A stretch of 64,000 bases of DNA. It comes from Synechococcus sp. WH 8109. GTDB taxonomy: Bacteria; Cyanobacteriota; Cyanobacteriia; PCC-6307; Cyanobiaceae. The translations under genes and the position numbers were made by a program. Positions 1 to 64,000 of this stretch are shown here, piece by piece. The notes under the pieces are model-generated. The model saw only the letters and a list, made by a program, of their open reading frames with translations. It was not told where the DNA came from and made no database searches. Position 1 is the stretch's first letter. Each line of letters starts with the position of its first letter. The stretch is taken from assembly GCF_000161795.2 (NCBI RefSeq), contig NZ_CP006882.1:1364001-1428000 (forward strand), given 5' to 3'.

Positions 1-1
1 G

Positions 2-367
2 GCAGCCGAAGCCGTGCTGTCCATGACCAAAAAGCTGAAGGCGATGGAAGCTCCCGCCGCTGGTGACGCTGCTGCCCTGGCCGCTTACAACAACACCTTC
101 GGCCGCTACGTGGCCATCAAGGAAGAGGAAGCACAGAAGACCAAGAAAGAACTGTTGATCCTCTGGACCGACTACTTCAAGCCTGATCACCTGGCCACCT
201 TTCCCGACCTGCACGACACCTTCTGGAAAGCAGCCAAACTCTGCAGCGCCTGCAAGGTGAACATCGATCAGGCCAAAGCTGAGGAACTGATGGCTGCCGT
301 TGAAAAAATCCACGGCATGTTCTGGCAGTCCAAGGGCCGTTCCGACGCCTGGGTCACCGCATCCTGA
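2..367 (+). CDS. sodN: Nickel superoxide dismutase, 3' part
   Basis: About 121 C-terminal residues of nickel superoxide dismutase, which converts superoxide to hydrogen peroxide and oxygen with a nickel centre. The reading frame is open from base 2 and ends with TGA at 365-367; the start and the N-terminal nickel-binding hook lie left of the window, so this is a partial gene. What is visible is the helical C-terminal part, with LLILWTDYFKPDHL and DTFWKAAKLCS, which I recognise as typical of the cyanobacterial family. The call is supported by the next gene, which encodes the matching maturation protease. A terminator-like hairpin follows the stop at once. Confidence 0.85.
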   Translation, partial: AAEAVLSMTKKLKAMEAPAAGDAAALAAYNNTFGRYVAIKEEEAQKTKKELLILWTDYFKPDHLATFPDLHDTFWKAAKLCSACKVNIDQAKAEELMAAVEKIHGMFWQSKGRSDAWVTAS

Positions 368-393
368 GTTCGAACAGAACCAACCGCCCCATC

Positions 394-430
394 GCAGCAG
401 CAAGTCTTCGAGACCTGTTGCTGCTTTTTT
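394..430 (+). terminator. Probable intrinsic terminator after sodN
   Basis: GCAGCAGCAAG (394-404) pairs imperfectly with CCTGTTGCTGC (414-424) around a 9-base loop, followed by six T residues. It sits 27 bases after the sodN stop and overlaps the first codons of sodX, so it may attenuate rather than fully stop transcription into sodX. Confidence 0.6.
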
Positions 431-750
431 GTGGGCGACGTCTGCTGCTGCGCATCGAAGGACGATCGATGCAACCCACCCTTGAACCCGGAGACCGGGT
501 TCTGGTCAGACGGCTGGGACGGAAGCTCGCACCCAGCCTGGGATCCGTAGTCGTGACCTGGCATCCCCAGCGCAGCAAGCTGCGCCTGATAAAACGCCTC
601 AGCCGATGGGACAGCACAGGGCTTTGGTTATTGGGAGACAACCCCACTGAAAGCACCGACAGCCGCCAACTCGGAGCGGTGCCAACCAACCTATTGATTG
701 GTGAGGTGGTTGGCCGGCTCCCGCTCGGGGAATCAGAACAGAGCCGGTGA
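418..750 (+). CDS. sodX: Nickel-type superoxide dismutase maturation protease
   Basis: A 110-residue S26-family (signal peptidase I-like) serine protease expected to remove the N-terminal extension of pro-SodN so that the nickel hook can form. GRSMQPTLEPGD carries the catalytic Ser-Met region, and the WHPQRSKLRLIKRL segment holds the general-base Lys region. There is no long hydrophobic anchor, as expected for this short soluble subfamily. The first usable start is TTG at 418, inside the hairpin after sodN; an ATG at 469 would already remove part of the Ser motif context and is less likely. The 3' end overlaps the convergent nickel-permease gene by 18 bases. Confidence 0.85.
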   Translation: MLLFCGRRLLLRIEGRSMQPTLEPGDRVLVRRLGRKLAPSLGSVVVTWHPQRSKLRLIKRLSRWDSTGLWLLGDNPTESTDSRQLGAVPTNLLIGEVVGRLPLGESEQSR

Positions 751-1401
751 GGTCTTCTGCAGCCAGATGGCCCCAGTGATGATTGAGAGAGCACCCGTAC
801 CGCCCACGAGGAAGGGCATCAGCCGGGCACCGTTGCGGAGGGTGAGAAACGAGACCACCGACACAACGGCCACCATGGCGCCGGTGGACCCAAGCAAGTA
901 AGCCACGAGGTAGCCCACAGCGGCATGTGGCGGCAGGGCCAAAGCAGGAATCACAGCCAGCAGGTGACTGGCCCCCGCCAGTCCATGCAGCAAGCCCAGG
1001 CCCGAGGAGACATGGACGTGGCGACGGTGGTTGCTGGCACCGCGCAGATGCAGGTGGAGATGACGATGCTCCGCGGCGCCGTCGTGGCGGTGCTCATGGG
1101 TGTGCAGTTCCAGCCCGAACGCCGTGCGTACGGCCAGGGCACCCACCACCAGCAGGGCCAAACCCACCAAAAATTCTGCCCAAGACGACATGGCCTCCAC
1201 ATGGGCCAGGTCTTTCAGACCAATGGCGATCAACGCCAGAACAACAACTCCGGTGGAGTGACCAGCACCCCAAGCCAGGGCGTGACGGAAGGCGGCCCAT
1301 GGCTTGTTCAAGGAGAAGGGCGCCATCGCCACCAGGTGGTCAGCTCCACCAACCACATGAACGGCCCCGGCTGCAACACCGGTCAAAAGGCTAATCAGCA
1401 C
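733..1401 (-). CDS. Putative nickel permease (NicO/UreH-like)
   Basis: A 222-residue membrane protein with about six hydrophobic segments and a central His-rich loop (residues about 98-130, with HTHEHRHDG and EHRHLHLHL) of the kind that binds nickel or cobalt. HVVGGADHL near residue 15 and GLLHGLAGASHLLAV near residue 135 are the duplicated histidine motifs of NicO/HupE/UreH-type transporters. It stands tail to tail with sodX, and a gene of this type (called sodT by some authors) commonly accompanies sodN-sodX, so nickel supply for the dismutase is the inferred role. The start used is GTG at 1401. Confidence 0.75.
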   Translation of the reverse strand: MLISLLTGVAAGAVHVVGGADHLVAMAPFSLNKPWAAFRHALAWGAGHSTGVVVLALIAIGLKDLAHVEAMSSWAEFLVGLALLVVGALAVRTAFGLELHTHEHRHDGAAEHRHLHLHLRGASNHRRHVHVSSGLGLLHGLAGASHLLAVIPALALPPHAAVGYLVAYLLGSTGAMVAVVSVVSFLTLRNGARLMPFLVGGTGALSIITGAIWLQKTSPALF

Positions 1402-1454
1402 AAAGAACCGCCTGAATATCGCAATTCTGCATCAACAGTGAAAAAGGAACGGCC

Positions 1455-2342
1455 TCAACCGGGCTGGATCAACTGAACCAGACCAGCTCCAACATCCGGC
1501 TGGCGCATCAGGGCTTCCCCAACCAGCACAGCCCCGGCACCGGCGGCTTGTACACGATCGAGATCGGCCCGGCTGAACAGACCCGATTCACTCACCAGCA
1601 GCACCCCCTGTTGCTTCAACCGTTCGTTGAAGTCGACCAGCAGCCGTTCGGTCGTGGCCAGATCCGTCTCGAAGCTGGTGAGATCACGGTTGTTGATTCC
1701 GATCAGGGGGAAGCCACCAATGCTCAGCACACGGTCCATTTCGGTGGCGTCGTGAACCTCCACCAACACGGTGAGACCCAGAGCCGCCGCAGCCTTATTG
1801 AGATAACGAAGATCCTGATCCGAAAGGATGGCAGCAATCAGCAGCACCGCGTCAGCCCCTGCCGCCCTGGCCTGGAACAGCTGGTAGGGGCTCAGCACAA
1901 ACTCCTTGCAGAGCAGAGGTAGGTCAACGGCCTGACGCACCTGCACTAGGACATCAAAGCCGCCCTGGAAGAAGGTCTTGTCGGTGAGCACCGAGAGGCA
2001 ACTTGCACCGCCAGCGGCATAGGCCTTGGCGATCGCCACTGGGTCGAAATCCTCACGGATCACCCCTTTGCTGGGGCTCGCTTTTTTCACCTCAGCGATC
2101 ACCGCAGGTTTCGTGGCGGCCGCCTGAAGAGCCCCCAGGAAATCCTTGGTGGTGGGAAGCTTGGCAATCTGCTGCTTCAGGTTGTCGAGGGGAACCTTGT
2201 CGCGGGCGGCATCGATCTCACGATCTTTTTCCCAGACGATCTTCTCGAGGATGTGACGCGGTTCCTCGTCGTCGTGAGGCACCGCGTATTCGAGATGGGC
2301 CACCCGCACCTTGGGGTTAGGGGGACGACGGCGGATCTCCAT
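1455..2342 (-). CDS. trpC: Indole-3-glycerol phosphate synthase
   Basis: A 295-residue TIM-barrel enzyme that closes CdRP to indole-3-glycerol phosphate in tryptophan synthesis. Visible motifs are [13 protein letters not shown] with the catalytic Lys, [38 protein letters not shown] and LLVSESGLF. The frame stays open well upstream, but ATG 2342 ([10 protein letters not shown]) gives the usual cyanobacterial length and lies downstream of lpdA. It is probably the last gene of a minus-strand unit with lpdA and the rRNA methyltransferase; tryptophan genes in cyanobacteria are normally scattered like this. Confidence 0.95.
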
Positions 2343-2382
2343 GGAAGAGGGAAAAGACTGGAACGAAAGAAACGGGACGGGA

Positions 2383-3825
2383 TCAGGCGGCCAGCTGGGC
2401 GGCAGCTTGCTTATAGGCGACCTCCACCACCTCGCTGAGGGTCGGGTGGGTGTGCACTTCGGTGGCGAGCTGACGCACGCTCTGGCGCCGGGCAACGGCA
2501 TTAGCCACCTCCTGGATCAGGTCGGCGGCATGCAGACCATAGATGTGGGCACCAAGCACTTCACCACTGGTTTTGTTGAACAGCAGCTTCATCAGGCCAT
2601 CGCTGTCCAGCTCTGCCAGAGCTTTGGAATTGGCCTTGAAGTAGCTGCGAACGGAACCAAGCTGGAAGCCATCCTTCTCCGCCAAAGCTTTGGCATCCGC
2701 CTCGGTCAGGCCAACAGAGCTGATCTCAGGATGGGTGAAGGTGGCTGCCGGAATGCTGCGGTAATCGATCTCGCGCGCATGGCCAAGGATGTTGTCCACC
2801 GCAACGGTGCCTTGGGCAGCAGCCGTGTGGGCCAGCATCAGCTTGCCGGTCACATCGCCGACGGCCCAGAGATGGGGAACAGGTTGGCCGTTGACCAGAA
2901 CGCGCATGGCGTCGTCAATCGGGACAAAGCCACGGTTCGTCTCCACATTGAGCGACTCCAGGTTGAGGCCCTTGCTGCTGGGAACTCGCCCTGTGGCCAC
3001 CAGAACGGCATCCACCTCAAGGGTCTCCACCAATTCGCGGCTGTTGAAATCAGCCAGTTCGATCTGCACGGGACAGCCCGGGATGACCTTACGGGCCAGC
3101 AGACCGGAACGCGCATCGATATCGCGACCATCAATCAGATGACGCCCAGCGATCTTGGCGATGTCGGGATCAAAGGTGGGCATCACCTTATCCATGGCCT
3201 CGATCATCGTGACCTCGCAACCGAGGGCGGTGTACACATCAGCGAATTCAAGGCCGATGTAACCGCTGCCGATGATGGCGATCCAACGGGGCAGCCATTC
3301 CAGGTTGATGGCTTCGTCACTGGTGAACACCGTGCGGCCATCGGTTTCGATGCCTGGCGGCACAAAGGGATCAGAGCCCGTGGCGATGATCACGTCCTTG
3401 GCGGTCAGTACCCTATCCACCCCGCTGGGCTCCCGCAGCCCCACCTTCTGGCTGCCCTCTAGACGCCCGTGGCCTCGGAGGATCGTCACCCCTGCCCGTT
3501 CAAGGGTTTTGGTGAGGTTGGTGCGAATGGTCTGAACCAGCTGATTGGCGTGATCAGCGATCTTCTGCCGCTCGAACCGCACAGGAGCAGCATGAATTCC
3601 GAAGCTCGCGAGGTGCTTGTCGTCCGCCAGTTCCCGCACTTTTCCACTGGCGGCCAGTAGCGCCTTGGAGGGAACACAGCCCCTGTTCACACAGGTGCCA
3701 CCCATATCGCGGGATTCAACGATCGCCGTCTTCAGGCCGTGTTCAGCGGCATGTTTAGCAGCGTCGAAGCCGCCGTAGCCGGCCCCAATAACAATGACGT
3801 CGAAGTCGAAGCTGGCGTCGCTCAC
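2383..3825 (-). CDS. lpdA: Dihydrolipoamide dehydrogenase (E3)
   Basis: A 480-residue FAD disulphide oxidoreductase that reoxidises dihydrolipoamide in pyruvate dehydrogenase and the glycine cleavage system. It has the N-terminal FAD motif [10 protein letters not shown], the redox-active pair in [13 protein letters not shown], an NAD-binding [13 protein letters not shown] segment, the second FAD contact [14 protein letters not shown], and the C-terminal HTHPTLSEV with the catalytic His-Glu. The start is GTG 3825, which overlaps the TGA of the upstream methyltransferase in a GTGA arrangement; the 42-residue upstream extension lies inside that gene and is rejected. Confidence 0.95.
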
Positions 3826-4655
3826 CCGAACTGCTGCGATTTGGCGGTCATTGTCGCTCTTCGCCGCTCCAGAAGGAGAGGAACAGCGGCAGACGCCACA
3901 TTCAGGGATTCCACCCGTGCGCTGTGGGGGAGCGTGACGGCATGGGTGCAACAGGCCTGGAGGTCTGGATGCAGACCTGCACCCTCGGTTCCCAGCACCA
4001 GCGCCGTCGGCAGCGTCCAGTCGAGATCCCAGTAGGGAGAGGGAGGATCAGCCTTGGTCGCATCGGGCACAAGGGTGGCCACCACTTGCACACCGAAGGA
4101 CACCAGCTGCTTCAGTTCCTGCAGAAGCTGTGAAATCGCCATCGCTTCGCTCGGGCCAAAGCGTTGATGCGGCAGTTGAAGCAGAGCACCGGCAGAGGCC
4201 CGCAAGACTTTCGTGCCGAGGGGATCAACACCGGCTCCCATCCAGACCGCGTTGACGTCAGCCGCCAGGGCGGTGCGCAGCAATGTGCCCAGATTCCCAG
4301 GATCCTGAATCCGATCCAGAACAAGGAGAAAATCCAGCTCTGGAGGGACGGTGGGCAGTCGATCCAGGGGGCTCAGGCAGGCAACACCATCGGGTGTGAC
4401 CGTTGTGAGCGCAGCCCGCAACACCTCATCGGTGACGATCCGCCATCGCGCCTGGGAACAAAGTTCAGCCATGGCCGAATGACCTTGCAACCAGGCTTCG
4501 GTCGCGATGATTTCCTCGGGCGCGTTGCCCTGACGGAGAACTTCCTGCAACAGGTGGGTGCCCTCAAGAAGCAACAGCCCCTCGGCCTCTCGCCCCGCAC
4601 GGGTGGCCAGGGTTCGCAGCCGTTTGACCAGGGGATTGCGTCGGCTGCTGATCAG
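3822..4655 (-). CDS. SpoU-type RNA 2'-O-methyltransferase
   Basis: A SPOUT (TrmH/SpoU) methyltransferase of about 277 residues expected to methylate a ribose in rRNA using SAM. Visible are the N-terminal substrate-binding part (GLLLLEGTHLLQEVL) and the knot motifs DRIQDPGNLGTLLRTA, ALVLGTEGAGL and ARVESLNVASAAVPLL. The first standard start is TTG 4574, but that removes SSRRNPLVKRLR, the usual N-terminus of this family, which is open in frame upstream. No ATG, GTG or TTG precedes it. A CTG at 4655 falls where family members normally carry ATG, so I place the start there with caution. It overlaps lpdA by four bases. Confidence 0.85.
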   Translation of the reverse strand: MISSRRNPLVKRLRTLATRAGREAEGLLLLEGTHLLQEVLRQGNAPEEIIATEAWLQGHSAMAELCSQARWRIVTDEVLRAALTTVTPDGVACLSPLDRLPTVPPELDFLLVLDRIQDPGNLGTLLRTALAADVNAVWMGAGVDPLGTKVLRASAGALLQLPHQRFGPSEAMAISQLLQELKQLVSFGVQVVATLVPDATKADPPSPYWDLDWTLPTALVLGTEGAGLHPDLQACCTHAVTLPHSARVESLNVASAAVPLLLERRRATMTAKSQQFG

Positions 4656-4681
4656 GGGAGAGGAGGAATCCAGAGAACGAC

Positions 4682-4930
4682 TCAGAACGCTGCGTGTTTG
4701 CGCACATTCAGGCCTTTGTGAACGCTCAGATTTTCGCCATCCAACTCAAGGCCGTTGATGGCTGCGATCTCACCCTTGATTCCTTCCGCCGCGAGGTTTT
4801 CGACCATCTTTTTGATCACTTGATCCTCAACGGTGGTGTGATCGATGGAATCAGGAGTGAGCAGCTCAAGGAACTTGCCAACTTTGGAAGCAACAACTTC
4901 CGAGGCATTGGAGATCTTAAGAACGATCAT
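4682..4930 (-). CDS. Small conserved hypothetical protein (82 aa)
   Basis: An 82-residue acidic soluble protein with ATG start at 4930. It contains a predicted helix near ISNASEVVASKVGKFLELL and ends NVRKHAAF. No signal peptide, membrane segment or metal motif is visible. It is close to the size of PurS but lacks PurS features, so I do not assign a function. It lies 26 bases upstream of the rRNA methyltransferase CTG start, in the same direction, and is probably cotranscribed with methyltransferase-lpdA-trpC. It resembles small proteins I associate with marine picocyanobacteria, but that is memory, not a search. Confidence 0.7.
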   Translation of the reverse strand: MIVLKISNASEVVASKVGKFLELLTPDSIDHTTVEDQVIKKMVENLAAEGIKGEIAAINGLELDGENLSVHKGLNVRKHAAF

Positions 4931-4962
4931 GGTTGTCGAGAGCTGCTACCCGACAAAGCTAG

Positions 4963-5046
4963 TGCGGATGGGGAGACTTGAACTCCCACGATGTTGCCAC
5001 CACTAGTACCTGAAACTAGCGCGTCTACCAATTCCGCCACATCCGC
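4963..5046 (-). tRNA. tRNA-Leu (CAG)
   Basis: Minus-strand cloverleaf of 84 bases. The acceptor GCGGATG pairs with CATCCGC, with A as discriminator. The anticodon stem CTAGT/ACTAG encloses TTCAGGT, giving anticodon CAG. A long variable arm (class II) and the GTTCAAGTC T-loop are present. CCA is not encoded. Confidence 0.95.
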
Positions 5047-5137
5047 TGGCGTGTCGTGTTCGACTGGAAGAACATAGGGCATTGCCGATCTGTGGTTGCC
5101 CAGGGCCCCGCAACAAACTGTCCAGTTTGAATGCCGG

Positions 5138-5149
5138 CCGTCTAGACGG
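5138..5149. promoter_or_regulatory. 12-bp palindrome in the murA leader region
   Basis: CCGTCTAGACGG is a perfect 12-base palindrome 50 bases upstream of the murA ATG, in the divergent space between tRNA-Leu (minus) and murA (plus). It could be an operator or chance; no other evidence is visible. Confidence 0.25.
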
Positions 5150-5199
5150 TCTCAAAGTCTGTTGTCAAAATCCGGACATAGGGGATCAGTGCATCATTG

Positions 5200-6498
5200 A
5201 TGGCCGTTGCAGAAGCGTCTCAGGAGGGTCTCAAGCAACGCCTCAATGTCAGCGGTGGACACGCCTTGAAGGGAACGCTTCGCGTTAGCGGTGCGAAAAA
5301 CTCTGCCCTGGTGCTGATGACAGCCAGCCTCCTCAGTGAGGAGACCATTGAGCTGACCAACATTCCCTCCCTCACAGACATTGATGGCATGAGCGCCATT
5401 CTTGAAGCTCTGGGTGTTCAAGTGAATAGGCAGTCGGACTGCATTCGCCTCACTGCCGCCAAGCTCAGTGGCTCGGCCCCTCCCTACGAACTGGTCAACA
5501 GCCTTCGCGCCAGTTTCTTCAGCATTGGTCCACTGCTCGGACGTCTGGGACACGCGCGGGTCCCTCTCCCTGGGGGGTGCCGCATCGGGGCACGTCCCGT
5601 CGTCGAACATATCCGCGGCCTGAAAACCCTCGGTGCCGTCGTCAACGTGGAGCACGGAATTGTCACGGCCTCAGTGCCCGGCAGCAAAAAACGCCTGACA
5701 GGCGCTCAGATCGTGCTCGACTGCCCCAGCGTTGGCGCCACCGAAACCATTCTGATGGCAGCGGTTCTGGCCGATGGGGTCTCCACCATCGAAAACGCTG
5801 CTCAGGAACCTGAAGTGCAGGACCTGGCCAACCTGCTCAACACCATGGGCGCCCAGGTCAGCGGCGCTGGCGGACCGGTGATCACCGTTAATGGAGTGGA
5901 GCGACTCCGTGGTTGCACCAACTATCCGGTGATCCCGGATCGCATCGAAGCCGGAACGTTCCTGATGGCGGCCGCCATCACGCGCTCACCATTGGTGGTG
6001 GAGCCCGTCATTCCCGAACATCTCAGCGCTGTGATCCAAAAGCTTCGCGATTGCGGCTGCTCCATCGAGATCAAGGGGAGGACAGTGACGATCACCCCCG
6101 GCGAGATCACGGCCGTGGACATCACCACCCAACCGTTTCCAGGGTTTCCGACCGATCTTCAGGCACCGTTCATGGCCGTGATGTGCACAGCGAAGGGCAT
6201 CAGCGTGATCAGTGAAAAGATCTATGAAAACCGGCTGCAACATGTGGCAGAGCTGCAGCGCATGGGGGCATCTATTCGGCTCGAGGGCAGCACAGCCATC
6301 ATTGAAGGCGTGGCTCAGCTGAGCGCGGCCCCCGTCACCGGCACCGACCTCCGTGCAGCCGCTGCCATGGTGCTGGCTGGCCTCTCCGCCAAAGGAATCA
6401 CCGAAGTGGCTGGTCTGAAGCACCTTGATCGGGGCTACGACGACCTCGAAGCAAAGCTCAGCGCAGCCGGCGCTGAGGTGAAGCGCAACATCTTCTGA
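5200..6498 (+). CDS. murA: UDP-N-acetylglucosamine 1-carboxyvinyltransferase
   Basis: A 432-residue EPSP-synthase-fold enzyme that transfers enolpyruvate from PEP to UDP-GlcNAc, the first committed step of peptidoglycan synthesis. Visible are the N-terminal SGAKNSAL motif, the catalytic loop PGGCRIGARP with the active-site Cys at about residue 127, DRIEAGTF, and GFPTDLQAPFMA. Cys at the active site predicts fosfomycin sensitivity. A TTG lies directly before the ATG at 5200; the ATG is preferred. The gene diverges from tRNA-Leu(CAG) and is followed by another tRNA-Leu. Confidence 0.97.
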   Translation: MAVAEASQEGLKQRLNVSGGHALKGTLRVSGAKNSALVLMTASLLSEETIELTNIPSLTDIDGMSAILEALGVQVNRQSDCIRLTAAKLSGSAPPYELVNSLRASFFSIGPLLGRLGHARVPLPGGCRIGARPVVEHIRGLKTLGAVVNVEHGIVTASVPGSKKRLTGAQIVLDCPSVGATETILMAAVLADGVSTIENAAQEPEVQDLANLLNTMGAQVSGAGGPVITVNGVERLRGCTNYPVIPDRIEAGTFLMAAAITRSPLVVEPVIPEHLSAVIQKLRDCGCSIEIKGRTVTITPGEITAVDITTQPFPGFPTDLQAPFMAVMCTAKGISVISEKIYENRLQHVAELQRMGASIRLEGSTAIIEGVAQLSAAPVTGTDLRAAAAMVLAGLSAKGITEVAGLKHLDRGYDDLEAKLSAAGAEVKRNIF

Positions 6499-6531
6499 AT
6501 AGGGGCCCTTCAATAAATACAATCCCTATGC

Positions 6532-6614
6532 GGGAGCCTGGCGGAATTGGTAGACGCAGCTGACTCAAAATCAGCCGGCCACTGGTCTTGGGGGTTCAAG
6601 TCCCCCGGCTCCCA
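6532..6614 (+). tRNA. tRNA-Leu (CAA)
   Basis: Class II tRNA of 83 bases. The acceptor GGGAGCC pairs with GGCTCCC, discriminator A. The anticodon loop CTCAAAA between GCTGA and TCAGC gives anticodon CAA. The T-loop is GTTCAAGTC. The 3' end is only 13 bases upstream of the argD ATG. Confidence 0.95.
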
Positions 6615-6627
6615 TCCCTCCGCCGTC

Positions 6628-7809
6628 ATGAACACCTACGGCCGTTTCCCTTTGGCTCTGGCCAAGGGGAAGGGCTGCTGGGTCAAGGACACCCAAGGGC
6701 GGCGCTACCTGGATGCCGTTGCTGGCATTGCCACCTGCACCCTGGGCCACAGCGACAGAGCCATGCAGCGGGCTCTGCGCAAGCAGCTAGGACGGCTCCA
6801 GCACGTTTCCAACCTCTATCGGATTCCGGAACAGGAAGAGCTGGCCAGCTGGCTGGTGCGCAACAGCTGTGCCGACAGCGTCTTCTTCTGCAATTCCGGC
6901 GCCGAAGCCAATGAAGCCGCGATCAAGCTGGCGCGCAAACACGGCCATCAACGGCGCGGCATCGAACGGCCCGTGATCCTCACGGCAGCAGCAAGCTTCC
7001 ATGGCCGCACGCTCGCGGCGGTCACCGCCACCGGTCAACCCAAGTACCACAAGGGTTTTGAGCCCATGGTGACCGGTTTTGATTATTTCCCTTACAACGA
7101 TCTAAAGGCCCTCGAAGCCCTGATCAACCGCTACGAACAGGGCGGTCCCTCGATCGCGGCCGTTCTGGTTGAACCCCTGCAAGGAGAGGGTGGCGTCAAC
7201 CCTGGAGACCGCGCTTTCTTCTCACGCCTGCGCGAGATCTGCACAGAGCGAAACATCCTGCTGATGCTTGATGAGGTGCAGGTGGGCATGGGGCGGAGTG
7301 GCCGCCTCTGGGGCTATGAGCAACTGGGCATCACCCCTGACGCCTTCACCCTGGCCAAGGGCCTGGGCGGTGGCCATGCCATTGGTGCCCTGCTGGTGAA
7401 CGCGTCAGCTGATGTGTTTGAACCCGGCGATCATGCCAGCACATTCGGCGGAAATCCCTTCGCCTGCCGGGCGGGGTTGACGGTCGCCACCGAAATCGAA
7501 CGACGTGATCTGCTGACCAACGTCACAGCCCGAGGCGAACAACTGCGCGACGGGCTCCAGGAGCTTGTGAACTGTTTCCCCGAGCACCTGCAAGGCGTGC
7601 GGGGCTGGGGCCTGCTGCAAGGCATCGTGATCCGGGAGGGCAGCAGTTGGAAAGCCCCCGCACTGGCGAAAGCTGCTATCGACAACGGTCTGCTCCTGGT
7701 GGCGGCAGGCCCCTCAGTGCTGCGCATGGTTCCCCCACTGACCATCAAGAAGCGCGAGGTGCGCGAACTGCTGCGCCGTCTAGCGGCAACCCTCTCCAGC
7801 CTCAGCTGA
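6628..7809 (+). CDS. argD: Acetylornithine aminotransferase
   Basis: A 393-residue class III PLP aminotransferase of arginine biosynthesis, making N-acetylornithine from N-acetylglutamate semialdehyde. Visible are NSGAEANEAAIKLAR, FHGRTLAAVTATGQ, EPLQGEGGV, the cofactor Asp in LLMLDEVQVGMGRSG, and the Schiff-base Lys in TLAKGLGGGHAIGA. The start is ATG 6628 (MNTYGRFPLALAKG), because any longer frame runs into the tRNA. The very short gap to tRNA-Leu suggests a shared transcript from which the tRNA is excised. The stop abuts the folC GTG. Confidence 0.95.
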   Translation: MNTYGRFPLALAKGKGCWVKDTQGRRYLDAVAGIATCTLGHSDRAMQRALRKQLGRLQHVSNLYRIPEQEELASWLVRNSCADSVFFCNSGAEANEAAIKLARKHGHQRRGIERPVILTAAASFHGRTLAAVTATGQPKYHKGFEPMVTGFDYFPYNDLKALEALINRYEQGGPSIAAVLVEPLQGEGGVNPGDRAFFSRLREICTERNILLMLDEVQVGMGRSGRLWGYEQLGITPDAFTLAKGLGGGHAIGALLVNASADVFEPGDHASTFGGNPFACRAGLTVATEIERRDLLTNVTARGEQLRDGLQELVNCFPEHLQGVRGWGLLQGIVIREGSSWKAPALAKAAIDNGLLLVAAGPSVLRMVPPLTIKKREVRELLRRLAATLSSLS

Positions 7810-9024
7810 GTGGACGATCTGTCTGATCTGATCCCACGCTTCGACCTGCGAGGCATGGATCTGCAGTTGGATCGCATGCATGCGGCCCTGCACGAACTCG
7901 GCCATCCCTGTCGGACGATTCCCGCGATTCAAGTGCTGGGCACCAACGGGAAGGGATCCATCGCCAGCTTTCTGGAATCAGCCCTCTGTGCTGCCAGCCT
8001 CCGCTGCGGGGTCACCACTTCCCCTCACCTGGTGAGCTGGTGCGAACGCATCCGGGTCCAAGGGACCCCCATTGCGATTGAAACCCTGCGCAGCCGGTTG
8101 CAGGCGCTCCAGCCCCTGATCGAACGACATCGGCTCACCCCGTTTGAACTGCTTGTGACTGCAGCCCTGTTGGAGTTCCACCGGCAAGCCTGCGACCTGC
8201 TGGTGCTGGAAGTGGGGCTGGGGGGACGGCTTGATGCCACTACGGCCCATCCCTGCCGTCCTGTAGTGGCCGTCGCTAGCGTTGGGTTGGATCATTGCGA
8301 GCACCTGGGCCACAGCCTCACTGCCATCGCAACCGAAAAAGCGGCAGCGATCCCGCCTCAGGCCACCGTGATCAGTGGCGCCCAACCCACTGAAGTTCAG
8401 GACGTCCTGGAGACAACCTGCCGCACTCAGCAGGCCAAGCTCCACTGGGTGAAGCCCCTGAATTCAAGCTGGCAACTCGGCTTGCCTGGCGCCATTCAGC
8501 GAAGCAACGCCGCTGTAGCCCTCGGTGCCTTGCAAGCCCTCTCGGACTTGGGCTGGTCGTTGCCTGAGGCTGTGATTCAGCAGGGCTTCGCCACAGCTCA
8601 CTGGCCCGGTCGCCTGCAAACGGTGCATTGGGGCCACCACAAGCTTCGCCTCGATGGAGCTCACAATCCACCGGCCGCAGTGCAGCTGGCGGAAGAACGC
8701 AGCCAGTGGAGCGATGCCTGCAACGGTGTCGTGTGGATTCTGGCGATCCAGGCCCATAAAGACGCTGTCGCCATGCTCCAGACGCTGCTGCAGCCCCAGG
8801 ACCAGGCCTGGATCATTCCGGTGCCGAGCCACAGGAGCTGGAGCCGTTCGGCCCTCCTCCAGGAACTGCCCCAGCTCGAGCACCAGCTGCAGGAGGGCGA
8901 CGGCCTCGAAAGCGTGCTGCACCAGCTCAGCAGCAATGGATGGCCGACACCGGTACCGATTGTTGCCGGATCGCTGTATCTGATCGGTGACCTGTTCGCT
9001 CGCGGCGTTGTAACGGCAGAGTGA
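7810..9024 (+). CDS. folC: Folylpolyglutamate/dihydrofolate synthase
   Basis: A 404-residue Mur-ligase-fold enzyme that adds glutamate to dihydropteroate and folates with ATP. The P-loop is QVLGTNGKGSIASFLE (residues about 42-57), followed by TSPHLVSWCERI, LLVLEVGLGGRLDATT, and the C-terminal LRLDGAHNPPA that binds folate and ATP. Translation starts at GTG 7810, immediately after the argD TGA, which points to translational coupling. The length fits the family. Confidence 0.93.
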   Translation: MDDLSDLIPRFDLRGMDLQLDRMHAALHELGHPCRTIPAIQVLGTNGKGSIASFLESALCAASLRCGVTTSPHLVSWCERIRVQGTPIAIETLRSRLQALQPLIERHRLTPFELLVTAALLEFHRQACDLLVLEVGLGGRLDATTAHPCRPVVAVASVGLDHCEHLGHSLTAIATEKAAAIPPQATVISGAQPTEVQDVLETTCRTQQAKLHWVKPLNSSWQLGLPGAIQRSNAAVALGALQALSDLGWSLPEAVIQQGFATAHWPGRLQTVHWGHHKLRLDGAHNPPAAVQLAEERSQWSDACNGVVWILAIQAHKDAVAMLQTLLQPQDQAWIIPVPSHRSWSRSALLQELPQLEHQLQEGDGLESVLHQLSSNGWPTPVPIVAGSLYLIGDLFARGVVTAE

Positions 9025-9044
9025 GCAGAGCTTGAGCGTGGACT

Positions 9045-9566
9045 GTGCTGCGAATCTCCCGGTTGCTGGGCCTTCTCCTGCCCCTTCTGCTCATGGCGAC
9101 GCCGGCCAAGGCCCTGGACACCTCAGCAGGGGTGGGACTGCAGGATCGTGCCCTGTTCCAGGAAAAGGTGGACTACACGCTCACCAACCAGAGCAACGGC
9201 GACTTCGAGGGGCAGAACCTGGCCAACACATCCTTCGCCGGAGCCGTGGGCCGCGGAGCGAATTTCCGTGGCGCCAACCTGCATGGCGCGATCCTCACCC
9301 AAGGTGCCTTCGCCGAAGCTGATTTCCAGGGAGCTGACCTCTCCGATGCCCTGATGGATCGCGCCGACTTCGTCGCCACCGATCTACGCAATGCCGTCCT
9401 CACCGGAATCATTGCGTCGGGCAGCAGCTTCAGCAACGCTCAGATCGAGGGGGCCGATTTCACTGATGCCCTGCTCGATCGTGATGATCAACGCCGGCTT
9501 TGCGGCGAGGCCGATGGGATCAACCCCAGCACTGGAGTTTCCACCTTCGACAGCTTGGGCTGCTGA
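9045..9566 (+). CDS. Pentapeptide-repeat protein, probably lumenal or periplasmic
   Basis: 173 residues. An N-terminal signal peptide is visible (RLLGLLLPLLLMATPAKALD, cleavage probably after AKA). About ten A(D/N)LxX repeats follow from residue 50 to 150, for example GANFRGANLHGA and GADLSDALMDRA, which should form a right-handed quadrilateral beta helix. A short C-terminal tail contains two cysteines. Cyanobacteria export several such proteins to the thylakoid lumen; the role of this one is not known. The start is GTG 9045; it follows folC by 20 bases and is probably cotranscribed. Confidence 0.8.
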   Translation: MLRISRLLGLLLPLLLMATPAKALDTSAGVGLQDRALFQEKVDYTLTNQSNGDFEGQNLANTSFAGAVGRGANFRGANLHGAILTQGAFAEADFQGADLSDALMDRADFVATDLRNAVLTGIIASGSSFSNAQIEGADFTDALLDRDDQRRLCGEADGINPSTGVSTFDSLGC

Positions 9567-9569
9567 TCC

Positions 9570-10919
9570 TCAGGAGCGCTCCTCCCAACCCCGAAGCTTG
9601 CCGGGATTGAGCAGGCCCTCGGGATCAAAGCGCTGCTTGGCCGCCACCTGATCGGCATCGATGACGCCAAGGCCGCCGTCTTCCACCGTGATCACGTGGG
9701 GGTTGAACAACACGGCACCCGCGGCCCTGCAGTCGTCCATCAACCGGTTCAGCTGTTCTGCCCCCTGCCAACGCACAAGCGGCAGAGCCGCCAGCCGAGG
9801 ACAGCCCTGCTGACGCACAAGCTCGAGATGCCAGAGCAGGGCATCACCCCAGCGCTGCTTCAATGCCGCCATCGCTGGGGCCTCCGGTTGCGGCAAAAGC
9901 ATCTGCAGGTAAGTCCATCCCGGCTCTGAAGCCCGCACATGCAGGGTGGTGTGGTTCCAACTCAGCTCGCGCAAGCCATTGCCGCCTGAGAGATCCTCAG
10001 GGCCGAGATCCCGCAGGTTGGCGCCGGCTGACTGCGCCATCCGTTGCAGGCTGTTGAGCCCATCGGGGGCAACGAGCAACAGCAGCCGGTGCACAGAGAC
10101 GACAGGGCCACCCCAGCCGGGCATCCGGGACAGCAGCGGCTGTTCCAGCAGGCTCGCCAAATGGAGATCCAAGGCCGAGGCAGCGATCCGTTGCATCAGC
10201 TCAATCGCCTGGTCCCAGTGCTCGCAGTCCACACTCACCTGGTGCCAGTTGACCGCTGGAGCTGTGGCGAGGCTGAGAGCCGTGATGATGCCGTTGGTGC
10301 CGTAGGCGTGATTCAAAGCCTCCGCATCCATCTCGGCGAGTTGATGGCGCCGGGCATCGGGGCGTAACGGCACAATCTCCAACCCGAGCAGATGACCTGG
10401 ATCCCGCAGAAAGCCCCAGCGCAGGGAACCGATGCCCCCAGAGCCCCCTGCCACAAAGCCGCCAATCGTGGCGCTGCGCCAGGTGCTGGGCATCAAGCGC
10501 AGCTGGCGTCCATGGCGGCGCAACTCCTGATCCAGATCGCGCATCACACAACCCGGTTCCACGTTCACCACCCCGGTGATCGGATCAATCGAGCGGATCT
10601 GCCGCAGGGCCGTGGTGAGCATCACGACGCCGCCCTGCAGAGGCACACACTGTCCGTAGTTCCCTGTCCCGGAGCCGCGCAGGGTTAAGGGAACCTTGTG
10701 CTCGGCGCAGGCCGAAGCCAGCCGTTCAACGGCATCCACCGTGCGCGGACGAACAACCAACTCAGCACGGCAGGCCTCCAGCCGCGGCGTCAGGACGGGG
10801 GAGTACTCAAAGGCGTCCCGGGAATGACGCTGCAGCTCCCCTGGTTCCTCCAACAACTCCAGTTCAGGATCAACGCTGAGGGCTTGCAGCAGGGCAATCA
10901 AGGCATCGGCGCGACCCAT
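9570..10919 (-). CDS. FAD-linked oxidase (GlcD/PCMH family)
   Basis: About 449 residues. The N-terminal FAD-binding PCMH domain shows LTLRGSGTGNYGQCVPL and a glycine-rich ATIGGFVAGGSGGIGSLRWG; the C-terminal cap ends with the KQRFDPEGLLNPGKL motif of glycolate or lactate oxidase-type flavoproteins. The substrate cannot be read from sequence; a 2-hydroxyacid is a guess. ATG 10919 is preferred, with an alternative GTG at 10934. It is 18 bases downstream of the amidohydrolase gene, so the two may act in one catabolic route. It converges on the pentapeptide gene. Confidence 0.8.
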   Translation of the reverse strand: MGRADALIALLQALSVDPELELLEEPGELQRHSRDAFEYSPVLTPRLEACRAELVVRPRTVDAVERLASACAEHKVPLTLRGSGTGNYGQCVPLQGGVVMLTTALRQIRSIDPITGVVNVEPGCVMRDLDQELRRHGRQLRLMPSTWRSATIGGFVAGGSGGIGSLRWGFLRDPGHLLGLEIVPLRPDARRHQLAEMDAEALNHAYGTNGIITALSLATAPAVNWHQVSVDCEHWDQAIELMQRIAASALDLHLASLLEQPLLSRMPGWGGPVVSVHRLLLLVAPDGLNSLQRMAQSAGANLRDLGPEDLSGGNGLRELSWNHTTLHVRASEPGWTYLQMLLPQPEAPAMAALKQRWGDALLWHLELVRQQGCPRLAALPLVRWQGAEQLNRLMDDCRAAGAVLFNPHVITVEDGGLGVIDADQVAAKQRFDPEGLLNPGKLRGWEERS

Positions 10920-10937
10920 GGCGTGGCGGAACACTGG

Positions 10938-12218
10938 TCAGGGTCTAGCGCCCGGTGACGACTGCCAGTGGCCGTCCACGAGAACCTGACGCTGAGGAGC
11001 ACAACGGATCAGGTCCGACCATCCCTGGCCCTCCATGTAGATCAGATCGGCGGGAGCGCCGGCCCGCAGCACCCCATCCCATTCCAGTTGAAGAATGGCG
11101 GGCGGTGCCGTGGTGAAGGGGGCCAGGCCCAGGCGCTGCCAGGGCAACAACTGAGTCAACGGCATCGATGCGGCCAGCAGGGCCAAGGGGTCGAAGTCAC
11201 CTCCCGGGAACCAGGGGTCGGCCACGTTGTCACCCGCCACCGCCACCGGAACACCAGAACGTTGCAACTGACGGATCGGGGCCTGCGGACGCTGAAGGGG
11301 GGTGGCATCTTCCGCCCGTGCTAGCAACCAGGCATTGGTGAGGGGCAGGGCAATCACACTGAGCTGCGCTGCTGCCATGCGCTCTGCCAACCGCGCCAGA
11401 CATGACGCAGGCAGAAGGGAAAGACTGCTGGCATGGCTGCAGGTGACGGGAACCTGCACCGGCACGCGCTGTAGGGCCCTCAACAGCTGAACCATGCCCT
11501 CCGCCGGACCGTGATCCGCCTCATCGATGTGCAGATCGACGCCGCAGTTGTGGCGATCAGCCAGGCGCAACAACACCTCCAACTGCTCCGTGACCACGGC
11601 AGATCCACAAGGAGGTATCAGAACACCACCCAGACAGCCGCCACTGGCGGCCACACGACGCGCCAGAGCATCCGCTTCAGCTGAACACCAGAATTCCAAG
11701 GGCACCAGCGCCACCAGCTGCAAGTCGATGCGGCGGCGCCATCGCTGCTGGAGGGTTAGCAAGGCATCCCAGCTGGGCTCAGCGCCAGAGCCACCACTGT
11801 CCACATGGCTGCGCATGGCCCGCAGCCCATGGGCGAATGCTCTCTCCATGGCGCGTTCTCCGCGTTGAAGAACGCAGGCCACGGTTCGGGTGCTGTGCTC
11901 CCGCAGGTTGGCCTCCAGGGCACCCCCGTAGCTGCCGCTGAGGTTGGGATGCTCTTGCCAGGTGTAGGCCTTGTCCAGATGGACATGGCAGTCGACCAAG
12001 CGCGGCAGCACCATTCGAGACGGTGGCACGTGTTCGGCGGACAGGGGCTGGGGCTCCCGCAAGCGCCCCTGATCCCAGGCAAGGCGCACGGGCGTCAGCC
12101 CTTGCTTCCCAACCTCCGGCAAGGGCGTTGAAGGGGCGAAATCCAGCAGTCCCAGGGGCGCCCAGGCCTCAAGGACACCACTCCCCGGCTTGGACTCAAG
12201 CGACGGGGCGTCCATCAC
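10938..12218 (-). CDS. Amidohydrolase, cytosine-deaminase-like
   Basis: A 426-residue metal-dependent hydrolase. The visible metal ligands are the HVHLDK motif near residue 78, a His in TCSHASSLSLL, HIDEAD, and the late Asp in VAGDNVADPWFPGG. The HxHLDK and GDN patterns resemble the CodA/TRZ deaminase branch. Substrate and pathway are not readable: deamination of a cyclic nitrogen compound or hydrolysis of a cyclic amide are both possible. It overlaps the DUF4359 gene by four bases (ATGA), so it belongs to an operon DUF4359-amidohydrolase-FAD oxidase. Confidence 0.75.
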   Translation of the reverse strand: MMDAPSLESKPGSGVLEAWAPLGLLDFAPSTPLPEVGKQGLTPVRLAWDQGRLREPQPLSAEHVPPSRMVLPRLVDCHVHLDKAYTWQEHPNLSGSYGGALEANLREHSTRTVACVLQRGERAMERAFAHGLRAMRSHVDSGGSGAEPSWDALLTLQQRWRRRIDLQLVALVPLEFWCSAEADALARRVAASGGCLGGVLIPPCGSAVVTEQLEVLLRLADRHNCGVDLHIDEADHGPAEGMVQLLRALQRVPVQVPVTCSHASSLSLLPASCLARLAERMAAAQLSVIALPLTNAWLLARAEDATPLQRPQAPIRQLQRSGVPVAVAGDNVADPWFPGGDFDPLALLAASMPLTQLLPWQRLGLAPFTTAPPAILQLEWDGVLRAGAPADLIYMEGQGWSDLIRCAPQRQVLVDGHWQSSPGARP

Positions 12219-12646
12219 CGCTCAGCACCGTTGCCGGCATCGGTGCTGAGGACCACGAAGTGACCGGCCACACCAAGGCTGAGCACTTCAAAACCAGGCA
12301 GGCGCAGACCGGGCAGCATCTCCTTCCTGTCCATCCGTGTGGAATACAAACTGGCCAACAACAAGTTTCGACGGGTGGTGAACTGACCCGCCAACGCCGC
12401 CAGTGCATCCCGCTGGGAGGCAATCAGTTCAGGGCAATTGCGAATCCAGAGACGCAGCACCATCGGCAGGGTCGGCTCGTCGCACAGTTCCTTGGTGCCC
12501 AACCGGACCAGCTGATCACCGGCATGAGCTTGATAGTCCTCCAACGACGGGTTGGACGCCACCAGCGACAGCACCCCGGCCGCTGCAATCCCCCCCGCCA
12601 ATATCGCCAGAGCAGACCTACCTTGCGGACGCGATGAAGGGGACAC
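12215..12646 (-). CDS. DUF4359 family protein, membrane-anchored or secreted
   Basis: 143 residues with one N-terminal hydrophobic segment (LAILAGGIAAAGVLSLVA) followed by SNPSLEDYQAHAGDQLV, a pattern I associate with the cyanobacterial DUF4359 family. Three cysteines lie near CDEPTLP and RNCPEL and may form a disulphide outside the cytoplasm. The C-terminal part (LASLYSTRM to HFVVLSTDAG) looks beta-rich. Function unknown. The start is GTG 12646; the 3' end overlaps the amidohydrolase start. Confidence 0.65.
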   Translation of the reverse strand: MSPSSRPQGRSALAILAGGIAAAGVLSLVASNPSLEDYQAHAGDQLVRLGTKELCDEPTLPMVLRLWIRNCPELIASQRDALAALAGQFTTRRNLLLASLYSTRMDRKEMLPGLRLPGFEVLSLGVAGHFVVLSTDAGNGAER

Positions 12647-12687
12647 CAGGCAGGCTGCAGCTCGTGTTGGTAGATTCTCACGGACGC

Positions 12688-12761
12688 GGCGGGCGTCGCC
12701 AAGTGGTTAAGGCAGCGGCTTGTGGCGCCGCTATTCGGGGGTTCGAATCCCCTCGCTCGCC
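12688..12761 (+). tRNA. tRNA-His (GTG)
   Basis: Cloverleaf with acceptor GCGGGCG paired with CGCTCGC, encoded G-1 at 12688 and discriminator C73 at 12761, the hallmarks of tRNA-His. The anticodon loop TTGTGGC between GCGGC and GCCGC gives GTG. The T-loop is GTTCGAATC. Confidence 0.95.
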
Positions 12762-12764
12762 CTC

Positions 12765-13847
12765 TCAACAATTCAACAAGACCCTGAGAAGCGGTTCAGC
12801 TCCCCAGCGGATCGGATCCGTGCAAGGCAGACCCAGCGTCTGGCGGATGCGCTCCACCTCTTCTCTAGCCTGAGCCTCATCTAGGCGGGCAGTGTTGAGG
12901 GCGACCGCGGCCACTTTGGCTGGCCCCGCTGCCCCATTAGGCCGAGCCCAGCTTGCCAGGGATTCGGTGGTGGCCACCAAGGCCTCAAGGCTTGGAAGCG
13001 GGACCTGAGGCAGCCGATCAATGGTCTGCTGTGCTGCCCGATGCACGAGCAACAGGGCCGTCGGCTGCGTGCCCCGCAACAGGGGCAACGTGGCCGTGGA
13101 GGCCGGATGGCAGAGCGATCCCTGCCCCTCCACAAGAACAAGACCCTGCTCCGGAAGAGCATCCGCCGCGCGAAGCACCGCCGCCTCCACCGCACCGGCG
13201 GCGTAATCGACGCGCACAGCATCCAGGGCGACCCCTTCTCCGCTGATCAGAATTCCGGCCTGCCCTGTCCCCACAAAACGAGCGGGGATCCCGGAGCGCT
13301 GGGCTGCCTCCAGAAGAGACAAGCATGCGCTCATCTTGCCGACAGCCATGTCGGTGCCAATAGCCAGAAGGCGCCGACAAGGAAGCTCTGCGGCGCGTGC
13401 CTGGCCAACGTTGAGTCCTTCCGGCTCCCGGCGCAGATCCCAGATCCAACGGTCGCGCCAGCAGGCGTCTGCCAGTTCGGGATCATTGGCCAGTCGGGTG
13501 TGGAGTCCGCTGGCGAGGTGAAGGCCTGCGTGCAACGCCGCCAAGGCGTCGTAGCGGACAGGATCAGGCAGCCGTCCCCCCGAAGGAGCCAGGCCGACCA
13601 CAGCAACCTCAGGCTTAAAGGGCAGCGCCGCAGCCAAGTCCGCCACCACCGGCACGTCACGCTCGATACCGGTGACGCGTTGCAGAGGCTGGCCCGCATG
13701 GTCGGGATCGATCACCGCGACGATCGGTCCAGCACGGTGGCGGAGCATGGCCAGACCGGTCTTGCCGGTGAGGCTGGCCAAACCGCCGTGTTGGAGCAGC
13801 ACCAACCGCATCTCCCGAAATCCCGACGGCGCCTGAATCCCGCTCAT
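12765..13847 (-). CDS. DUF1611 P-loop protein (DgcN-like)
   Basis: A 360-residue member of the DUF1611 family. The N-terminal half has a Rossmann-like segment (VAVIDPDHAG to VVGLAPSGG). The C-terminal half has a P-loop-type motif LLAIGTDMAVGKMSACL near residue 165 and LVLVEGQGSLCHPAS, like dethiobiotin-synthetase-fold ATPases. Family members next to an enolase-superfamily racemase include DgcN, described as an N-acetyltransferase in D-glutamate use by marine bacteria. Here the gene overlaps such an epimerase by four bases (ATGA), so the pair is conserved in form. The actual substrate is inferred, not shown. Confidence 0.8.
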   Translation of the reverse strand: MSGIQAPSGFREMRLVLLQHGGLASLTGKTGLAMLRHRAGPIVAVIDPDHAGQPLQRVTGIERDVPVVADLAAALPFKPEVAVVGLAPSGGRLPDPVRYDALAALHAGLHLASGLHTRLANDPELADACWRDRWIWDLRREPEGLNVGQARAAELPCRRLLAIGTDMAVGKMSACLSLLEAAQRSGIPARFVGTGQAGILISGEGVALDAVRVDYAAGAVEAAVLRAADALPEQGLVLVEGQGSLCHPASTATLPLLRGTQPTALLLVHRAAQQTIDRLPQVPLPSLEALVATTESLASWARPNGAAGPAKVAAVALNTARLDEAQAREEVERIRQTLGLPCTDPIRWGAEPLLRVLLNC

Positions 13848-14959
13848 AACGCTGCTGTGCCTCCTGCCTGGCGGATCCCCAATCCAGCCATCGCCGAAGG
13901 CCGCAGACGATCGTCCTGCAACTCAAGGCCAACAAAGGGGTCATCCACCAAGTTGAGATGGCTGTCGAGATCCGGCCAACGGATCAGAGGCAAGATCTGG
14001 GCCGCTGCACCGTTCAACAACGAACTGTCGGAGTAGCAACCCACCATCAGGTCCAGCTCCTTCTTATGCGCCACTTGCGCCATTAACAAGGCCTGACTGA
14101 GCCCCCCGGTCTTCAGCAGCTTGAGATTCACGCCATCCACCACTGGAGCCAGGCGCAGCAGATCCTCCAGATCCCAGCAACTTTCATCCGCCACCAAGGC
14201 CATCGGACAGTGCGGGTGCAGCGCCGCGAATCCCGCTGTGTCCTGCGTGGGATCCAGATCGGGAGCCAGAGGCTGCTCCAGCAGCACCACCTGGTGTGCG
14301 GCCAGGGGCTCCAGCATTCGTCTGGCCTGATTCATGGTCCATCCGCCGTTGGCATCGACCTGAAGTTCGATGGCCACACCCTGCCGCTGGGATCGATCCG
14401 CGATGGCCTGGGCCACCGCCCCCAACAGACTGAGGTCGTGGTCCAAGCCGTCGGGGCTGCCCAGCTTGAGCTTCACCCGCGTCGCCGGCAGCTGTATCCA
14501 CCAACGTTCGAGACGATCCAACACGGCATCTACAGAAGCCAGTCCCAGGGTGACGCTGGTGGCCACACCCTCGGCTGGAGACAACCCCCAAAGCCGCCAC
14601 AGCGGATGGCCGAGCCGTTGCCCATGCCAGTCCCACAAGGCCAGGTCGATGGCACAACGGGCAGGGGGACTCAGGGATGCAAGCAGTGGCTCGAACCGTT
14701 GCGGACGGTGGGGATCCAGAGATTCCAGTTGCGGCAAAAGCCCCAGCAGTTCCTGTTCCACAGCCTCCAGGGCAAAGGCTCGGTGGCCGGTCTCAAATCC
14801 ACCGGTCTCGCCGCGGCCGACCAGCCCATCACATTCCAACCTGAGCTCCAACCGCACCACGGCAGCTGTGGTGCCCCGGCTGATCGTGAGGGGGACGGCC
14901 TTGGTGAGCGAAAACCGTGTGAGGGCCCAGCCCATCGCCATCCGGCTGTCAATCTCCAA
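13844..14959 (-). CDS. Enolase-superfamily epimerase (L-Ala-D/L-Glu or N-acyl-Glu type)
   Basis: A 371-residue muconate-lactonising-type enolase-superfamily protein. All catalytic positions appear intact: VKLKLGS with the K-x-K base, VDANGGW, LLEQPL, ALVADESCW as the three acidic metal ligands, and the second base in VNLKLLKTGG. This layout fits dipeptide epimerases (L-Ala-D/L-Glu, murein-peptide recycling) and the related DgcA N-acetyl-glutamate racemase. It is the first gene of a two-gene unit with the DUF1611 protein and diverges from miaB across about 50 bases. The start could also be ATG 14941. Confidence 0.82.
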   Translation of the reverse strand: MEIDSRMAMGWALTRFSLTKAVPLTISRGTTAAVVRLELRLECDGLVGRGETGGFETGHRAFALEAVEQELLGLLPQLESLDPHRPQRFEPLLASLSPPARCAIDLALWDWHGQRLGHPLWRLWGLSPAEGVATSVTLGLASVDAVLDRLERWWIQLPATRVKLKLGSPDGLDHDLSLLGAVAQAIADRSQRQGVAIELQVDANGGWTMNQARRMLEPLAAHQVVLLEQPLAPDLDPTQDTAGFAALHPHCPMALVADESCWDLEDLLRLAPVVDGVNLKLLKTGGLSQALLMAQVAHKKELDLMVGCYSDSSLLNGAAAQILPLIRWPDLDSHLNLVDDPFVGLELQDDRLRPSAMAGLGIRQAGGTAAL

Positions 14960-15009
14960 ACTGACACAACACCTCTGTGACTCACACTGAGAAGGCTTGA
15001 GCCAGAGAT

Positions 15010-16404
15010 TTGGTCGCCTCCGCCCCCCTCGCCACTGACGCCACCGCCAACCCCCAGCGTGGCAGCTACTGGATCACCACGTTCGGCTGCCAAATGAACA
15101 AGGCGGATTCCGAACGGATGGCGGGAATCCTGGAGGCCATGGGCTATCGGGAGGCTTCAGCCGAACTGGATGCCGATTTGGTGCTCTACAACACCTGCAC
15201 CATCCGGGACAACGCCGAGCAGAAGGTTTACAGCTACCTCGGCAGACAGGCCCAGAGGAAACGCAGCAACCCCAATCTCACCCTGGTGGTGGCGGGCTGC
15301 GTTGCTCAGCAGGAGGGTGAATCACTGCTCCGACGGGTGCCGGAGCTGGATCTGGTGATGGGACCGCAGCACGCCAATCGGCTTGAAACCCTTCTGCTGC
15401 AGGTAGACAGCGGTCAGCAGGTGGTCGCCACCGAAGACCACCACATCCTTGAAGACATCACCACGGCCCGCCGGGACAGCAGCATCTGCGGCTGGGTGAA
15501 CGTGATCTACGGCTGCAACGAACGTTGCACCTACTGCGTGGTGCCCTCCGTGCGAGGCAAAGAACAATCACGGCTGCCCGAAGCGATCAAGCTGGAAATG
15601 GAGGGTCTTGCCGCCCAGGGCTACAAGGAAATCACTCTTCTCGGCCAGAACATTGATGCCTACGGCCGGGATCTGCCGGGCATCACGCCGGAGGGTCGCC
15701 GCCAACACACCCTCACGGATCTGCTCCATCACGTCCACGACGTGGAGGGCATTGAACGGATCCGTTTTGCCACCAGCCATCCGCGCTACTTCACCGAGCG
15801 GCTGATCGATGCCTGTGCCGACCTGCCCAAGCTCTGCGAACACTTCCACATTCCGTTTCAGAGCGGGGACAACGACGTGTTGCAGGCAATGGCCCGGGGC
15901 TACACCGTTGAGCGCTACCGGCGGATCATCGACCGCATCCGTGAGCGCATGCCCGATGCCTCCCTCAGTGCCGATGTGATCGTTGCCTTCCCTGGCGAAA
16001 CCGATGCGCAGTACCGCCGCACCCTCCATCTGATTGAAGAGATCGGTTTCGATCAGGTGAACACAGCGGCCTATTCACCACGGCCCAATACCCCTGCAGC
16101 CAATTGGGAAAACCAGTTGCCGGAGGAGGTGAAGGTGGAACGCCTGCGCGAAATCAATGCTCTGGTGGAACGCTGCGCCCGCAAGGCCAATACCCGCTAC
16201 GAGGGGCGCACGGAAGAAGTGCTTGCGGAGGGCATCAACCCCAAGGCCCCATCGCAGCTGATGGGGCGAACCCGCACCAATCGCCTGACCTTCTTCAGCT
16301 CCACCGGAGCAGATGGTCGTGCCTACAAAGCGGGCGATCTAGTGGAGGTGCGCATCGATGAGGTGCGCTCCTTTTCACTCAGCGGCAGCCCCCTGCCCCA
16401 CTGA
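15010..16404 (+). CDS. miaB: tRNA i6A37 methylthiotransferase
   Basis: A 464-residue radical-SAM enzyme that adds a methylthio group to i6A37 of tRNAs. The N-terminal UPF0004 domain holds Cys27, Cys63 and Cys97 (second cluster); the radical-SAM triad CNERCTYC lies at residues 169-176; a C-terminal TRAM domain runs from about 385 to 455. Length and order of domains are standard. The start is TTG 15010; no nearby ATG keeps the N-terminal domain. It is divergent from the epimerase unit. Confidence 0.95.
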
Positions 16405-16455
16405 GTACAACGCTGATACCTTTGGCGCTCCCACCGCTCAAGGGTCGCAGCATTC

Positions 16456-17508
16456 ATGCCGTCCAGTCCCACCACGATCGGGCTCGTCTTTGGAGGCCGC
16501 TCTGGAGAGCACAACGTGTCGATCCGATCAGCGGCGACCGTCGTCCGAGGTCTGCGCAGCGGGCAAAACCGAAAGCGATATACGGTGCAGCCGATCTACA
16601 TCGACCTTGAGGGTCGCTGGTGGGGAACGGATCTGTCCGAGGCAACCCTGTCCTCCGAAACCGCACCGGAGCTCAACCCACCTCTGCCCCCCTCAGGATT
16701 CCAGGGATTCCCGAAGGGATGTGATGCGGTCGACCTCTGGTACCCGGTGCTGCATGGTCCCAATGGAGAGGACGGCACCATTCAGGGGTTGTTCCAGCTG
16801 ACCGGCAAACCATTCGTGGGCGCCGGCGTGCTCGGCTCAGCCGTCAGCATGGACAAGCTGGCTATGAAATCTGCCTTCGCCAGCGCCGGGCTATCCCAGG
16901 TGCCATATGTGGCCCTTCACGCGTCCGAACTCGAGAACGCCATCAGCCGATCGGCCCTCTTGGATCGGATTGAACGCGAACTGAACTACCCCTACTTTGT
17001 GAAGCCCGCCAATCTCGGCTCCTCTGTGGGCATCAGCAAGGTGCGTTCCCGCAAAGAACTGGAAGCAGGCCTCGACCAGGCTGCAGCGCTCGATCCAAGG
17101 CTGGTGGTGGAGCAGGGCGTCAACGCCCGAGAGGTGGAATGCGCAGTCCTGGGGGGACGCATGCTCGAAGCGTCGTTGATCGGTGAGGTTCGGTTTGATG
17201 CGGACTGGTACGACTACGAGACGAAATACACCGCAGGGCGCAGCACCACGCTGATTCCAGCTCCCCTGCCGGATGAAGTGGCTGACCGCATCCGCGCCCA
17301 GGCCCTGCAGGCCTGCGCTGCCGTGGGCGTCAACGGCATGGGTCGGGTGGATTTCTTCTACGACGACGCCAACGATCAGCTCTGGATCAACGAAATCAAC
17401 ACCCTGCCTGGTTTCACGGCCCAGAGCATGTTCCCGATGCTCTGGGCGGCCAGCGGCGTAACAGTCGAACAGCTGGTGCACAAACTGATCCAAACCGCAG
17501 GAGAATGA
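16456..17508 (+). CDS. ddl: D-alanine--D-alanine ligase
   Basis: A 350-residue ATP-grasp enzyme that joins two D-alanines for the peptidoglycan stem peptide. Visible are the N-terminal [45 protein letters not shown], the [10 protein letters not shown] metal site, and the C-terminal [12 protein letters not shown]. The gene heads a cell-wall and division cluster: ddl, a small membrane protein, ftsQ and ftsZ, a remnant of the dcw cluster. ATG start at 16456. Confidence 0.95.
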
Positions 17509-17531
17509 GCGCAGCGTCCTTCGCCTAACCC

Positions 17532-17942
17532 ATGAGCCACGGACTGCTCTGGTTTCCTCTGCTGCTGGCCTTTGTGCTGCTTGCGTCGCTCGGATGGCTG
17601 GAACGGCGGCGCCAAAACCTATTTCGCACCTGGGCCGAAGGCTCCGAACTCGCCAAGCTCGACGGTTGTGGTGGTGCCCGTCTGAAAGACGGTGAGCTCC
17701 ACTGGAGCAGCTTCGAAGCGGGAAGTTTTCAGGATCAGGGCTCGTTTGATGTCTGCAAACTCGAGCTTGTGGAACTGATGTCGCTGGCGTCCGGTGATGC
17801 GCCCCTCACCGATGAATCCCAGGGGCGTTGTCGGCTGCGCCTCATCGGGACAGATCTGCAGATGGATGTGCCCTTCTCTGATGCTGACCGCGCGCGCAGC
17901 TGGGGTGAGCAGCTGATGGCACGGGCCCGATGCGACCTGTGA
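17532..17942 (+). CDS. Hypothetical membrane-anchored protein in the ddl-ftsQ cluster
   Basis: 136 residues. One N-terminal transmembrane helix (LLWFPLLLAFVLLASLGWL) is followed by a short basic stretch and a soluble domain of alternating beta-like segments from residue 30 onward (for example CRLRLIGTDLQMDVPF), ending AARSWGEQLMARARC-like. No family recognised. Its position between ddl and ftsQ, with a GTGA or 13-base overlap with ftsQ, suggests cotranscription with division genes, though a role in division is only an inference. Confidence 0.7.
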   Translation: MSHGLLWFPLLLAFVLLASLGWLERRRQNLFRTWAEGSELAKLDGCGGARLKDGELHWSSFEAGSFQDQGSFDVCKLELVELMSLASGDAPLTDESQGRCRLRLIGTDLQMDVPFSDADRARSWGEQLMARARCDL

Positions 17943-18775
17943 GCCGGGTCTCGACCAACAACAAATCCTGCCAACGGCCGGTTTCCGCTCAGGTCGCCCG
18001 GCGCCGGGACTTGCGCCGGCAGCGCCGCCAGACATTTTTGCTCCAGCTCTGGCGCTTTGTGGCCTTGCTGCTTCTCAGTGGCGGATTCAGCTGGATCTTG
18101 CTGCGCCATGGCTGGACGCTGCGGAGCCCTGAGGCAGTCATCCTGACCGGCGGTACGGCCCTTGAGACCAATCAGGTGATCGAGGCGGCCAAGCTGCGCT
18201 TTCCCGCACCCCTGCTGGAGGTGAGTCCGAGGGAACTGGAACAACAGCTGGTCAGGGAATTACCAGTTCACAGCGCTCACGTGCAGCGCGGGATGCTCCC
18301 CGCTCGCCTAGTCATCAGCCTGAAGCCGGAGATTCCAATCGCACGTGCTGAGCGTCGGGGACCCGCTGGACGGGAACGGGGGCTGCTCAACGCCGCAGGC
18401 GAATGGATTCCCCTGAGCGACGCCGTAGCAGAACCGCTCACAGACATCATGGTGCGCGGCTGGAATGGCCCGCAACGCGGTCAGGTCGCTGCGTTGCTGA
18501 AACAACGGAATCGCTTCGCGGGGATGCTGAAAGCCATCGTGCTTGATCCCGACGGCAACATCAGTCTGATCACCACTGCACTGGGCCGGATCGATCTCGG
18601 CGGCGAACCGGCCCTTCTGAATGCCCAGATCGAAATGATCTTCCATCTAAACAAGACATTACCGAAGCACCTGCGCCAGGCCCATCACAGCAGCCTTGAT
18701 CTCAGCAATCCGGAGCGCCCGGAACTGCAACTGCCGGCTACACCCGCCCCCAAGCAGGTCAAAACTGAATCCTGA
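17930..18775 (+). CDS. ftsQ: Cell division protein FtsQ/DivIB-like
   Basis: 281 residues: a basic cytoplasmic N-terminus (RRRDLRRQRRQ), one transmembrane segment at about 40-60 (FVALLLLSGGFSWILL), a POTRA domain beginning near VILTGGTALETNQVIEAA with the RGMLPARLVISL segment, and an FtsQ/DivIB domain. It bridges early and late divisome proteins at the septum. Cyanobacterial FtsQ is divergent, but order (ddl, ftsQ, ftsZ) supports the call. Either ATG 17930 or GTG 17939 can start it; GTG would give a 4-base GTGA overlap with the previous gene. Confidence 0.85.
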   Translation: MRPVSRVSTNNKSCQRPVSAQVARRRDLRRQRRQTFLLQLWRFVALLLLSGGFSWILLRHGWTLRSPEAVILTGGTALETNQVIEAAKLRFPAPLLEVSPRELEQQLVRELPVHSAHVQRGMLPARLVISLKPEIPIARAERRGPAGRERGLLNAAGEWIPLSDAVAEPLTDIMVRGWNGPQRGQVAALLKQRNRFAGMLKAIVLDPDGNISLITTALGRIDLGGEPALLNAQIEMIFHLNKTLPKHLRQAHHSSLDLSNPERPELQLPATPAPKQVKTES

Positions 18776-18892
18776 AACCAACGGGTGGAAAATCTGGAGA
18801 CCACAACCTCAGCGCCGGGTTTGTGATCTGTTGAAGCCGAGACCAGGCTTCAGGGACATAATGCAACGCAACCACACGGTTCTGCCTCGACG

Positions 18893-20002
18893 ATGGAGAT
18901 GGTGAGCGGCTCAGGGTCTTTCACGGCAGCTGGTATCCAGCCCAGCCAGTCCGCCCGCATCGAGGTCATCGGCGTTGGAGGTGGCGGCAGCAATGCCGTC
19001 AACCGAATGATCCTCAGCGACCTTGAGGGTGTTGGTTACCGCGTTCTCAACACCGATGCGCAGGCCCTGATCCAGTCGCAGGCCCAGCAACGGCTGCAGT
19101 TGGGGCAGACCCTGACCCGCGGACTGGGTGCAGGCGGCAATCCCACCATCGGTCAGAAGGCAGCTGAGGAATCCCGCACAGATCTGCACGATGCGCTGCA
19201 AGGCTCTGATCTGGTGTTCATTGCCGCTGGTATGGGCGGTGGAACGGGAACTGGTGCAGCACCGGTGGTGGCCGAAGTAGCTCGTGAAGTCGGTGCTCTC
19301 ACCGTGGGCATCGTGACCAAGCCGTTCAGCTTCGAGGGCCGTCGTCGCATGCGTCAGGCCGACGAAGGCATCGCTCGGTTGGCGGAACACGTGGACACCC
19401 TGATCGTGATCCCCAACGACCGTCTGCGTGATGCCATCGGCGGATCACCTCTTCAGGAAGCCTTCCGGAGTGCGGACGACGTTCTGCGCATGGGCGTCAA
19501 AGGCATCAGCGACATCATCACCTGCCCGGGCTTGGTAAACGTTGACTTTGCTGACGTTCGCTCCGTGATGACCGAAGCAGGCACAGCACTGCTGGGCATT
19601 GGCATCGGTTCCGGTCGCTCGAGAGCCGTGGAGGCTGCCCAAGCTGCGATCGCCAGCCCTCTGCTGGAAACCGAGCGCATCGATGGCGCCAAGGGCTGTG
19701 TGATCAACATCAGCGGCGGAAAGGACATGACCCTGGAAGACATGACCACTGCTTCCGAGGTGATCTACGACGTTGTCGACCCCGAAGCGAACATCATCGT
19801 GGGCGCTGTGGTGGATGAGGCTCTCGAAGGCGAGATCCACGTCACGGTGATTGCCACAGGCTTCGAGAACAAACAGCCTTACCGCAGCGAGCGCAGCCGC
19901 TCCGTGCCCGGAATCCTGAATCGTGGGGAACCCGAAGAGAACGGCGCCCGCATTCCTGAATTCCTGCGTCGCCGTCAGCAACAGGACAACAGCACGTTGT
20001 AA
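18893..20002 (+). CDS. ftsZ: Cell division GTPase FtsZ
   Basis: A 369-residue tubulin homologue that forms the division ring. Visible are the N-terminal [18 protein letters not shown], the GTP-binding signature [10 protein letters not shown] at about residues 115-124, the T7-loop [11 protein letters not shown], and the C-terminal peptide [10 protein letters not shown] that binds FtsA/SepF-type partners. The 117-base upstream gap contains an inverted repeat (GAAGCC at 18834 and GGCTTC at 18847) and a CATAAT near 18857 that may be a promoter -10 element, so ftsZ can have its own promoter besides readthrough from ftsQ. Confidence 0.97.
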
Positions 20003-20003
20003 A

Positions 20004-20034
20004 AGCTCTGTCAGACCCCGCGGTCTGACAGCTC
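20004..20034. terminator. Palindromic terminator between ftsZ and the SRP RNA
   Basis: CTGTCAGACC (20008-20017), a CCGC loop and GGTCTGACAG (20022-20031) form a perfect 10-bp stem. On the minus strand the stem is followed by GAGCTTTT, a good terminator for the SRP RNA; on the plus strand it follows ftsZ with only a weak T run. Confidence 0.75.
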
Positions 20035-20039
20035 ATTTG

Positions 20040-20136
20040 AGGGTGGTGACCCGGAACCCACGCCTGCCCTGAGCATCCCGTGTGGCTGCTCCCTTCCGGT
20101 CCTGACCAGATTTGGGCGTCAGAGCCGCATGGGCCC
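20040..20136 (-). ncRNA. ffs: Signal recognition particle RNA (4.5S-type)
   Basis: On the minus strand the segment GGTCAGGACCGGAAGGGAGC followed by AGCC matches the universally conserved SRP domain IV (GGTCAGG..CCGGAAGG..GCAGCC). Flanking arms with GACGCCC and GGGC/GCGTGGG can pair into the long hairpin of a small bacterial 4.5S RNA, and a perfect terminator hairpin follows at 20034-20004. The ends are estimates. The RNA binds Ffh for co-translational membrane targeting. Confidence 0.88.
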
Positions 20137-20184
20137 GAATCGGCTAAATGCTAGCAATGAGCCGCCGAGGGCTTCTGTAGCTGC

Positions 20185-20994
20185 ATGCGTCCTTCTGATC
20201 TGATCCGCTTCAAGCAGAAGGGCCAACCCATAGCCGTGCTTACCGCTTGGGACAGCCTCTCTGCAGCTCTGGCGGAAGCCGCCGGTGCAGACGTACTGCT
20301 GATCGGTGATTCACTGGCGATGGTGGCGCTGGGTCATGCCACAACACTCCCGGTGAGCCTGGAGCAGATGCTTCATCACAGCCAGGCGGTGGCCCGGGGA
20401 TTGACGGCCATGCCCGCCGATCAGCCCCTGCTGGTCTGTGACCTGCCCTTTCTCAGCTACCAGTGCGGCGAAGACCGCGCCATGACTGCCGCAGGGCGTT
20501 TGTTGAAGGAGTCCAGCGCAGCGGCGGTGAAATTGGAGGGGGCGGAACCCGAGGTTGTCGCCGTGATCGACCGTTTGGTGCGCATGGGCATTCCCGTGAT
20601 GGGGCATCTGGGCCTCACCCCCCAGGCCGTGCATCGTCAGGGGTACCGGCGCCAGGCCACGGACACCATCAGCCAGGAACGACTGGTAGATCAGGCGCGC
20701 ACCCTCGAGCAGAAGGGCTGCTTCTCCCTGGTACTGGAACATGTTCCTGCGGATCTGGCGCGCCGGGTGCAGCAGGCCCTGACCATCCCGGTGATCGGCA
20801 TCGGGGCAGGTGACGACTGCGACGGCCAGGTGCGCGTCACCGCAGACCTGCTGGGGCTCACCGCCAAACAACCTCCCTTCAGCCCAGCGCTGGTGGATGG
20901 CCGCCGCCTGTTCATCGACGCGTTGAAGGGTTGGGTCCAACAGACCCGGAACAACACTCTTCCCACCAAAGGGGGGATCACCCAAGCCGATTAG
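20185..20994 (+). CDS. panB: 3-methyl-2-oxobutanoate hydroxymethyltransferase
   Basis: A 269-residue TIM-barrel enzyme of pantothenate synthesis that adds a hydroxymethyl group from methylene-THF to ketoisovalerate. Visible are [31 protein letters not shown] with the metal-binding Asp-Ser, LEGAEP with Lys before it (VKLEG), [16 protein letters not shown] with the catalytic Glu, and [16 protein letters not shown] start at 20185. The SRP RNA promoter lies upstream on the opposite strand. Confidence 0.95.
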
Positions 20995-21003
20995 AACTTG
21001 AAT

Positions 21004-21032
21004 CACAGCCCTTAAAGCGCCAAAGGGCTGTG
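21004..21032. terminator. Hairpin just after panB
   Basis: CACAGCCCTT (21004-21013) and AAGGGCTGTG (21023-21032) form a perfect 10-bp stem 10 bases after the panB stop. No T run follows, so it may stabilise the 3' end or be a processing structure rather than a terminator. Confidence 0.5.
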
Positions 21033-21067
21033 TGTGATGCGAAGCCTGGAAAGAAACGGCTGGGTTT

Positions 21068-21117
21068 CGAGAGACGACAACGGTCATCCGGACCTCCGTC
21101 GTCTGCTCTCGATTTTT
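21068..21117 (+). terminator. Second hairpin with T run
   Basis: CGAGAGACGAC (21068-21078) pairs with GTCGTCT..CTCTCG region (21098-21111) with a 3-base bulge, then ATTTTTA. It is 74 bases after panB and may be the true panB terminator or the end of a short RNA. Confidence 0.5.
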
Positions 21118-21163
21118 AGGCTTCGCAAGTCTGAATGCAGAGCTGCAACCAGACCGTTGGACG

Positions 21164-21196
21164 ATCTCCGGTTCTGAGAGGTTCCGGAGATTTTTT
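21164..21196 (+). terminator. Third hairpin with T run, upstream of a small gene
   Basis: ATCTCCGG (21164-21171) and CCGGAGAT (21184-21191) form a perfect 8-bp stem followed by six T residues, ending 12 bases before the ATG of the 52-residue gene. It could be an attenuator in that gene's leader or the end of an upstream RNA. Confidence 0.65.
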
Positions 21197-21208
21197 ATTT
21201 GCTTCCCT

Positions 21209-21367
21209 ATGGATAAAACTGAGATCAACAACTGGAAATCGATCGCCGAAAGCATGGAAGCCAAGGGCGAGACCGAGAGCTGGTTTTACCTTCGTGCCCG
21301 TGCAATTGCTGATGGGAAGCCTGATCCCATGCCCAACATCTCAGAGTTGCTGGCAGACCCTGCTTGA
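21209..21367 (+). CDS. Small conserved hypothetical protein (52 aa)
   Basis: A 52-residue acidic soluble protein starting MDKTEINNWKSIAESMEAKG and containing a YLRARAIADGKPDPMPN stretch. The pattern W-x(3)-(A)-x-S-M-E..FYLRA-x-A-I-A-x-G-KPDPMP looks like short proteins widespread in marine picocyanobacteria (from memory). No function is known to me. The gene sits right after a terminator-like hairpin, so its expression may depend on antitermination or on a promoter inside the hairpin region. Confidence 0.6.
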   Translation: MDKTEINNWKSIAESMEAKGETESWFYLRARAIADGKPDPMPNISELLADPA

Positions 21368-21633
21368 TCTGCTCGAAAACAGGGATGAGGTCGTCCATCG
21401 AGCCTTGGCTCGACTGTCTCAAGCGTTTAGGGAGACGCGGGCGAGGGAACCCGCGAACATTCCGTCTCCCAAGCGTTTGCAGTGGTGCTAGCGCCCAAGC
21501 CATCCTCACAGCCAACTTGAGAAGATCTGGCCAAGCATTAATGCCTAATCAGATGCAACTCATACCTGGCGAGCGCCCATCCGTCAGCGATGATTGATTA
21601 GAAGGCAGTGGTGCCTTCAATGCGTCGTTTGGG
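21368..21633. other. Intergenic stretch with a hairpin
   Basis: No convincing gene was found here. GAAGGCA (21601-21607) and TGCCTTC (21612-21618) form a 7-bp hairpin 16 bases before the strong terminator at 21634. The stretch could encode a small RNA ending at that terminator; no promoter was identified. Confidence 0.4.
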
Positions 21634-21664
21634 GGTGGGCCGAGGGGCCTACCTCTTTTTTTTT
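21634..21664 (+). terminator. Strong intrinsic terminator
   Basis: GGTGGGCC (21634-21641), loop GAGG and GGCCTACC (21646-21653) form an 8-bp stem with one G-T pair, followed by TC and nine T residues. Nothing clearly coding lies directly upstream, which hints at an untranslated RNA. Confidence 0.75.
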
Positions 21665-21764
21665 GAGATTTCGGGCGAATTCATTCACATTTCTGACCCA
21701 AGCAGCCATACAGGTCGCAAGGTCTCTGCACTCCGAGCCAAACGCAATAGCAGCCGCTGATCAA

Positions 21765-22964
21765 TTAGATCGCTTGCTGTGACTGGCTTTGTTCTTCTAA
21801 AACCTCTTCCCACCACAGAATCACCTCAATCAGCACCTGATTGCTGAGGGCCATGCCCTCGGGGTCGGCAAGACACCAACGGCCTGCCCGCTGCTGCAGC
21901 CATCCACGCTCAACGAACGGTTGCCAACGGCGCAATAGGGACTCGGCATCAAGACCTTGAAGGATCACCCCTTCCCGGCGCCGCAGACCAACCAGCAATT
22001 GATCATCAAGGGGGAGACCAGCCTCGGCGATTGATTCCTCAGGAGGGTGGTCCAGCCATTCCGCGTAAGCGGCGCGGGTGCGTGGTCGTGCCAAACGCAC
22101 CCCCCAGGGTGCTGATGTCGCTCCCATGCCAAAACCCCACCAACCGGCACCGCTCCAGTACACCCGGTTGTGACGAGAGGCATGACCCGGACGGGCGTAG
22201 TTCGAAATCTCGTAGCGACTGAGTCCAGCAGCCGCCAGCCGTTGCGTGGTCCGCTCCATCAAGGCAACGGCAAGGTCGTCCTTTGGCAGCTTCAACCGTC
22301 CAAGCGTTCGTTGGCGATCAAACACCGTGCCCGGCTCCACCGAGAGGTCGTAAATCGAGAGATGGGGAGCCTGACTGGCAATGGCCTGATCCAACTGCGC
22401 ATTCCACCCGGCCAGGGTCTGCTCCGGGAGGTTCTGGATGAGATCGAGACTCCAGGACCGAAGCACGCCATCGCGCCAAGCCTGAACCAGCCAGTCGATC
22501 GCCGCATGGAGGTCGCTCTGGCGATGCCGACGCCCCAGCTGCTCGAGCACAGCATCATCAAAGCTCTGCCCCCCCAGGCTGATGCGGTTCACGCCATGGG
22601 CCAGAACGGAGGCCAACTGCGCGGCGTCAAAGGTCGCCGGATCCATCTCTAGGGTGATTTCCGCACCTGGTTGAAGACCGAATTTGTTGGCCAAGGCATC
22701 GATCAGTGCTCCGATCTGATCGGGGCACAACAGCGATGGCGTTCCCCCGCCGATATACACAGTGGATAAGGGAGGACCCCCTGGGGCAGAGGCGATTTCC
22801 CGATGCAGCAGGCTCAGGTACTCACGGATCGAGCGACTGCCAGGCCCGTGGTCGGCGCGGGCCTGGTCCCCCAGGGGAACCACGGCGAAATCGCAGTAGT
22901 AACAGCGCCGGTGGCAGAAGGGAATGTGGAGGTAGGCGCTGCGGGGCGGGATGGGATAAGGCAT
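21765..22964 (-). CDS. hemW: Radical-SAM heme chaperone HemW (HemN-like)
   Basis: A 399-residue radical-SAM protein. It begins MPYPIPPRSAYLHIPFCHRR; the cluster motif CHRRCYYCDF (Cys17, Cys21, Cys24, then Phe26) is the CxxxCxxCxF form of HemW rather than the CxxxCxxCxC form of true HemN oxidases. VYIGGGTPSLL, the EITLEMDPATF stretch, RISLGGQSFDD and the HemN C-terminal domain follow. HemW inserts heme into target proteins; many annotations still call it coproporphyrinogen oxidase. The start ATG 22964 is preferred over a longer frame that would run into the divergent PIN/TRAM gene. Confidence 0.85.
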   Translation of the reverse strand: MPYPIPPRSAYLHIPFCHRRCYYCDFAVVPLGDQARADHGPGSRSIREYLSLLHREIASAPGGPPLSTVYIGGGTPSLLCPDQIGALIDALANKFGLQPGAEITLEMDPATFDAAQLASVLAHGVNRISLGGQSFDDAVLEQLGRRHRQSDLHAAIDWLVQAWRDGVLRSWSLDLIQNLPEQTLAGWNAQLDQAIASQAPHLSIYDLSVEPGTVFDRQRTLGRLKLPKDDLAVALMERTTQRLAAAGLSRYEISNYARPGHASRHNRVYWSGAGWWGFGMGATSAPWGVRLARPRTRAAYAEWLDHPPEESIAEAGLPLDDQLLVGLRRREGVILQGLDAESLLRRWQPFVERGWLQQRAGRWCLADPEGMALSNQVLIEVILWWEEVLEEQSQSQQAI

Positions 22965-23003
22965 GCTTCTGGCATCCGGATCGAGCTGCCACGACCTGAA
23001 CCC

Positions 23004-24161
23004 ATGGTGGATCCGCTCATCCTGCTTCTGTTTGTTGTTTCCGGTGCAGCTGCCGGGTGGATGGGGATTCACTTACTGCCCGACGGCTTGGTGAGTGCAA
23101 CCACCAATGCTGAACAGTTGCGTCTACAGCTCAGCGGAGCTGGCGGTGGCATTGGCTTGATCGCAGGCCTGGTGTTCAAAAAGCTGCGGGTGCGCCTGAT
23201 GCAACAGGTGCGCACCATGCCCACCGATCTGCTGGTGAGCCGGGCTGTCGGCCTAATCCTGGGGCTGCTGGTGGCCAACCTGCTGCTGCTGCCTGTTCTG
23301 CTGCTTCCATTCTCCGGAGGAATTGTTCTGCTCAAACCCCTTCTGGCGGTGGTGAGCAATGTCTTTTTTGGAATTCTGGGAAGCAACCTGGCGGAAGTTC
23401 ACGGTCGCACGCTGCTGCGCCTGTTCAATCCCGCGAGCACGGAGGCGCTGCTGGTGGCTGATGGGGTGCTGACTCCCGCCACGGCCAAGATCCTGGACAC
23501 CAGCGTGATCATCGATGGCCGGATCCGCGGCATGCTCGCCTGCGGATTGCTTGAGGGGCAGGTGATCGTTGCCGAATCAGTGATCGATGAGATGCAGCAG
23601 CTGTCGGATTCCACCAACATCGAAAAGCGAGCCAAGGGCCGACGTGGCCTGAAGCTTCTGAAGGATCTGCGGGAAACCTACGGGCGGCGGTTAGTGATCA
23701 ACAGCACCCGTTACGACGGCAAGGGAACTGACGACCGACTGCTGCAGTTGGCATCTGACACCGGCGGCACGCTGGTGACCGCAGACTTCAACCTGGCGCA
23801 GGTAGCCCAGGTCAAAGACCTAAAGGTGATGAATCTGAGTGAACTGGTGATCGCGTTGCGGCCTGAAGTGCAACCCGGCGACGAGCTCAAACTCAAGATC
23901 GTGCGTGAGGGGAAAGAGGACAGCCAGGGTGTCGGCTACCTCGATGACGGAACAATGGTGGTGGTCAACGAGGCGAAATCGCTAATCGGCCAACGCAAAC
24001 CGGTGGTGGTGACCGGTGCCTTGCAAACCCCAACCGGCCGCATGGTGTTTGCACGGTTGAACGAGAACGATGCATCAACCGACACCAAGCCTTCAACCAA
24101 ATCGAAAAGTCAGGGAAAACCGGCCAAAACCAGCAACCGCAAGCCCGCTGACCCCGGCTAG
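23004..24161 (+). CDS. PIN/TRAM-domain membrane protein (YacL-like)
   Basis: 385 residues. Three to four N-terminal transmembrane segments (1-125, for example LILLLFVVSGAAAGWMGIHL) precede a PIN nuclease domain that starts at KILDTSVIIDGRI and holds the acidic residues in ESVIDEMQQLSD, KGTDDRLLQLA and LVTADFNLAQVAQ. A TRAM domain follows (about 285-345, VREGKEDSQGVGYLDDGTMV), then a Lys/Ser-rich tail. It is likely a membrane-bound RNase or RNA-binding protein; the target is unknown. ATG 23004 is chosen since upstream codons overlap hemW's promoter and 5' end. Confidence 0.87.
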   Translation: MVDPLILLLFVVSGAAAGWMGIHLLPDGLVSATTNAEQLRLQLSGAGGGIGLIAGLVFKKLRVRLMQQVRTMPTDLLVSRAVGLILGLLVANLLLLPVLLLPFSGGIVLLKPLLAVVSNVFFGILGSNLAEVHGRTLLRLFNPASTEALLVADGVLTPATAKILDTSVIIDGRIRGMLACGLLEGQVIVAESVIDEMQQLSDSTNIEKRAKGRRGLKLLKDLRETYGRRLVINSTRYDGKGTDDRLLQLASDTGGTLVTADFNLAQVAQVKDLKVMNLSELVIALRPEVQPGDELKLKIVREGKEDSQGVGYLDDGTMVVVNEAKSLIGQRKPVVVTGALQTPTGRMVFARLNENDASTDTKPSTKSKSQGKPAKTSNRKPADPG

Positions 24162-24176
24162 GCTCGCTCCACCGCG

Positions 24177-24854
24177 ATGGTGGAGATGACAACTTCGGCC
24201 CCGTACTACGGCGACAGCGCCGTGATGCGCACACCACCTCCAGACCTTCCGTCACTCCTGCTCAAGGAGCGAATCGTCTATTTGGGCTTGCCCCTGTTCT
24301 CTGACGACGACGCCAAGCGTCAGATGGGCATCGACGTGACCGAGCTGATCATCGCTCAGCTGCTCTATCTGGAGTTCGACAACCCAGAGAAGCCGATTTA
24401 CTTCTATATCAACTCCACAGGCACCAGCTGGTACTCGGGGGATGCCATCGGATTCGAGACCGAAGCCTTCGCCATCTGCGACACCCTCCGCTACGTGAAG
24501 CCTCCCGTGCACACCATCTGCATCGGCCAGGCCATGGGCACGGCGGCGGTAATCCTTTCGGCAGGGACCAAAGGTCAACGGGCCGCATTGCCTCACTCCT
24601 CCATCGTTCTGCACCAGCCCCGCAGCGGCGCCCGCGGTCAGGCGACGGACATCCAGATCCGGGCCAAAGAAGTGCTGCACAACAAGCAGGCGATGCTCGA
24701 GATCCTCTCTACCAACACAGGTCGTTCTGTGGAGGACCTGAGCAATGACTCCGACCGGATGAGCTACCTCACCCCTCAACAAGCTGTTGAGTACGGACTG
24801 ATCGACCGCGTGCTCAGCAGCCGCAAGGACCTGCCTGGCAATCCCCCCGTCTGA
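24177..24854 (+). CDS. clpR: ClpP-like inactive protease subunit ClpR
   Basis: 225 residues, ClpP fold. At the site where ClpP has the nucleophile (GLAASMGAF) this protein reads GQAMGTAAV, so the catalytic Ser is replaced by Gly near residue 121. The region HSSIVLHQPRSG keeps the active-site His neighbourhood. Cyanobacterial ClpR forms a mixed ring with ClpP3, encoded immediately downstream with a 53-base gap, as here. The mixed core works with ClpC and is essential in cyanobacteria. ATG 24177 and ATG 24186 are both possible starts. Confidence 0.92.
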   Translation: MVEMTTSAPYYGDSAVMRTPPPDLPSLLLKERIVYLGLPLFSDDDAKRQMGIDVTELIIAQLLYLEFDNPEKPIYFYINSTGTSWYSGDAIGFETEAFAICDTLRYVKPPVHTICIGQAMGTAAVILSAGTKGQRAALPHSSIVLHQPRSGARGQATDIQIRAKEVLHNKQAMLEILSTNTGRSVEDLSNDSDRMSYLTPQQAVEYGLIDRVLSSRKDLPGNPPV

Positions 24855-24907
24855 CCGACGGCATCAGACCCAACCTTCCTGCCCTTCCTTCATCAACGTC
24901 CTGAACC

Positions 24908-25510
24908 ATGCCGATCGGTACCCCCAGCGTTCCCTACCGCCTGCCCGGCAGCCAGATGGAGCGCTGGGTCGACATCTACACCCGTCTCGGAGTGGAGAGG
25001 ATTCTCTTCCTTGGCTCTGAGGTCAATGACGGCATCGCCAACAGCCTGGTGGCCCAGATGCTCTATCTCGACTCGGAAGACAGCAGCAAGCCGATCTACC
25101 TGTACATCAACTCCCCCGGCGGCTCCGTCACAGCTGGACTGGCGATCTACGACACCATCCAGTACGTCAAGAGCGAGGTGGTGACCATCTGCGTTGGCCT
25201 TGCTGCATCCATGGGTGCCTTTCTTCTCGCCGCTGGCACCAAGGGTAAGCGGGTCGCCTTGCCCCACAGCCGGATCATGATTCACCAGCCCCTTGGCGGC
25301 ACCAGCCGTCGCCAGGCCAGTGACATCGAAATCGAAGCACGGGAGATCCTGCGGATGAAGGAGATGCTCAACCGCTCCCTGGCCGATATGAGTGGCCAGA
25401 GCTTCGAGAAGATCGAGAAGGACACCGACCGGGACTACTTCCTCAGCGCTGAAGAAGCCAAGGAATACGGCCTGATCGACCGCGTCATATCCCATCCGAA
25501 CGAGGCCTGA
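24908..25510 (+). CDS. clpP3: ATP-dependent Clp protease proteolytic subunit (ClpP3 type)
   Basis: A 200-residue active Clp serine protease. The triad is visible: Ser101 in GLAASMGAF, His126 in [10 protein letters not shown], and Asp176 in DTDRDYF. It forms the mixed ClpP3/ClpR core whose partner gene lies directly upstream. The start is ATG 24908. Downstream comes ilvC with a 62-base gap and no visible terminator. Confidence 0.95.
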
Positions 25511-25536
25511 ACCGAACGGGGCAGGCCGCTGCGTAA

Positions 25537-26568
<1,032 letters not shown>

Positions 26569-26622
26569 TTCAGCGCAAGCGCTGAACAGCCGGTGATATC
26601 AGACACCATCACTCACCTCACC

Positions 26623-26662
26623 CCCCGCTCTGTTGCCCTAACGGTGCAGAGCGGGGATTTTT
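26623..26662 (+). terminator. Intrinsic terminator of ilvC
   Basis: CCCCGCTCTG (26623-26632) and CAGAGCGGGG (26647-26656) form a perfect 10-bp GC-rich stem followed by ATTTTT, 55 bases after the ilvC stop. Confidence 0.85.
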
Positions 26663-26687
26663 GTTGGTTTCTGGCCACGCCCCTCCC

Positions 26688-27707
26688 ATGAACTCAGAAG
26701 CGGTGGGAGGCCTGCTGGTGATTGGGGCAGCACTGCTTGATCAGCTGATCGGTGACCCGCGCCGGTTGCTCCACCCCGTGGTGGTGATGGGGTGGAGCAT
26801 TCAGCAGTTGCGCCATTGGGTCGAGCCATGGGCGGGGGACCATCCGATCAAGCTGCGGATCGGGGGAGGCTTGATCAGCCTGATCCTTGTGCTTGGCAGC
26901 GTCCTGACGGGCTGGTGTATGGAGCAGCTGCTGTGGCTTCCCTCCCCATGGGGATGGCTCAGCATTCCGATACTGACCCTGAGCCTCGCCAGCGCCCTAG
27001 CCGCTCGCAGCCTCAGGGACAGCGTGCTCGCCGTGGTGGATGCGCTGCCATCAGCAGCGGAGGAGGATCTCGAACCAGCCCGCCGGAACTTGAGCTGGAT
27101 CGTTGGACGAGACGTTCAAAGTCTGGATCGCACGGGACTGCTCAGGGCCGCAGCTGAAACAGCCTCAGAGAATGCTGTGGATGGCGTGTTCGCACCGCTG
27201 TTCTGGATGGGGATCGGTGCACTGCTATGGATGGTCGTGCCTTCTGGCCCTGGTCCGCTGGCGCTGGCCTGGGGCTTCAAGGCCAGCAGCACGCTGGATT
27301 CCATGCTCGGGTACCGCAGCGGCCGGCTGCGCTGGCTGGGGACAGCCGGCGCTCGCCTCGATGATCTACTCACCTGGCTGCCCTGTCGGATGGTCATGCT
27401 GACGCTGCCCCTGGTCTGCCCACCCTGGACGCAATGGATGCAACGGGTGCAGGCGGCAGAGCGGGATGGCTCTGCGGATCCATCCCCCAATGCAGGTCGT
27501 TCAGAAGCGATCTACGCCCACTGCATCGGGGTCCAACTTGGTGGCGAGAACAAGTATGGAGAGCGCTTGGTGCGGAAACCTGTGCTGGGAGCTGGCCAAC
27601 CAACGCCAAACGAGCCTTTGGTTAGAGCTGTTCTGAAGGCATCAAGCAGGCTGGAGATCGTCTGGCTCAGTGGTCTTGGGATCATCCAATGGGCAATGAA
27701 CCGCTGA
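26688..27707 (+). CDS. cbiB: Adenosylcobinamide-phosphate synthase
   Basis: A 339-residue integral membrane protein of the CbiB/CobD family, which attaches the aminopropanol arm to adenosylcobyric acid. Motifs visible: LLDQLIGDPRRLLHPVVVMG, the RNLSWIVGRDVQSLD segment, TASENAVDGVFAPLFW and FKASSTLDSMLGYR. Several transmembrane helices are clear. ATG 26688 follows the ilvC terminator closely, so its promoter is probably short or in the terminator region. With cobQ at 60.2 kb it shows that this strain makes a corrinoid. Confidence 0.92.
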   Translation: MNSEAVGGLLVIGAALLDQLIGDPRRLLHPVVVMGWSIQQLRHWVEPWAGDHPIKLRIGGGLISLILVLGSVLTGWCMEQLLWLPSPWGWLSIPILTLSLASALAARSLRDSVLAVVDALPSAAEEDLEPARRNLSWIVGRDVQSLDRTGLLRAAAETASENAVDGVFAPLFWMGIGALLWMVVPSGPGPLALAWGFKASSTLDSMLGYRSGRLRWLGTAGARLDDLLTWLPCRMVMLTLPLVCPPWTQWMQRVQAAERDGSADPSPNAGRSEAIYAHCIGVQLGGENKYGERLVRKPVLGAGQPTPNEPLVRAVLKASSRLEIVWLSGLGIIQWAMNR

Positions 27708-27714
27708 GCACCAG

Positions 27715-28539
27715 TCAGTAAGCACCTCGATCCATCGGTAGGAGCAACACACCAAATGTGCGGAGGATAATGGCAAAGTCCAGGCCGAACGAACGACCAC
27801 GGGCATAGACCAGATCAAGCTTGACCCGTTTCTTGTAACTCAAATTGTTTCTGCCACTCACTTGCCAAAGGCCCGTCAACCCAGGGCGGACTGAGGCAAC
27901 TTCATCCATATAAGGGCCATAACGAACGAGTTCTTTCTCGACGATTGGGCGTGGACCGACCACGCTCATCTCCCCACGAAGAACATTCAAGAACTGTGGA
28001 AGCTCATCAAGACTCGAGCGGCGCAGGAAACGGCCCAGGGGAGTGATTCGGGGATCACGTTTCAACTTGAAGTCGCGCTCGAACTCAGCACGCAGGGAAG
28101 AATCTGCCTCCAGAACACGCGCAAGAACGGCATCCGCATCGGCCCGCATGGTGCGGAACTTGATGCAGCCAAAACGTTGGTAGCTACGGCCCACCCGACG
28201 CTGAACGTAAAACACAGGCCCCGGTGAACTGAGCTTCACCAATCCCGCAAGAAGCAGCAACACCGGTGAACCGATGGTGAGTACGGCGAGTGAAAAAACA
28301 ATGTCTCCTGTGCGCTTGAAGACTCGGCCCCAACGGTTCTGGTGGCGGATCAGCGTGCCGGTGGACAGAACCGATGGCGGGGCTGAGATCAGCGCAAGGT
28401 GGGGCTTGCACTTGCCACGGCGAGCTGCACGCCCTGCGGACTGAATCAAAGATGGCCGGGAGGCCGAGGTCAAAGGCTCAACCTGGGACTCACCACACTC
28501 AACGTCACAGGCGCAGCCCTGGCATCTCCGCAGGGTCAC
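27715..28539 (-). CDS. Polyprenyl-phosphate sugar-1-phosphate transferase
   Basis: About 274 residues, bacterial sugar transferase (WcaJ/WbaP-type, PF02397-like). An N-terminal stretch of unknown role is followed by one transmembrane segment (FSLAVLTIGSPVLLLLAGLV) and the catalytic domain with FGCIKFRTMRADAD, RITPLGRFLRRSSLDELPQ, VVGPRPI and RPGLTGLWQVSGR. It loads the first sugar onto undecaprenyl phosphate for a surface polysaccharide. The start is uncertain: GTG 28539 overlaps the upstream glycosyltransferase by 35 bases and is the only start that gives a sensible length. Confidence 0.85.
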   Translation of the reverse strand: MTLRRCQGCACDVECGESQVEPLTSASRPSLIQSAGRAARRGKCKPHLALISAPPSVLSTGTLIRHQNRWGRVFKRTGDIVFSLAVLTIGSPVLLLLAGLVKLSSPGPVFYVQRRVGRSYQRFGCIKFRTMRADADAVLARVLEADSSLRAEFERDFKLKRDPRITPLGRFLRRSSLDELPQFLNVLRGEMSVVGPRPIVEKELVRYGPYMDEVASVRPGLTGLWQVSGRNNLSYKKRVKLDLVYARGRSFGLDFAIILRTFGVLLLPMDRGAY

Positions 28540-29734
28540 TCGCTGCAACGGCACAGCCCCGCTGATGGGCACTCCAAGCTGTTCGGAGAACCGATTCAAA
28601 GCGCGCCGCAAAGGCTTCCGGTCTGAAGCGTTCGGCCCACGCACGAATGGCTTCTGCATCCAGAGAACGCCAAATCCGTTCTTGTTCAAACCACTCCACT
28701 GCCTGCACCAACGACTCGACGCTTTGTTCCGGGAACAGCACCCCAGTGGGCTCAGGAATCCCGGCAGCCGCACAACGCACCGTGTCCAACAAACCACCCC
28801 GCCCCAACCCAATCACCGGCGCTCCGGAAGCCATTGCTTCCACCGGAGCAATGCCGAAGTCCTCCAGGCCGGCGTACACAAATGCCCGACAAAGGGCCAT
28901 GAGCTCTTCCACCTGCTGCTGGGACTGACGGCCGAGCAAGGTGACCGTGGGACCAGCTAGAGCCTCCAATCGCTCCTTCTCCGGACCATCCCCCACCACA
29001 AGCAGGGGTAGACCCAAGCGGTTGAAGGCTTCCACTACAAGATCCACCCGCTTGTAGGGGACCAAACGACACAGACAGAGGTAGACGTCGTCTCGATCGG
29101 CATTCCAGCGAAAGCGCTCCACCTCGACGGGGGGATGGATCACGCTGGCCTCCCGCCCCCAGTACTTGCGGATTCGACGCGCCGTGAAACGGGAGTTGGC
29201 AATGAGGTGATCCACCCGCTGCGCACTGAGTTGGTCCCATTGCCGCAGAGCATGCAACTGCCAGCGAATCAAAGGGCCCAGACCACGCCGAGCCAGCGCC
29301 GAACGTTGCAGATAAGCGTGCATCTGGTCCCAGGCGTAACGCACGGGTGTATGCACATAACTGATGTGCAGCTGGTCCGGAGCCGTCAGCACACCCTTGG
29401 CTACCAGGTGACTGCTGCTGATCACCAGCTCAGCAGCGCCAAGATCGATCTGTTCGATAGCAAAGGGCAGCAGCGGCAGGTACTGCTGCACATGGCTGCG
29501 CCCCCACGGCAGGCACTGAATCGGGCTGGTGAGGACGGATCGTCCATGCAACCAACTGCCCGGCCGTCGAGATTCGGCGTCAATCAGGGCCGCCATCTGC
29601 GGCTCGCAGCCGAGGCTGCGCAGTAAAGAATCAACCTCTTGAACAACCTGTTCTGCACCACCGACAGAACGAGGCGAGAACCACTCATGAACCAGAGCGA
29701 TGCGCTGCGGGAGGTGATCCGAAGCCGAGGACAT
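28505..29734 (-). CDS. Glycosyltransferase, GT4 family
   Basis: A 409-residue GT-B glycosyltransferase. The N-terminal lobe begins IALVHEWFSPRSVGGAEQVV; the C-terminal lobe has LPLLVVGDGPEKERLEAL and the GLEDFGIAPVEAMASGAPVI motif with the donor-binding E-x7-E. It is retaining and uses a nucleotide sugar, likely to extend an exopolysaccharide or O-antigen chain. It precedes the sugar-phosphate transferase in a two-gene unit; no other polysaccharide genes are adjacent. Confidence 0.88.
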   Translation of the reverse strand: MSSASDHLPQRIALVHEWFSPRSVGGAEQVVQEVDSLLRSLGCEPQMAALIDAESRRPGSWLHGRSVLTSPIQCLPWGRSHVQQYLPLLPFAIEQIDLGAAELVISSSHLVAKGVLTAPDQLHISYVHTPVRYAWDQMHAYLQRSALARRGLGPLIRWQLHALRQWDQLSAQRVDHLIANSRFTARRIRKYWGREASVIHPPVEVERFRWNADRDDVYLCLCRLVPYKRVDLVVEAFNRLGLPLLVVGDGPEKERLEALAGPTVTLLGRQSQQQVEELMALCRAFVYAGLEDFGIAPVEAMASGAPVIGLGRGGLLDTVRCAAAGIPEPTGVLFPEQSVESLVQAVEWFEQERIWRSLDAEAIRAWAERFRPEAFAARFESVLRTAWSAHQRGCAVAASDPAEMPGLRL

Positions 29735-29775
29735 CCCTCTGGAATAAAGCGAACGCTACGAAGTCTCTCAGCTCA

Positions 29776-30069
29776 TTGCAGGAGCAGGCCAAGATCACGA
29801 TGCTGGTGCACATGTCCAGCACGAACCTCACCATCAACATCCTCCTGGAGGAGGCATTGAATGAACCGGACATCGGCACAACGAGCCGATTTCGTTGGCA
29901 TGCCACAGCGGTGGGTATAGCGGCACTTTGGATTGACAGCGCTCCGCCATCAACACCGCCCTTTGAGGACGCACTCAAAGAAGGGCTGAATGTGGGGCTC
30001 GACCTCAGCCGAGAGGAACGAGAATTTCATCAAGTTGAACAGGGGCTGGTTCTGCTGTTTCATTCATAA
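29776..30069 (+). CDS. Possible hypothetical protein (97 aa)
   Basis: An open frame of 97 codons, divergent from the glycosyltransferase, with MLVHMSSTNLTINILLEEAL near the start and an acidic C-terminal half (LDLSREEREFHQVEQG). No family recognised. A competing open frame exists on the minus strand (29685-29978) with lower-quality composition. An in-frame ATG at 29803 may be the true start. Evidence is limited to the open frame. Confidence 0.35.
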   Translation: MQEQAKITMLVHMSSTNLTINILLEEALNEPDIGTTSRFRWHATAVGIAALWIDSAPPSTPPFEDALKEGLNVGLDLSREEREFHQVEQGLVLLFHS

Positions 30070-30148
30070 AAACAGCACCGATACACCCCCTAAAAACCCA
30101 AATAATTACGTTCGAAGCTTTAGCAATTTGCAATAAGCCAAAATGTCT

Positions 30149-30171
30149 TTGATTAATTAACTCTTAATCAA
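30149..30171. repeat. Perfect AT-rich inverted repeat
   Basis: TTGATTAA (30149-30156) and TTAATCAA (30164-30171) are perfect complements in an AT-rich 130-base stretch upstream of the tRNA-Ser 3' side; it may be the terminator region of tRNA-Ser on the minus strand. Confidence 0.35.
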
Positions 30172-30200
30172 GCAATATCTCTATTCGACGATCAACAAAA

Positions 30201-30287
30201 CGGAGAGGGTGGGATTCGAACCCACGAGGGTGTTACCCCTACACGATTTCGAGTCGTGCGCGATCAACCGGACTCTGCCACCTCTCC
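30201..30287 (-). tRNA. tRNA-Ser (CGA)
   Basis: Minus-strand class II tRNA. The acceptor GGAGAGG pairs with CCTCTCC, discriminator G. The anticodon stem CACGA/TCGTG encloses CTCGAAA, giving anticodon CGA. The variable arm TAGGGGTAACACCCTC and T-loop GTTCGAATC are present. Confidence 0.95.
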
Positions 30288-30378
30288 ACACGCCCTCAGA
30301 CGTCCCCGCAGTTTAAAGGCCGACGAACCGGGCACCTGCTCCATGCTTCAGAAGCCAAAGGCGCTGGGGTGCGGAAGG

Positions 30379-31293
30379 CTAAAACCCCAGCCATGTTCCG
30401 GTGATCATCTGCCGGGGTTCTGATCGCTGCCGATGCTGCAATGCCCACAAGGCCTGAGGGCTTGGAAACAGCTGCCAGAGCTGATGCCCCATCCGTATCA
30501 CCAGTACTCCAGAGCGAGGCTGCAGGCGCTGCACCGATAGGCCATCAGCACCGCCCGCACCACCAATGGCTGGGCTCCGGCAAGGCAGAGAAACAGCAGC
30601 AGCGCCATGGCCGCCAGGGGAAGCCGCAGGCCAGGCGGCCAGCGGCGGGCCAGCATCAGCACATTGCCGAGCAGAACCGTGAGGTGAAACCCAGATGCCG
30701 CAAGGGCATGGGACAAGCCGGCCATACGGAACGCCTCTCGGATGTCTTCCGGGAGCTGCACCTGGGCGCTTCCCGCTACCAGATCGACCAGGAAACCGCC
30801 CCGCCGCGGCCCCATGGCCTGTTGCAGCCTTGAGCAACATCGCGCCGCAGATCAGCCAACGGCGTCCATGGACGCTGCAGCACTTCGATGCTCTCGACCC
30901 GTAGCTGACTCCAAGGGCCTTGGCGGGACAGACGTTCGCCGATCCCGGAACAGCGGGTGCGCCGCTGGCAGCGGACGCCTCAGCACTCCCATGGCCTGGA
31001 CACGCCAGCCCTGCAGCAGGGGCGCAGTGCAGTCAGGCAACTGCAGCTCGGTTCGCCCCTCAACCCCGCGAGCCTCGATCCGATCCACCTCCAACAGACC
31101 GGTACAGCCCGAGGGAAAACGGCGCACATCGGCAAGCAAGCGACCGCTGATCGCCACAGCCGCCGGTGGCGTCTGGATCAGGCGAGATGAATGGGCTCGA
31201 CTCGGCGCCCCCCACAAAACCCCTCGAAGCACAAGGAGCGCCAGGAGACACAGGGCAATGGCATCAGCAGAACGACGTCGACACAGAAACCAT
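30379..31293 (-). pseudogene. comEC: Decayed comEC (DNA uptake channel)
   Basis: Fragments of ComEC/Rec2 are readable in order on the minus strand but in changing frames. An ATG at 31293 overlaps the glyQ stop (TGATG) but hits TGA after nine codons. A neighbouring frame continues AIALCLLALLVLRGVLWG and the DUF4131-like domain (about 31282-30950). A shift near 30945-30955 leads to RLSRQGPWSQLRVESIEVL. Another near 30830 leads to the competence domain with QVQLPEDIREAFRMAGLSH and ALAASGFHLTVLLGN (30815-30498). The rest of the channel and the metallo-beta-lactamase domain are missing, and what looks like the C-terminus (HQLWQLFPSPQALWALQ) follows directly. At least three frameshifts and one large deletion make a functional protein very unlikely. 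Confidence 0.8.
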
Positions 31294-32183
31294 CAGACCG
31301 CTGTCTCGAGAGTTCCCCCTTTTAAGAGCGGGAAACCAAGGGCCTCCCGTTCCGCCAGCCAGGCCTCGGCCACCTTGCGAGCCAGGTTGCGAATCCGACC
31401 GATGGTGGCGGTGCGCTCCGTCACGGAAATCACGCCACGGGCCTCCAGCAGGTTGAAGGTGTGGCTGCACTTCAGAACGAAATCCAAGGCCGGTGCCGGC
31501 AGCTGCTGCTCGATCAGATCTGCCGCTTCCGCTTCATAGATGGCGAACAACTGCTTGAGCCGCTCGGGATTGGAGGCCTCAAAGTTGAAGTGGCACTGCC
31601 CCTTTTCAAACGGCAGCCAGATCTCGCCGTAACTGCGCTCGCTGTTCCAGCTGAGGTCCCAGATGCTTTCCACGTCTTGGAGATACATCGCCAGCCGCTC
31701 GAGGCCGTAGGTGATCTCAATCGAAACGGGCTTGCAATCGATGCCGCCGCATTGCTGGAAATAGGTGAACTGGGTCACCTCCATGCCGTCGAGCCATACC
31801 TCCCAACCCACACCCCATGCGCCGAGGGTTGGGGACTCCCAGTTGTCTTCGACGAAACGGATGTCGTGATCAGCGGCCTTGATGCCCAACGCCTCCAGTG
31901 ACGCCAGGTAGGTCTCCTGGATGCCATCTGGGGATGGCTTGATCAGCACCTGGTACTGGAAATAGTGCTGGGCCCGGTTGGGGTTGTCGCCATAACGGCC
32001 GTCGGTGGGGCGACGGCAGGGTTCGGGATAGGCCACGACCCAGGGCTCAGGGCCAATTGCCCGGAGCACCGTGTGGGGGCTCATGGTGCCGGCACCCTTC
32101 TCGGTGTCGTAGGGCTGCAGCAACAGACACCCCTGGTCCGCCCAGAACCGGTTGAGCGTGCTGATGATGTCCTGAAAATGCAC
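31293..32183 (-). CDS. glyQ: Glycine--tRNA ligase alpha subunit
   Basis: A 296-residue catalytic alpha chain of heterotetrameric glycyl-tRNA synthetase. It starts [20 protein letters not shown] and shows [18 protein letters not shown], the class II motif 2-like [29 protein letters not shown] and [19 protein letters not shown]. The beta subunit gene (glyS) is not in this window. The stop codon overlaps the ATG of the ruined comEC by TGATG, suggesting that comEC was once translationally coupled. Confidence 0.96.
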
Positions 32184-32225
32184 TGGGCCGGGGCTACCTG
32201 GGTTCCGATTCTGCCCAGTGGCCGG

Positions 32226-32645
32226 TCAGCCCTCCAAAGCCAGGCAACGGTGGAGGTGCGCGATGGCGTGATGGCGATGCGGATTGTTGCCGCTGGGACC
32301 AATCATTCCGAGCCAGAAACTGCCATCCCCCTGAAAGACCAGGACGGGCTTTGCACCCCCCTTGCCATGGCAATCCAGCAAGGACATACAGAGCTTTTCA
32401 GCGACCTCTGGCCCCTTGGGGCGCTGGCGCAGGCGACGCAACAGTGGATCCACCTGCGAGAAGGAGACGAAACAGGCGCGGTAGGAGTCGGTGATCAGGA
32501 TCAGACCATCCAGCCACTGCACTTCCTGAAGCAGCTCTTCGATGCGGGGCAGCAGCTTCGGCAGCGGAAACGCCAAACCCGAACCTCCCCTTAACGTTCT
32601 TTTCAGCTTTCCTACGTCAGCGACGGGGTGTGTCGCAAGCGACAC
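32226..32645 (-). CDS. Conserved hypothetical protein (139 aa)
   Basis: 139 residues, soluble, GTG start at 32645. It has a helical segment KLLPRIEELLQEVQWLDGLI and a beta-rich C-terminal half containing PVLVFQGDGSFWLGMIGPSG. No catalytic motif was recognised. It lies 10 bases downstream of menG in the same orientation and 42 bases upstream of glyQ, so it is probably part of a hisF-menG-orf-glyQ transcript. Confidence 0.65.
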   Translation of the reverse strand: MSLATHPVADVGKLKRTLRGGSGLAFPLPKLLPRIEELLQEVQWLDGLILITDSYRACFVSFSQVDPLLRRLRQRPKGPEVAEKLCMSLLDCHGKGGAKPVLVFQGDGSFWLGMIGPSGNNPHRHHAIAHLHRCLALEG

Positions 32646-32655
32646 AGGCGAAGAT

Positions 32656-33357
32656 TCATGCCCTGAGGATCAAAATGCCCATCTGTCCGGCCACGAGCGC
32701 GCGGTGGTTCGCTTCGGCAAATCCCGCCTGCCGCGCCAGCCGCTCCTGTTCAAGCCCCGTAGGAAAGCGCTCCAGACTTTTCTCCAGGTAGGCGTACTCC
32801 TCACGTAAGCCCACAGAGGCGGCAGCGGGCACCACCAGGCGACGCAGATAGAAGCGCTGAAAGGCAGCCGCCGCACCGCTTTGGGGCAGACGGTTGAAAT
32901 CAAGCACCCCAGCGCGCCCGCCTGGCTTCAACAGCCGGCGCAGTTCCTTCAGCCCCTGCAGGGGGTCCGCCAGATTGCGCAATCCATAGGCCATCACCGC
33001 ACCATCAGCGCAAGCTGTGGACAAGCCGGTTTGCAGAGCATCCCCTTGCCGGAAGGCCACCGGCAACCAGGGCTGCTGACGCTGGCGCTGGCGGGCGCGC
33101 TCAATGGGAGCAGCAGCGGCATCCAGACCAGTCACCGCACCAGCGGGACGAACACATCGCCCCAGTTCCAAGGCCAGGTCCCCCGTTCCGCAGCACAGAT
33201 CCAGCCAATGCTCGCCAGCCACCGGCTTGAGGGCGCGCACCAACTGACGTTTCCACTGGCGATGCAACCCGAAACTGAGTACATCGTTGAGGCGGTCGTA
33301 GCGGGGAGCGACAGCGTCAAACAGCTGTTCCACCGCCGCGGGATCACCAGGCTTCAT
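32656..33357 (-). CDS. menG: Quinone C-methyltransferase UbiE/MenG
   Basis: A 233-residue SAM methyltransferase of the UbiE/COQ5 family. [53 protein letters not shown] and FNRLPQSG are visible. In cyanobacteria this enzyme methylates demethylphylloquinone, the last step of phylloquinone (photosystem I A1) synthesis; ubiquinone is not made. It overlaps hisF by four bases (ATGA). Confidence 0.92.
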
Positions 33358-34124
33358 GGACGGATCGTCAGGCCACGGGAAAGCAGATTTTGCTTGATCT
33401 GTTCCACGGTGAGAACACCGTCGTGCAGCAACGAGGCCAGCAAGGCTGCGGAAGCATGGCCTCCCTCAGGACCCACGTTCAACGCCTCAGCGATGTGATC
33501 CAGGCAGCCCGCACCACCGGAGGCGATCACCGGGATGGGGACCGCATCGGCCACGGCCCGGGTCAGGGCGAGGTCGTAACCAGCCTGGGTGCCATCACCA
33601 TCCATGGAGGTGAGCAGGATCTCTCCAGCCCCGAGACCAGCCACCCGCTGAGCCCACTCCACAACATCGAGGCCGGTGTTCTCGCGGCCTCCCTTCACAT
33701 ACACATCCCAGCCGCCGGCATTGCGCCGCCGGGCATCAATGGCCACGACAATGCACTGGCAGCCGAACTGATCGGCCCCCTCTCGCACCAGCTCAGGACG
33801 CCGCACCGCCGAGGAGTTGAGGCTCACCTTGTCGGCACCGGCCCGCAACAACTCGGTGATTCCCTCAACGGTGCTAATGCCACCGCCAACCGTGAAAGGG
33901 ATCGTGACCGATTCAGCTGTGCGACGCACCATGTCGATCAGGGTGCCGCGCCCCTCATGGCTGGCTGCGATGTCGAGGAACACGAGTTCATCCGCCCCTG
34001 CCCGGCTGTAACGGCAAGCCAGCTCAACCGGATCACCGGCATCGCGCAGGCCAACGAAATTGACACCTTTCACCACCCGTCCTCGGGCGACATCCAGGCA
34101 GGGAATCAGACGCAGAGCAACCAT
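33354..34124 (-). CDS. hisF: Imidazole glycerol phosphate synthase, cyclase subunit
   Basis: A 256-residue TIM barrel of histidine synthesis. [19 protein letters not shown] holds the catalytic Asp11; [10 protein letters not shown] and [17 protein letters not shown] hold phosphate-binding loops, and the second catalytic Asp lies in VVAIDARR. The partner hisH is not adjacent, as usual in cyanobacteria. The gene diverges from the DUF2862 gene. Confidence 0.96.
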
Positions 34125-34179
34125 CGATTCGGCGAAAAGCGACTGTTAGGGTTGCGCCACTCTCCAAGCCTCGCAGGCT

Positions 34180-34395
34180 ATGTCCCAGGCTGACGCCATT
34201 TCGATCGGCTCCAAGGTCCGCGTGACCCGCGTGCGTGATCGCATTCCCCAAGCCATGGTTGATCTTCTGAAAAAGGATGCCAACGGCACGGTGAAGGATT
34301 TCCGCACCGTCGACGGCAAGGGAATCGGTGTGGTTATTGAGCTCAGCGATGGCTCCACCAGCTGGTTCTTCGAAGACGAAATCGCCGCCGCCTGA
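34180..34395 (+). CDS. DUF2862 family small protein
   Basis: A 71-residue SH3-like beta-barrel protein. IGSKVRVTRVRDRIPQAMVD and the C-terminal GVVIELSDGSTSWFFEDEI are the DUF2862 pattern found in cyanobacteria and plastid-bearing organisms. Function unknown. It lies 11 bases upstream of chlG in the same direction, so a link to thylakoid or pigment biogenesis is possible but only an inference from context. Confidence 0.8.
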   Translation: MSQADAISIGSKVRVTRVRDRIPQAMVDLLKKDANGTVKDFRTVDGKGIGVVIELSDGSTSWFFEDEIAAA

Positions 34396-34406
34396 GGACT
34401 GTCTCT

Positions 34407-35360
34407 GTGAGCGACGCGCGTCAGCTGCTTGGGATGAAGGGTGCCTCAGGCACCACCAACATCTGGAAGCTGCGGCTGCAGCTGATGAAACCGGTCACCT
34501 GGATCCCCTTGATATGGGGGGTGATCTGTGGTGCCGCGGCCAGCGGCAACTATGAGTGGCGTGTGGACCACGTGCTCGCCGCCTTCGCCTGCATGTTGAT
34601 GAGCGGTCCCCTGCTGGCGGGCTTCACCCAGACCATCAACGACTACTACGACCGCGAGATCGACGCGATCAACGAGCCCTACCGACCGATCCCATCGGGA
34701 GCAATTCCCTTGGGCCAGGTGAAGCTGCAGATCTGGGTGCTGCTGCTCGCGGGTTTGGGCGTGTCCTACGGACTCGACCGATGGGCCGGCCACACCACCC
34801 CTGTGGTTTTTCTGCTGGCCTTGGGAGGCTCCTTTGTGAGCTACATCTATTCAGCCCCCCCGCTGAAGCTCAAGCAGAACGGCTGGCTGGGGAACTACGC
34901 CCTCGGTGCCAGCTACATCGCCCTGCCCTGGTGGGCCGGCCAGGCCTTGTTTGGACAACTGACCTGGGGCACAGCACTGCTCACCCTGGCCTACAGCCTT
35001 GCAGGTCTTGGCATCGCTGTCGTCAACGACTTCAAGAGCGTTGAGGGCGACCGTGAACTAGGACTTCAGTCGTTGCCCGTGGTTTTTGGCATCGAACGGG
35101 CCAGTTGGATCAGCGCCGCAATGATCGATGTTTTTCAACTGGCGATGGTTGCCGTCTTGATCGGGATCGGCCAGCATTTCGCAGCGGTTCTGCTGGTTCT
35201 CTTGATAGTTCCCCAGATCACCTTCCAGGACATCTGGTTACTGAGAGACCCCGTGGCCTTTGACGTGAAATATCAGGCCAGTGCCCAGCCCTTCTTGGTG
35301 CTCGGCATGTTGGTGACCGCTCTGGCCGTGGGCCACAGCCCCTTGACCCAGGTGATGTGA
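34407..35360 (+). CDS. chlG: Chlorophyll synthase
   Basis: A 317-residue UbiA-type membrane prenyltransferase that esterifies chlorophyllide with geranylgeranyl or phytyl diphosphate. The diphosphate-binding motif NDYYDREIDAINEPYRPIPS and the second Asp-rich motif VNDFKSVEGDRELGLQSLP are visible among about eight membrane segments. Short upstream starts exist, but GTG/ATG 34407 gives the usual length. The stop overlaps the next gene's start (ATGA-type, 35357-35360), an unusual pairing with a penicillin-binding protein. Confidence 0.95.
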   Translation: MSDARQLLGMKGASGTTNIWKLRLQLMKPVTWIPLIWGVICGAAASGNYEWRVDHVLAAFACMLMSGPLLAGFTQTINDYYDREIDAINEPYRPIPSGAIPLGQVKLQIWVLLLAGLGVSYGLDRWAGHTTPVVFLLALGGSFVSYIYSAPPLKLKQNGWLGNYALGASYIALPWWAGQALFGQLTWGTALLTLAYSLAGLGIAVVNDFKSVEGDRELGLQSLPVVFGIERASWISAAMIDVFQLAMVAVLIGIGQHFAAVLLVLLIVPQITFQDIWLLRDPVAFDVKYQASAQPFLVLGMLVTALAVGHSPLTQVM

Positions 35361-37387
35361 ACCGTTCCCGCCTGCACTGGGCACTGATCGCTGGCACAGC
35401 AGCTGCAGTGGGCGTGGGAGCTGCCCTGAGCATGCGTGCTCTGACTGAATTGGTGGATGCCAGGCTTCCGGATTCCCGGGGGATAGCCAGCTTCAATCGG
35501 CCGGGAACGATCACCCTGCTCTCCACCAAGGGCAAGGTGATCCAGAAGCTGGGGCCAGCGACGCGAGAGAAGGTCAAACCCGGTGCGATGCCGCCAACGG
35601 TGGCTGAGGCTTTCATCGCCGCCGAAGACCGTCGCTTCTATCAGCACGACGGTGTGGATGGCTGGGGCATCGCCAGGGCCATCGTCACCAATGTCCGCCA
35701 AGGAGCGGTTCGGGAAGGGGCAAGCACCATCACCCAGCAGCTGGCTCGAACAGTCTTTTTGAGCCAGGACCGCACGATCACCCGAAAACTCAAGGAGGCG
35801 GCTCTGGCCATGAAGCTGGAGCGCCAGCTGAGCAAGCAGCAGATCCTCGAGCAGTACCTCAACTACGTCTACCTGGGCTCCGGCGCCTATGGCGTTGCCG
35901 ATGCGGCCTGGATCTACTTCTCCAAAACCCCTGAGCAGCTCACGGTTCCTGAAGCAGCCATGATCGCTGGGCTGCCGCCAGCTCCATCGATTTATTCACC
36001 CCTGGTGAACCCTGATCTGGCCAAGGAGCGGCGCTCGATCGTTCTGGATCGCATGGCCCAGGCCGGATTCATCTCCACAACCGAAGCAGAGAGCGGTCGC
36101 AACAGCCCCCTCGGACTGATGCCTGCAACACCTAAGTACTTCAACAGTTCAGCGCCTTACTTCACTACCTGGATTGCCCAGGAGCTGCCCAAATTCTTGA
36201 CGCCAGAACAGCTGGAAGTGGGCGGGGTCAAGGTGCGCACCAGCCTGAATCTCGACTGGCAGAAGAAAGCTCAGCAGGTGATTCGAGCCAATGCCCCATT
36301 CGACACCGAAGGCGCGATGGTTTCGATCGATCCAGGCAACGGACTGGTGCGAGTGATGGTGGGCGGCAAGGATTTCTCCAAGAGCCAGTTCAACCGCACC
36401 ATTCTGGCGCTGCGCTCTCCGGGCTCTACTTTCAAGCTGTTTCCCTACGCCGCGGCCATTGATCGGGGCATGAAGCCCGAAACCAAAGTGTTTGATGCCA
36501 AGCGGTGCTGGAACGGCTACTGCCCCAAAAACTTTGGCAACAAGTACTTCGGCAACATCTCCTTGGCCGATGCCCTTAAGAACTCACTCAACACGGTGGC
36601 GGTTCAACTGCAAGACATCGTTGGATTTGATGCCGTCATTGAGATTGCCAACAACTTCAACATCGGCACCGATCGACCTCTCGGCAAGTACTACCCAATG
36701 GCCATCGGGGCCTACGAGCAAACCATCCTCGACATGACCGCCGCCTATGCCGGCATGGCCAACCGCGGGGTGTTCTTCACACCCAGCCCCTTTGAGGAAA
36801 TCCGTGGACCGAAGAATGAGCTGCTCTGGAGCCGGCGCCTGAGCGACTACCGAGGCAAGCGGGCGATTGATAGCGATGTAGCGGACACCATGAACTGGAT
36901 GTTGCAGCGGGTGGTGACCGGCGGCACCGGCATCGCCGCCAAACTTGATGATCGACAGGTGGCCGGCAAAACGGGAACGTCAGAGAACACCCGTGATCTC
37001 TGGTTCATCGGGTCGATTCCTCAGCTCACAACGGGCGTCTGGTTCGGATACGACGACGATCGCGCCACCAAGAGCACCAGCGGCGAGGCGGCATGGGCTT
37101 GGAAACAATTCATGCTCCAGATCAAGGACGAGATCCCCGTCCGTAACTTCCCCGAGAAACCCAAGCTGAACCGAAAAGTGCGTTTGGCTGTCGACCCGAA
37201 AACGATTGCAAAACCACCTAAGACCAAGGCCTCCAACGAGCCTGGTGCAGCCCAACCGACTGTTGAGACCGACCTGCCCGCCCTAACGCCCATGGCACCT
37301 CCGCCTCGCCGGACGCCCTATCTCTGGAGAAACAGTTCTCCAGATAGGAGCGTTGAACGCCAGGGACGCCGCTGGACCCGGGATTGA
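35357..37387 (+). CDS. Class A penicillin-binding protein (PBP1A type)
   Basis: A 676-residue bifunctional peptidoglycan synthase. An N-terminal membrane anchor (LIAGTAAAVGVGAALSM) is followed by the GT51 glycosyltransferase domain with EDRRFYQHDGVD, EGASTITQQLARTVFL, KEAALAMKLE, then the transpeptidase domain with the Ser-x-x-Lys box SPGSTFKLF, an SLN motif in LKNSLNTVAVQL, and KTGTSENTRD. A Pro/Lys-rich tail follows. It polymerises and cross-links murein in the periplasm. The start overlaps the chlG stop, implying coupled translation. Confidence 0.95.
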   Translation: MNRSRLHWALIAGTAAAVGVGAALSMRALTELVDARLPDSRGIASFNRPGTITLLSTKGKVIQKLGPATREKVKPGAMPPTVAEAFIAAEDRRFYQHDGVDGWGIARAIVTNVRQGAVREGASTITQQLARTVFLSQDRTITRKLKEAALAMKLERQLSKQQILEQYLNYVYLGSGAYGVADAAWIYFSKTPEQLTVPEAAMIAGLPPAPSIYSPLVNPDLAKERRSIVLDRMAQAGFISTTEAESGRNSPLGLMPATPKYFNSSAPYFTTWIAQELPKFLTPEQLEVGGVKVRTSLNLDWQKKAQQVIRANAPFDTEGAMVSIDPGNGLVRVMVGGKDFSKSQFNRTILALRSPGSTFKLFPYAAAIDRGMKPETKVFDAKRCWNGYCPKNFGNKYFGNISLADALKNSLNTVAVQLQDIVGFDAVIEIANNFNIGTDRPLGKYYPMAIGAYEQTILDMTAAYAGMANRGVFFTPSPFEEIRGPKNELLWSRRLSDYRGKRAIDSDVADTMNWMLQRVVTGGTGIAAKLDDRQVAGKTGTSENTRDLWFIGSIPQLTTGVWFGYDDDRATKSTSGEAAWAWKQFMLQIKDEIPVRNFPEKPKLNRKVRLAVDPKTIAKPPKTKASNEPGAAQPTVETDLPALTPMAPPPRRTPYLWRNSSPDRSVERQGRRWTRD

Positions 37388-37396
37388 TCCAAGGCC

Positions 37397-38734
37397 CTAA
37401 GTACGCTGCAGCACAGCCGAGTAGAACCCATCCCCCCCGCTGGCTTGATCCGGCCAGAGCTGGCTCTCCTGCTCCAGGCGAAGAGCTGGCTGGCGCTTCA
37501 ACAACTCCTGGATCTGTTTCTGATTTTCATCGGGATGAATGGTGCAGGTGGCGTACACCAACACTCCCTGGGGAGCCAACAACGGCAAAAGCCCATCCAG
37601 CAGAGCCTGTTGTTGGGGCAAAAGACCACGAACGGATTGAGGCGTCACGCGCCAACGAGCGTCGGGGTGACGGGCAAGGGTTCCCAGCCCCGAGCAGGGG
37701 GCATCGATCAAAATCCGCTGGAAGGATTCACGCCATTGGGGCCGCTGCTCCAAAAGATTGGCGGCATCCGCAGCCAGGGCATTGATGGAAGCGAGGCCAA
37801 GCCGGGCGGCATTGGCCACAACGCGCTTGAGCCGTCCAGCTGAACGGTCCACAGCCCAGATCTCCGCCTGATCACCCACCAACTCGGCCAAATGGGTGGC
37901 TTTTCCTCCCGGAGCCGCGCAGGCATCCAGGATGCGATCTCCCGGCTTGGGATCGAGCAGAGGTGCAATCCATTGCGCCGAACAATCCTGCACACACCAA
38001 TGGCCCTCGGCATAGCCAGGCCAGTCGCGCAGATCGCCGCTGTGGCCTGAGATGCGCAGGCCATCGGGACAACCAACGATGGGCTCACTGCTGATGCCAG
38101 CCGCGGCCAGATCCTGCTGCACCTGCGGAGGGCTCGATCGCAACCGGTTTACCCGTAAATCCAGATCCGGCACGCGGTTGCAGGCGCTTGCCACCGCCGC
38201 GGCCCCCTCTGCCCCGCGCCACTCGATCAACAGCTGGGTGAACCAATCCGGCAGGGACTGGGACTGGGCCAGCTGAGCTGCCAGATCGTTGGGCGATTGC
38301 AGGGTTTCGCCGGCCTCCCGCGCCCGCAGCGCCGCCCTCAGAACCCCATTCACCACAGGGGCCAGTCGTGCCAATCCCTTGCTGGTTTTAGCCAACTCCA
38401 CAGCGGTGTTCACCGCTGCTGAATCTGGAATCCGCTCCATCAACAGCAGTTGATAGAGACCTACATGCAGCAGCCAGCGCAGCTTGGGCGGTTGCTTTGC
38501 AGCTGGCACCTTGCCCAACCGATCCAACCAGGCATCCAGAGTGCGCCGTTGGCGGATCGCGCCATAGGCAAGCTCGGTCACCAACCCCCGATCCGAAGGT
38601 TTGAGGTCCTGCATCCGCAGAACCCGCTCCAGCGCCACATCGGCATAGGCCCCAGCCGCAACCGCCTGCAACACATCCCAGGCGAGACGGCGCGGCAGCA
38701 GTCCAATCGGAGCCGAATCAGACAAGAGCAGCAC
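37397..38734 (-). CDS. rsmB: 16S rRNA m5C967 methyltransferase
   Basis: A 445-residue RsmB/Sun protein. The N-terminal NusB-like RNA-binding domain is followed by the methyltransferase with SAM motif ILDACAAPGGKATHLAEL, DAPCSGLGTLARHPD with the proton-shuttling Cys, and VYATCTIHPDEN with the catalytic Cys. The GTG start is at 38734, next to the alkyltransferase-like gene. The gene converges with the PBP gene. Confidence 0.93.
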   Translation of the reverse strand: MLLLSDSAPIGLLPRRLAWDVLQAVAAGAYADVALERVLRMQDLKPSDRGLVTELAYGAIRQRRTLDAWLDRLGKVPAAKQPPKLRWLLHVGLYQLLLMERIPDSAAVNTAVELAKTSKGLARLAPVVNGVLRAALRAREAGETLQSPNDLAAQLAQSQSLPDWFTQLLIEWRGAEGAAAVASACNRVPDLDLRVNRLRSSPPQVQQDLAAAGISSEPIVGCPDGLRISGHSGDLRDWPGYAEGHWCVQDCSAQWIAPLLDPKPGDRILDACAAPGGKATHLAELVGDQAEIWAVDRSAGRLKRVVANAARLGLASINALAADAANLLEQRPQWRESFQRILIDAPCSGLGTLARHPDARWRVTPQSVRGLLPQQQALLDGLLPLLAPQGVLVYATCTIHPDENQKQIQELLKRQPALRLEQESQLWPDQASGGDGFYSAVLQRT

Positions 38735-38737
38735 GCA

Positions 38738-39061
38738 TCAATCCCCAGCATGGGCGTCCGGGTGCCAGAGGAACTGACGCAGCGGCAAGCGTCCTTCCGC
38801 ATCCACCGGAATGCCCTCAGCCAGCAGAAGGTCACGCTGGATCCAGTCACTGCCCTCACGGCTGAGGCTCATCGAAATCCGGCCCTGAGCGTTCACCACG
38901 CGGTGCCAGGGAACGGTGGACGGGAGCTTGAGACGTCGTAAGGCCCAACCCACCTGACGTGCACAACCAAAGGCACCGATTAAATCGGCGATCTGGCCGT
39001 AGGTCGCCAAGCGGCCGTGGGGGATACGGGCCACCTGGTTCCAGACACGCTGATCAAACAT
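38738..39061 (-). CDS. Alkyltransferase-like protein (ATL) without the acceptor Cys
   Basis: About 107 residues of the MGMT C-terminal domain family. VWNQVARIPHGRLATYGQIAD and the helix-turn-helix region with QVGWALRRLK are clear, but the active-site PCHR is PWHR (Trp at about residue 52). Such proteins bind O6-alkylguanine and hand lesions to nucleotide excision repair instead of repairing them directly. The start ATG 39061 is chosen by alignment with the family; the frame is open 126 bases further upstream. Confidence 0.82.
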   Translation of the reverse strand: MFDQRVWNQVARIPHGRLATYGQIADLIGAFGCARQVGWALRRLKLPSTVPWHRVVNAQGRISMSLSREGSDWIQRDLLLAEGIPVDAEGRLPLRQFLWHPDAHAGD

Positions 39062-39201
39062 GCCGCCGGAGACGTACGGTTCAACGGAGGGATCCTTGGG
39101 CGGGATCTGAATGGCGACGGAAGCGCTGACTTCTTGATTGTCGTCCCAGACCCCAAGCACGGAATGACCCCAACCTGTTGCTCTCACCCGATTGACCGCC
39201 C

Positions 39202-39834
39202 ATGCCCCTGCTGCCGCGACGGTTTGAGCGGCTGAAATCCGTGCTGAACCACCGCATGGCGGATCTCACGGTGCTGCTCGAACACGTGGAGAAACCGCAC
39301 AACCTCTCCGCCATCCTGCGCAGCTGTGATGCCGTCGGGGCGCTGGAAGCCCACGCGGTGAGTTTTAACGGGCGGCCACGCACCTTCAACAGCACCGCCC
39401 AGGGCAGCCAGAAATGGGTGCCTCTGCACGACCATCCCGACACCGAAACAGCCATCCGCCATCTCAAAGCGAAAGGGTTCCGGCTCTACGGAACCCATCT
39501 CGGAGTGGATGCCAAGGACTACCGGGAGTGCGACTTCACCGGGCCCACCGCCTTCGTGCTCGGGGCTGAGAAATGGGGGCTGACCGATCAGGCCCAGGAC
39601 CTGATGGATGAAGCGCTGTTCATCCCGATGCGCGGCATGGTGCAGTCCCTGAACGTGTCGGTCGCCACCGCAACCCTGCTATTTGAGGCGCTGCGCCAAC
39701 GCCAGGTGGCCGGACTGGCTCCAACTCAGGGAGAAGGCCTGAAGCCAGAGCACTACCAGCAGTTGCTTTTTGAGTGGTCCTACTCCGAGGTGGCCACTGG
39801 TGCCGGGAGCAGGAACGGCCTTACCCCGGCTTAA
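39202..39834 (+). CDS. trmH: tRNA (Gm18) 2'-O-methyltransferase
   Basis: A 210-residue SPOUT enzyme. The N-terminal RRFERLKSVLNHRMADLTVL, the EHVEKPHNLSAILRSCDAVG motif with the catalytic Arg, FVLGAEKWGLTDQA, and MRGMVQSLNVSVATATLL are the TrmH signatures, and a C-terminal extension past residue 170 fits bacterial TrmH. It methylates G18 in the tRNA D-loop. The gene diverges from the ATL gene. Confidence 0.92.
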   Translation: MPLLPRRFERLKSVLNHRMADLTVLLEHVEKPHNLSAILRSCDAVGALEAHAVSFNGRPRTFNSTAQGSQKWVPLHDHPDTETAIRHLKAKGFRLYGTHLGVDAKDYRECDFTGPTAFVLGAEKWGLTDQAQDLMDEALFIPMRGMVQSLNVSVATATLLFEALRQRQVAGLAPTQGEGLKPEHYQQLLFEWSYSEVATGAGSRNGLTPA

Positions 39835-39953
39835 ATGAGCAGGGTGAGCTGATGGAGGAGTTGCCGCGAACTGTGAAGCTGCGCTGCTGATTCAACAGAA
39901 GACTTGCATCTCTGTGAACCCTGGGCCATAACCAAAGCAGCGGATTGTCAGCA

Positions 39954-40127
39954 ATGGACAACAAAAAGCTGCACCAGTATGCGGTCACCTACCACTGCGG
40001 CACCGAATGGGGCGAAGAATTACTCCAGTCTGACGATCTCAGCCATGCCGTGGAAGCTGCCCACGCCATCTTCCCCAGCTCCTGCCGGATTTCGATCCGT
40101 GAGGTGAAGGCACCGAAAACAGCCTGA
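39954..40127 (+). CDS. Small hypothetical protein (57 aa)
   Basis: A 57-residue soluble protein beginning MDNKKLHQYAVTYHCGTEWG, with two cysteines and an acidic middle. It has the look of a short ferredoxin-fold-like or beta-alpha protein, but no family was recognised. ATG 39954 is preferred to TTG 39945. The gene follows trmH by 119 bases and converges with the next small membrane-protein gene. Confidence 0.6.
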   Translation: MDNKKLHQYAVTYHCGTEWGEELLQSDDLSHAVEAAHAIFPSSCRISIREVKAPKTA

Positions 40128-40129
40128 GA

Positions 40130-40345
40130 TCAACGCGGTCGCCGCGGCACCCCAGGCAACTGAACCGCGGTGATCAACACCGTCGTTTCCAACAGCAGAT
40201 TGCGGCTGACCAGCACCACTACCAGCAGCAAGGTGGTGGCCAGGATCCGCTCGAGCAAAGCGATCACGTCATCGGTGCTGTCGCAGCTCTTTTTCCAGAG
40301 CAACGCGGCCATGCTTAGCAACAGCAAGGTGATCCACCAGGCCAT
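40130..40345 (-). CDS. Small membrane protein (71 aa)
   Basis: 71 residues with two hydrophobic helices (WWITLLLLSMAALLW and ILATTLLLVVVLVSRNLLL) separated by an acidic CDSTDDV stretch; it ends with a basic PRRPR. No known family recognised. It lies 19 bases downstream of the permease gene in the same direction. ATG 40345 is chosen over GTG 40348. Confidence 0.55.
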   Translation of the reverse strand: MAWWITLLLLSMAALLWKKSCDSTDDVIALLERILATTLLLVVVLVSRNLLLETTVLITAVQLPGVPRRPR

Positions 40346-40364
40346 CACACCCGTGCCGATGTGC

Positions 40365-41237
40365 TTAGTTTGACGCAGGCCGGGCTTCTGCGCCGCTCAC
40401 CCAGGCCTCGATGCCTTCACCAAGGAAGGACAGCCCCAGCACCAACACAAACATCGCCAGGCCGGGGAAGAGCGCCGTCCACCACACCCCGGTGGGCACT
40501 GCTGCGAGTGCAAGGTTGAGATCGCCACCCCATTCCGGCACTGTCTCCGGCAGGCCCAGGCCGAGAAATCCCAATCCCCCCAGCACTAGCACCGCATCAG
40601 CGGCATTGAGGGTGAGCAGCACCGGCACCGAGGTGATCACGTTGCGGAACATATAGCGCCGCAGGATCCAGAGCGGTCCCGCCCCGAGGCTCTGGGCGGC
40701 CTCCACAAACAGCTCGCTCTTCACCTGGGCGGTTTGGTTGCGCACCACGCGGAAATACTGCGGCACATACACGACACAAAGCGCGGCAGCGGCATTGGGG
40801 ATGCCCTTGCCCAGCAGAAAAGCCAACACCACCGAAAGCAACAACACCGGCAGCGTGTAGAGCGTGTCCATCAGCAGCACCATCAGGCGATCGACTGCGC
40901 CGCCGAAATACCCACTCACCATTCCCAGAGGCACACCGACCAGCAGGGCCACACCCACCGCCAACAACACCACCTGAAGCGCTACTCCACTGCCGGCCAT
41001 GGTGCGCACACACACATCCCGGCCGAGCCGGTCGGTGCCGCACCAATGGGTCCAACTTGGACCGGCGTAGATCGGATTCTCCAGGCCGACATTGGCGTCC
41101 GGAAGGATGCCAGCACTCACCAACAACGGCGTGATCAAGGCCACCAGCAGGTAGATCCCCACAATCACCAGGCCCCAGCGGGCCATGCGGGTGGAGAGGC
41201 TGCGGGTCACGGGCAGGTTGGCCTCAGGCGGATGCAT
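40365..41237 (-). CDS. ABC transporter permease, DppC/OppC type
   Basis: A 290-residue inner-membrane permease with six helices. Visible are the N-terminal helix WGLVIVGIYLLVALITPLL, the HWCGTDRLGRDVCVR motif typical of DppC/OppC proteins, and the EAA loop EAAQSLGAGPLWILRRYMF that contacts the ATPase. No ATPase, partner permease (DppB) or binding protein lies nearby, so the partners must be elsewhere. Substrate (peptide, nickel or other) cannot be read. Confidence 0.88.
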   Translation of the reverse strand: MHPPEANLPVTRSLSTRMARWGLVIVGIYLLVALITPLLVSAGILPDANVGLENPIYAGPSWTHWCGTDRLGRDVCVRTMAGSGVALQVVLLAVGVALLVGVPLGMVSGYFGGAVDRLMVLLMDTLYTLPVLLLSVVLAFLLGKGIPNAAAALCVVYVPQYFRVVRNQTAQVKSELFVEAAQSLGAGPLWILRRYMFRNVITSVPVLLTLNAADAVLVLGGLGFLGLGLPETVPEWGGDLNLALAAVPTGVWWTALFPGLAMFVLVLGLSFLGEGIEAWVSGAEARPASN

Positions 41238-41258
41238 TGTCTCCCTAACCGCGGAAGA

Positions 41259-41378
41259 ATGAAGCCATGGCGTCCCGTTACCGCTGGCGACAACAGCTGC
41301 TGGTCAGCCTGTAATGGAGAAGCGGACAATGTCGAAGTGATCATCTTTAGGGATGGCCGCCATGACATCACCAACTGA
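41259..41378 (+). CDS. Possible small protein (39 aa)
   Basis: A 39-codon frame starting MKPWRPVTAGDNSCWSACNG and ending FRDGRHDITN, between the divergent permease gene and the convergent lepA gene. Composition is protein-like, with two Cys and an acidic patch. It falls below common size cut-offs. No homologue recognised. Confidence 0.35.
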   Translation: MKPWRPVTAGDNSCWSACNGEADNVEVIIFRDGRHDITN

Positions 41379-41384
41379 TAGAAA

Positions 41385-43205
<1,821 letters not shown>

Positions 43206-43276
43206 GCAGCGGCGGAATCCCGTCTCGGGTCCAGAAAGCGTCGTTGGCACAATCCTAAGGAGCGGCACCAGTGGTC

Positions 43277-43597
43277 ATGAGCAATCCCTGGACCCTGCTA
43301 CTGCTAGCGATCAGCGCTGAGGTGATAGGCACCTCCTGCCTGCGGCTTTCGGAAGGCATGACCCGACCGCTGCCCACACTGCTGGTGTTCAGCGCCTATG
43401 CCCTTGCGATGGCCCTGCTCTCCAAGGTGGTGCTAAGTATTCCCCTTGGGATTACGTATGCCCTTTGGAGCGGCATTGGCACTGTGGTAATCGTGCTGGT
43501 TGGCCGGTTTGCCTACAGCCAGACGCTGCAGCCCGCCCAATTGATTGGCATCGCTCTAATCACTACCGGGGTGGTGTTGGTGAATCTGGGGGAATGA
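43277..43597 (+). CDS. SMR-family small multidrug transporter
   Basis: A 106-residue four-helix membrane protein of the EmrE/SugE family. The essential membrane Glu lies in LLAISAEVIGTSCLRLSEGM near residue 15, and GITYALWSGIGTVVI is the third-helix signature. It exports cationic compounds or guanidinium by proton antiport as a dimer. ATG 43277 is preferred over GTG 43271. It diverges from lepA by 71 bases. Confidence 0.88.
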   Translation: MSNPWTLLLLAISAEVIGTSCLRLSEGMTRPLPTLLVFSAYALAMALLSKVVLSIPLGITYALWSGIGTVVIVLVGRFAYSQTLQPAQLIGIALITTGVVLVNLGE

Positions 43598-43600
43598 GGC

Positions 43601-45139
43601 TCAGGCGGTGAGACCCAGCAGGGCATCGCTGCGTTCCCGCATCCGGTTCAACACCTGGGGATCCTGCTGGGGATCTTCATGGATGCTGGGCAAGAGCGCT
43701 TGCAGGCGTTGCTGCCAGGCGTAGCTGTCGAACCGTTCCTTGAAACAGCGCTGCAGCACTTCCAACATGATCGTCACCGCCGTACTCGCTCCTGGGGAGG
43801 CTCCCAGCAACGCCGCCAGGGAGCCATCGCCGGAGGCCACCACCTCAGTTCCCAGCTGCAGCCGTCCGCCCTGCTTGCTGCGTTTGATGATCTGCACCCG
43901 CTGGCCCGCCACCGAGAGGGTCCAGTCTTCGGTGCGGGCTGTGGGCATGAACTGCTGCAGCGCCTCATGCCGCTCTGCTGGGCTCTGGCGCAGCTGATTG
44001 ATCAAATACTGCACCAATTCGAAATTGGTAGCCCCCACCTGCAGCATGGGCAGCAAATTGGTGGCCCTCACGGAAGCGGGGAGGTCCAACAGGGAACCCT
44101 GCTTGAGGAACTTGCTACTGAAGCCGGCAAAGGGGCCGAACAGCAGCGACCGCTTGCCATCGATCCAGCGAGTGTCGAGGTGGGGCACCGACATCGGTGG
44201 AGCTCCCACCGCCGCCTTGCCGTAAACCTTGGCCCGCTGACGATCCGCCAGCTGGGCATCACCGCAAACCAACCAGAGGCCACTCACAGGGAAGCCCGCA
44301 AAATCAGCCGCCTCCGGAATCCCGGAGCGTTGCAGGAGCGGCAGGGCACCACCCCCGGCACCAAGGAAGACAAAGGGGGCACGCACTTCCTTTTTGCCGG
44401 AGGGCCCTTGAAGCACCACGCGCCAGTCGGCCTCGGTCATGTCGCTGCGACGCAGGCGTTTGAGGTCTTGAACCTGGGTGCCGTACTCAACGCTGAGCGC
44501 TCCTCTCTGCTGCAACGGCATCAAATAGGCCCGGGTGAGGGTGCCGAAATCCACGTCCGTACCCCGGTCAATTCGGGTGGCCGCCAATCGCTGCTTGAGA
44601 TCGCGTCCCGCCATTACCAGGGGCATCCACTCGGTGAGCTCGCTCTGGTCTTCGCTCCAGCGCATCCGAGCAAAGGCCGGTAGGTCTTTCAGTTGGCTGA
44701 AGCGCTGACGCAAGAAGGCAATGTTCTCCGGCGTCCACACGGCGCTGATGTGAGCCGCCTGGTGAAGGAAGCTGCTGGTGTCGAGGTCGCGCCGCTCCTG
44801 CAGCGAACTCCAGAACTCAAGGCTGCGTTCAAACGAGGCATTGATGGCCACCGCTTTGGCCGTCGCGACGGTGCCATCCGCCTGCATCGGGGTGTAGTTC
44901 AACTCGCAGTTGGCGGCATGGCCGGTACCGGCATTGTTCACCGCTGCGCTGCTCTCCAGAGCAGGCGCCTCGAGGCGCTCCACCAGAAGAATCCGCAGCT
45001 GCTGGTCGAGTTCATGCAGCAGCGCCGCCAGGGTGGCGCTCATGATTCCAGCGCCCACCAGCACGGCGTCGTAGTGGGCCTCTGGGTTGAACGAACCGTC
45101 GTGCTGCACCGGAGCTGGAGGGTTAACCGCTCTCGTCAC
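43601..45139 (-). CDS. mqo: Malate:quinone oxidoreductase
   Basis: A 512-residue FAD-dependent membrane-associated enzyme that oxidises malate to oxaloacetate and passes electrons to the quinone pool. YDAVLVGAGIMSATLAALLHE is the FAD motif, and VNNAGTGHAANCELNYTP, PVSGLWLVCGDAQL and the FGPFAGFSSKFLK stretch are Mqo signatures. The length is standard. It converges with the SMR gene with a 3-base gap. Confidence 0.93.
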   Translation of the reverse strand: MTRAVNPPAPVQHDGSFNPEAHYDAVLVGAGIMSATLAALLHELDQQLRILLVERLEAPALESSAAVNNAGTGHAANCELNYTPMQADGTVATAKAVAINASFERSLEFWSSLQERRDLDTSSFLHQAAHISAVWTPENIAFLRQRFSQLKDLPAFARMRWSEDQSELTEWMPLVMAGRDLKQRLAATRIDRGTDVDFGTLTRAYLMPLQQRGALSVEYGTQVQDLKRLRRSDMTEADWRVVLQGPSGKKEVRAPFVFLGAGGGALPLLQRSGIPEAADFAGFPVSGLWLVCGDAQLADRQRAKVYGKAAVGAPPMSVPHLDTRWIDGKRSLLFGPFAGFSSKFLKQGSLLDLPASVRATNLLPMLQVGATNFELVQYLINQLRQSPAERHEALQQFMPTARTEDWTLSVAGQRVQIIKRSKQGGRLQLGTEVVASGDGSLAALLGASPGASTAVTIMLEVLQRCFKERFDSYAWQQRLQALLPSIHEDPQQDPQVLNRMRERSDALLGLTA

Positions 45140-45189
45140 CCTATGGGGCCACTCCTTAACCTTGAAGCCTTGACGTCTGGTTCATCCCG

Positions 45190-45435
45190 ATGAGCACTGA
45201 AACCATGGCCCTCACGCTTGAGAACGTGGAGAAGGTGCTGGATGAGCTGCGCCCCTTCCTGATGGCCGACGGCGGCAATGTTGAAGTGGTGGAACTGGAC
45301 GGCCCGATCGTGAAGGTGCGCCTGCAGGGCGCCTGCGGCAGCTGTCCCAGCAGCACGATGACTTTGAAGATGGGCATCGAACGCAAGATGCGCGAGTCGA
45401 TCCCTGAAGTGAGTGAAGTGGTGCAGGTGCTCTGA
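45190..45435 (+). CDS. nfu: NifU-like Fe-S scaffold (Nfu)
   Basis: An 81-residue protein consisting only of the NifU C-terminal domain. The cluster-binding CGSC motif (Cys49, Cys52) lies in [19 protein letters not shown]. In cyanobacteria this Nfu is the main scaffold for photosystem I 4Fe-4S clusters. It starts ATG 45190, 50 bases from the divergent mqo gene. Its TGA overlaps the CTG proposed as start of the next gene. Confidence 0.95.
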
Positions 45436-45734
45436 AGCGCCTCTTCGTCTACGGATCAATCAAAAGCAACGGCAGCGCCCATCACTTGCTGAAGGGCGCT
45501 AAACGCGACCGAGACGGCATAGTTGACGGCTTCATCGAGATCCAGCACCGGGGCTACCCGATGCTGCTGCGGGGCAAAGGGGCCGTTTCAGGAGAGGTTT
45601 ATTGGGTGCCCGAGCCTTGTTGGCCAGCCTTGGATGATTGGGAGGAGGTGCCTGATGTGTACCAACGCAGCAGCGCTACCCTCAGGGATGGCCGCAGCGT
45701 ATGGCTCTACGAAGCAGCTCCAGGGATTAATTAG
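45432..45734 (+). CDS. GGCT-fold protein (gamma-glutamylcyclotransferase-like)
   Basis: About 100 residues of the GGCT/AIG2-like fold. The substrate loop [15 protein letters not shown], then RGYPMLL, SGEVYWV and [12 protein letters not shown] with the likely catalytic Glu are all visible. Only TTG 45486 is a standard start, but it would remove the YGS loop. The full domain is open upstream, and CTG at 45432 falls just before KRLFVYGS and overlaps the nfu stop (CTGA). I take the CTG as probable start. Activity on gamma-glutamyl compounds is a family-level inference. Confidence 0.75.
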
Positions 45735-45838
45735 TCGAAAAGAGTAAAATCAATAAAGTGAGATTTTTCGCACTGCATGTTTACAGAAAACAAAAAAATC
45801 ATGCCTTAGACCATTGGCATGCCTAACGAGGCAAGCCA
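45735..45838. promoter_or_regulatory. AT-rich intergenic stretch before the GAF gene
   Basis: This gap marks a change to AT-rich sequence (AAAGAGTAAAATCAATAAAG, then AAAACAAAAAAATC) unlike the core genes before it. It probably holds the promoter of the GAF gene; no clear -35/-10 pair can be assigned. Confidence 0.3.
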
Positions 45839-46561
45839 ATGCAGGCAGCGCCCAAGCCGATCAACGAAGCAGCCAGGCTGAGATCACTCAGTGAATATCG
45901 GATCCTGGGAACCAAGCCTGAGAAAGCGTTTGACAACATCACCCGGATGGCGTCAGAGATCTGTCAATCTCCGATTGCCCTGATCTCCTTGGTGGACGAG
46001 AAGCGTCAGTGGTTCAAATCGAAGGTGGGGCTTGAGGCCAGCGAAACCACCCGGGATATCTCCTTCTGTGCCCATACGATCCTCGATTCCAAACCTCTAG
46101 TGGTGGAGGACGCGCTATTTGATGAGAAATTCCGCGACAACCCCCTCGTTCAGGAAGAACCCCACATCCGGCTTTATGCGGGCTTCCCGCTGAAAACAGA
46201 CATTAACCACCGCATTGGAACGCTTTGCGTAATTGATCGCATTCCCAAATCACTCACGAATTCGCAATACAAGGTGATGGAAGGCCTGGCGGAACAGGCC
46301 ACCACACTTTTGGAACTAAGACGCCGATCCCTTGCCCTGATGGATGAGTTCTGCCAAATGCATCACGCTCAAGGCTTAATCACCACCTGCAGTTACTGCA
46401 AATCAATCCGCGACAGCGAAGGGGTCTGGCAGCCGATCGAACGATTCCTGATGCAGCACAGCACGCTGAATTTCAGCCATGGCATCTGTCCCGAATGCAT
46501 GAACATGCACTTTCCCGACGTGCAAAGCACTCGAACGGAGTCGCCGAACAATCAGGGGTGA
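45839..46561 (+). CDS. GAF-domain sensor with C-terminal two-CxxC module
   Basis: 240 residues. A GAF domain runs from about 18 to 165 (ALISLVDEKRQWFKSKVGL, SFCAHTI, YAGFPL, IGTLCVID), with Cys77 in the SFCAHTI segment. It is followed by a short helix and a C-terminal module with Cys184, Cys187, Cys217 and Cys220 (CSYCKSIRD and FSHGICPECM), a pattern seen after sensor domains and probably binding zinc or sensing redox state. There is no kinase, cyclase or DNA-binding domain, so its output is unclear; it may act through another protein. Confidence 0.8.
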   Translation: MQAAPKPINEAARLRSLSEYRILGTKPEKAFDNITRMASEICQSPIALISLVDEKRQWFKSKVGLEASETTRDISFCAHTILDSKPLVVEDALFDEKFRDNPLVQEEPHIRLYAGFPLKTDINHRIGTLCVIDRIPKSLTNSQYKVMEGLAEQATTLLELRRRSLALMDEFCQMHHAQGLITTCSYCKSIRDSEGVWQPIERFLMQHSTLNFSHGICPECMNMHFPDVQSTRTESPNNQG

Positions 46562-46646
46562 GGCAATTGGAACTGGGCGCTTGGATCAGCCACATCACAC
46601 ACACTTGACATCGCCGGAAAATAAAAGGTAGTTCCAGTAATGCGTC

Positions 46647-46880
46647 ATGCGTATTGCAGATTTTCTGTATCGCAAGCTCGGGCTAAATATCTTCAAGGCC
46701 GCACCACACCTGAGAACACAAACGCCTGAGATTCAAGCCCCCGCCGAAGTCGAGCTGGAACCTCTGGAGCCACCAACACCGATCAACACATCAACCACCG
46801 ATGTGATTCACATCGGGCCACGGGGGGGGCGCTACAAGGTGGATGCAAATGGTCGCAAGGTGTACCTCAAGGCCAGCTGA
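46647..46880 (+). CDS. Hypothetical protein with GPRGGRYK tail (77 aa)
   Basis: 77 residues: a short helix at the start (RIADFLYRKLGLNIF), a Pro/Glu-rich linker (about 27-50), and a C-terminal basic motif IGPRGGRYKVDANGRKVYL. That tail resembles small basic motifs found at the end of some viral and bacterial proteins. Function unknown. Upstream AT-rich DNA and isolated position mark it as accessory. Confidence 0.6.
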   Translation: MRIADFLYRKLGLNIFKAAPHLRTQTPEIQAPAEVELEPLEPPTPINTSTTDVIHIGPRGGRYKVDANGRKVYLKAS

Positions 46881-47006
46881 AGTCGGCCAAACCCACATAT
46901 TGGACGACAAGCTGAGTTGAAATACTGATCAATTTAGTTCGGTAGCAAACACAACCACCATCCATTCAACCTGCACGACAAGGTTGAATCACTTCGGGAG
47001 CTCGAG

Positions 47007-47171
47007 GTGAACGCTGGTCCTGCTTGTCCCATCCGGTTTGGCACCGCGAACAATCAAAAGGAAACGCTCGCCGATCAATGCCTGACAGCAGCGGAAATCG
47101 AATGGCGACGTTGGTCGGGATGGCAGATGGAACGAACAGCTGAAAAACAGTTCAGAAAAAGGTGGGCCTGA
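47007..47171 (+). CDS. Possible small protein (54 aa)
   Basis: A 54-codon frame from GTG 47007, containing ADQCLTAAEIEWRRWSGWQM and a basic C-terminus (FRKRWA). Amphipathic, protein-like composition but no homologue recognised and no clear ribosome-binding site. A weaker open frame overlaps on the minus strand. Confidence 0.3.
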   Translation: MNAGPACPIRFGTANNQKETLADQCLTAAEIEWRRWSGWQMERTAEKQFRKRWA

Positions 47172-47260
47172 GTCGTTGACCAAAAAGCGAAGACCCTGAA
47201 GAGCGATGAAGCCACTGCCAATGAGGTGAGACCGATTCTTTAGCTCACGCCATTGCAGCG

Positions 47261-47311
47261 ACCATCCGCGACCTCTGCCCTGCCCTTTTGAACAAGACGC
47301 ACTTCAACTAG
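47261..47311 (+). pseudogene. 5' remnant of a class V aminotransferase gene
   Basis: Translation gives IRDLCPALLNKTHFN and then TAG. The intact gene at 54546 reads LRSLCPALQNKTYFN in its codons 6-20, 11 of 15 residues identical, and the DNA is alike over about 34 bases. Nothing of the rest of the gene is present. It lies just before the left copy of the 63-base repeat, so it is a relic of duplication or rearrangement at the border of the accessory region. Confidence 0.65.
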
Positions 47312-47327
47312 GACGAAATTCTCTTTG

Positions 47328-47390
47328 GACAAGCTCAGATCGCTTGCAACGCAGTGGTTTTCAAAGAGGAGACCAGAAAGCATTAGTCAC
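47328..47390 (+). repeat. Border repeat, left copy (63 bp)
   Basis: Aligns without gaps to 54461-54523: 49 of 63 bases identical, the first 17 exactly (GACAAGCTCAGATCGCT). The right copy lies directly upstream of the intact class V aminotransferase gene; this one lies just downstream of that gene's fragment. Confidence 0.7.
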
Positions 47391-47542
47391 ACCTTTAGTC
47401 ACGTAATTTGGTCGACACAGTCAGCCGATAACGCCCTGAGGCAGGACACTAAAAGTAACAAGCGATACACAATTTGAAAAAGAATGTAACCGCGCGAACA
47501 CGTTCTTCAGGTTACAAAGAGGCCGCCATTGGCTCTTCTGTC

Positions 47543-47683
47543 ATGTTCGAAAAGCTTGTTGTTATTCAGCTTGGCGCTCTTCTCTTCGCCAACACTCATG
47601 ATCACGGCACGGAATGGGTGAAGTGGGGAGGGATCGTTGTTTCAATTGCGACGGTTGTTGTGGGTGTAGCCACTGGAGGCTGA
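47543..47683 (+). CDS. Small membrane protein (46 aa)
   Basis: 46 residues beginning MFEKLVVIQLGALLFANTHD, with a C-terminal hydrophobic helix IVVSIATVVVGVAT. ATG 47543 is preferred over a longer frame from 47474. An upstream GATAACGCC element at about 47430 is shared with the next small gene cluster. Unknown function. Confidence 0.5.
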   Translation: MFEKLVVIQLGALLFANTHDHGTEWVKWGGIVVSIATVVVGVATGG

Positions 47684-48049
47684 TCACCCATTGATCGACC
47701 AACCCTGAACCAGCTAGCTAGGCCGTCTCTTCCAACTGGGAGGGGCGGACCTCGTCTATGACCCTGGTGCAACACGCAGCGGGCACCGCAATCGAAGCTA
47801 GGTTGACTTGGAGGAATACTCGTACAGCGGACTGAGCCACTGCCCAGTCCGGCGGAATTAAAAAAAGGAGGGGCATGGGGGCTTCAAGGTCCATACCAAT
47901 ACGTAGACGGGCCTCAGAAAATTTCGCTGGAGTTTGGAAGGGGTGGCGAGACGATTGAGACATCGTCAACTAGGTAAACGCTGATCTCGTGACTCACAGC
48001 TGCCCGAGGATCTAAACCGCTGGCATCATTGCCACAACGGTTTAGACAC
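47684..48049. other. Intergenic stretch, no convincing gene
   Basis: An 83-codon minus-strand frame (47718-47969) exists but has poor protein character. The 3' part (48010-48049) contains the motif ACCGCTGGCATC directly before the following gene. Confidence 0.4.
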
Positions 48050-48319
48050 ATGTCACTCCGGAAGAACTTTGACTCGTTCACACCCCAGGACAAGCTACGA
48101 GATGCAGAGGAGGCGTACGTGCACGCCGTCTACAGGCTGAGGTCAGCAGAAGAGGCATATGAGCAGAACATGAGTGACCTGAAGCGGGAGATGGATTTCC
48201 TATTCCGGAAGGTTGGGCATTACCGGCGCTGCCTCTATGCAGGTAAAACGTTGGAAGAATATCTGGAATATTCCGCAGCTTCTGCTGATAGGCGTTGCCC
48301 TAAGCCTGCTTGGGTCTGA
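48050..48319 (+). CDS. Hypothetical coiled-coil protein (89 aa)
   Basis: 89 residues, ATG 48050 (MSLRKNFDSFTPQDKL). A long amphipathic helix from about 15 to 60 (RDAEEAYVHAVYRLRSAEEA) predicts a coiled coil. No family recognised. The start is chosen because the upstream motif ACCGCTGGCATC-ATTGCC, shared with another gene here, ends about 28 bases before it. Confidence 0.55.
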   Translation: MSLRKNFDSFTPQDKLRDAEEAYVHAVYRLRSAEEAYEQNMSDLKREMDFLFRKVGHYRRCLYAGKTLEEYLEYSAASADRRCPKPAWV

Positions 48320-48384
48320 TTTAAACGTAGGCCACTTATCAAATGACGTAACCCGGGCCTGATAACGCCGTTAACTTCAACTGC

Positions 48385-48525
48385 ATGAAACCTTCTATCT
48401 CCTACATCTTTGGCAGCGTGATCGTCGCGATCATGTTCTTAGCTGTTTTCGTTGGAGGCTCCAACGCTGTTGACTGCACTCACGGCCAGTCAGCTAAAGC
48501 ATTCGCTGCAAAGGGCCACCACTGA
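48385..48525 (+). CDS. Small secreted or membrane protein (46 aa)
   Basis: 46 residues starting MKPSISYIFGSVIVAIMFLA, a clear hydrophobic helix or signal peptide, followed by a short polar tail with one Cys and two terminal His. It is shorter than usual annotation cut-offs. The upstream GATAACGCC element at 48361 resembles one upstream of the 47543 gene. Confidence 0.5.
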   Translation: MKPSISYIFGSVIVAIMFLAVFVGGSNAVDCTHGQSAKAFAAKGHH

Positions 48526-48590
48526 GCCTGATCCTGCCGAGGGTCTGAATTGCTACCGCTGACATCCTTGGCTCCGGCCTTAATAGGCCA

Positions 48591-49100
48591 ATGAGAAGGC
48601 GACAATGGATTCCCTCGGCTGTGCTTGTGACTGTGAGTGGCCTAGGAGCTCGGGCTTACTACACCCATGCAGACGCGTTCCTCTCAACAAAGTTGGCTAG
48701 ATACGATGCTGCTTCTTCTGCTCTAACCGACAAGCAGGGCAAAGCCCACTTTGATTTCAAGAGTGCAGGGATCATCTCTGACTACAAGAGGTGCGACTGG
48801 ACTCGTGTCCAACTCAACAAGGCTGAACCGGGAACAGGAGACAAACATTTCAAATGCGAAGAGCTCAAGGCTTATGTGGAGCCTGCCGAAAGGTTGAAGG
48901 CCGCTTCGCGTCAGGACTTGGCTCAAAACTGTGAGCAGGCAATCAAAGCTGCTCTCTGGGATCCAGGGAGCTATGTCTTCGTAGCTCATCTCTATCTCGC
49001 CAACGAAAGCAACGGTGTCGATGTTCGTTTGACCTACTTGGAAAACGACGGTTATGGCGGTCGTGATCAGTGGCAAACAACCTGCAGCTACCACTTGTGA
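48591..49100 (+). CDS. Hypothetical exported protein (169 aa)
   Basis: 169 residues with a basic N-terminus and hydrophobic segment (WIPSAVLVTVSGLGARAYY), then a soluble domain with four cysteines, including CDWTRVQL, FKCEEL, NCEQAI and TTCSYHL, which may form disulphides in the periplasm. The C-terminal half (LAKCEQ-like helix, then LYLANESNGVDVRLTYLEND) is reminiscent of small periplasmic domains. No family recognised. An upstream ACCGCTGACATC motif lies at 48556. Confidence 0.55.
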   Translation: MRRRQWIPSAVLVTVSGLGARAYYTHADAFLSTKLARYDAASSALTDKQGKAHFDFKSAGIISDYKRCDWTRVQLNKAEPGTGDKHFKCEELKAYVEPAERLKAASRQDLAQNCEQAIKAALWDPGSYVFVAHLYLANESNGVDVRLTYLENDGYGGRDQWQTTCSYHL

Positions 49101-49226
49101 TCAAACGTCGATCACGTTGGGCCTTACACACTCCAACTAATCCGGCGACCCACTTCTTTCCCCGCTGCCTAGAACAGAAGCAAATGGGCTGGGCTCCAGG
49201 AGCGAGATGAAGGCACAATCAGAGGT

Positions 49227-49757
49227 ATGAAAAGACTTCTGCTGCTTCTGCCGCTGCTATTGCTGACTGCTTGTGAACCCTCGGAGCCGACAGCCTCTCA
49301 GGTTGCAGAGAAGCTTCGAGTACAAATCAACGAGCTTCTCGAAGAGGTAGACATGAGCCTCGAGAAAGTCGCAGACGTTGACCTCGATGGGCTGTGCGCC
49401 AACAGCGGAAGGATCACTGCAGGGATGGACTTACTTGTTCCTCGATACCGAGCATTTGCAGTACTGATGGAGGAACTAGGTGATATGCAGCAAGCATTAC
49501 TGGCAGGGGGAGCAGCCAATCAGTTTGCAGTGGATGTCCAAAAAATCAGACACGACTGCGCCACTAGGGACGCAGCCCCTCCATCTCAACCTGATTCCTC
49601 AGTAAATCAATCGACTGATAAACCGGTTTCAGACGTCGAGGATATGGCCTCGGTGACAAGTACTGAGGAGAACCCTTCAGGACAGTCTCCAGCTTCTGAA
49701 ACAACCTCGCCCCGTACATCACCTCAATCTCAAGAAGCAATGGCGGTACCGGAATAA
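49227..49757 (+). CDS. Putative lipoprotein (176 aa)
   Basis: 176 residues. The signal peptide MKRLLLLLPLLLLTACEPSE ends in a lipobox (LTAC), so lipid attachment at Cys16 is likely. A helical region (about 25-105) contains VAEKLRVQINELLEEVDMSL and two cysteines; the C-terminal third is low-complexity Ser/Thr/Pro/Glu. Function unknown. Confidence 0.65.
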   Translation: MKRLLLLLPLLLLTACEPSEPTASQVAEKLRVQINELLEEVDMSLEKVADVDLDGLCANSGRITAGMDLLVPRYRAFAVLMEELGDMQQALLAGGAANQFAVDVQKIRHDCATRDAAPPSQPDSSVNQSTDKPVSDVEDMASVTSTEENPSGQSPASETTSPRTSPQSQEAMAVPE

Positions 49758-49761
49758 GGGC

Positions 49762-49784
49762 AAGACATTCGACTGCAATGTCTT
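49762..49784 (+). terminator. Hairpin after the lipoprotein gene
   Basis: AAGACATT (49762-49769) and AATGTCTT (49777-49784) are perfect 8-bp complements, 5 bases after the stop; the T run that follows is weak. Confidence 0.45.
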
Positions 49785-50291
49785 CTCACTTCACCTTTTG
49801 CAGGTAGTCAGTTCAAGGTCAGGTGACGTTCGTGAACAGCTGCCGTTATCGCCACCACCTGGTTGGTTCTCGGAGCAGTCCTGGGAGAAGGAGCGGAGGC
49901 TGCAGAAGTATCCAAGACCGGTTGGTTGGACTGCGAGGGCTGGGGATATTGGCCGCAGGAATTGCAGTCAAGGCTGGACTGGCAGCGAAGAAAGCGCGTA
50001 AGAACCAAGTCAGCCGCCTGCTCAGCAAGCCATCAGGCAATGCGTGCATAGGAGGCGAAAGCGTCCTCACTCCTATGCAAAAGACCCTCAGAAATTTCAG
50101 CTGGTGGCGGAGCTGCTTACGTCTATGACTAAGAGAAATTAGCCAACTTTGCCAGAAGGGAATCCAGCAGGTGTAGGACCAGCGTGATTGTCGCGTTGGT
50201 GTGATTTACCACCCATGGCGCTTAGCTAGCAGTAAATAGGGGGCAATACAAGGACTTTCTGCAGCCATCGCGACCTGCTTGTCGGACCTTC
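49785..50291. other. Possible degenerate coding stretch
   Basis: Three overlapping frames between 49798 and 50128 each contain short protein-like parts, for example VLGAVLGEGAEAAEVSKTGW in one and RGLGILAAGIAVKAGLAAKK in another. They could be pieces of one small Ala/Gly-rich membrane protein broken by frameshifts, or chance. No single frame is convincing. Confidence 0.3.
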
Positions 50292-50396
50292 ATGGAAGAA
50301 ATCCTTGATCCCAAAGCTCTTCGAAAAATGGTGTGCAGCACCACTGGAGCGTCCCTATCAATAGTTCCTGCGATATCTCCTCTTACGGCTGAGTGA
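50292..50396 (+). CDS. Possible small protein (34 aa)
   Basis: A 34-codon frame starting MEEILDPKALRKMVCSTTGA, with a helical start and hydrophobic C-terminal half (SLSIVPAISPLTAE). Very short; only the reading frame supports it. Confidence 0.25.
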   Translation: MEEILDPKALRKMVCSTTGASLSIVPAISPLTAE

Positions 50397-50966
50397 GCCA
50401 TCGCGGCAGCACGGGAGAGCGACCTGTTAGCTGGCAGACAATCCAGTCCCAGCACACGACAAGCGTGATGGGGCTGGCTTTCTGCGCTTAAACCCATCTT
50501 CAGATAAAGGGAAAGATTCAGTGCATTGCACTTGATTGCACTTCTCCTCGTCAGCGTTAAGGAAGGGACCGCATCGCTCGGGGAGAACTAGTTCTCCTCG
50601 CGGTTCCGTTGTCCCGCATCAATGATTCGGTCACGTCTGTTGGAAGTCAGCAGTGCCGATAGAGGGGGCTGACGCGATGGTGCGATGTCTCCGCCCGCAT
50701 CTCTTCATTTTTCAGCGCGTATGCAAAAAGAACCATCCACCAAAGGCAGTGGTTCCAAAACACCTCTCGGGAGTGTGGCCTTGTTTCCACCTCGCGAGGA
50801 GTTTTTTCCTCGCCAACTACCCCTCTCTACTCATCGAGAACTGCGACAGTAGGGAGTAGACGACTCATAGCTTGTCCTCATCCAGCTTCAGGGACCCGAC
50901 TCAGCTCCTTGCAGCACGTCGGATTACATGACGAATGCCGAGACAACTGCCAGCAAGCGTCTTTCA
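50397..50966. other. Non-coding stretch with inverted repeats
   Basis: No credible gene. It contains a perfect palindrome (50582-50597), a tandem-like GTGCATTGCAC/GATTGCAC element near 50520, and a GCGAGGA/TCCTCGC hairpin with a T-rich loop near 50795. Confidence 0.4.
50582..50597. promoter_or_regulatory. Perfect 16-bp palindrome
   Basis: GGAGAACTAGTTCTCC is a perfect palindrome in an otherwise empty region. It could be a dimeric regulator's operator or a restriction/recombination site; no adjacent gene start explains it. Confidence 0.3.
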
Positions 50967-51185
50967 TCACTTGACTCTTCCTAAGCCCTGATTAGACCGA
51001 GAATATTGATGCGAGATCCGATGAAGATTCACTTCACTTTCAGCACGCTCAATCACTTGGCGAACTCGTCCTTGATGAATCACACAAGCCATTTCGTGCG
51101 CTGGCTTGTCCGTTGAATCGAGAAGGACTTGGAGCAGGGAGAGAGGCAAAGCATCCCAAGTAAGCAAGGCAGGCAGCAGAGACAA
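50967..51185 (-). CDS. Hypothetical protein (72 aa)
   Basis: 72 residues beginning MSLLPALLTWDALPLSLLQV, then an amphipathic helix with CVIHQGRVRQVIERAESEV and a basic C-terminus (RSNQGLGRVK). Composition is protein-like and the frame is better than those on the other strand. No family recognised. Confidence 0.4.
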   Translation of the reverse strand: MSLLPALLTWDALPLSLLQVLLDSTDKPAHEMACVIHQGRVRQVIERAESEVNLHRISHQYSRSNQGLGRVK

Positions 51186-51383
51186 CCCGCGCGGGACTAG
51201 CCAATCTTTCTATATGAGCTCTCGCCTCTTGCGCAGGGTCAAGCCTCAGCGGGCGGTAAACGCATCAAGTGAAAATACGTTGCGCAGGAGGCCTCTGATA
51301 AGTGAACATTCAAAAAGTGGCATGTGACACTACGACCCACTCACGCCACTTCGCCCTAAAAAGCGACTAGTGATGTCCTTGAC
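51186..51383. other. Intergenic, nothing recognised
   Basis: An 73-codon plus-strand frame overlaps the previous gene but has poor composition. No RNA or repeat was recognised. Confidence 0.3.
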
Positions 51384-51473
51384 ATGATTCCGGTCCCGAT
51401 CGTTCTACCTATCGCCGGCATAGTGATGATACTTGCCCACATCATCTACGGGAATACGCCACAAAATCTCTAA
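51384..51473 (+). CDS. Possible mini membrane protein (29 aa)
   Basis: A 29-codon frame encoding MIPVPIVLPIAGIVMILAHI, a single predicted transmembrane helix, and a short polar end. Resembles cyanobacterial one-helix mini-proteins in size only. No homologue claimed. Confidence 0.3.
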   Translation: MIPVPIVLPIAGIVMILAHIIYGNTPQNL

Positions 51474-51713
51474 TTAACAATTAGAGACATGAACATTGAA
51501 TCCATTCGACTTTTAGCAATGAAGAAACTTCGCCAAGACTAAAACGAGCACCAATCCCTTCCAAAGATCAATCTCACACCTTGACATTTGTCTATGCAGG
51601 GCAACCTCCATGGTTTCTTAGTGACTTTCTTGTGCCACTCGATCCTTAGCTAAGTGAATTGAGAGCCATATCAAGCATCACACAATTGAGCATCAGGTGA
51701 AAAGCCAACTCAA
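51474..51713. other. AT-rich intergenic stretch
   Basis: AT-rich sequence (for example TCTCTAATTAACAATTAGAG near 51468, an inverted repeat) without a convincing gene. The repeat TCTCTAATT/AATTAGAGA could terminate the mini-protein transcript. Confidence 0.3.
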
Positions 51714-52136
51714 TTAGCCACCATCGACTTGGCACCCGACCATTGCTCCTGCTGCAGCCCCAACAGGTACTCCCACCCATCGGCCTTTGTCCCTAGACAA
51801 AGCCGCACCTAGCCCAGCTCCAAGCAGTCCACCAATCACGCTCCCCTGGCTGCAGTCGTTGTTGTCGATATCGGCTTCTTGGGATTTTTGCGTAAATGCC
51901 TGAGTCGGACTGTCAGAACAGGCAATCTCAACCTTTTCGGTCCAATTCCGTACGTATCCAGGCCTATTTTTTGTGCCAGGAACGTATTCCTCCCTATATT
52001 CATCCCGAAAGCACTTCGTCGTACGTGAATAACCTGGCTGGGAAACGGTTTGGGCTTCTACACCTAGAAGGCCAACAAGCGGGGTAGCCGCTGTACCAAG
52101 GAGCAGGGACACGAGAATTGGTTGAAGTGAGGGCAT
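51714..52136 (-). CDS. Exported glycine-zipper protein (140 aa)
   Basis: 140 residues with a signal peptide (LVSLLLGTAATPLVGLLGVE, cleavage probably near AQT) and a C-terminal glycine-zipper region (VIGGLLGAGLGAAL and VGVPVGAAAGAMVGC) typical of outer-membrane-associated small proteins such as the 17-kDa surface antigen type. Cysteines occur at CFRDEY, ACSDSP, DCSQGS and the penultimate segment. Likely periplasmic or outer-membrane; no specific role. Confidence 0.65.
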   Translation of the reverse strand: MPSLQPILVSLLLGTAATPLVGLLGVEAQTVSQPGYSRTTKCFRDEYREEYVPGTKNRPGYVRNWTEKVEIACSDSPTQAFTQKSQEADIDNNDCSQGSVIGGLLGAGLGAALSRDKGRWVGVPVGAAAGAMVGCQVDGG

Positions 52137-52310
52137 CCGGATTGTTCCTCTATTTAAAATCTACTCCGCTTCAGCAGCCAAGCACAGCTGATTTGAAGGC
52201 ACCGCAATAAGAAGTAGTGGAAAGACGATGTGTTGACGCAAAAAGATATTAAGCGACTCTCTCCACAGCCTTCATTCCTCGACTGTTACACCCAAAAGAG
52301 GGATTGAACT

Positions 52311-52571
52311 TTATTTCGCCGCCCCAGTCAGGTGGTGTTGCGGAATTGGCGAACTGCAGCGCTGGTGTGCCAAAGACTTATAGGTGCTCTTCTCCACCCT
52401 GCTCAAAGACCTCCATTTTCGCTGATCTAACCATTCTCTTAGAGCCATATCGACGCAGTTTTTGTATCCCTCGTCTCGGTCAAACCTCTCCCAAGCAATA
52501 GCGGGGGTAGCCGAAACAAGCAGAACAGAAAGGAGTACCGGCAGTCGTTTCACGTAAAAACCTCTGTTCAC
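52311..52571 (-). CDS. Small exported hypothetical protein (86 aa)
   Basis: 86 residues with a clear signal peptide (VKRLPVLLSVLLVSATPAIA, cleavage after AIA), then WERFDRDEGYKNCVDMALRE and RSLSRVEKSTYKSLAHQRCS, with two cysteines that may pair. Periplasmic location is predicted; family not recognised. An ATG at 52550 is an alternative start. Confidence 0.5.
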   Translation of the reverse strand: MNRGFYVKRLPVLLSVLLVSATPAIAWERFDRDEGYKNCVDMALREWLDQRKWRSLSRVEKSTYKSLAHQRCSSPIPQHHLTGAAK

Positions 52572-52593
52572 AGCTCAATGTGGCTACTAATAG

Positions 52594-52776
52594 CCTAGGC
52601 CGAAAAAGGGCCGCAACTTTCACGAAGCGCCAGAAAAGCAGAGGGGAGAGGAGTGGCTGAAGTTCGAGTTGCGGAAGAAACTACGTCTCTTCAAGCCGGA
52701 CGCGGCAACGATGCACGTACAATGGATTAACAGCAGGGACTACAGCTACGTTCCGCCCCGCCAAATTCACGCCTAG
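52594..52776 (+). pseudogene. Open coding-like stretch lacking a good start
   Basis: From 52594 to a TAG at 52774-52776 one frame reads as a plausible basic protein (EEWLKFELRKKLRLFKPDAA, then QWINSRDYSYVPPRQIHA). No ATG or GTG precedes the conserved-looking part; TTG 52669 is the only upstream start candidate. It may be a 5'-truncated gene or a short gene with a non-standard start. Confidence 0.3.
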
Positions 52777-53138
52777 GTGATCCGCTGCAGCTCATAGAGC
52801 AGATCACCTGAGCCAAGACCGCCATTTTCCTGGCCATCTTGTCTTACTTGCATTACTAGCAACGGATCGTGAATCGCGTCTACATCAACTGGCCGAAGAC
52901 GTAGCCCTGAAACCGCAAGACAGAGAAGATCAATCACTGAATGGGGCAATGGGCGCTACTGCTCAAACACATTTATCCTGCTCACCAAGAGGAGGTCCAT
53001 CAGGAGTGAAAACAAAGTGTTTGCGTTGTAGTAAGAAAAATCCAACACTGTTTCATTAGCCAACAGAAGCGGCAGACTACGCTTATCAATTGATGTACAT
53101 AGAAAGCTCCAGGGGAACGAAGTGATCCGAAAACGCCG
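52777..53138. other. Intergenic, nothing recognised
   Basis: No credible gene. A hairpin GTGATCCGCTGC..GCAGATCAC (about 52778-52808) can form just after the preceding open stretch. The long minus-strand frame here is the antisense of the following gene. Confidence 0.35.
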
Positions 53139-53849
53139 ATGACGAGCAAGAGGGCCAAAAAATGGGACTGGCGAACGAACAGCAAAGAAATGCTGTCCTG
53201 GATTGCCGAGGCTGTCGTTGGCAGCCCATCCGCTTGGGATGAAACTGATGACGATGAGATCGATCCGATCGCAGTTATGGGGAGAACGGATACTCGCTCT
53301 GACTGGGTTGGTGCAACTACACAAAAAGGAAACCGTGGGACGAGATCGCCCCAGCGTCCCGATCTGGCACGGCGCTACTTCATCAGCCGTGAACAATCAC
53401 CAGTAGGCAACTTCTTCGAGAAAAAGAAACCAGAGTGGACGCGCGAACAGCAGATTGATGCATACCGCGACTACGTCTGGGATGAGTGGCTCCAGAAGGA
53501 GAACATGCCCGACGGTGCTGACCGTTGGTTGCGCGCGCGTGCTGCAGAGGTGATTGCAGGCAAAACCATCGACTTGGTTTCCGACTCCCGCGAGTTCAGC
53601 CGAAAAAATGGTGGGGGCTTCATCGGAGAAGGTGCTCCGTATGACTGCCACGGCCATGTCGTCCGAGCCTTAATCCTCATCAAGGCTGGGCGGATCATGA
53701 GAGAGGATTACTTCGCTATCCAGGCTGAATACCTCCTGAAGATGGAAGGCGATCCGATTGGATTAGCCTGGAAGCAAGAGGCCAAGGAGATCATCGCGGC
53801 ACGTGAAGCGGCCCAAGATGAATCCAAATCAGACCCATGGTCTGAGTAA
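53139..53849 (+). CDS. Hypothetical protein (236 aa)
   Basis: 236 soluble, charged residues starting MTSKRAKKWDWRTNSKEMLS. The middle holds ISREQSPVGNFFEKKKPEW and the C-terminal third has APYDCHGHVVRALILIKAGR; a C-H-G-(H/D)-V motif after a region about DLVSDSREFSRKNGG recalls DUF4326-like domains, seen in phage and plasmid proteins, though the match is weak. No membrane segment. It is the largest protein unique to this accessory region. Confidence 0.6.
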   Translation: MTSKRAKKWDWRTNSKEMLSWIAEAVVGSPSAWDETDDDEIDPIAVMGRTDTRSDWVGATTQKGNRGTRSPQRPDLARRYFISREQSPVGNFFEKKKPEWTREQQIDAYRDYVWDEWLQKENMPDGADRWLRARAAEVIAGKTIDLVSDSREFSRKNGGGFIGEGAPYDCHGHVVRALILIKAGRIMREDYFAIQAEYLLKMEGDPIGLAWKQEAKEIIAAREAAQDESKSDPWSE

Positions 53850-54000
53850 AGCTGCTATCCAATGATCCATGTCGGGGCATGTTCGATACGGTTAACCGGC
53901 TGGCATCCATATCTTTGTAACGCACCGAACGTTCTGCCTCGGTTTACTCAGTCAGGACTAATCCTGCCACCAAGTTGTTGGATCAGCTGGAACCCATGAA

Positions 54001-54174
54001 GTGAGAGCAACCAAACTCACCACCGCTCCACAAGGATTGGAGTACTACTGGGTCAGCGACCAGGAAGGTGCATGCCGCGTAGTCCGAGGGGTGTGGGCAG
54101 CCCAGCACCTCATAGAAGACATGCCTCACCTAACCGCCACCAAGACAAAACTCTTCCCAGCGGACTGGAGTTAG
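54001..54174 (+). CDS. Small hypothetical protein (57 aa)
   Basis: 57 residues from GTG 54001: VRATKLTTAPQGLEYYWVSD, then EGACRVVRGVWAAQHLIEDM and ending FPADWS. Strongly protein-like codon pattern, just below common size limits. No family recognised. The related motif ACCGGCTGGCATC lies at 53896. Confidence 0.5.
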   Translation: MRATKLTTAPQGLEYYWVSDQEGACRVVRGVWAAQHLIEDMPHLTATKTKLFPADWS

Positions 54175-54270
54175 CGCTCAAACAAAGCAACGTGGCATGA
54201 GCTGGTGGGTAAAGGCCGTGGCACCCAAAGCAGATGACCCCTAAAAGAGACTTAAAGCCTCAATGTCTTT

Positions 54271-54444
54271 ATGGCCAGGGTCAGGTGGGAAACAACTACT
54301 GACGAAGGTCAGGCCATGGTCAAGAAGGTCGGACTGATCGGCCTTGGTGGAGTCATCCTGCTGGCCTTCAGCAAGATGATTTTTCCCTTAGTCCTGCTTG
54401 GTGGCGGCAGCTATGTCGCATGGCGTTCACTGTTCAAGAAGTAG
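54271..54444 (+). CDS. Small membrane protein (57 aa)
   Basis: 57 residues from ATG 54271, or 42 from ATG 54316 (MVKKVGLIGLGGVILLAFSK). One or two hydrophobic segments (GLIGLGGVILLAFSKMIFPL, VLLGGGSYVAW) and a basic end (RSLFKK). Resembles short membrane proteins common in marine picocyanobacteria (memory only). Confidence 0.5.
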   Translation: MARVRWETTTDEGQAMVKKVGLIGLGGVILLAFSKMIFPLVLLGGGSYVAWRSLFKK

Positions 54445-54460
54445 GACACACTTCTATTTA

Positions 54461-54523
54461 GACAAGCTCAGATCGCTCGCAGGGCAATGACTTTCAGAGA
54501 AGAGCGCTAAGAGCTTTAGTCAC
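54461..54523 (+). repeat. Border repeat, right copy (63 bp)
   Basis: Gap-free match to 47328-47390 (49 of 63 bases). It lies 22 bases upstream of the intact class V aminotransferase ATG, so it may also contain that gene's promoter. Confidence 0.7.
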
Positions 54524-54545
54524 TCCCTATTCAGCCAAAAGCCAG

Positions 54546-55727
54546 ATGGATACAAACAAGTTGCGATCACTGTGTCCTGCTCTGCAGAACAAGACCTACT
54601 TCAACTACGGCGGCCAAGGGCCTTTGCCCAATTCTTCCCTTGAGGCGATCACCGCGAGCTGGAAATGCATTCAGGAGTTGGGACCCTTCACTGCAGATGT
54701 TTGGCCCTACATCGCCAAAGAGGTGAACAGCACCCGCCGCCTTCTGGCCCAGTGCTGCGGTGTTCCGCCCCATCGGCTTGCCCTCACCGAAAACGTAACC
54801 AGCGGCTGCGTGCTGCCGCTCTGGGGGTTGCCCCTTACCGAAGGGGACCGGCTGCTGATAAGCGACTGCGAACACCCCGGTGTTGTGAGTGCATGCGTGG
54901 AACTGGCGCGGCGCCAGAACCTCGCCATAGATGTGCTGCCGGTGAAACAGCTGCGGGGTGCTCAGACCCAATGCGATGCCGCGGTGGTCGAGGCGATTGA
55001 CCAAACCCTCACCCCCCGCACCCGTCTGGTGGTGCTGAGCCATGTGCTCTGGAACACAGGCCAGGTGATGCCGATTGCCGCCGTCGCCGATCAGCTCAGC
55101 CAGCACCCCCAACAGCCCTTTCTGTTGGTGGACGCAGCGCAAAGCTTCGGACAGATCTCCGTCGAAGACGCCGCTGCCGCGGCAGATATCTACGCTTTCA
55201 CCGGGCACAAGTGGGCCTGTGGACCGGAAGGTCTGGGGGGTGTGGCCCTGTCCGAGCGTGTGGTGGCCGAGGCGGCTCCAACCGTGATCGGTTGGCGCAG
55301 CCTGCGCGATGAAAGCAAGGCTGATCTGAGCAGCACTGATCTGTTTCACAACGACAGCCGCCGCTTTGAAGTGGCCACAAGCTGCGTGCCCCTGATGGCC
55401 GGCCTGCGCTGCTCACTGCAACTGCTGGAGAACGCGGGATCAGGCCAACAACGCTGGGACCGCATTCGAACCCTCAGCAGCAGCCTCTGGCAGGCACTTC
55501 AAGAGCTGGAGGCCGTCAAACCACTGCTGGAAGTGGCGCCTGCCAGCGGACTAGTGAGCTTTCAGATCATTGGAGATGCACCCCCTGCGGAGCATGTGAA
55601 TCAGCTGGGGGCCCAAGGACTATGGATTCGCGATCTGGCGGACCCCAGCTGCTTGAGAGCCTGCACGCACATCACCACCACCGACGAAGACATCAACGCT
55701 TTGGTGGCCGCGATCAGCGCCCTTTGA
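54546..55727 (+). CDS. Class V aminotransferase (cysteine/cystine lyase or desulfurase-like)
   Basis: A 393-residue fold-type I PLP enzyme. NYGGQGPLPNSSLEAI near the N-terminus, SDCEHPGVVSACVELAR, LVVLSHVLWNTGQVMPI, LVDAAQSFGQISV with the cofactor Asp, and the Schiff-base Lys in FTGHKWACGPEGLGG are visible. It fits the cyanobacterial C-DES cystine lyase/NifS-like branch more than SufS, but substrate is uncertain. A truncated copy of its first codons lies at 47261. Confidence 0.85.
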   Translation: MDTNKLRSLCPALQNKTYFNYGGQGPLPNSSLEAITASWKCIQELGPFTADVWPYIAKEVNSTRRLLAQCCGVPPHRLALTENVTSGCVLPLWGLPLTEGDRLLISDCEHPGVVSACVELARRQNLAIDVLPVKQLRGAQTQCDAAVVEAIDQTLTPRTRLVVLSHVLWNTGQVMPIAAVADQLSQHPQQPFLLVDAAQSFGQISVEDAAAAADIYAFTGHKWACGPEGLGGVALSERVVAEAAPTVIGWRSLRDESKADLSSTDLFHNDSRRFEVATSCVPLMAGLRCSLQLLENAGSGQQRWDRIRTLSSSLWQALQELEAVKPLLEVAPASGLVSFQIIGDAPPAEHVNQLGAQGLWIRDLADPSCLRACTHITTTDEDINALVAAISAL

Positions 55728-55761
55728 TCGGCTCAGATCAACCGCGTCAGAGCACCTTGCT

Positions 55762-57267
55762 TCAAGACAATCTCAATCGCAGGGCGCGTTCCGCCTCCTC
55801 ACGATCGTCGAAGTGCACCTTTTCGGTACCGAGAATCTGGTAATCCTCGTGCCCCTTACCGGCCACCAACACCAGATCATCCGGCTCAGCTTCGGCAATG
55901 GCTGAGGCAATCGCCTTGGCTCGATCACCCTCCACCAGCAGATCACTGCCGGCCGGAATCCCCGCGACCACATCATCCAGGATCCGCTGAGGATCCTCGG
56001 TGCGGGGGTTGTCGGAGGTGACCACCACGCGATCAGCCAGGCGTGCCGCAATCGCCGCCATCTGAGGACGCTTGCCCCGATCCCGATCACCACCGCAACC
56101 GAACACACAGATCAGCCGCCCGGTGCAGAACGGACGCGCTGCAGAAAGCGCGTTGTCCAGGCCATCGGGAGTGTGGGCGTAATCCACCAGCACCGGCGGC
56201 AAATTCACTGCATCCACCCCGTTCAGGATCACCCGCTCCATGCGGCCGGGCACGCCACCGAAACGGCCGATGGCCTCCAGCAGCACCGGCAAGGGCAGCT
56301 GCTGCTGAAGTAACACCCCCACCGCCTGCAGCAGGTTCATCAGGTTGAAGCGACCCAACAAGGGCGAACGGAAACGACCCTCACCCGCAGGACTGATCAA
56401 GCGACCCTCCACCCCAGCAGCCGTCATTTGCAGGTCACTCATGTGCAACTCGGCCGATGGATCCTCAAGAGAGCTGCGCCAACAGGCGGCCCCGAGCCGT
56501 TCGGCCAGGCGCGCCCCCCAGGGGTCATCGCTGTTGACCACCGAACGCACGCCGTCGGCAAGCAGCAGAGGATCCGCAAACAGCGACGCCTTGGCCTCGA
56601 AGTAGTCCTCCATCGAGGCGTGGTAGTCGAGGTGGTCCTGGGTGAGGTTGGTGAATACGGCGCCCGCGAAGCGGCAGCCCGCTACCCGCTGCTGCGCCAG
56701 GGCGTGGGAACTCACCTCCATCGCGGCCAGACAGCAACCGGCGGAGGCAGCCTCGGCGAGTTGCCCCTGCAGGCGGTCGGCAAAGGCCGTGGTATGCGTG
56801 GCCGTGATGCTGTGGCCCGGCCAGCGGTTCACCAACGTGCCGAACAAGCCCACCGATTGGCCTGTTGAAGCGGCCAGATGCTCGATCAAATGGGTGGTGG
56901 TGGTTTTGCCATTGGTGCCGGTAACACCAATCAGGACCATGCGCCTGCAGGGGTGATCCCAGTACGCCGCAGAGAGCTCACCGATCCGACGCGCCACCGA
57001 CTCCTGGATCACCACCACAGGGTCATCAGCAGCTGGCGGTTTTGCAGCAGCGGCTGCAGCTCCAATCACTGCAGCGGCGGCCCCGGCCTCAAGGGCTTGG
57101 GCCCAGAAGCTGCCTCCATCCACCCGTTCGCCAGGAAGACCGAGAAACAAGGTTCCAGGGCCGACGCGACGGGAATCGGTGGTGATCGCCTCCAACCCAG
57201 GGTTCACCAGGCCCGGCGGCACTGCGATACCTGCGTCTCTCAACAGGGCATGCAACGCCTGCGTCAT
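55762..57267 (-). CDS. murE: UDP-MurNAc-tripeptide synthetase
   Basis: A 501-residue Mur ligase that adds diaminopimelate to UDP-MurNAc-L-Ala-D-Glu. The P-loop is [20 protein letters not shown], then [11 protein letters not shown] and [15 protein letters not shown]; the DNPR box marks the meso-diaminopimelate-specific form. Standard length. It converges with the aminotransferase gene and lies upstream of nothing on its strand, following grx and yidD genes read in the same direction from the right. Confidence 0.96.
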
Positions 57268-57303
57268 CCCATCACCCCTGTGCTTGAGGGAGTTTTAAGC
57301 CGT

Positions 57304-57579
57304 TCAGAGCGCCGTGGACAGACAGCGTTGCAACCAATTCAACAGTCCCTCACCCGTGAGACGCGGGGAAACGCGCGGAAGCTCAGATCCATCCAGCACG
57401 AGCACGGGCACCTGGAGGTCGTAGCGCGCCTTCAGCTCCTGAGGGGTGTCGGGCGCATCGATATCAATCACCGCCAACTCGATCGAGAACTCCTTGAGAT
57501 CGAGGTCGCGCAAGCTGGATTCCAGGCCTTCACAGAGGCAGCAACCAACGCGGCTGTAAAGAGTGAGCTGCTTCATCAA
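57304..57579 (-). CDS. Glutaredoxin-like protein (DUF836 type)
   Basis: A 91-residue thioredoxin-fold protein starting [20 protein letters not shown], with the redox motif CCLCEG and a cis-Pro region [12 protein letters not shown]. It belongs to the glutaredoxin-like DUF836 group, whose partners are unknown. Its start overlaps the yidD stop by four bases (57576-57579), so the two are translationally coupled; murE follows 36 bases later. Confidence 0.85.
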
Positions 57580-57821
57580 TCGGGCACCGGGTCACAGCCA
57601 CAGGGGGTGAAGGGATGGCAGCGCAGCAGCCGTTTCACAGTGAGCCAGCCCCCCTTCCACGGTCCATGCTTCTGGATGGCCTCCAGGCCATAGGCGCTGC
57701 AGGTGGGCGTGAAGCGACAGCGGGGCCCAATCATCGGGGAGATGAAGCGCCGATAAAAGCCAATCCCTGCCAGGAGAACAGCCGCAAGAGCCTGGTTCAA
57801 CGCCTGTCGCAGCTTGGCCAT
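57576..57821 (-). CDS. yidD: Membrane protein insertion efficiency factor YidD
   Basis: An 81-residue protein of the YidD (UPF0161) family. [20 protein letters not shown] is the amphipathic N-terminal part, followed by [19 protein letters not shown] and [14 protein letters not shown], with the conserved cysteines. It helps YidC/Sec membrane insertion. ATG 57821 ([10 protein letters not shown]) is used; the longer frame extends into the divergent rpsD leader. Confidence 0.93.
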
Positions 57822-57930
57822 CGGGCCGCCAGATACAGTGGCAGATTCGTGCATCGCGGCAGATGCCTGGAGCTGTTTCGGTTCCAGCATGCCCAACAAC
57901 TGCACGATCTCAACACACACCTTCCCACCT

Positions 57931-58539
57931 ATGTCTCGTTACCGCGGCCCTCGCCTGAGGATCACGCGGCGCTTGGGAGACCTCCCCGGTCTCACCCGGA
58001 AGGCCGCCAAACGGTCCTATCCCCCCGGTCAGCACGGCCAAGCCCGTCGCAAGCGCTCTGAATACGCGATCCGTCTCGAAGAGAAGCAGAAGCTTCGCTT
58101 CAACTACGGCGTCTCCGAGCGTCAGCTCGTGCGCTACGTGAAGAAAGCGCGCGCCCAGGAAGGTTCCACCGGAACCAACTTGCTCAAGCTGCTCGAGAAC
58201 CGTCTCGACAATGTTTGTTTCCGCCTCGGCTTCGGTCCCACCGTGCCCGGCGCCCGTCAGCTGGTGAACCACGGCCATGTCACCGTGAACGGTCGTGTGA
58301 CCGACATCGCCAGCTACCAGTGCAAGCCTGGCGATGTAATCGCCATCCGCGAGCGCAAGTGCAGCAAGAAGCTGGCTGAAGCCAACCTCGAGTTCCCCGG
58401 TCTGGCCAACGTGCCCAGCCACCTCGAGCTAGACAAGTCCAAGCTGAGCGCCAAGGTCACCGCCCGTTGCGAACGCGAGTGGGTTGCCCTGGAGATCAAC
58501 GAACTGCTGGTGGTTGAGTACTACTCCCGCAAGGTCTGA
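57931..58539 (+). CDS. rpsD: 30S ribosomal protein S4
   Basis: A 202-residue protein that nucleates 30S assembly by binding 16S r[43 protein letters not shown], and the S4 domain with [20 protein letters not shown] and [12 protein letters not shown] are visible. The ATG at 57931 gives the normal length. It diverges from yidD across 109 bases and is followed by a strong terminator. Confidence 0.98.
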
Positions 58540-58569
58540 TCCAGATTCGCAGTTCACAACCCTGCGATG

Positions 58570-58602
58570 CGCAACCCTGGATGCAGGGTTGCGTTTTTTT
58601 TT
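58570..58602 (+). terminator. Intrinsic terminator of rpsD
   Basis: CGCAACCCTG (58570-58579), loop GATG and CAGGGTTGCG (58584-58593) form a perfect 10-bp stem followed by nine T residues. The start codon of the next gene overlaps the T run. Confidence 0.9.
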
Positions 58603-59221
58603 GGCTGATCCCCAGACACTGCAGTCGCTCACCGGCTACGACTGGCTGGGATTGATCCACCCCGTGCTGATGATCCTTTTTGTCTACCCGGTGGTGGGCG
58701 CCACGATACGGCTGGGAATCCTGGCGCGGGAAAAGCGGCTCAAGATCAACCCAATCGCCGAAACGGTGCCGGTGGAGCATGCGCAGCATGGGGCCTGGGT
58801 GACCGGCGGGGTGCTGGTGGCGGTGCTGATCGGCCTGGGCCAAAGCCTCTGGGGCAGCCATCCCCTGGGTCTGATCGTCACCGGCAGTGCTGTGATGTTC
58901 AGCTTCGGACGCCTGCTAGCGACACGGCTGGTCTGGCAGCGCTTTATCTGGGCTGTCACCAGTGCGGGCAGCCTGCTTCTGCTGGGGCTTCAACCGGCCG
59001 TGGAGCGGTTCAGCGATATTCCCTGGAGACCCCTGTTCTGGCAATCCCACTTCTGGATGGGGATATTTCTCACCGCCCTGTTGCTGAGCTCAACGGCGCT
59101 GCAGCCCTTGATTGGTCATTCCGTGCAGGCCAGGCGCATTCACATCAGCAGCAATCTTCTGGTGACTTTGCTGCTGGCCATGCAAGCGATTTCGGGAACG
59201 CGAAATCTGCTGCTGCACTAA
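58601..59221 (+). CDS. DUF4079 family membrane protein
   Basis: About 206 residues with roughly six hydrophobic segments, starting [20 protein letters not shown] and including [35 protein letters not shown] and a C-terminal [16 protein letters not shown]. The layout of paired His/Trp-bearing helices (for example [15 protein letters not shown]) is like cytochrome-b561-type DUF4079 proteins, which may bind heme. The start TTG 58601 lies in the T run of the rpsD terminator; an internal ATG 58670 would lose the first helix. Unknown function. Confidence 0.75.
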
Positions 59222-59784
59222 GCCAAAGCTGAAAGCTGCTGACGCAACCAGGGAAGGCTCAGGCCGATCACGTTGGAATAACAGCCATCCAAGCCATCGA
59301 TGCAGAGGCCGCCGCGGCCCTCGAGGGCAAAACCACCAGCGCATTGCAGCGGTTCTCCACTGGCCAAATAGGCCTCGATCTCGGCCTGGCTGAGCGCGGA
59401 AAAGCGCACCACCGTTTCAACGCAAGCCAACAGCTCAGGTTGTCCGCGACGGATCAGGCAATGGCCCGTCAGCAGAGATCCGCAGCCGCCAGCCATCCGC
59501 TGCCAACGCTCGATCGCTTCGGCTGGCCCTGAGGGCTTGCCGAACACCTGCCCTTCAAAACTGAGCACGGAATCACAGCCCAGCACAGCCGTGATCTCGG
59601 CATCGCCCACAGGATCAAGCGTCTGAGCGACAGCTGTGGCCTTGGCCTGAGCCAGCAATTTCACCAGCTCTGCTGGATCTGCATGCTGAATCTGGTCTTC
59701 ATCCACACCGCTGACGCGCACCTGATGCGGGATTCCCGCTTGCTCGAGCAAACGGCGACGCGCCGGCGAGGCGGAAGCAAGCAT
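59218..59784 (-). CDS. maf: Maf/YhdE-like nucleotide pyrophosphatase
   Basis: A 188-residue house-cleaning nucleotide pyrophosphatase of the Maf family. [17 protein letters not shown] is the substrate loop, [20 protein letters not shown] carries the metal-binding Asp-Ser and Lys, and [20 protein letters not shown] and [11 protein letters not shown] follow. It hydrolyses modified NTPs such as m5UTP or dTTP/UTP and delays division when overexpressed. ATG 59784 fits the family. Its start codon shares bases with the next gene's ATG on the opposite strand. Confidence 0.93.
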
Positions 59785-60226
59785 GAGCACGGGAACACGC
59801 CGCAGAACAACGCTCCGTAGGCTGCCAGGGACGGAAGGCTTCGCCATCGCTAACCCCACCGACCTGCTGGATCGACGCAGCCGTGACCGGGCCTGCAGGG
59901 CCATGGGATGCCTGCCCTTCTCTGAAGCCCTTTACCGGGATCTTCAGCAGCAAGGCTTGGATGCTGGCGACCTCTGGAGCGAGCCCAGCCGCTACGGCCG
60001 CAGCAAACGCTGGTTCCGCAACAGCGAAGCCCTCGAGGACGACCTGCGTTGGCTGATCAGCGTGGGCGTGCTTCGCCGCGAAGTAGATGGACAGGGGCTG
60101 ACCAGCCGCTTCAGGCTCACAACCCTGGGTCGCCAACTCCTCGATGACGACCCTGCACTGCTGCAGCGTTCGATTTCTGTACTGGATCGGCTGCGTCACA
60201 ACCTGCGTCGGCACTGGCCGCTGTGA
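59783..60226 (+). CDS. Npun_F0494-like protein (147 aa)
   Basis: 147 residues, with [40 protein letters not shown] and [16 protein letters not shown], a layout I associate with the cyanobacterial Npun_F0494 family. The C-terminal half reads like a winged-helix DNA-binding fold, but that is an impression only. Function unknown. The stop overlaps the cobQ GTG start. The ATG at 59783 is directly opposite maf's ATG, so the real start may be further downstream (for example near 59900). Confidence 0.7.
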
Positions 60227-61719
60227 CCCACACCACGCCGCGCCCCCTGATGGTGCTGGGCACCTCCAGCGGTGCTGGCAAATCGCTGATGACGGCGGCA
60301 CTGTGCAGGGTGCTCCAACGCCGTGGGGAACAGGCGCTGCCCTTTAAGGGCCAGAACATGAGCAACAACGCCTGGGTGGATGCCGATGGCGGCGAGATGG
60401 CCTACTCCCAGGCCATGCAGGCCTGGGCGGCGGGCCTTGAGCCTTGCTGCGCCATGAACCCCGTGCTGCTGAAACCCCGGGGAGACAGCACGAGCGAGGT
60501 GATCCATGGGGGCCAAAGCGTGGGGATCGCCCGCGCCGAGCACTACTACCGCGACTGGTTCCGCCCCGGTTGGCAGGCGATCCGCAGCGGGCTGATGCAG
60601 CTCCAGCAGCAATGGCCGCAAGGCCGGCTGGTGCTGGAGGGGGCGGGAAGCCCGGTGGAAGTGAACCTGCAACGCCGCGATCTCACCAACCTGCGCCTGG
60701 CCCAGTACCTGCGGGCCAACTGCCTGCTGGTGGCCGACATTGAGCGCGGCGGCGTCTTTGCCCAGATCGTTGGGACGCTCGCTTTGCTACGCCCGGTGGA
60801 GCGCCCGCTGATCAAAGGAATCCTGATCAACCGCTTCCGCGGCCGTCGGGAGCTGTTTGATGCGGGTCGCCAATGGCTGGAAGCCAATACCGGGGTACCG
60901 GTGCTGGGGGTAATGCCCTGGCTCAACGAGCTGTTTCCACCGGAAGATTCCCTCGATCTGCTGGAACGCAAACCCACCCGCGGGGCCACCGATCTGGAGA
61001 TCGCTGTGCTGCGGTTGCCCTCCCTGAGTAACTTCTCCGATCTCGATCCGCTCGAAGCCGAAGCCAGCCTGAAGCTGCGCTGGATTCAACCCGGGGAACC
61101 TCTGGGGGAGCCGGATGCCGTGATTCTTCCGGGAAGCAAGCAGACGCTGCGGGATCTGGAGGCGTTGAAAAGCTCTGGACTGGCCGATCAACTCAGGGCC
61201 TACGCCTGCAGGGGGGGATCCGTCCTGGGCATCTGCGGCGGCATGCAGATGCTGGGCAAAACGTTGAACGATCCGGAGGGACTGGAGGGCACCGATCAGC
61301 GGGGACCCCAGAGCGGCTTGGGACTCCTCCCCCTGGCAACCACCTTCAGCGGCACGAAACGGCTGAGCCAGCGCAGCATCGATGGCCTCTGGCCCATGGA
61401 AACACCGCTGAGCGGATTTGAACTGCACTACGGAACCACCACCCCGGATCCCGGCCTTCAGCCGCTAAGCAGCGACTCCGGTTTGGGTTGGTGGGCGCCC
61501 GGCCCCAAGGGTTCGAGCGTGGTGGGCACCTACCTGCACGGCTTGCTCGACAATGGCCCCTGGCGACGGGCCTGGCTCAACCGGCTTCGCGAGCAACGGG
61601 GGCTGCAACCGTTGACCAACGATCCCAAGAACCACAGCGCCCACCGTGATCTGTTGCTCGATCGCCTTGCCGATGCGTTCGAGCAACATGTGAACCTTGC
61701 TCCATTGCTCCAGCCATGA
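60223..61719 (+). CDS. cobQ: Cobyric acid synthase
   Basis: A 498-residue glutamine amidotransferase (CobQ/CbiP) that amidates four side chains of adenosylcobyrinate a,c-diamide. The N-terminal synthetase domain has [20 protein letters not shown] and [12 protein letters not shown]; the C-terminal class I amidotransferase has the nucleophile in [14 protein letters not shown] and the His in [12 protein letters not shown]. The start is GTG 60223 (GTGA overlap with the previous gene), and the stop overlaps the ferredoxin ATG. Confidence 0.95.
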
Positions 61720-61955
61720 CGTCGATTCCTGTGCGCTGGCCCGATGGGCGCATCACCCACGAAACCATCGGCCAGGACTGGTTGGTGGCCGCCAGTGGCG
61801 CGGGCATCAGCATTCCCACCGGTTGCCTGGGGGGCAGCTGCGGGGCCTGCGAGATCGACGTAAACGGCAAGACGGTTCGCGCCTGCATCAGCACCGTTCC
61901 GGCGTCGCAATCAGCGAAACTCAGCGTTGAATTCGCCACCGACCCGCACTGGTGA
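61716..61955 (+). CDS. Plant-type 2Fe-2S ferredoxin-like protein
   Basis: A 79-residue protein with cluster ligands Cys37, Cys42, Cys45 and Cys57 ([12 protein letters not shown] and RACIST), the CX4CX2CXnC pattern of plant-type 2Fe-2S ferredoxins. It is shorter than photosynthetic PetF and has a distinct N-terminus ([15 protein letters not shown]). Coupled to cobQ by an ATGA overlap and to the ClC gene by a GTGA overlap. A role as electron donor in cobalamin or another reductive step is a guess from position. Confidence 0.87.
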
Positions 61956-63178
61956 CTCGCCTTCGCCTCAGCCTGATGGCCCTGCTCACCGGCGCCCTGA
62001 GCGGCGCCGGTGTGGCTGTGGTAATGGGTTGGATCGGGGGCTTAAGCCAGCGGCTCTGGGGAGATCCGGTGCTCGAGGGCTTGGATCGCAGCCTTCCACT
62101 GGGCTGGTCGCTGCTGATCTGCGGCGGCAGTGGCTTGATTCTTTCGCTGCTGCATCGCCCCGGCCCCACCACGTTGCTACCGGAGCTGCGGGACACCCTG
62201 AGTGATCTTCGTGATCCCGACCAGGCTCCGAAACGCGATGAAGCTCGCGGCCTTCTCGGAGCGGCGCTGGCCCAGGTTGGGGGAGGATGCATCGGACCTG
62301 AGGCCCTGATGAGCCGCATGGCCGCCCTGATCAGTCAACGGATCTGGCGTGGTCGTGACCAGAAGCTGCAGGAAGCAACAGTGGCAGGCAGCCTCGCCTT
62401 TTTCGGAGCTCCACTGCTCGGTGGTGCTTTGGTTGGCGATGTCGCTCACCCAAAAAACGGCAAGCAGACCTTCCTCGACCGCTGGTTGCCGGGCAGCCTC
62501 GGCGGTGTTGCCGGGTTTGCCGCCTTCAATGGCATGGGAACCGCCAGCGGTGGATCGCTGCAACGGCTTCCGTACATCTGGCCCAGCAACCTGGGGGAAG
62601 ATCTCGGCAGCCTCAGCGCAGGCCTAATGGGGGGGCTCATCGGTTGCGGCCTCGGTTTGTTGTTTCTGCGGTGGCGAGGCTGGCTGGAACAGCGCCAACT
62701 CCTGGCCCAATGGCCCTGGTGGCCGCTGCTGACCGGCCTGCTGTTGGGGGCCTGCATGCACTGGTTGCCGTTGGTTCCCTTCGCCGGGGAAGAGCAGCTG
62801 CGCCCCCTGCTGGAAGGCCAGAACTCAAGTGAGGCCTGGGTTCTGCTCCTCTCCGCAATCGTGAAACTGGTGATGCTCGGCCTTTGCCTGGAAACAGGCT
62901 GGCGCGGAGGGGTGTTCTTCCCCTTGTTCCTGGTGGCCTGCACACTCGGGATTGGACTCCACCTGCTGTTGCCCGATCTGGGCAGCCTGGGCAGCTGGTG
63001 CGGCGCCCTCACAGGTGCGTTGTACCGCTGCGTGCTTCCTGCACCCTTGTCGGTTCTGGTGCTCGGGGTTGCCCTCCTGCAGGGTCACGGCACAGCCGGC
63101 CTGCTGGTGGGCCTAGGCATGGCGCAGCTGATCAGAGGCCGTGCTGAGCGGGATGGTGACCCTCCACTTCGCCCTTGA
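61952..63178 (+). CDS. ClC-family chloride channel or transporter
   Basis: A 408-residue membrane protein with about ten hydrophobic segments. [20 protein letters not shown] matches the GREGP-like helix and [20 protein letters not shown] the GxFxP motif of ClC proteins; the first selectivity motif is divergent. It may be a Cl-/H+ exchanger or channel. Family length and topology fit. GTG start 61952 overlaps the ferredoxin stop. It converges with cbbX. Confidence 0.82.
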
Positions 63179-64000
63179 ACACACGGCTGGCCCGGATATC
63201 TCCCTCCTCAAGGGTGGTGAGATCCTGTTTGGTGAGGGCTTCTCCCATCCGCGAGAACAACCGATTGGCCTGGCGCAGACGGGCCCGATCCAAGGCATTG
63301 CGAACCGAGCGCGCATTGGCGAAGAAAGGCAGCTGACGCCGGCGCGAGACGTACTCGAAAAAAGCTGTCTCGGCCTTGGCACTGAACTGGTAGTGCTGGG
63401 CCTCGAGGAGCAGGCCTGCAATCGCCATCAGCTCGTCGTCGCTGTAGTCGGGAAAATCAAGATGGTGCGCCACCCTGGATGACAGGCCTGGATTGGAGCT
63501 GTAGAAGGTCTCCATCCGATCCCTGTAGCCCGCAAAGATCACCACAACGTCGCTGCGCCGGCTCTCCATCTCCTGCAGGAGAATCTCAATCGCTTCGGCG
63601 CCGTAATCGCGTTCGTTGTCTGGCTTGTAAAGGTAATAGGCCTCATCGATAAACAGCACGCCACCCTGGGCACGCTTGAGCATCTCCTTGGTTTTTGGGG
63701 CAGTGTGACCCACGTACTGACCCACGAGATCGTCGCGTGTGGCCGTCACCACATGGCCCTTGCGGAGGTAACCAAGGCGATGCAGGATTTGCGACATCCG
63801 CTGCGCCACGGTGGTCTTGCCCGTACCGGGATGGCCGGTGAACGACATGTGCAAACTGGGTGCGGTACTGGGCAACTCCAGTTGCTGCCGCGCCTGATCC
63901 ACCAGCAGCAGCGCAGCGATCTCCCGGATCCGCGTCTTCACCGGCGCCAAGCCGATCAGTTCACGGTCCAGTTGGTCCAACACCTCAGCCACACCGGAAT
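63132..64000 (-). CDS. cbbX: Rubisco activase CbbX, partial at the right edge
   Basis: At least 289 residues of a AAA+ ATPase; the first standard start in the window is GTG 63992, but the frame is open to the edge and family alignment suggests about 15-20 more residues outside. Visible are [20 protein letters not shown], the Walker [10 protein letters not shown], the pore-side [15 protein letters not shown], the Walker [14 protein letters not shown] and the sensor-2 [20 protein letters not shown]. CbbX remodels inhibited red-type or form IA Rubisco; its presence supports an alpha-cyanobacterial host. It overlaps the ClC gene by 47 bases tail to tail. Confidence 0.93.

Follow-up and report, generated by a model that had tools for sequence, protein, structure and literature searches.

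Phage satellites carry primase/VapE modules. In dusA islands (PMC4482086), a tyrosine recombinase lies where a protein-coding gene begins, and the gene's 5' end is replaced by island sequence. The integrase is the sole universal part of these islands and the cargo is variable. Their hosts are Proteobacteria and excision has been demonstrated by PCR (PMC4482086). Prochlorococcus tycheposons are tyrosine-recombinase islands with variable cargo, found in marine picocyanobacteria (PMC10872708, PMC10187409). An integrase family of Prochlorococcus and Synechococcus is located upstream of tRNA-Phe or tRNA-Cys (PMC10187409).

We focused on an island in a 64,000-nucleotide stretch of the Synechococcus sp. 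WH 8109 chromosome, here called the window. The island adjoins a class V aminotransferase gene, hereafter AT. Below, G000 is the window's own genome and other G-numbers are sampled genomes. The island is very probably what remains, after decay, of a site-specific integrative element at the AT gene start. Like dusA islands, as described, AT elements replace the 5' end of a gene, have the integrase as their sole universal part and vary in cargo. Unlike dusA islands, they target a PF00266 aminotransferase and reside in picocyanobacteria; this comparison covers target, host and site architecture. Tycheposons, compared by description, are likewise tyrosine-recombinase islands with variable cargo, but border tRNA genes. 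In contrast, no tRNA gene was found at the 14 loci (13 genomes) inspected or close to the window's island, as the window's four tRNAs are at 4.9-30.3 kb. A tRNA-targeted island was rejected on these results. The tRNA-Phe/tRNA-Cys family resembles the present clade in being a picocyanobacterial tyrosine integrase that anchors variable islands (PMC10187409). Unlike that family, again judged by description, integrases of the present clade lie next to a gene for a protein. As in phage satellites, the elements of G143, G294 and G028 encode VapE-like and/or PriCT_2 proteins. Unlike satellites, no packaging or capsid gene occurred among the selected ORFs scanned, and the integrase had no match in the phage collection and only weak ones in viral contigs. 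With regard to a prophage, no virion structural gene was named among the selected cargo ORFs scanned.

The layout of the island is given in Table 1. Consistent with the earlier note, positions 47328-47390 and 54461-54523 form a 63-base repeat (49/63 identical, 78%). The runner-up ungapped place, on either strand of the 64-kb window, reached 32/63. The ungapped likeness is longer than 63 bases: 47306-47393 and 54439-54526 are 76% identical over 88 nt. The left-hand AT fragment is also genuine (43 nt, 77%, 47273-47315 versus 54570-54612) and its frame stops, as had been noted, at TAG 47309-47311. Both the GTG and the ATG start codons of relatives are mutated in the window's attL. Behind it, in the P' arm, TTAGTCAC occurs twice in the same orientation, at 47383 and again at 47395. 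A whole-genome search with the 107-nt left copy (E <= 0.001) recovered both places in the window and, besides these, just one other, which is 89% identical and lies at 668 kb. The 668-kb copy is a left arm without a core. It lies inside another island of the same genome, away from AT.

Table 1. Features of the island and its borders (window coordinates)
Feature	Position	Strand	Basis or remark
Chromosomal flank, original AT leader left of element	47060..47260	+	joined-flank match to element-free G002
attL, displaced original AT 5' end	47261..47311	+	core ends TTCAAC at 47308, then TAG
P' arm, left element end	47309..47412	+	conserved behind displaced fragment in G033, G006, G032
Cargo	47413..53878	.	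small ORFs, mostly without known family; G033 alignment and Pfam
Cargo ORF	48591-49100	+	
Cargo ORF, lipoprotein-like signal judged by eye	49227-49757	+	
Cargo ORF, glycine zipper PF05433	51714-52136	-	Pfam
Cargo ORF	53139-53849	+	
DNA occupying G033's integrase position	53879..54438	.	pieces recur elsewhere in genus
Second P'-type arm	54439..54526	+	joined to P arm within 15-bp repeat AGCTTTAGTCAC[A/T]CC
Remaining P arm and attR core	54512..54605	+	probably element-supplied AT leader/first codons; core ends TTCAAC at 54605
Target gene AT, class V aminotransferase PF00266, 393-aa open frame	54546..55727	+	start probably element-supplied

PHROGs and Pfam scans said little about the window's cargo. 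It is collinear with that of G033, the closest relative, in four aligned pieces (82-94% identical); stretches 49734-50245 and 50674-51712 were unaligned. From 54512 onward, the window is 93% identical to G033. Among the loci first compared, bases 1-24 of AT and the 34 bases upstream occur, apart from the window, only in G033, G006 and G032. A promoter scan of 54200-54600 identified no sigma-70-type site.

G033, G006 and G032 each have an intact tyrosine recombinase gene (397 aa) that begins 44 bp upstream of AT and is divergent from it. Profile searches with this protein matched structures of XerC-like proteins, integrases and XerD, with a best E of 1.8e-12, and it also matched phrog_1 (E 1.3e-23). 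Scores for PF00589 were 26.8 and 24.6 bits, just below the cut-off of 27.1. Residues R262, K290, R350, H373 and Y382, which we take to be the catalytic R-K-(H)xxR-H-Y set, are invariant in 14/14 integrases at AT; three positions ahead of R350, either K or H is found. By these signatures, the protein can be assigned to the tyrosine recombinase (integrase) superfamily. The phage and plasmid collections held no match, leaving a phage or plasmid origin unsupported. Among viral contigs, one scan recovered no relative and another eight weak ones.

We surveyed 300 sampled genomes of the family and obtained 25 integrase matches. The 14 top-scoring relatives (38-100% identical) all abut AT. For the 11 weaker matches, no AT was present within the flanks inspected (up to ~1.5 kb). 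In the integrase tree, the 14 lie on one side of a branch with support of 100/100, separate from 10 others. G022 has an integrase of another clade 3.4 kb from AT, and no displaced AT fragment was found in the 13.7 kb inspected there. Integrases of the AT clade had no match in G000 at E <= 0.001. Hence, the window's own copy of the element is without a functional integrase.

A displaced AT 5' fragment lies upstream in 12/14 integrase loci, but in 0/12 loci that lack an integrase of this kind, for which a slightly different query stretch was used. The two loci lacking attL are those of G180 (14.7 kb inspected) and G231 (only 1.3 kb inspected). Taken on their own, the fragment matches are weak in G012 (E 0.017) and G028 (E 0.004). 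At all 13 attL sites, the window's included, likeness to the gene stops no more than 4 bases past TTCAAC, a motif that itself served to locate the sites counted. We then considered the chromosome without the element. Joining the window's flank to the gene behind the core gave 269/306 identities with element-free G002 across the joint. The joined flanks of G000 aligned across the joint with 7/9 element-free loci, failing with G013 and G008, and those of G033 with 9/9 (best G002, 273/312). Removal of the element would thus restore the allele of element-free relatives. The locus shows both marks of a site-specific integrative element: attL and attR cores that match each other around the insert, and element-free alleles among relatives.

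The element ends carry further repeats. Paired copies of CTTTAGTCAC are present at both ends, and in G033 the two arms share one 15-mer, AGCTTTAGTCACACC, without a mismatch. An arm-pair pattern, derived from these same ends, gave five exact matches in 3/300 genomes, 5/5 being at ends of these elements; the reversed control gave none in 300 genomes. In G023, G294, G125 and G299, the likeness between P and P' was equalled by 1-6 of 300 resampled controls, which were first-order resamplings of the P arm and not exact dinucleotide shuffles.

The simplest interpretation is that a tyrosine recombinase, lost in the window and intact in G033, recombined an element site with the chromosomal AT start. 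The element site would mimic the first ~60 bases of AT. The original start would be displaced to the opposite, left end of the element, which would usually add a stop codon immediately. AT would now use a start codon and leader of element origin and face the divergent integrase; the leader and first ~24 bases of the present gene would be imports. Every type of integrase would have a pair of ~10-bp arm repeats that it recognises, with the pair occurring on both sides of the element site. On this interpretation, the element would integrate and excise, the integrase would bind the arms and the rebuilt AT gene would be expressed.

At the right end of the window's island, a later exchange at the shared arm repeat would have removed the integrase and brought in other DNA together with a second arm of the left type. 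Loss of the integrase would have frozen the island. Counting against this, no accepted core precedes the second arm. Candidate cores before this arm and before the 668-kb arm were compared by eye and were not accepted. A variant of the same model, concerning the right end only, is that two tandem elements once occupied AT. Deletion of the second via the arm repeats would have fused left arm 54439-54511 to the right arm. The right copy indeed changes at the repeat from P' type to P-arm type, and the identity of the 15-mer in G033's two arms also speaks for such an event. However, the second left arm follows neither an accepted core nor the right arm of a first element, and is instead preceded by DNA with pieces found elsewhere in the genus. 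Furthermore, the core-less left arm in the 668-kb island implies that arms may travel as cargo. We regard the tandem arrangement as a real possibility, though not the one we favour.

Integration by a dedicated recombinase also has to be weighed against a scenario in which the promoter and 5' end of AT were duplicated in tandem and DNA later entered between the copies by homologous recombination. The two repeat copies, the fragment and the lack of such an integrase in G000 all fit duplication. However, the island is also present in G033, where an intact integrase separates the cargo from AT; plain promoter duplication was rejected on this ground. The break point and integrase also recur with different cargo in further genomes. 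Finally, the start now at AT differs from the displaced start, indicating replacement. We consider an origin by duplication highly unlikely. The earlier note was right that ~7 kb was inserted at AT, element-free alleles exist in relatives, and its suggestion of an integration hotspot is supported. Neither finding that the note said would refute it arose: there are alleles lacking the island, and the repeat is not a widespread one. Its duplication of the promoter and 5' end is not supported; the gene start was moved aside and replaced. As for the 63-base repeat, it is an arm at the element's end, adjacent to the recombination site, and not a copy of a gene promoter. Similarly, CTTTAGCTCAC at 47238-47248, previously read as a degraded end of the repeat, is a chance resemblance. 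Element-free relatives have the same stretch, and there its counterpart (e.g. TTTCGGCTCACGCCAGTGCCGTGACCATG in G031) is the ordinary AT leader.

The 107-nt left copy occurs three times in G000 and once each in G033, G006 and G032, and is absent at E <= 0.001 from the remaining 30 of the genus genomes (34 in all). A common promoter repeat was rejected on this restriction to 4/34. A small mobile or regulatory sequence, such as a promoter or small RNA, that lies at island borders by chance is a scarcely credible reading of the left-end repeat: one copy does lie away from AT, at 668 kb, but that narrow distribution stands against the idea, as do the copies in G033, G006 and G032, which all adjoin a displaced AT fragment.

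The elements at AT differ in cargo. Contents range from little beyond the integrase (2.1 kb) up to lanthipeptide genes and primase/helicase modules. Nif11-leader peptide precursor genes are present in three elements (G125, G299 and G185), and that of G125 encodes a LanM synthetase and seven precursors. The G028 element also has a phage-type RNA polymerase. In the host AT tree, G028 groups with G000/G033 and relatives (100/100). In the integrase tree, G028 conflicts with this, grouping with G012 (100/99). These trees support horizontal spread of the elements.

Gene-start replacement as a mechanism is already known from dusA islands. Our literature search found no report of AT as a target or of the present integrase clade. 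We lean towards the view that these are an undescribed family of gene-start-replacing elements, in which one integrase clade always uses the conserved codons for PAL.[ND]K.YFN[YF]GGQGPLP of one aminotransferase in marine and freshwater picocyanobacteria. The family would ferry accessory genes across distant lineages, among them a complete lanthipeptide cluster of the prochlorosin type and replication modules that are satellite-like. It would leave frozen islands, such as the window's, after recombination between arm repeats removes the integrase.

Islands shape the niches of very abundant phototrophs. The picocyanobacterial integrative elements described in PMC10872708 and PMC10187409, so far as those accounts extend, use tRNA genes. 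A fixed site in a protein gene, with attL/attR, element-free alleles and a displaced fragment, provides a way to find elements of the present kind. The same hallmarks make intact or frozen elements recognisable and their transfer testable. Through elements with Nif11-leader precursors, there is a concrete vehicle by which prochlorosin-type genes could spread.

The island in the window has as neighbours nfu (a name taken from the earlier note), a GAF-like gene (named by eye), a small conserved ORF and the class V aminotransferase gene (AT). The genome, G000, is a single 2.11 Mb contig, on which the window covers positions 1364001-1428000. The 63-base repeat pair described in the earlier note was recovered; the copies are identical at 49 of 63 positions, and no further site in the window exceeds 32 of 63. 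Without gaps the pair reaches 88 nt. The AT fragment at the left end was likewise found (43 nt, 77% identical, ending in TAG). Taken as 107 nt, the left repeat is present in 4 of 34 genus genomes. There are three copies in G000 (the window pair and one at 668 kb) and one each in G033, the closest relative by AT, G006 and G032.

Repeat and fragment had been interpreted as duplication of the AT promoter and 5' end. The junctions argue for a different event. In G033, the left junction resembles element-free relatives, first in the leader and then in the opening codons of AT, through TTCAAC, where the shared core ends; TAG and the element come next. The first 24 bases of AT and a 34-base leader are common only to G000, G033, G006 and G032 among loci compared at that stage. 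We joined the flanks at the core and aligned them with nine element-free loci. Joined G033 flanks aligned across the joint in all nine (best G002, 273/312) and joined G000 flanks in seven (best G002, 269/306); the latter gave no alignment across the joint with G013 and G008. Unjoined, the G033 left end matched to +2 in seven of these loci and elsewhere in the flank in two. The unjoined right end matched only from -29 to -44 on. Hence, the start of AT was displaced and replaced, not duplicated. The core covers the codons that encode PAL-x-[ND]K-x-YFN, a motif conserved across the 13 hosts compared. At 9 of 13 sites, among them that of the window, the element supplies a TAG directly after the core. 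In G023 the stop comes one codon later; G012, G294 and G143 have no element-supplied stop within the codons examined after the core.

Synteny between nfu and AT was compared in 20 stretches of relatives; 19 contained AT and 17 of those also nfu. The two genes lie closest together in G005 (380 bp) and farthest apart in G032 (15.3 kb). In G031 and G019 the small conserved ORF lies about 0.87 kb before AT. Hence, alleles without the island exist. The G033 island is the same as that of G000, with four aligned pieces (82–94% identical) from 46500 to 53878 and two stretches unaligned. An intact gene for a 397-aa integrase, a tyrosine recombinase, occupies the place of G000 53879-54511, and the genomes agree again from 54512 on (93%). 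G006 and G032 have an integrase at the same place and different cargo.

Locations of features in the window and in loci (L) drawn from G000 and sampled genomes
Feature	Location	Family or size
Small conserved ORF, left of island	window 46647-46880	
AT, class V aminotransferase	window 54546-55727	PF00266
Second G000 island	L039 5551-11324 (G000:C1 665550-671323)	5.7 kb
Partial integrase of another family, second island	L039:5760-6752	phrog_1
Phage-type RNA polymerase, G028	L043 4219-7992	1257 aa; PF00940, phrog_414
G012 element	L058 15642-17738	2.1 kb

We searched 300 family genomes, sampled from a larger group, with the G006 integrase (E <= 1e-20). This gave 25 matches in 23 genomes. The 14 best (at least 222 bits, 38–100% identical; G006, G032, G033, G294, G231, G180, G143, G167, G125, G185, G012, G028, G299 and G023) all abut AT divergently; the 11 weaker matches had no AT within the flanking sequence searched. 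The 14 form one side of a branch with support of 100/100 versus 10 others. A displaced AT fragment lies upstream of the integrase in 12 of these 14 loci; none was found in the 14.7 kb searched in G180 or the 1.3 kb searched in G231. Twelve control loci lacking such an integrase (14.9 to 16.8 kb each) gave chance-level fragment matches only; the best of these (E 0.003) lies outside the core. Taken by themselves, the fragments in G012 (E 0.017) and G028 (E 0.004) are weak. Each of them, however, has an arm pair 71 bases further on that matches the pair beside AT completely or almost completely. Elements range from 2.1 to 16.6 kb. The integrase also adjoins AT in a Synechococcus sp. UW140 MAG contig (L136), and its near relatives with names are from Synechococcus, Cyanobium and unnamed cyanobacteria, which suggests that G000 is a marine Synechococcus-like picocyanobacterium. 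One exception is G022 (L168, G022:C7:58565-59695), not among the sample's matching genomes, where an other-branch integrase lies 3.4 kb upstream of AT with no displaced AT fragment. The nfu-AT interval may hold more than one integration site.

The G000 genome contains no integrase match. Pieces of 53879-54438 recur at 70–82% identity; 16 of the 34 genus genomes, G000 among them, contain matches. Relatives of 53914-54177 and 54257-54440 occur in many genus genomes, some in more than one copy, at the same identity. At the right end, after this stretch, a left-type arm is joined within a 15-base repeat to the right arm beside AT. This second arm could derive from a second, tandem element or from travelling arm DNA. 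Mutations have altered both start codons in the displaced fragment of G000, and G033 retains them. We read the window island as frozen. The second G000 island, in the 668-kb region, has inserted where an adenine phosphoribosyltransferase-like gene (named by eye) begins, and a direct repeat of 15 bp, TCATGGCTGCGATGA, accompanies the insertion. The island includes two inverted pieces of the AT-element left end, spanning about 530 bp. In G033 its site is present and the island absent.

The element ends contain paired repeats. At the window's left end, TTAGTCAC occurs at 47383 and 47395; the sole further exact copy in the window is at 54516, at the right end. Chance predicts about two in the window over both strands. 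G033, G006 and G032 have repeat pairs with a 12-base period on both element sides. An arm-pair pattern was built from these same element ends. Over 300 genomes it had five exact matches, each at an end of one of these elements, and its reversed control had none. Elements with other integrases also have arm pairs on both sides: CTTGACCCAC in G012 and G028, CTACCAAC in G167, TAGACCCACA in G185 and GGCCAC in G143. In 8 of the 12 elements with an integrase, the right (P) arm scored higher against the left (P') arm than any of the 300 resampled controls; in G023, G294, G125 and G299, 1–6 of the 300 reached the observed score. By analogy with known tyrosine-recombinase attP anatomy, the paired repeats are putative integrase arm sites.

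Cargo was compared using ORFs of at least 80 aa in 12 complete integrase-bearing elements. The integrase is the only ORF common to all 12. Smaller ORF groups include overlapping-frame ORFs of the integrase gene itself, Nif11-type and primase/helicase ORFs. The G125 element (L117) encodes a LanM synthetase (TIGR03897, 843 bits), seven Nif11-type ORFs and a fatty acid desaturase; G299 (L119) has four Nif11-type ORFs and G185 (L118) one, with transposase genes as well. Three of these 12 Nif11-type ORFs were tested and all three match Nif11 families. The G125, G299 and G185 elements carry prochlorosin-type Nif11 precursor genes. VapE-like and/or PriCT_2 proteins are encoded in G143, G294 and G028; the 16.6-kb G028 element combines a VapE-like protein with a phage-type RNA polymerase. 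G032 cargo includes a subtilase, an ion channel and a fasciclin protein. Of the cargo ORFs scanned in the window, one, for a glycine-zipper protein, passed a Pfam cut-off. The G012 element holds little besides the integrase and is perhaps a minimal or stripped member.

For dusA islands, it is established that island sequence replaces the 5' end of the gene (PMC4482086). Marine Synechococcus islands have been mapped (PMC2441476), in a text where the word aminotransferase is absent from the parts consulted. A tRNA-Phe/Cys integrase of picocyanobacteria has been described (PMC10187409), and recombinases and integrases are noted in prochlorosin clusters (PMC10783134). Among the matches listed from open-licence literature, no title or abstract opening describes an integrase at this aminotransferase; island databases may carry the site uncommented. 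We therefore place the AT-site element within an already known kind of island. In the AT tree, G028 falls in one group (100/100) with G000, G033 and the element-free relatives of these two; several other branches of this tree are poorly supported, with long tips, but the G028 and G033 placements are strong. In the integrase tree, G028 instead joins G012 (100/99), and G033 joins G006 and G032 (100/100). These differing placements in the two sequence trees support horizontal movement of the elements.
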